Source: Candidatus Eiseniibacteriota bacterium
Lineage (GTDB): Bacteria; JAFGKV01
Assembly (NCBI GenBank): GCA_025453925.1
Contig: JALOPK010000205.1
Coordinates: forward strand, 1 to 7,068
DNA length: 7,068 nucleotides
Direction: 5' to 3'
The notes under the pieces: model-generated
Database searches by the model: none
What the model was told of the DNA's origin: nothing
The model's input: the letters and a program-made list of their open reading frames with translations, nothing else
Position numbers and translations under genes: made by a program
Shown here: one piece after another, positions 1 through 7,068 of the stretch
Layout: each line of letters starts with the position of its first letter
How positions within the stretch are numbered: the stretch's first letter is position 1

Positions 1-5
1 CCGTT

Positions 6-1199
6 CTACTGGAGGATTTTGCCGATCACGCCGGCTCCCACCGTCCGGCCTCCCTCGCGGATCGCAAACCGCAACCCCTCTTCCATCGCTATCGGCATGA
101 TTAACTCTATCTCCATCGTGATGTTGTCTCCCGGCATCACCATCTCCACACCGTCCGGCAACTTCACATTCCCCGTCACGTCCGTCGTCCGAAAGTAAAA
201 CTGCGGCCGATACCCATTGAAAAACGGCGTGTGCCGCCCACCCTCGTCCTTCTTCAACACGTATACCTCTCCCGCAAACTTCGTGTGCGGCTTCACGCTC
301 CCACTCGCCGATATCACCATCCCCCGCTCCAACTCCTCCTTCTCCACTCCTCGCAGCAGTAACCCCACATTGTCCCCCGCCTCCGCATAGTCCAGTATCT
401 TCCGGAACATCTCCACCCCCGTCACCACCGTCGGCTTGTGCAGCCCCATCCCCACTATCTCTACCTTGTCTCCCATCTTCACCTTCCCCCGCTCCACTCG
501 CCCCGTCCCTACCGTACCCCGCCCCGTTATGCTGAATACGTCCTCCACCGGCATCAAAAACGGCTTGTCCACCGCGCGCACCGGCATCGGTATGAATCTG
601 TCTACCGCCGCCATCAACTCCAATATCGACTTGCAGTCCTCACTCTCCGGATCCCCACTCTGCAACGCCTTCAACGCACTCCCTCGTATCACCGGCGTCT
701 CGTCCCCAGGATACTCATACTTGCTCAGTAACTCCCGTACCTCCAACTCCACCAACTCCAATAGCTCCGGATCCTCTACCATGTCCACCTTGTTCAAATA
801 CACCACCATCGCCGGCACCCCCACCTGCCTCGCCAGCAATATGTGCTCCCGCGTCTGCGGCATCGGCCCATCATCCGCCCCCACTACCAAAATCGCCCCG
901 TCCATCTGCGCCGCACCCGTTATCATGTTCTTGATGTAGTCCGCATGCCCCGGACAGTCCACGTGCGCATAATGCCGATTGTCCGTCTCGTACTCCACGT
1001 GCGCCGTCGCTATCGTGATCCCCCGCTCCTTCTCCTCCGGCGCCTTGTCTATCTGATCAAACGGCACAAACTCACTCAATCCCCGCTTCGACAACACCAA
1101 CGTGATCGCCGCTGTCAACGTCGTCTTCCCATGATCTATGTGCCCTATCGTCCCCACATTCACGTGCGGCTTCCGCCTCTCAAATCGCGCTCGTGCCAT
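6..1199 (-). CDS. tuf: Elongation factor Tu (EF-Tu)
   Basis: EF-Tu is the GTPase that delivers aminoacyl-tRNA to the ribosomal A site in the cytoplasm. The 397-aa product is full length for the family. Visible G-domain motifs are P-loop GHIDHGKT (19-26), switch I Thr62, DCPGH (81-85, with catalytic His85), NKVD (136-139) and SAL (174-176). Domains 2 and 3 follow with the usual [18 protein letters not shown] and [10 protein letters not shown] blocks. An in-frame start exists further upstream, but it lies inside the tRNA-Gly gene. The ATG at 1199 gives the family N-terminus ([14 protein letters not shown]) and is preceded by a strong Shine-Dalgarno site. The stop is TAG. The gene is the last visible member of a tRNA-Thr-Tyr-Gly-tuf transcription unit, as in E. 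coli tufB. Codon use is odd: codons 1-379 avoid GGC, GCC and CTC and prefer GGG, GCG, TTG and ATA, while the last 18 codons (62 down to 6) do the opposite. Identity is certain; the cause of the codon bias is not. Confidence 0.98.
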
Positions 1200-1206
1200 C
1201 TCCGTG

Positions 1207-1213
1207 ACCTCCT
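1207..1213 (-). promoter_or_regulatory. tuf ribosome binding site
   Basis: On the minus strand AGGAGGT ends 7 nt before the ATG at 1199. This near-perfect anti-16S match settles the tuf start and rules out the longer reading frame that would run back into the tRNA-Gly gene. Confidence 0.9.
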
Positions 1214-1260
1214 CGTCAGGCCTCACCACGAATGTGCCCGCCTCGCAGTGCTCTGGGGTC

Positions 1261-1336
<76 letters not shown>

Positions 1337-1361
1337 ATCGCGCTGGCGTCTGCAGTGTGGG

Positions 1362-1447
1362 TGGTGGGGGGGGAAGGATTCGAACCCTCGAAGGCGTCAG
1401 CCAACAGATTTACAGTCTGCCCCCTTTGACCACTCGGGAACCCCCCC
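1362..1447 (-). tRNA. tRNA-Tyr (anticodon GUA)
   Basis: An 86-nt class II tRNA with encoded CCA. The anticodon loop is CTGTAAA (GTA) on stem GCAGA/TCTGT. A long variable arm (TGGCTGACGCC region) follows, as expected for bacterial tRNA-Tyr, then a TTCGAAT T-loop. The acceptor stem is seven consecutive G:C pairs (GGGGGGG with CCCCCCC), a very uniform form, with discriminator A. It lies 23 nt after tRNA-Thr and 25 nt before tRNA-Gly in the same unit. Confidence 0.97.
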
Positions 1448-1470
1448 ACAAGAGAGTACCCAGTCGGCCG

Positions 1471-1547
1471 TGGAGCTGGCGATAGGACTTGAACCTACAA
1501 CCTGCTGATTACAAGTCAGCTGCTCTACCGAGTTGAGCTACGCCAGC
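1471..1547 (-). tRNA. tRNA-Thr (anticodon UGU)
   Basis: A 77-nt cloverleaf with encoded CCA. Acceptor GCTGGCG pairs with CGCCAGC, the D arm is GCTC/GAGC, anticodon stem GCTGA/TCAGC carries loop CTTGTAA (TGT), and the T arm is GTAGG-TTCAAGT-CCTAT. It is the first gene of the tRNA-tuf unit and starts about 40 nt after the predicted transcription start. It matches the position of E. coli thrU. The second Thr tRNA (GGT) that E. coli carries next to tufB is absent here. Confidence 0.97.
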
Positions 1548-1566
1548 GCACGAGCGCGGCCCCAGA

Positions 1567-1590
1567 GACAGCCCGAAAACGGACAGCCCG
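1567..1590. repeat. 9-nt direct repeat in the tRNA operon leader
   Basis: GACAGCCCG occurs at 1567-1575 and 1582-1590 on the plus strand (CGGGCTGTC on the transcribed strand), 15 bp apart start to start. The copies lie at and just after the predicted transcription start. The function is unknown, and chance or local duplication is possible. Confidence 0.4.
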
Positions 1591-1592
1591 TC

Positions 1593-1621
1593 ACTTTACA
1601 TTGTGCCATACCGGATGTCAA
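1593..1621 (-). promoter_or_regulatory. Sigma70-type promoter of the tRNA-tuf operon
   Basis: On the minus strand a perfect -35 TTGACA (1621-1616) is followed by a 17-nt spacer and a -10 TAAAGT (1598-1593, 4 of 6 consensus positions). The predicted start is near 1586, about 40 nt ahead of tRNA-Thr. The sequence just after the -10 (GACGGGC) is GC-rich. Such a discriminator is typical of stable-RNA promoters under ppGpp control, so stringent regulation is a reasonable inference. The -35 lies 21 nt past the stop of the upstream EndoQ-helicase gene on the same strand. I see no clear terminator between them, so some read-through is possible. Confidence 0.8.
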
Positions 1622-1642
1622 GGGCAAGATTGGGGAGTGGAC

Positions 1643-4600
1643 TCAGAGCCCCAGCTCAAGCTGAACTGCGCGGCGGAGCTGCAGTCTTGAAGTGGTGAGA
1701 ACCTCTCGAGGAATAACGTCCGCGAAACTGGAAAGGCTTGAGGGAGGCCCACTCCAGGTCAACCCCAGATATGCGCGCGCCCTGGTCATGGCGACATAGC
1801 AGAGTCGTCGTTCCTCATCGATGTCGGCATCGGCCAGAGGGAGAAGACCATTTCGGAACCCGGTGACGAACACCGCGCCGAACTCGAGGCCCTTGGCCGC
1901 ATGCATGGTGAGAATGCGGACGGCATCCGCACGGACATCTGCGACCCCCGTCTCCCGCTCGGTCACTACTCTGGCGACGAACCCGCCGATGTCCGGGGTC
2001 TCATCGGCCAGTTTCGCAAGCGCTTCCATTCGGTGCGGGTCAATGTCGGTAGCCAAACCCCTCGCGGCGAGCTGTGCCAGAGCGTCCGCGGACGAGCCCC
2101 TGCACAGACGAAGCAACCCGGCCTCTTCGCTGTTGGTCAGAGCAGCGGGGGAGGATCTCCCGGCAGTCCACCCCGATGCCATCAGTCGATCCGCAAGACT
2201 GGCGGGCTCCAGGCTGAGGCGAAGCCACGCCAGGATTTTCGCCACAGCGGGATCCTCGGACAGCGTCGAAGCACGTGTCGTTCGGCACGGAATGCCAGCT
2301 GCGGAAAGAGCCTCGGCGAATGATCGCATCATGTTCGCGGTCCGCACCAGCACGGCGACGTCGCCGAAACCCTGAGCAGTCGGCTCGCCGCCCGAACTGT
2401 CAAGCAGCGAGACGCCGCCCAGCAAATCGCGGATCTTACCCGCCACCATCCGCGCTTCTCCTTTGACCGTGCCTGCTCTCAGCAGCTCAACCGTGCCGTG
2501 ATGCGCCACCTCGGAATGCATGGGAGGCTGCCGACCGGCCACCGCATCCGCGGCCCGCAGGATCGGCGCGGCGCAGCGGTAGCTCCCGGAGAGGTGCATG
2601 ACCCGACACCCCGGATGATCCCGGGTGAATCGGTGGACGAGCCGTGGGTCTCCACCCCGGAACCCATAGATGGCCTGGAATGGGTCGCCGATCACCATCG
2701 CGGATTGACCGATGGCCGTCAAACGGGCGATCAGCCGGTATTGCAGCGGGTCAAGATCCTGAAATTCATCAACGAAAAGGTGGGCACCGGGCGGCCATCC
2801 GGGGCTCCCCGAGAGGTCGGTGGCGCGCTGAATGAGATCGTCGTAGTCACAAGCCCCCGCCTGCTCCTTGATGGCAGCATAGGTGTCCAGAAGCATGTTG
2901 ACATCCAGGAAAGAATCCCCTGGTGGCCGGCCGCCGAGTCTCAATGCCGAGACCCGCTGCACCAGCCTCTGCGCCCTGGCGCGGGAGACAGGATGCCCCG
3001 CTCCTGCCAGTGCGAACTGCAACAGCGCACCACGTTGGGCGTCATCGTGTAGGTTGACCCTTTGTCCCGCCCTTGACAGCAGGCCGTGGGCGAACTGATG
3101 AAGCGTGCCAGTCCACAACCGCGGGCTGCTGCCCAGCCCCTCCAACCGCCCCTCCAGCTCCCGGGCGGCAGCCCGGGTGAAGGTGATCCCGATGACGGGC
3201 GCTTCGCCTTTACGCATCAGGGTTTCGCGCATGCGCTGTGTGAGCAGACGCGTCTTGCCGCTCCCCGGCCCGGCAATGACCGCGAGGAAACCCTCCCCGG
3301 CCTCTCGAACCTCCTCCGGGCGACCGCCACTCCGGTGGACGGGCGGGGTTGTTGCCAGCTCCAGGTCGAGTTGAGCGGCGGCCCGGCCTTCCCGCAGGGT
3401 TTCCGGCTCGGCCGACCCCAACACGCGAATGACCCCGTATTGACCGTCAAATCCTCCCTCCCTGGTGACGTGTCCACTCCTGACATTCGCGACCGCTTCC
3501 GCCATTCGATCGCCTCCCGCGCGCTCCAGCGCATCGAGAGGCGCATCCACGAGGATGAAGAGCTCGGGACCCAGGGCGCGCAGCAGGTGGTCATACGCCG
3601 TGCGCACGGTGCGTGTGGCGGGGCCCACTCGCAGCACCTGGCCGAGGATCTCAACAAGCGGCACCAGCCGTGAGAACCCGGGCCTTGAGGGCGGTGCCAA
3701 CCCTGAAGGACGATCCGCCAGCTCGGACACGCGGTGCATGACGCCGATCGTGAGCGCCCCGCCGCAGACCGGGCAACGCCCCGCATGACGACGCGTGTCC
3801 TCCGGCTCCAGCCGTACTCCGCAGACACGATGGCCGTCAAGGTGGTACTTCCCCTCCTCCGGGAAGAACTCGATGGTCCCTTCGATCGTGCCAGCCCTCC
3901 CCCGCATCGCATCCTTGATGCTCTCGAAGGTGGGATCGCACTGGAACACCGTGGCCTCGCGACCCAGTTTGTCCGCGGAGTGAGCGTCGGAGTTGGAGAG
4001 TATGGCGAATCGGTCCAGGGAGGACAGCCTCCAATTCATGGCCGGGTCGGATGAGAGCCCCGTCTCGACGGCGAACACATACTGACTCAGGTCGCGGTAG
4101 CACTCCTCAATGCTGTCATAACCGCTCCGGGACCCAAGGGCCGAGAACCAGGGAGTCCAGATGTGCGCCGGAATCAGGAATGCCCCGGGATCGGTCTCCA
4201 GAACTGTCTCCAGGAGATCCCTGGAACTCAAACCCAGAATCGGTCTGCCGTCTGACTCCACCGAACCGATCCTTGACAGTGAGGACGAGAGTTTCGCGGC
4301 CGCCGCAAAGGACGGGAGGCACACCAGATGGTGCACCTTCCGCACTCTCCCGTCGGAGTAGATCGTGCTGATTTCCACGGTCAGCATGAAGCGGATGTCC
4401 CGGCCGGCGACGGGGACCTGGGACAGCGTTGCGACCCGCGAGGGGTGCAATCTGAACAGGCCGTCTTCGGCGGGAACCAGCGCGTCCTGTGCTTCCGCCC
4501 GCCATGCGGGGTGAACGATATCTCCCGTTCCCACGATGTCGATGCCCTTGCAGCGCGCCCAGTGATGGAGGCTGCCCAGAGTCAGGGAACGGCTCGTGGC

Positions 4601-4645
4601 TACGGAATTGCGGCCGTGGAGGTGCAGATCGGCGACGAGTCTCAT
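1643..4645 (-). CDS. Endonuclease Q-like PHP nuclease fused to UvrD/Rep-like helicase
   Basis: A 1000-aa cytoplasmic DNA-repair fusion. Residues about 1-411 match the EndoQ family, nucleases that nick DNA 5' of deaminated bases (hypoxanthine, uracil) and AP sites. Candidate PHP metal ligands are His8/His10 (DLHLH), Asp42 and His45 (GTGDIVHP), Glu91, His105/His106, His161 (PAHIWTPW) and Asp220/His222 (NSDAH). A zinc-type motif follows (His272, Cys275, Cys291, Cys294), then an EndoQ-like end (LVDAPL, GFDGQYGVI). Residues about 441-1000 carry SF1A helicase motifs: I AGPGSGKT (458-465), Ia TFTRAAARELEGRL (488-501), Ib TGTLHQFA (512-519), II VDEFQD (625-630), III GDPFQAIYGFRG (653-664), IV SGSYR (686-690), V TMHAAKGLEF (913-922), VI EERRLCYVAMTRAR (944-957). 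The ATG at 4645 gives MRLVADLHLHG, close to standalone EndoQ starts. A GTG at 4702 would add 19 residues but has no convincing ribosome site. It is divergent from the arsR-type gene. Specificity is inferred from homology only. Confidence 0.93.
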   Translation of the reverse strand: MRLVADLHLHGRNSVATSRSLTLGSLHHWARCKGIDIVGTGDIVHPAWRAEAQDALVPAEDGLFRLHPSRVATLSQVPVAGRDIRFMLTVEISTIYSDGRVRKVHHLVCLPSFAAAAKLSSSLSRIGSVESDGRPILGLSSRDLLETVLETDPGAFLIPAHIWTPWFSALGSRSGYDSIEECYRDLSQYVFAVETGLSSDPAMNWRLSSLDRFAILSNSDAHSADKLGREATVFQCDPTFESIKDAMRGRAGTIEGTIEFFPEEGKYHLDGHRVCGVRLEPEDTRRHAGRCPVCGGALTIGVMHRVSELADRPSGLAPPSRPGFSRLVPLVEILGQVLRVGPATRTVRTAYDHLLRALGPELFILVDAPLDALERAGGDRMAEAVANVRSGHVTREGGFDGQYGVIRVLGSAEPETLREGRAAAQLDLELATTPPVHRSGGRPEEVREAGEGFLAVIAGPGSGKTRLLTQRMRETLMRKGEAPVIGITFTRAAARELEGRLEGLGSSPRLWTGTLHQFAHGLLSRAGQRVNLHDDAQRGALLQFALAGAGHPVSRARAQRLVQRVSALRLGGRPPGDSFLDVNMLLDTYAAIKEQAGACDYDDLIQRATDLSGSPGWPPGAHLFVDEFQDLDPLQYRLIARLTAIGQSAMVIGDPFQAIYGFRGGDPRLVHRFTRDHPGCRVMHLSGSYRCAAPILRAADAVAGRQPPMHSEVAHHGTVELLRAGTVKGEARMVAGKIRDLLGGVSLLDSSGGEPTAQGFGDVAVLVRTANMMRSFAEALSAAGIPCRTTRASTLSEDPAVAKILAWLRLSLEPASLADRLMASGWTAGRSSPAALTNSEEAGLLRLCRGSSADALAQLAARGLATDIDPHRMEALAKLADETPDIGGFVARVVTERETGVADVRADAVRILTMHAAKGLEFGAVFVTGFRNGLLPLADADIDEERRLCYVAMTRARAYLGLTWSGPPSSLSSFADVIPREVLTTSRLQLRRAVQLELGL

Positions 4646-4755
4646 CTGGCGCCCCGTACTGCGAGAGGGCACGAGACGGCGCTCGATCCTCTCCGGCCAC
4701 ACCGTGGGACACGACCCGCCGGGACGCGTCGGCGAACAGGTGACGCAGGCCGGGT

Positions 4756-4787
4756 CTTCGATATCTTCTTCACGTGCTTCGTATCAT
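4756..4787 (+). promoter_or_regulatory. Direct repeat and putative -10 box ahead of the arsR-type gene
   Basis: CTTCGATATC (4756-4765) is repeated as CTTCGTATC (4777-4785), 21 bp start to start, about two helical turns. CACGTG (4771-4776) lies between the copies. TATCAT at 4782-4787 matches a -10 box at 5 of 6 positions and overlaps the second copy. No good -35 is visible at the right distance. If it is used, transcription would begin near 4794, leaving a leader of about 30 nt before the ATG at 4825. A protein bound to the repeats would cover the promoter. Confidence 0.35.
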
Positions 4788-4810
4788 CCACCATGAACAT
4801 CCATCGTTCC

Positions 4811-4815
4811 GGGAG
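4811..4815 (+). promoter_or_regulatory. Ribosome binding site of the arsR-type gene
   Basis: GGGAG lies 9 nt before the ATG at 4825 (6 nt before an in-frame GTG at 4822). It supports one of these starts over the upstream in-frame GTG at 4774, which would overlap the putative promoter. Confidence 0.6.
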
Positions 4816-4824
4816 TACCGTGTG

Positions 4825-5217
4825 ATGAACACCGAACCGTCGAATGTGCGCCCCCTGGACCGTGCAGGCAACGGCGGCTCGACCGGGGAGCTGGCCCACG
4901 CAGCAGCCGTGCTCAAGGCCATGGCGCATCCGATCCGGCTCGTGGTCATCTGCGGTCTGCTGCGGCAGCCCTCCACCCTCACCGAGATCAGCATCGCCCT
5001 CTCGATCCCCTCTTCGACCATGGCGCAGCATCTGAACGTGCTGCGCCACGCGGGCATTATCCGTGGCGCCCGCCTCGGACGGGAGGTACGATTCTCCGTA
5101 GTGGACGACTCCGCGCGAAGCATCATGAGCCTCCTCTGCCGGCGATTCGCCGGATCCCCTTCTTGGTCTGACCTGGCGTCCCACTGCACTCCCGGCGATC
5201 TCCACGCTGAGGGCTGA
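4825..5217 (+). CDS. ArsR-family winged-helix transcriptional regulator
   Basis: A 130-aa protein of normal size for small ArsR-type repressors, which bind operator DNA as dimers and release it on a signal. After a polar N-terminus of about 22 residues comes the ArsR core: LKAMAHPIRLVVICGLL (30-46), TLTEISIALSIPSSTMAQHLNVLRHAGII (51-79, the helix-turn-helix and recognition helix), and a beta-wing GARLGREVRFSV (81-92) followed by the C-terminal dimer helix. The classical ArsR/SmtB metal motif (CxC in the helix before the recognition helix) is absent, as is an obvious DxH/HxxE helix-5 site. Three scattered Cys (43, 105, 121) remain, so metal sensing is not supported and the signal is unknown. 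It is divergent from the EndoQ-helicase gene, which makes that gene and itself the likely targets, by inference. A GTG at 4774 would add 17 residues; the ATG was chosen for its ribosome site. Confidence 0.88.
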   Translation: MNTEPSNVRPLDRAGNGGSTGELAHAAAVLKAMAHPIRLVVICGLLRQPSTLTEISIALSIPSSTMAQHLNVLRHAGIIRGARLGREVRFSVVDDSARSIMSLLCRRFAGSPSWSDLASHCTPGDLHAEG

Positions 5218-5247
5218 CCTTCCGACAGACGGTGACGTCGAGGGCAT

Positions 5248-5269
5248 CCCGGTGGAGTCACGCCACGGG
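5248..5269 (+). terminator. Possible hairpin terminator after the arsR-type gene
   Basis: CCC-(G)-GTGG pairs with CCAC-GGG around the 7-nt loop AGTCACG, with one bulged G, 31 nt after the regulator stop codon. It lacks the U-tract of a canonical intrinsic terminator, so the assignment is weak. Confidence 0.25.
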
Positions 5270-5488
5270 CTCACTCCCTACGAGAGCAACCGACGCCCCC
5301 CCTGTCGGCTGCCGACGAGAGGCACACCGGCTGGAGCGGGCGCGTGATCCAATGGTATCCAGAGCGACCCCATGGTGAGGGTTTCTCCCGGGAATAGGAT
5401 TGCACGGGGCACGGCGAATCCGTCTGCGGCGCCAAACAGCCGCAGATCGGGTCTATCGTCGGCAATGAGCGGCCAGGAGATAACAGGT

Positions 5489-5520
5489 GTTCCCGCACCG
5501 GGGACGCGGGACAGGGGAAC
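5489..5520 (-). terminator. Possible hairpin after the S13 peptidase gene
   Basis: Four bases past the peptidase stop codon lie two alternative stems. The outer is GTTCCC (5489-5494) with GGGAAC (5515-5520). The inner is TCCCGC (5491-5496) with GCGGGA (5506-5511) around a 9-nt loop. They share bases and cannot both form fully. No U-tract follows on the transcribed strand, so this may only protect the mRNA 3' end or be fortuitous. Confidence 0.25.
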
Positions 5521-5523
5521 GGT

Positions 5524-7029
5524 TCAGTTGGCGACAGGATTGCTCAGGGCCAGCAGCGTGCAGAACCGATCGAGGGCGCGGTCCATCACCGTGCCGGGCC
5601 CCGGGTAGCCGTTGATCATCACAGAGAAGACGAGCTGATCTCCCGCCACAGTCGTGGCGTAGCCCGACAGGCATCGTACCCCCTGCATCGAACCGGTCTT
5701 GGCGCGGACTCGCCCTTCGGCGGGCGAGCCCACGAGCCGCTCCTCCATGTTCCCGCTACGGCCTGCCGCCGGGAGGCTTGCCGCGAAGGCCTCTCCCCAG
5801 GAGCGTTCGCGGGCCCTAAGGAGAAGCGCGGCCATGAAAGAAGGGGAGGAGAGATTCAGCCGTGACAGGCCGGAACCGTCTGCCATGCTCAGGCCATCTC
5901 TCGGCACGCCCAACATGTCCAGCGTCTGGTTCACGACCTCGATCCCTGCGGCAGGGCTCCCGTCTCCCCCCCGCTCTCGTCCCATCATCCTCAGGAGCTG
6001 CTCTGCCCAAAGGTTCTTGCTGCGATGATTGATGACCTCCGTGAGACTCGCAAGAGTCGGAGACACATGGGAGGCCACGCGAAGCACTCCTGTGCCGTCG
6101 GCGCACCCGACTGCCGCCTCCCCCACCACGGTGATACCCCTTGAACACAGGGCAGCGCGGAGTTCCGCGGCGGCGATGTGCGGAGGATCCGTCACGACCA
6201 CCGGCAACCTGACCGCTCGCCCATCGGCGGGGACGGCTCCCGACACCGTCACGCCGCCGCCCGGCGGCCACGTGAGCCGCAATGATCGAATCCCTTGGGC
6301 CTCGACGGTCCGGACGTCGCACGTGATGCTCGCTCCGGCGCTGGCAGGTTCAGCTCTCCACTGCGCGACGCTGCCGGGGCGGGAAGGCGTGATGCTCACG
6401 TCCGCAGTGTTGTCCCGGAAGCAGAGACCAGATGTCGGCGCGGCGAAGCCGAAGCCAAGATCATCCCAGGCCCATCCCGCGCCGGGCATGCCGGGAGGGA
6501 AGAAGTCGCTGCACCCAAGAACGCCGCCGGAGATGACACGAATGCCCCGGGCTTCAACGCTGTCACACCATGCCTCCAGCGGCGCCGGGCCTCCCGCCTC
6601 CAAACTCGCGAACGAGGGGTCGCCTCCGCCGACGATGACGAGATTCGCCAGGGCGGTATCACCCTGGAGGATGCCGTCGAGCACCAGCTCAGTGAGAAAC
6701 GTGTGGCCGGGGCCAAACCGCTCCAGGGCGCAGGCGGTCGTGATGAGCTTGATGTTGGATGCGGGAACGAAGAGCGTGGTGGGATTATGGCGAAGGATGA
6801 CCTCACCGGAGGTCGCGACGACCAACGCCCCCCAACTCGCTCCTTCGTGTGCCAACGGTTCGAGTGCAAAGGCAACCTGATCGCGCAGCCATGTCCGACC
6901 ATTCGGGCTCCCGGTAACATGGCCGGACGCGCACCCTACGACCGTCGCCGCCAGCAACGCCCCGATTCGCGACGCGAAGCGTGCCGCCCGAGGGCGAATG
7001 CCGAAGCGACGTGTACGACGGGTGCTCAC
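5524..7029 (-). CDS. dacB: D-alanyl-D-alanine carboxypeptidase/endopeptidase, peptidase family S13 (PBP4 type)
   Basis: A 501-aa penicillin-binding protein that trims the terminal D-Ala of peptidoglycan peptides and can cut D-Ala-mDAP cross-links in the periplasm. The serine-peptidase motifs are all present: SxxK at Ser91-Lys94 (PASNIKL), SxN at Ser337-Lys-Asn339, and KTG at Lys444-Gly446 (AKTGSMQG). The S13 marker GGGDPS (134-139) and the GWAWDDLGFGFAAPTSGL block (185-202) place it in S13, with the family's large insertion between SxxK and SxN. The N-terminus is Arg-rich, then hydrophobic (GALLAATVVGC) with a lipobox-like VVGC ending at Cys33, so it may be a lipoprotein; most family members are cleaved by signal peptidase I. 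The start is GTG at 7029 with only a weak AAGG upstream. The next Met is far inside the protein, so a start close to this one is required to keep the signal. It is convergent with the arsR-type gene, and its promoter lies beyond the window. Confidence 0.93.
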   Translation of the reverse strand: MSTRRTRRFGIRPRAARFASRIGALLAATVVGCASGHVTGSPNGRTWLRDQVAFALEPLAHEGASWGALVVATSGEVILRHNPTTLFVPASNIKLITTACALERFGPGHTFLTELVLDGILQGDTALANLVIVGGGDPSFASLEAGGPAPLEAWCDSVEARGIRVISGGVLGCSDFFPPGMPGAGWAWDDLGFGFAAPTSGLCFRDNTADVSITPSRPGSVAQWRAEPASAGASITCDVRTVEAQGIRSLRLTWPPGGGVTVSGAVPADGRAVRLPVVVTDPPHIAAAELRAALCSRGITVVGEAAVGCADGTGVLRVASHVSPTLASLTEVINHRSKNLWAEQLLRMMGRERGGDGSPAAGIEVVNQTLDMLGVPRDGLSMADGSGLSRLNLSSPSFMAALLLRARERSWGEAFAASLPAAGRSGNMEERLVGSPAEGRVRAKTGSMQGVRCLSGYATTVAGDQLVFSVMINGYPGPGTVMDRALDRFCTLLALSNPVAN

Positions 7030-7068
7030 GCGGGAAAGGCCTTGTTGCGCTGCATGCGCGGGGACGCA

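Follow-up and report, generated by a model that had tools for sequence, protein, structure and literature searches.

Fusion of an EndoQ-like nuclease to a UvrD-type helicase, with clamp-binding-like motifs, in bacteria of more than 10 phyla

Introduction

Why would a bacterium carry a lesion-nicking nuclease and a helicase on one chain, and is such a chain a genuine gene product? The question is raised by a reading frame in a 7,068-nucleotide stretch of DNA from a Candidatus Eiseniibacteriota bacterium (contig JALOPK010000205.1; here called the window), in which an endonuclease Q (EndoQ)-like half runs on into a UvrD-type helicase. EndoQ is described as mainly archaeal, with a few bacterial cases, and to our knowledge, the steps that follow its nick have not been worked out. 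Characterized EndoQ enzymes place their nick 5′ to a deaminated base or an AP site (PMC4357722, PMC6202378). The original prediction, made from the window, held that the fused protein would nick at a deaminated base and then unwind the damaged strand as an alternative excision route.

An uninterrupted fusion gene

The gene lies on the minus strand, opening with an ATG at position 4645 and closing with a stop codon at 1643 to 1645, and its translation runs between them with no interruption. The homology of the fusion protein begins at this ATG; an in-frame GTG at 4702 is an alternative start that would add 19 residues. Plus-strand translation of 1643 to 4645 was rejected, as stops occur throughout. 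The single EndoQ-helicase frame had been predicted with no strand given and is confirmed here on the minus strand. The features of the gene are collected in Table 1.

Table 1. Positions of the fusion gene and its features in the window
Feature	Residues	Position	Strand	Basis
EndoQ-UvrD fusion gene (1000 aa)	1-1000	1643..4645	(-)	Open frame; intact orthologue, 63% identical; dN/dS
EndoQ-like domain (PHP nuclease, zinc motif, C-terminal domain)	1-410	3416..4645	(-)	PfuEndoQ match; fold
Putative zinc site, H272-x2-C275 ... C291-x2-C294 (HC3)	272-294	3764..3832	(-)	Alignment; coordination inferred
Predicted disordered linker	411-445	3311..3415	(-)	pLDDT <50 at 414-440; fast-evolving
Junction clamp-binding-like QLDLEL	425-430	3356..3373	(-)	QLxLxL form (PMC4564189)
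UvrD/PcrA-type SF1A helicase, short motif III-V region (2B side)	446-966	1748..3310	(-)	Pfam; motifs; fold
Walker A/motif I, GPGSGKT	459-465	3251..3271	(-)	K464 and T465 invariant in 43/43
Motif II, VDEFQD	625-630	2756..2773	(-)	D626 and E627 invariant in 43/43
C-terminal clamp-binding-like QLELGL	995-1000	1646..1663	(-)	Pol IV likeness; enrichment

Our set contains one further genome of this genus (G001), and it carries a 63% identical fusion, likewise in a single frame. Between the two sequences, dN was 0.21 in the EndoQ half and 0.38 in the helicase half, with a dS of ~1.5, and it reached 0.72 in the linker. With dN well below dS, both halves are under purifying selection. An assembly or annotation error that fused two adjacent genes, a possibility already raised with the original prediction, might be suspected from the short contig (7068 bases), the 82% completeness of the genome, and the adjacent split genes of a few organisms (L036, L089, L100, and L158), but G001 has its own intact fusion, and 105 fused loci come from a wide range of separate assemblies, cultured isolates included; these sequences rule out misassembly, and we give this explanation practically no weight.

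The nuclease half is homologous to EndoQ over its full length

In a phmmer search, residues 5 to 382 of the PfuEndoQ chain (5zb8) aligned with residues 5 to 408 of the window protein (E = 2.5e-52), at 36% identity. A profile search matched the whole of TIGR00375, the NCBIfam hypothetical equivalog that covers EndoQ (165.6 bits; E = 2e-48). This score misses the curated cut-off of 326.6, so that the half is EndoQ homologous but is not filed in TIGR00375 itself. None of seven surveyed bacterial homologues reached the cut-off. Three named control genomes had a TIGR00375 match (B. subtilis, M. jannaschii, and M. acetivorans), and one of these also fell under it. The domain search proposed with the original prediction thus succeeded in part: the UvrD domains and the entire TIGR00375 model were matched, and the TIGR00375 cut-off was missed.

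According to a review that cites the EndoQ structures (PMC8307549), mutation of E76, H84, or H139 inactivates PfuEndoQ, and H139, G169, and S171 sterically exclude T and A. In our alignment, the catalytic residues correspond to E91, H105, and H161 of the window protein and the base-selecting G169 and S171 correspond to G196 and S198; all five positions are invariant in the 43 aligned fusions. The prediction of a full-length EndoQ stands, with PfuEndoQ matched end to end and all of the catalytic and base-selecting residues listed in the review kept. The HC3 site presumably coordinates zinc; its first ligand is His in 41 of 43 fusions and Cys in the other 2, while characterized EndoQ has Cys there (C4 in Pfu). 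With the characterized enzymes (PfuEndoQ [PF1551], TkoEndoQ, MacEndoQ, and Bacillus pumilus EndoQ), the window protein shares full-length homology, the fold, the catalytic and base-selecting residues, and a four-ligand zinc motif. Those enzymes stand alone at ~400 residues, whereas the EndoQ half of the window continues into a UvrD-type helicase.

The helicase half is UvrD-like with a shortened 2B side

Residues 448 to 965 matched UvrD, PcrA, and Rep in profile and sequence searches, and the Pfam families UvrD-helicase, UvrD_C, and AAA_19 all matched this half above their cut-offs. The original prediction had read SF1A motifs I to VI here; motifs I, II, III, V, and VI occur in order, with motif III (GDPFQAIY) starting at residue 653, motif V (LTMHAAKG) at 912, and motif VI (VAMTRA) at 951. 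Every helicase motif residue tested was invariant in 43 of 43 aligned fusions. The equivalog models for PcrA, UvrD, and Rep gave 186, 161.9, and 149.3 bits, under their respective cut-offs of 911, 1144, and 951; the half is UvrD-like and is not an orthologue of any of the three.

The spacing between motifs III and V has a median of 251 residues in fused helicases versus 307.5 in housekeeping helicases, and the tail after motif VI has 62 residues versus 139.5, which suggests that the fused helicases have a reduced 2B domain and have lost the C-terminal extension. As 2B restrains Rep and UvrD monomers, its reduction might leave a single fusion molecule active. In AddA, RecB, and AdnAB, the nuclease is C-terminal and of the RecB type, and their substrates are double-strand breaks. 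They likewise combine an SF1A helicase with a nuclease in one chain and have related helicase folds, whereas the nuclease of the window protein is an N-terminal PHP-type EndoQ that would be expected to nick single lesions.

Predicted structure and linker

An AlphaFold2 model built from 43 fusions (mean pLDDT, 82; pTM, 0.57) divides into two confident folds with the same boundaries as the sequence domains. The predicted EndoQ fold superimposed on 5zb8 with a Z score of 44.3 (2.6 Å; 385 of 398 residues aligned), and the predicted helicase fold superimposed on UvrD 4c2u with a Z score of 41.3 (517 residues; 3.4 Å). Residues 816 to 848, on the 2B side, are of low confidence in the model, and the region is shortened, so that a four-domain fold (1A/1B/2A/2B) is tentative. 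With UvrD, PcrA, and Rep, the helicase half shares all tested core motifs and, in the model, a fold that matches UvrD (Z of ~41). Because the pTM is low, the model does not give the arrangement of the domains, and the two halves are placed relative to each other without confidence. The linker between them is 38% identical to that of G001, and across the fusions its length varies around a median of ~77 residues.

Clamp-binding-like motifs at the junction and the C terminus

Two peptides of the window protein, one just past the EndoQ domain and one at the very end, look like putative attachment sites for the beta clamp. The known clamp-binding forms are QLxLF and QLxLxL, and E. coli Pol IV has QLVLGL (PMC4564189). 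Pol IV and other clamp-bound enzymes likewise carry a C-terminal QLxLxL or QLxLF motif in a disordered tail (PMC4564189), and both Q-motifs of the window lie within predicted disorder (pLDDT <50). Pol IV is a different enzyme from the fusion, whose clamp binding is putative and read from sequence motifs. These motifs were not part of the original prediction.

We counted QLxLF-, QLxLI-, or QLxLxL-like motifs in the last 16 residues of complete fusions. The patterns were picked after some sequences had been viewed, and as descriptive ratios, such a motif was present in 81 of 98 complete fusions and in 0.39% of shuffled tails, in 26 of 72 stand-alone EndoQs under the strict pattern (more under relaxed forms, e.g., QISLF), and in none of 20 housekeeping UvrDs. 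The contrast with the UvrDs and with the shuffled tails is too large to stem from the choice of pattern. Directly after the EndoQ domain, a Qxx[LIM][FLIW] motif was found in 40 of 105 fusions (shuffled linkers, 2.9%), at the position where stand-alone EndoQ ends in its own clamp motif.

The PIP box at the C terminus of archaeal EndoQ binds PCNA, which stimulates the enzyme, and beta-clamp-like motifs have been noted in bacterial EndoQs (PMC4858679). The principle of a clamp-binding motif is common to characterized EndoQ and the fusion. The natural reading of the sequences is that the clamp peptide at the joint is the ancestral one of EndoQ, retained in the fusion, and that the new C terminus carries a second. 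On account of the motifs, the likely mechanism differs from the one originally predicted.

Distribution and genomic setting

Of 386 bacterial genomes in a broad sampling of relatives, 100 carried an EndoQ homologue. Among the 101 EndoQ loci, 34 were fused, 63 stood alone, 1 was split into adjacent genes, and 3 were cut at contig ends; fusions accounted for 71 of the 80 nearest named loci. Named carriers of the fusion belong to more than 10 phyla. They include Actinomycetota (Micromonospora, Salinispora, Saccharopolyspora, and Actinopolyspora), Myxococcota, Thermodesulfobacteriota (Geobacter argillaceus and others), Planctomycetota, Verrucomicrobiota, Chloroflexota, Gemmatimonadota, Binatota, Fibrobacterota, Elusimicrobiota, Melainabacteria, Pseudomonadota metagenome-assembled genomes, and KSB1. 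The suggestion that similar fusions may exist in other bacteria, and that fused and separate forms be surveyed, was well founded and understated: about one-third of EndoQ-like loci in this broad sample are fused.

The fusion gene was absent from 72,556 plasmids and 50,697 phage records and was not found by a pattern scan of IMG/VR. No gene family neighbored more than 4 of 75 fusion loci, and the neighbors in the window are tRNA-EF-Tu, ArsR, and PBP4. The gene is chromosomal and solitary. A housekeeping-type UvrD is present alongside the fusion in four genomes (G001, G016, G025, and G037), and we therefore rejected the idea that the fusion replaces the housekeeping UvrD. No housekeeping UvrD was found in the window's own genome (G000), which is 82% complete.

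Origin of the fusion

In a tree of EndoQ domains with 143 rows, all 76 fused rows fell within one set of 92 rows (support, 96), and most stand-alone bacterial EndoQs lay outside it. For the small number of stand-alone or split rows within this set, later loss or fission is the best reading. In a tree of helicases, one branch (support, 100) parted 39 fused helicases from 19 housekeeping UvrD-type helicases, in a tree with long branches (the window half being one) and few outside SF1 helicases, such that other stand-alone relatives could fall inside the fused set. The fused helicases thus form a set separate from housekeeping UvrD, from which they also differ in their shorter III-V region, shorter tail, and clamp-like end. 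A single ancient fusion with later losses would fit both trees; as the trees are quick and their branches long, a small number of separate events is possible.

Relation to UDG

UDG was found in 369 of the 386 genomes, including the window's own, and a general replacement of UDG by the fusion was rejected on these grounds. The excision route suggested for the fusion would therefore be additional and not, as first proposed, alternative. An EndoQ homologue was present in 6 of 8 UDG-lacking good genomes versus 79 of 330 others (P = 0.004; P = 0.019 across all genomes), a comparison that covers few genomes, ignores kinship, and is not phylogenetically independent. This enrichment fits weakly with a role in the repair of deaminated bases.

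A proposed repair function and its alternatives

The fusion is a conserved single chain in which the catalytic and base-selecting residues are kept, the helicase motifs are intact, and clamp-like motifs occur. From its sequence, we think that it is probably a chromosomal repair enzyme, an EndoQ-type lesion nickase and UvrD-type helicase tethered to the beta clamp, and that it nicks and then unwinds. By analogy with EndoQ, the clamp-bound protein would encounter uracil, hypoxanthine, xanthine, or an AP site, and its EndoQ half would flip the lesion and cut 5′ of it, leaving a 3′-OH and a lesion-bearing 5′-phosphate end. What follows is conjecture as to loading strand, direction, and coupling. 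The helicase half would load at the nick and move 3′ to 5′ on the intact strand, so that the lesion-bearing 5′ end of the downstream strand would be peeled off as a flap. A polymerase, flap nuclease, and ligase on the same clamp would then fill, trim, and seal, the 3′-OH being open to the polymerase. More tentatively, this may all be the work of one clamp-tethered polypeptide that nicks and unwinds, and its two peptides could hold both pockets of one beta dimer, with the nuclease on one side of the ring and the helicase on the other.

Some points weigh against this explanation. Stand-alone EndoQ shows that nicking needs no helicase, and strand displacement by a polymerase could clear the lesion without one. 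The clamp peptides are short motifs, and the junction pattern occurs in a minority of fusions (40/105). Also to be counted against it are the TIGR00375 score under the cut-off, the UDG of the window's own genome, the small set of related genomes behind the UDG enrichment, and the low confidence in how the domains are placed.

The order of events could also be reversed, with the helicase acting first, as a scanner for lesions instead of an unwinder of nicked strands: it would move along DNA or behind the fork and open the duplex, and the EndoQ half would inspect and cut lesions where the DNA is unpaired or weakened. EndoQ does cut single-stranded DNA at uracil and hypoxanthine and favors destabilized pairs (PMC11354406), and both catalytic centers lie on one chain with a predicted flexible linker. 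However, EndoQ needs no help to bend and flip lesions within a duplex (PMC11354406), and double-strand breaks would be a risk if unwound strands were cut at a fork; we regard this order as unlikely.

Equally improbable, in our judgment, is that the fusion mainly brings together two uncoupled activities, in which EndoQ nicks, a polymerase displaces the strand, and the helicase does other work at the fork as an accessory helicase or in the removal of bound proteins. The frequency of stand-alone EndoQ (63/101 loci), the housekeeping-type UvrD found beside the fusion in the four genomes named above, and the long, variable linker (median, ~77 residues) would all suit such an arrangement. Yet the fusion has been kept in more than 10 phyla, and its helicases form a set apart from housekeeping UvrD, which argues for a joint function.

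We also considered a Gabija-like nuclease-helicase acting against phages or invaders on uracil-containing or modified foreign DNA, as the PADLOC GajB models match the helicase half (E = 3.7e-53) and a part in antiviral defense has been suggested for bacterial EndoQ (PMC8307549). The GajB match is, however, one of general SF1 similarity, with UvrD and PcrA models scoring equally; no GajA lies beside the GajB-like gene within the window, nor does any other defense gene, its neighbors being those listed above; and the 75 fusion loci have no recurrent neighbors. With no matches in plasmids, phages, or IMG/VR, we rejected a defense or mobile-element role as very unlikely.

Significance

EndoQ and UvrD-type helicases are each known; as far as we found, their combination and its clamp-like peptides are undescribed. 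Neither a description of an EndoQ-helicase fusion nor, as the original prediction had supposed, any biochemical account of a fused protein was found in the literature searched, in which subscription papers and preprints were sparse. No NCBIfam model matched the whole fused architecture; the matches of the fused proteins were confined to TIGR00375 and helicase models.

Clamp-tethered nicking followed by unwinding remains our preferred reading. That a large bacterial branch links EndoQ to a helicase and to clamp-like peptides suggests that strand displacement on the clamp follows the EndoQ nick. As the carriers include cultured bacteria (Micromonospora, Saccharopolyspora, and Geobacter argillaceus), EndoQ repair after the nick can be tested in vitro and by deletion. 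More tentatively, these bacteria may possess a widespread, undescribed excision pathway carried on one clamp-tethered polypeptide.

Variant architectures of the EndoQ-helicase fusion

At four loci, EndoQ and the UvrD-type helicase are encoded by separate genes that are adjacent or overlapping, with the two genes lying +73 (L036), −28 (L089), −63 (L100), and −12 (L158) bases apart. These pairs are either real fissions or frameshifts within the fused clade, i.e., the set of the EndoQ-domain tree that holds all fused rows. Two related genomes carry frames of 1340-1408 aa (L214 in G264 and L215 in G130), in which 324-387 residues separate the EndoQ part from a helicase part that is a weak match. 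The peptides QQDLF and NQLMLF occur after the EndoQ domain in these frames, which are a diverged variant.

We also observed a second, more distant type of bacterial stand-alone EndoQ (L220-L223, from genomes G054, G048, G320, and G325, respectively). It shares about 31-35% identity with the window sequence and is placed apart from the main bacterial EndoQ branch. The TIGR00375 model is nearer to this type, with G048 scoring 281 bits.

Genes flanking the fusion gene

The listed EF-Tu frame start (1313) overlaps tRNA-Gly; the true start is near 1199 on the minus strand of the window. On the other side of the fusion gene, the N-terminal part of the ArsR/SmtB-type regulator is long, and within the window there was no sign of an operon joining either this gene or the PBP4-type gene to the fusion gene.

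Features flanking the fusion gene in the window
Feature	Position	Strand	Remark
tRNA-Thr(tgt), tRNA-Tyr(gta), tRNA-Gly(tcc), EF-Tu	1-1547	-	Ordinary translation cluster
ArsR/SmtB-type regulator	4774-5217	+	Divergent from fusion gene
PBP4-type D-Ala-D-Ala carboxypeptidase	5524-7029	-	

EndoQ and the UDG superfamily

A UDG-superfamily gene was undetected in four genomes with fused EndoQ (G025, G037, G125, and G316) and in four with EndoQ alone (G066, G333, G377, and G385). By genome counts that ignore kinship, EndoQ homologues are commoner in genomes without a detectable UDG-superfamily gene.
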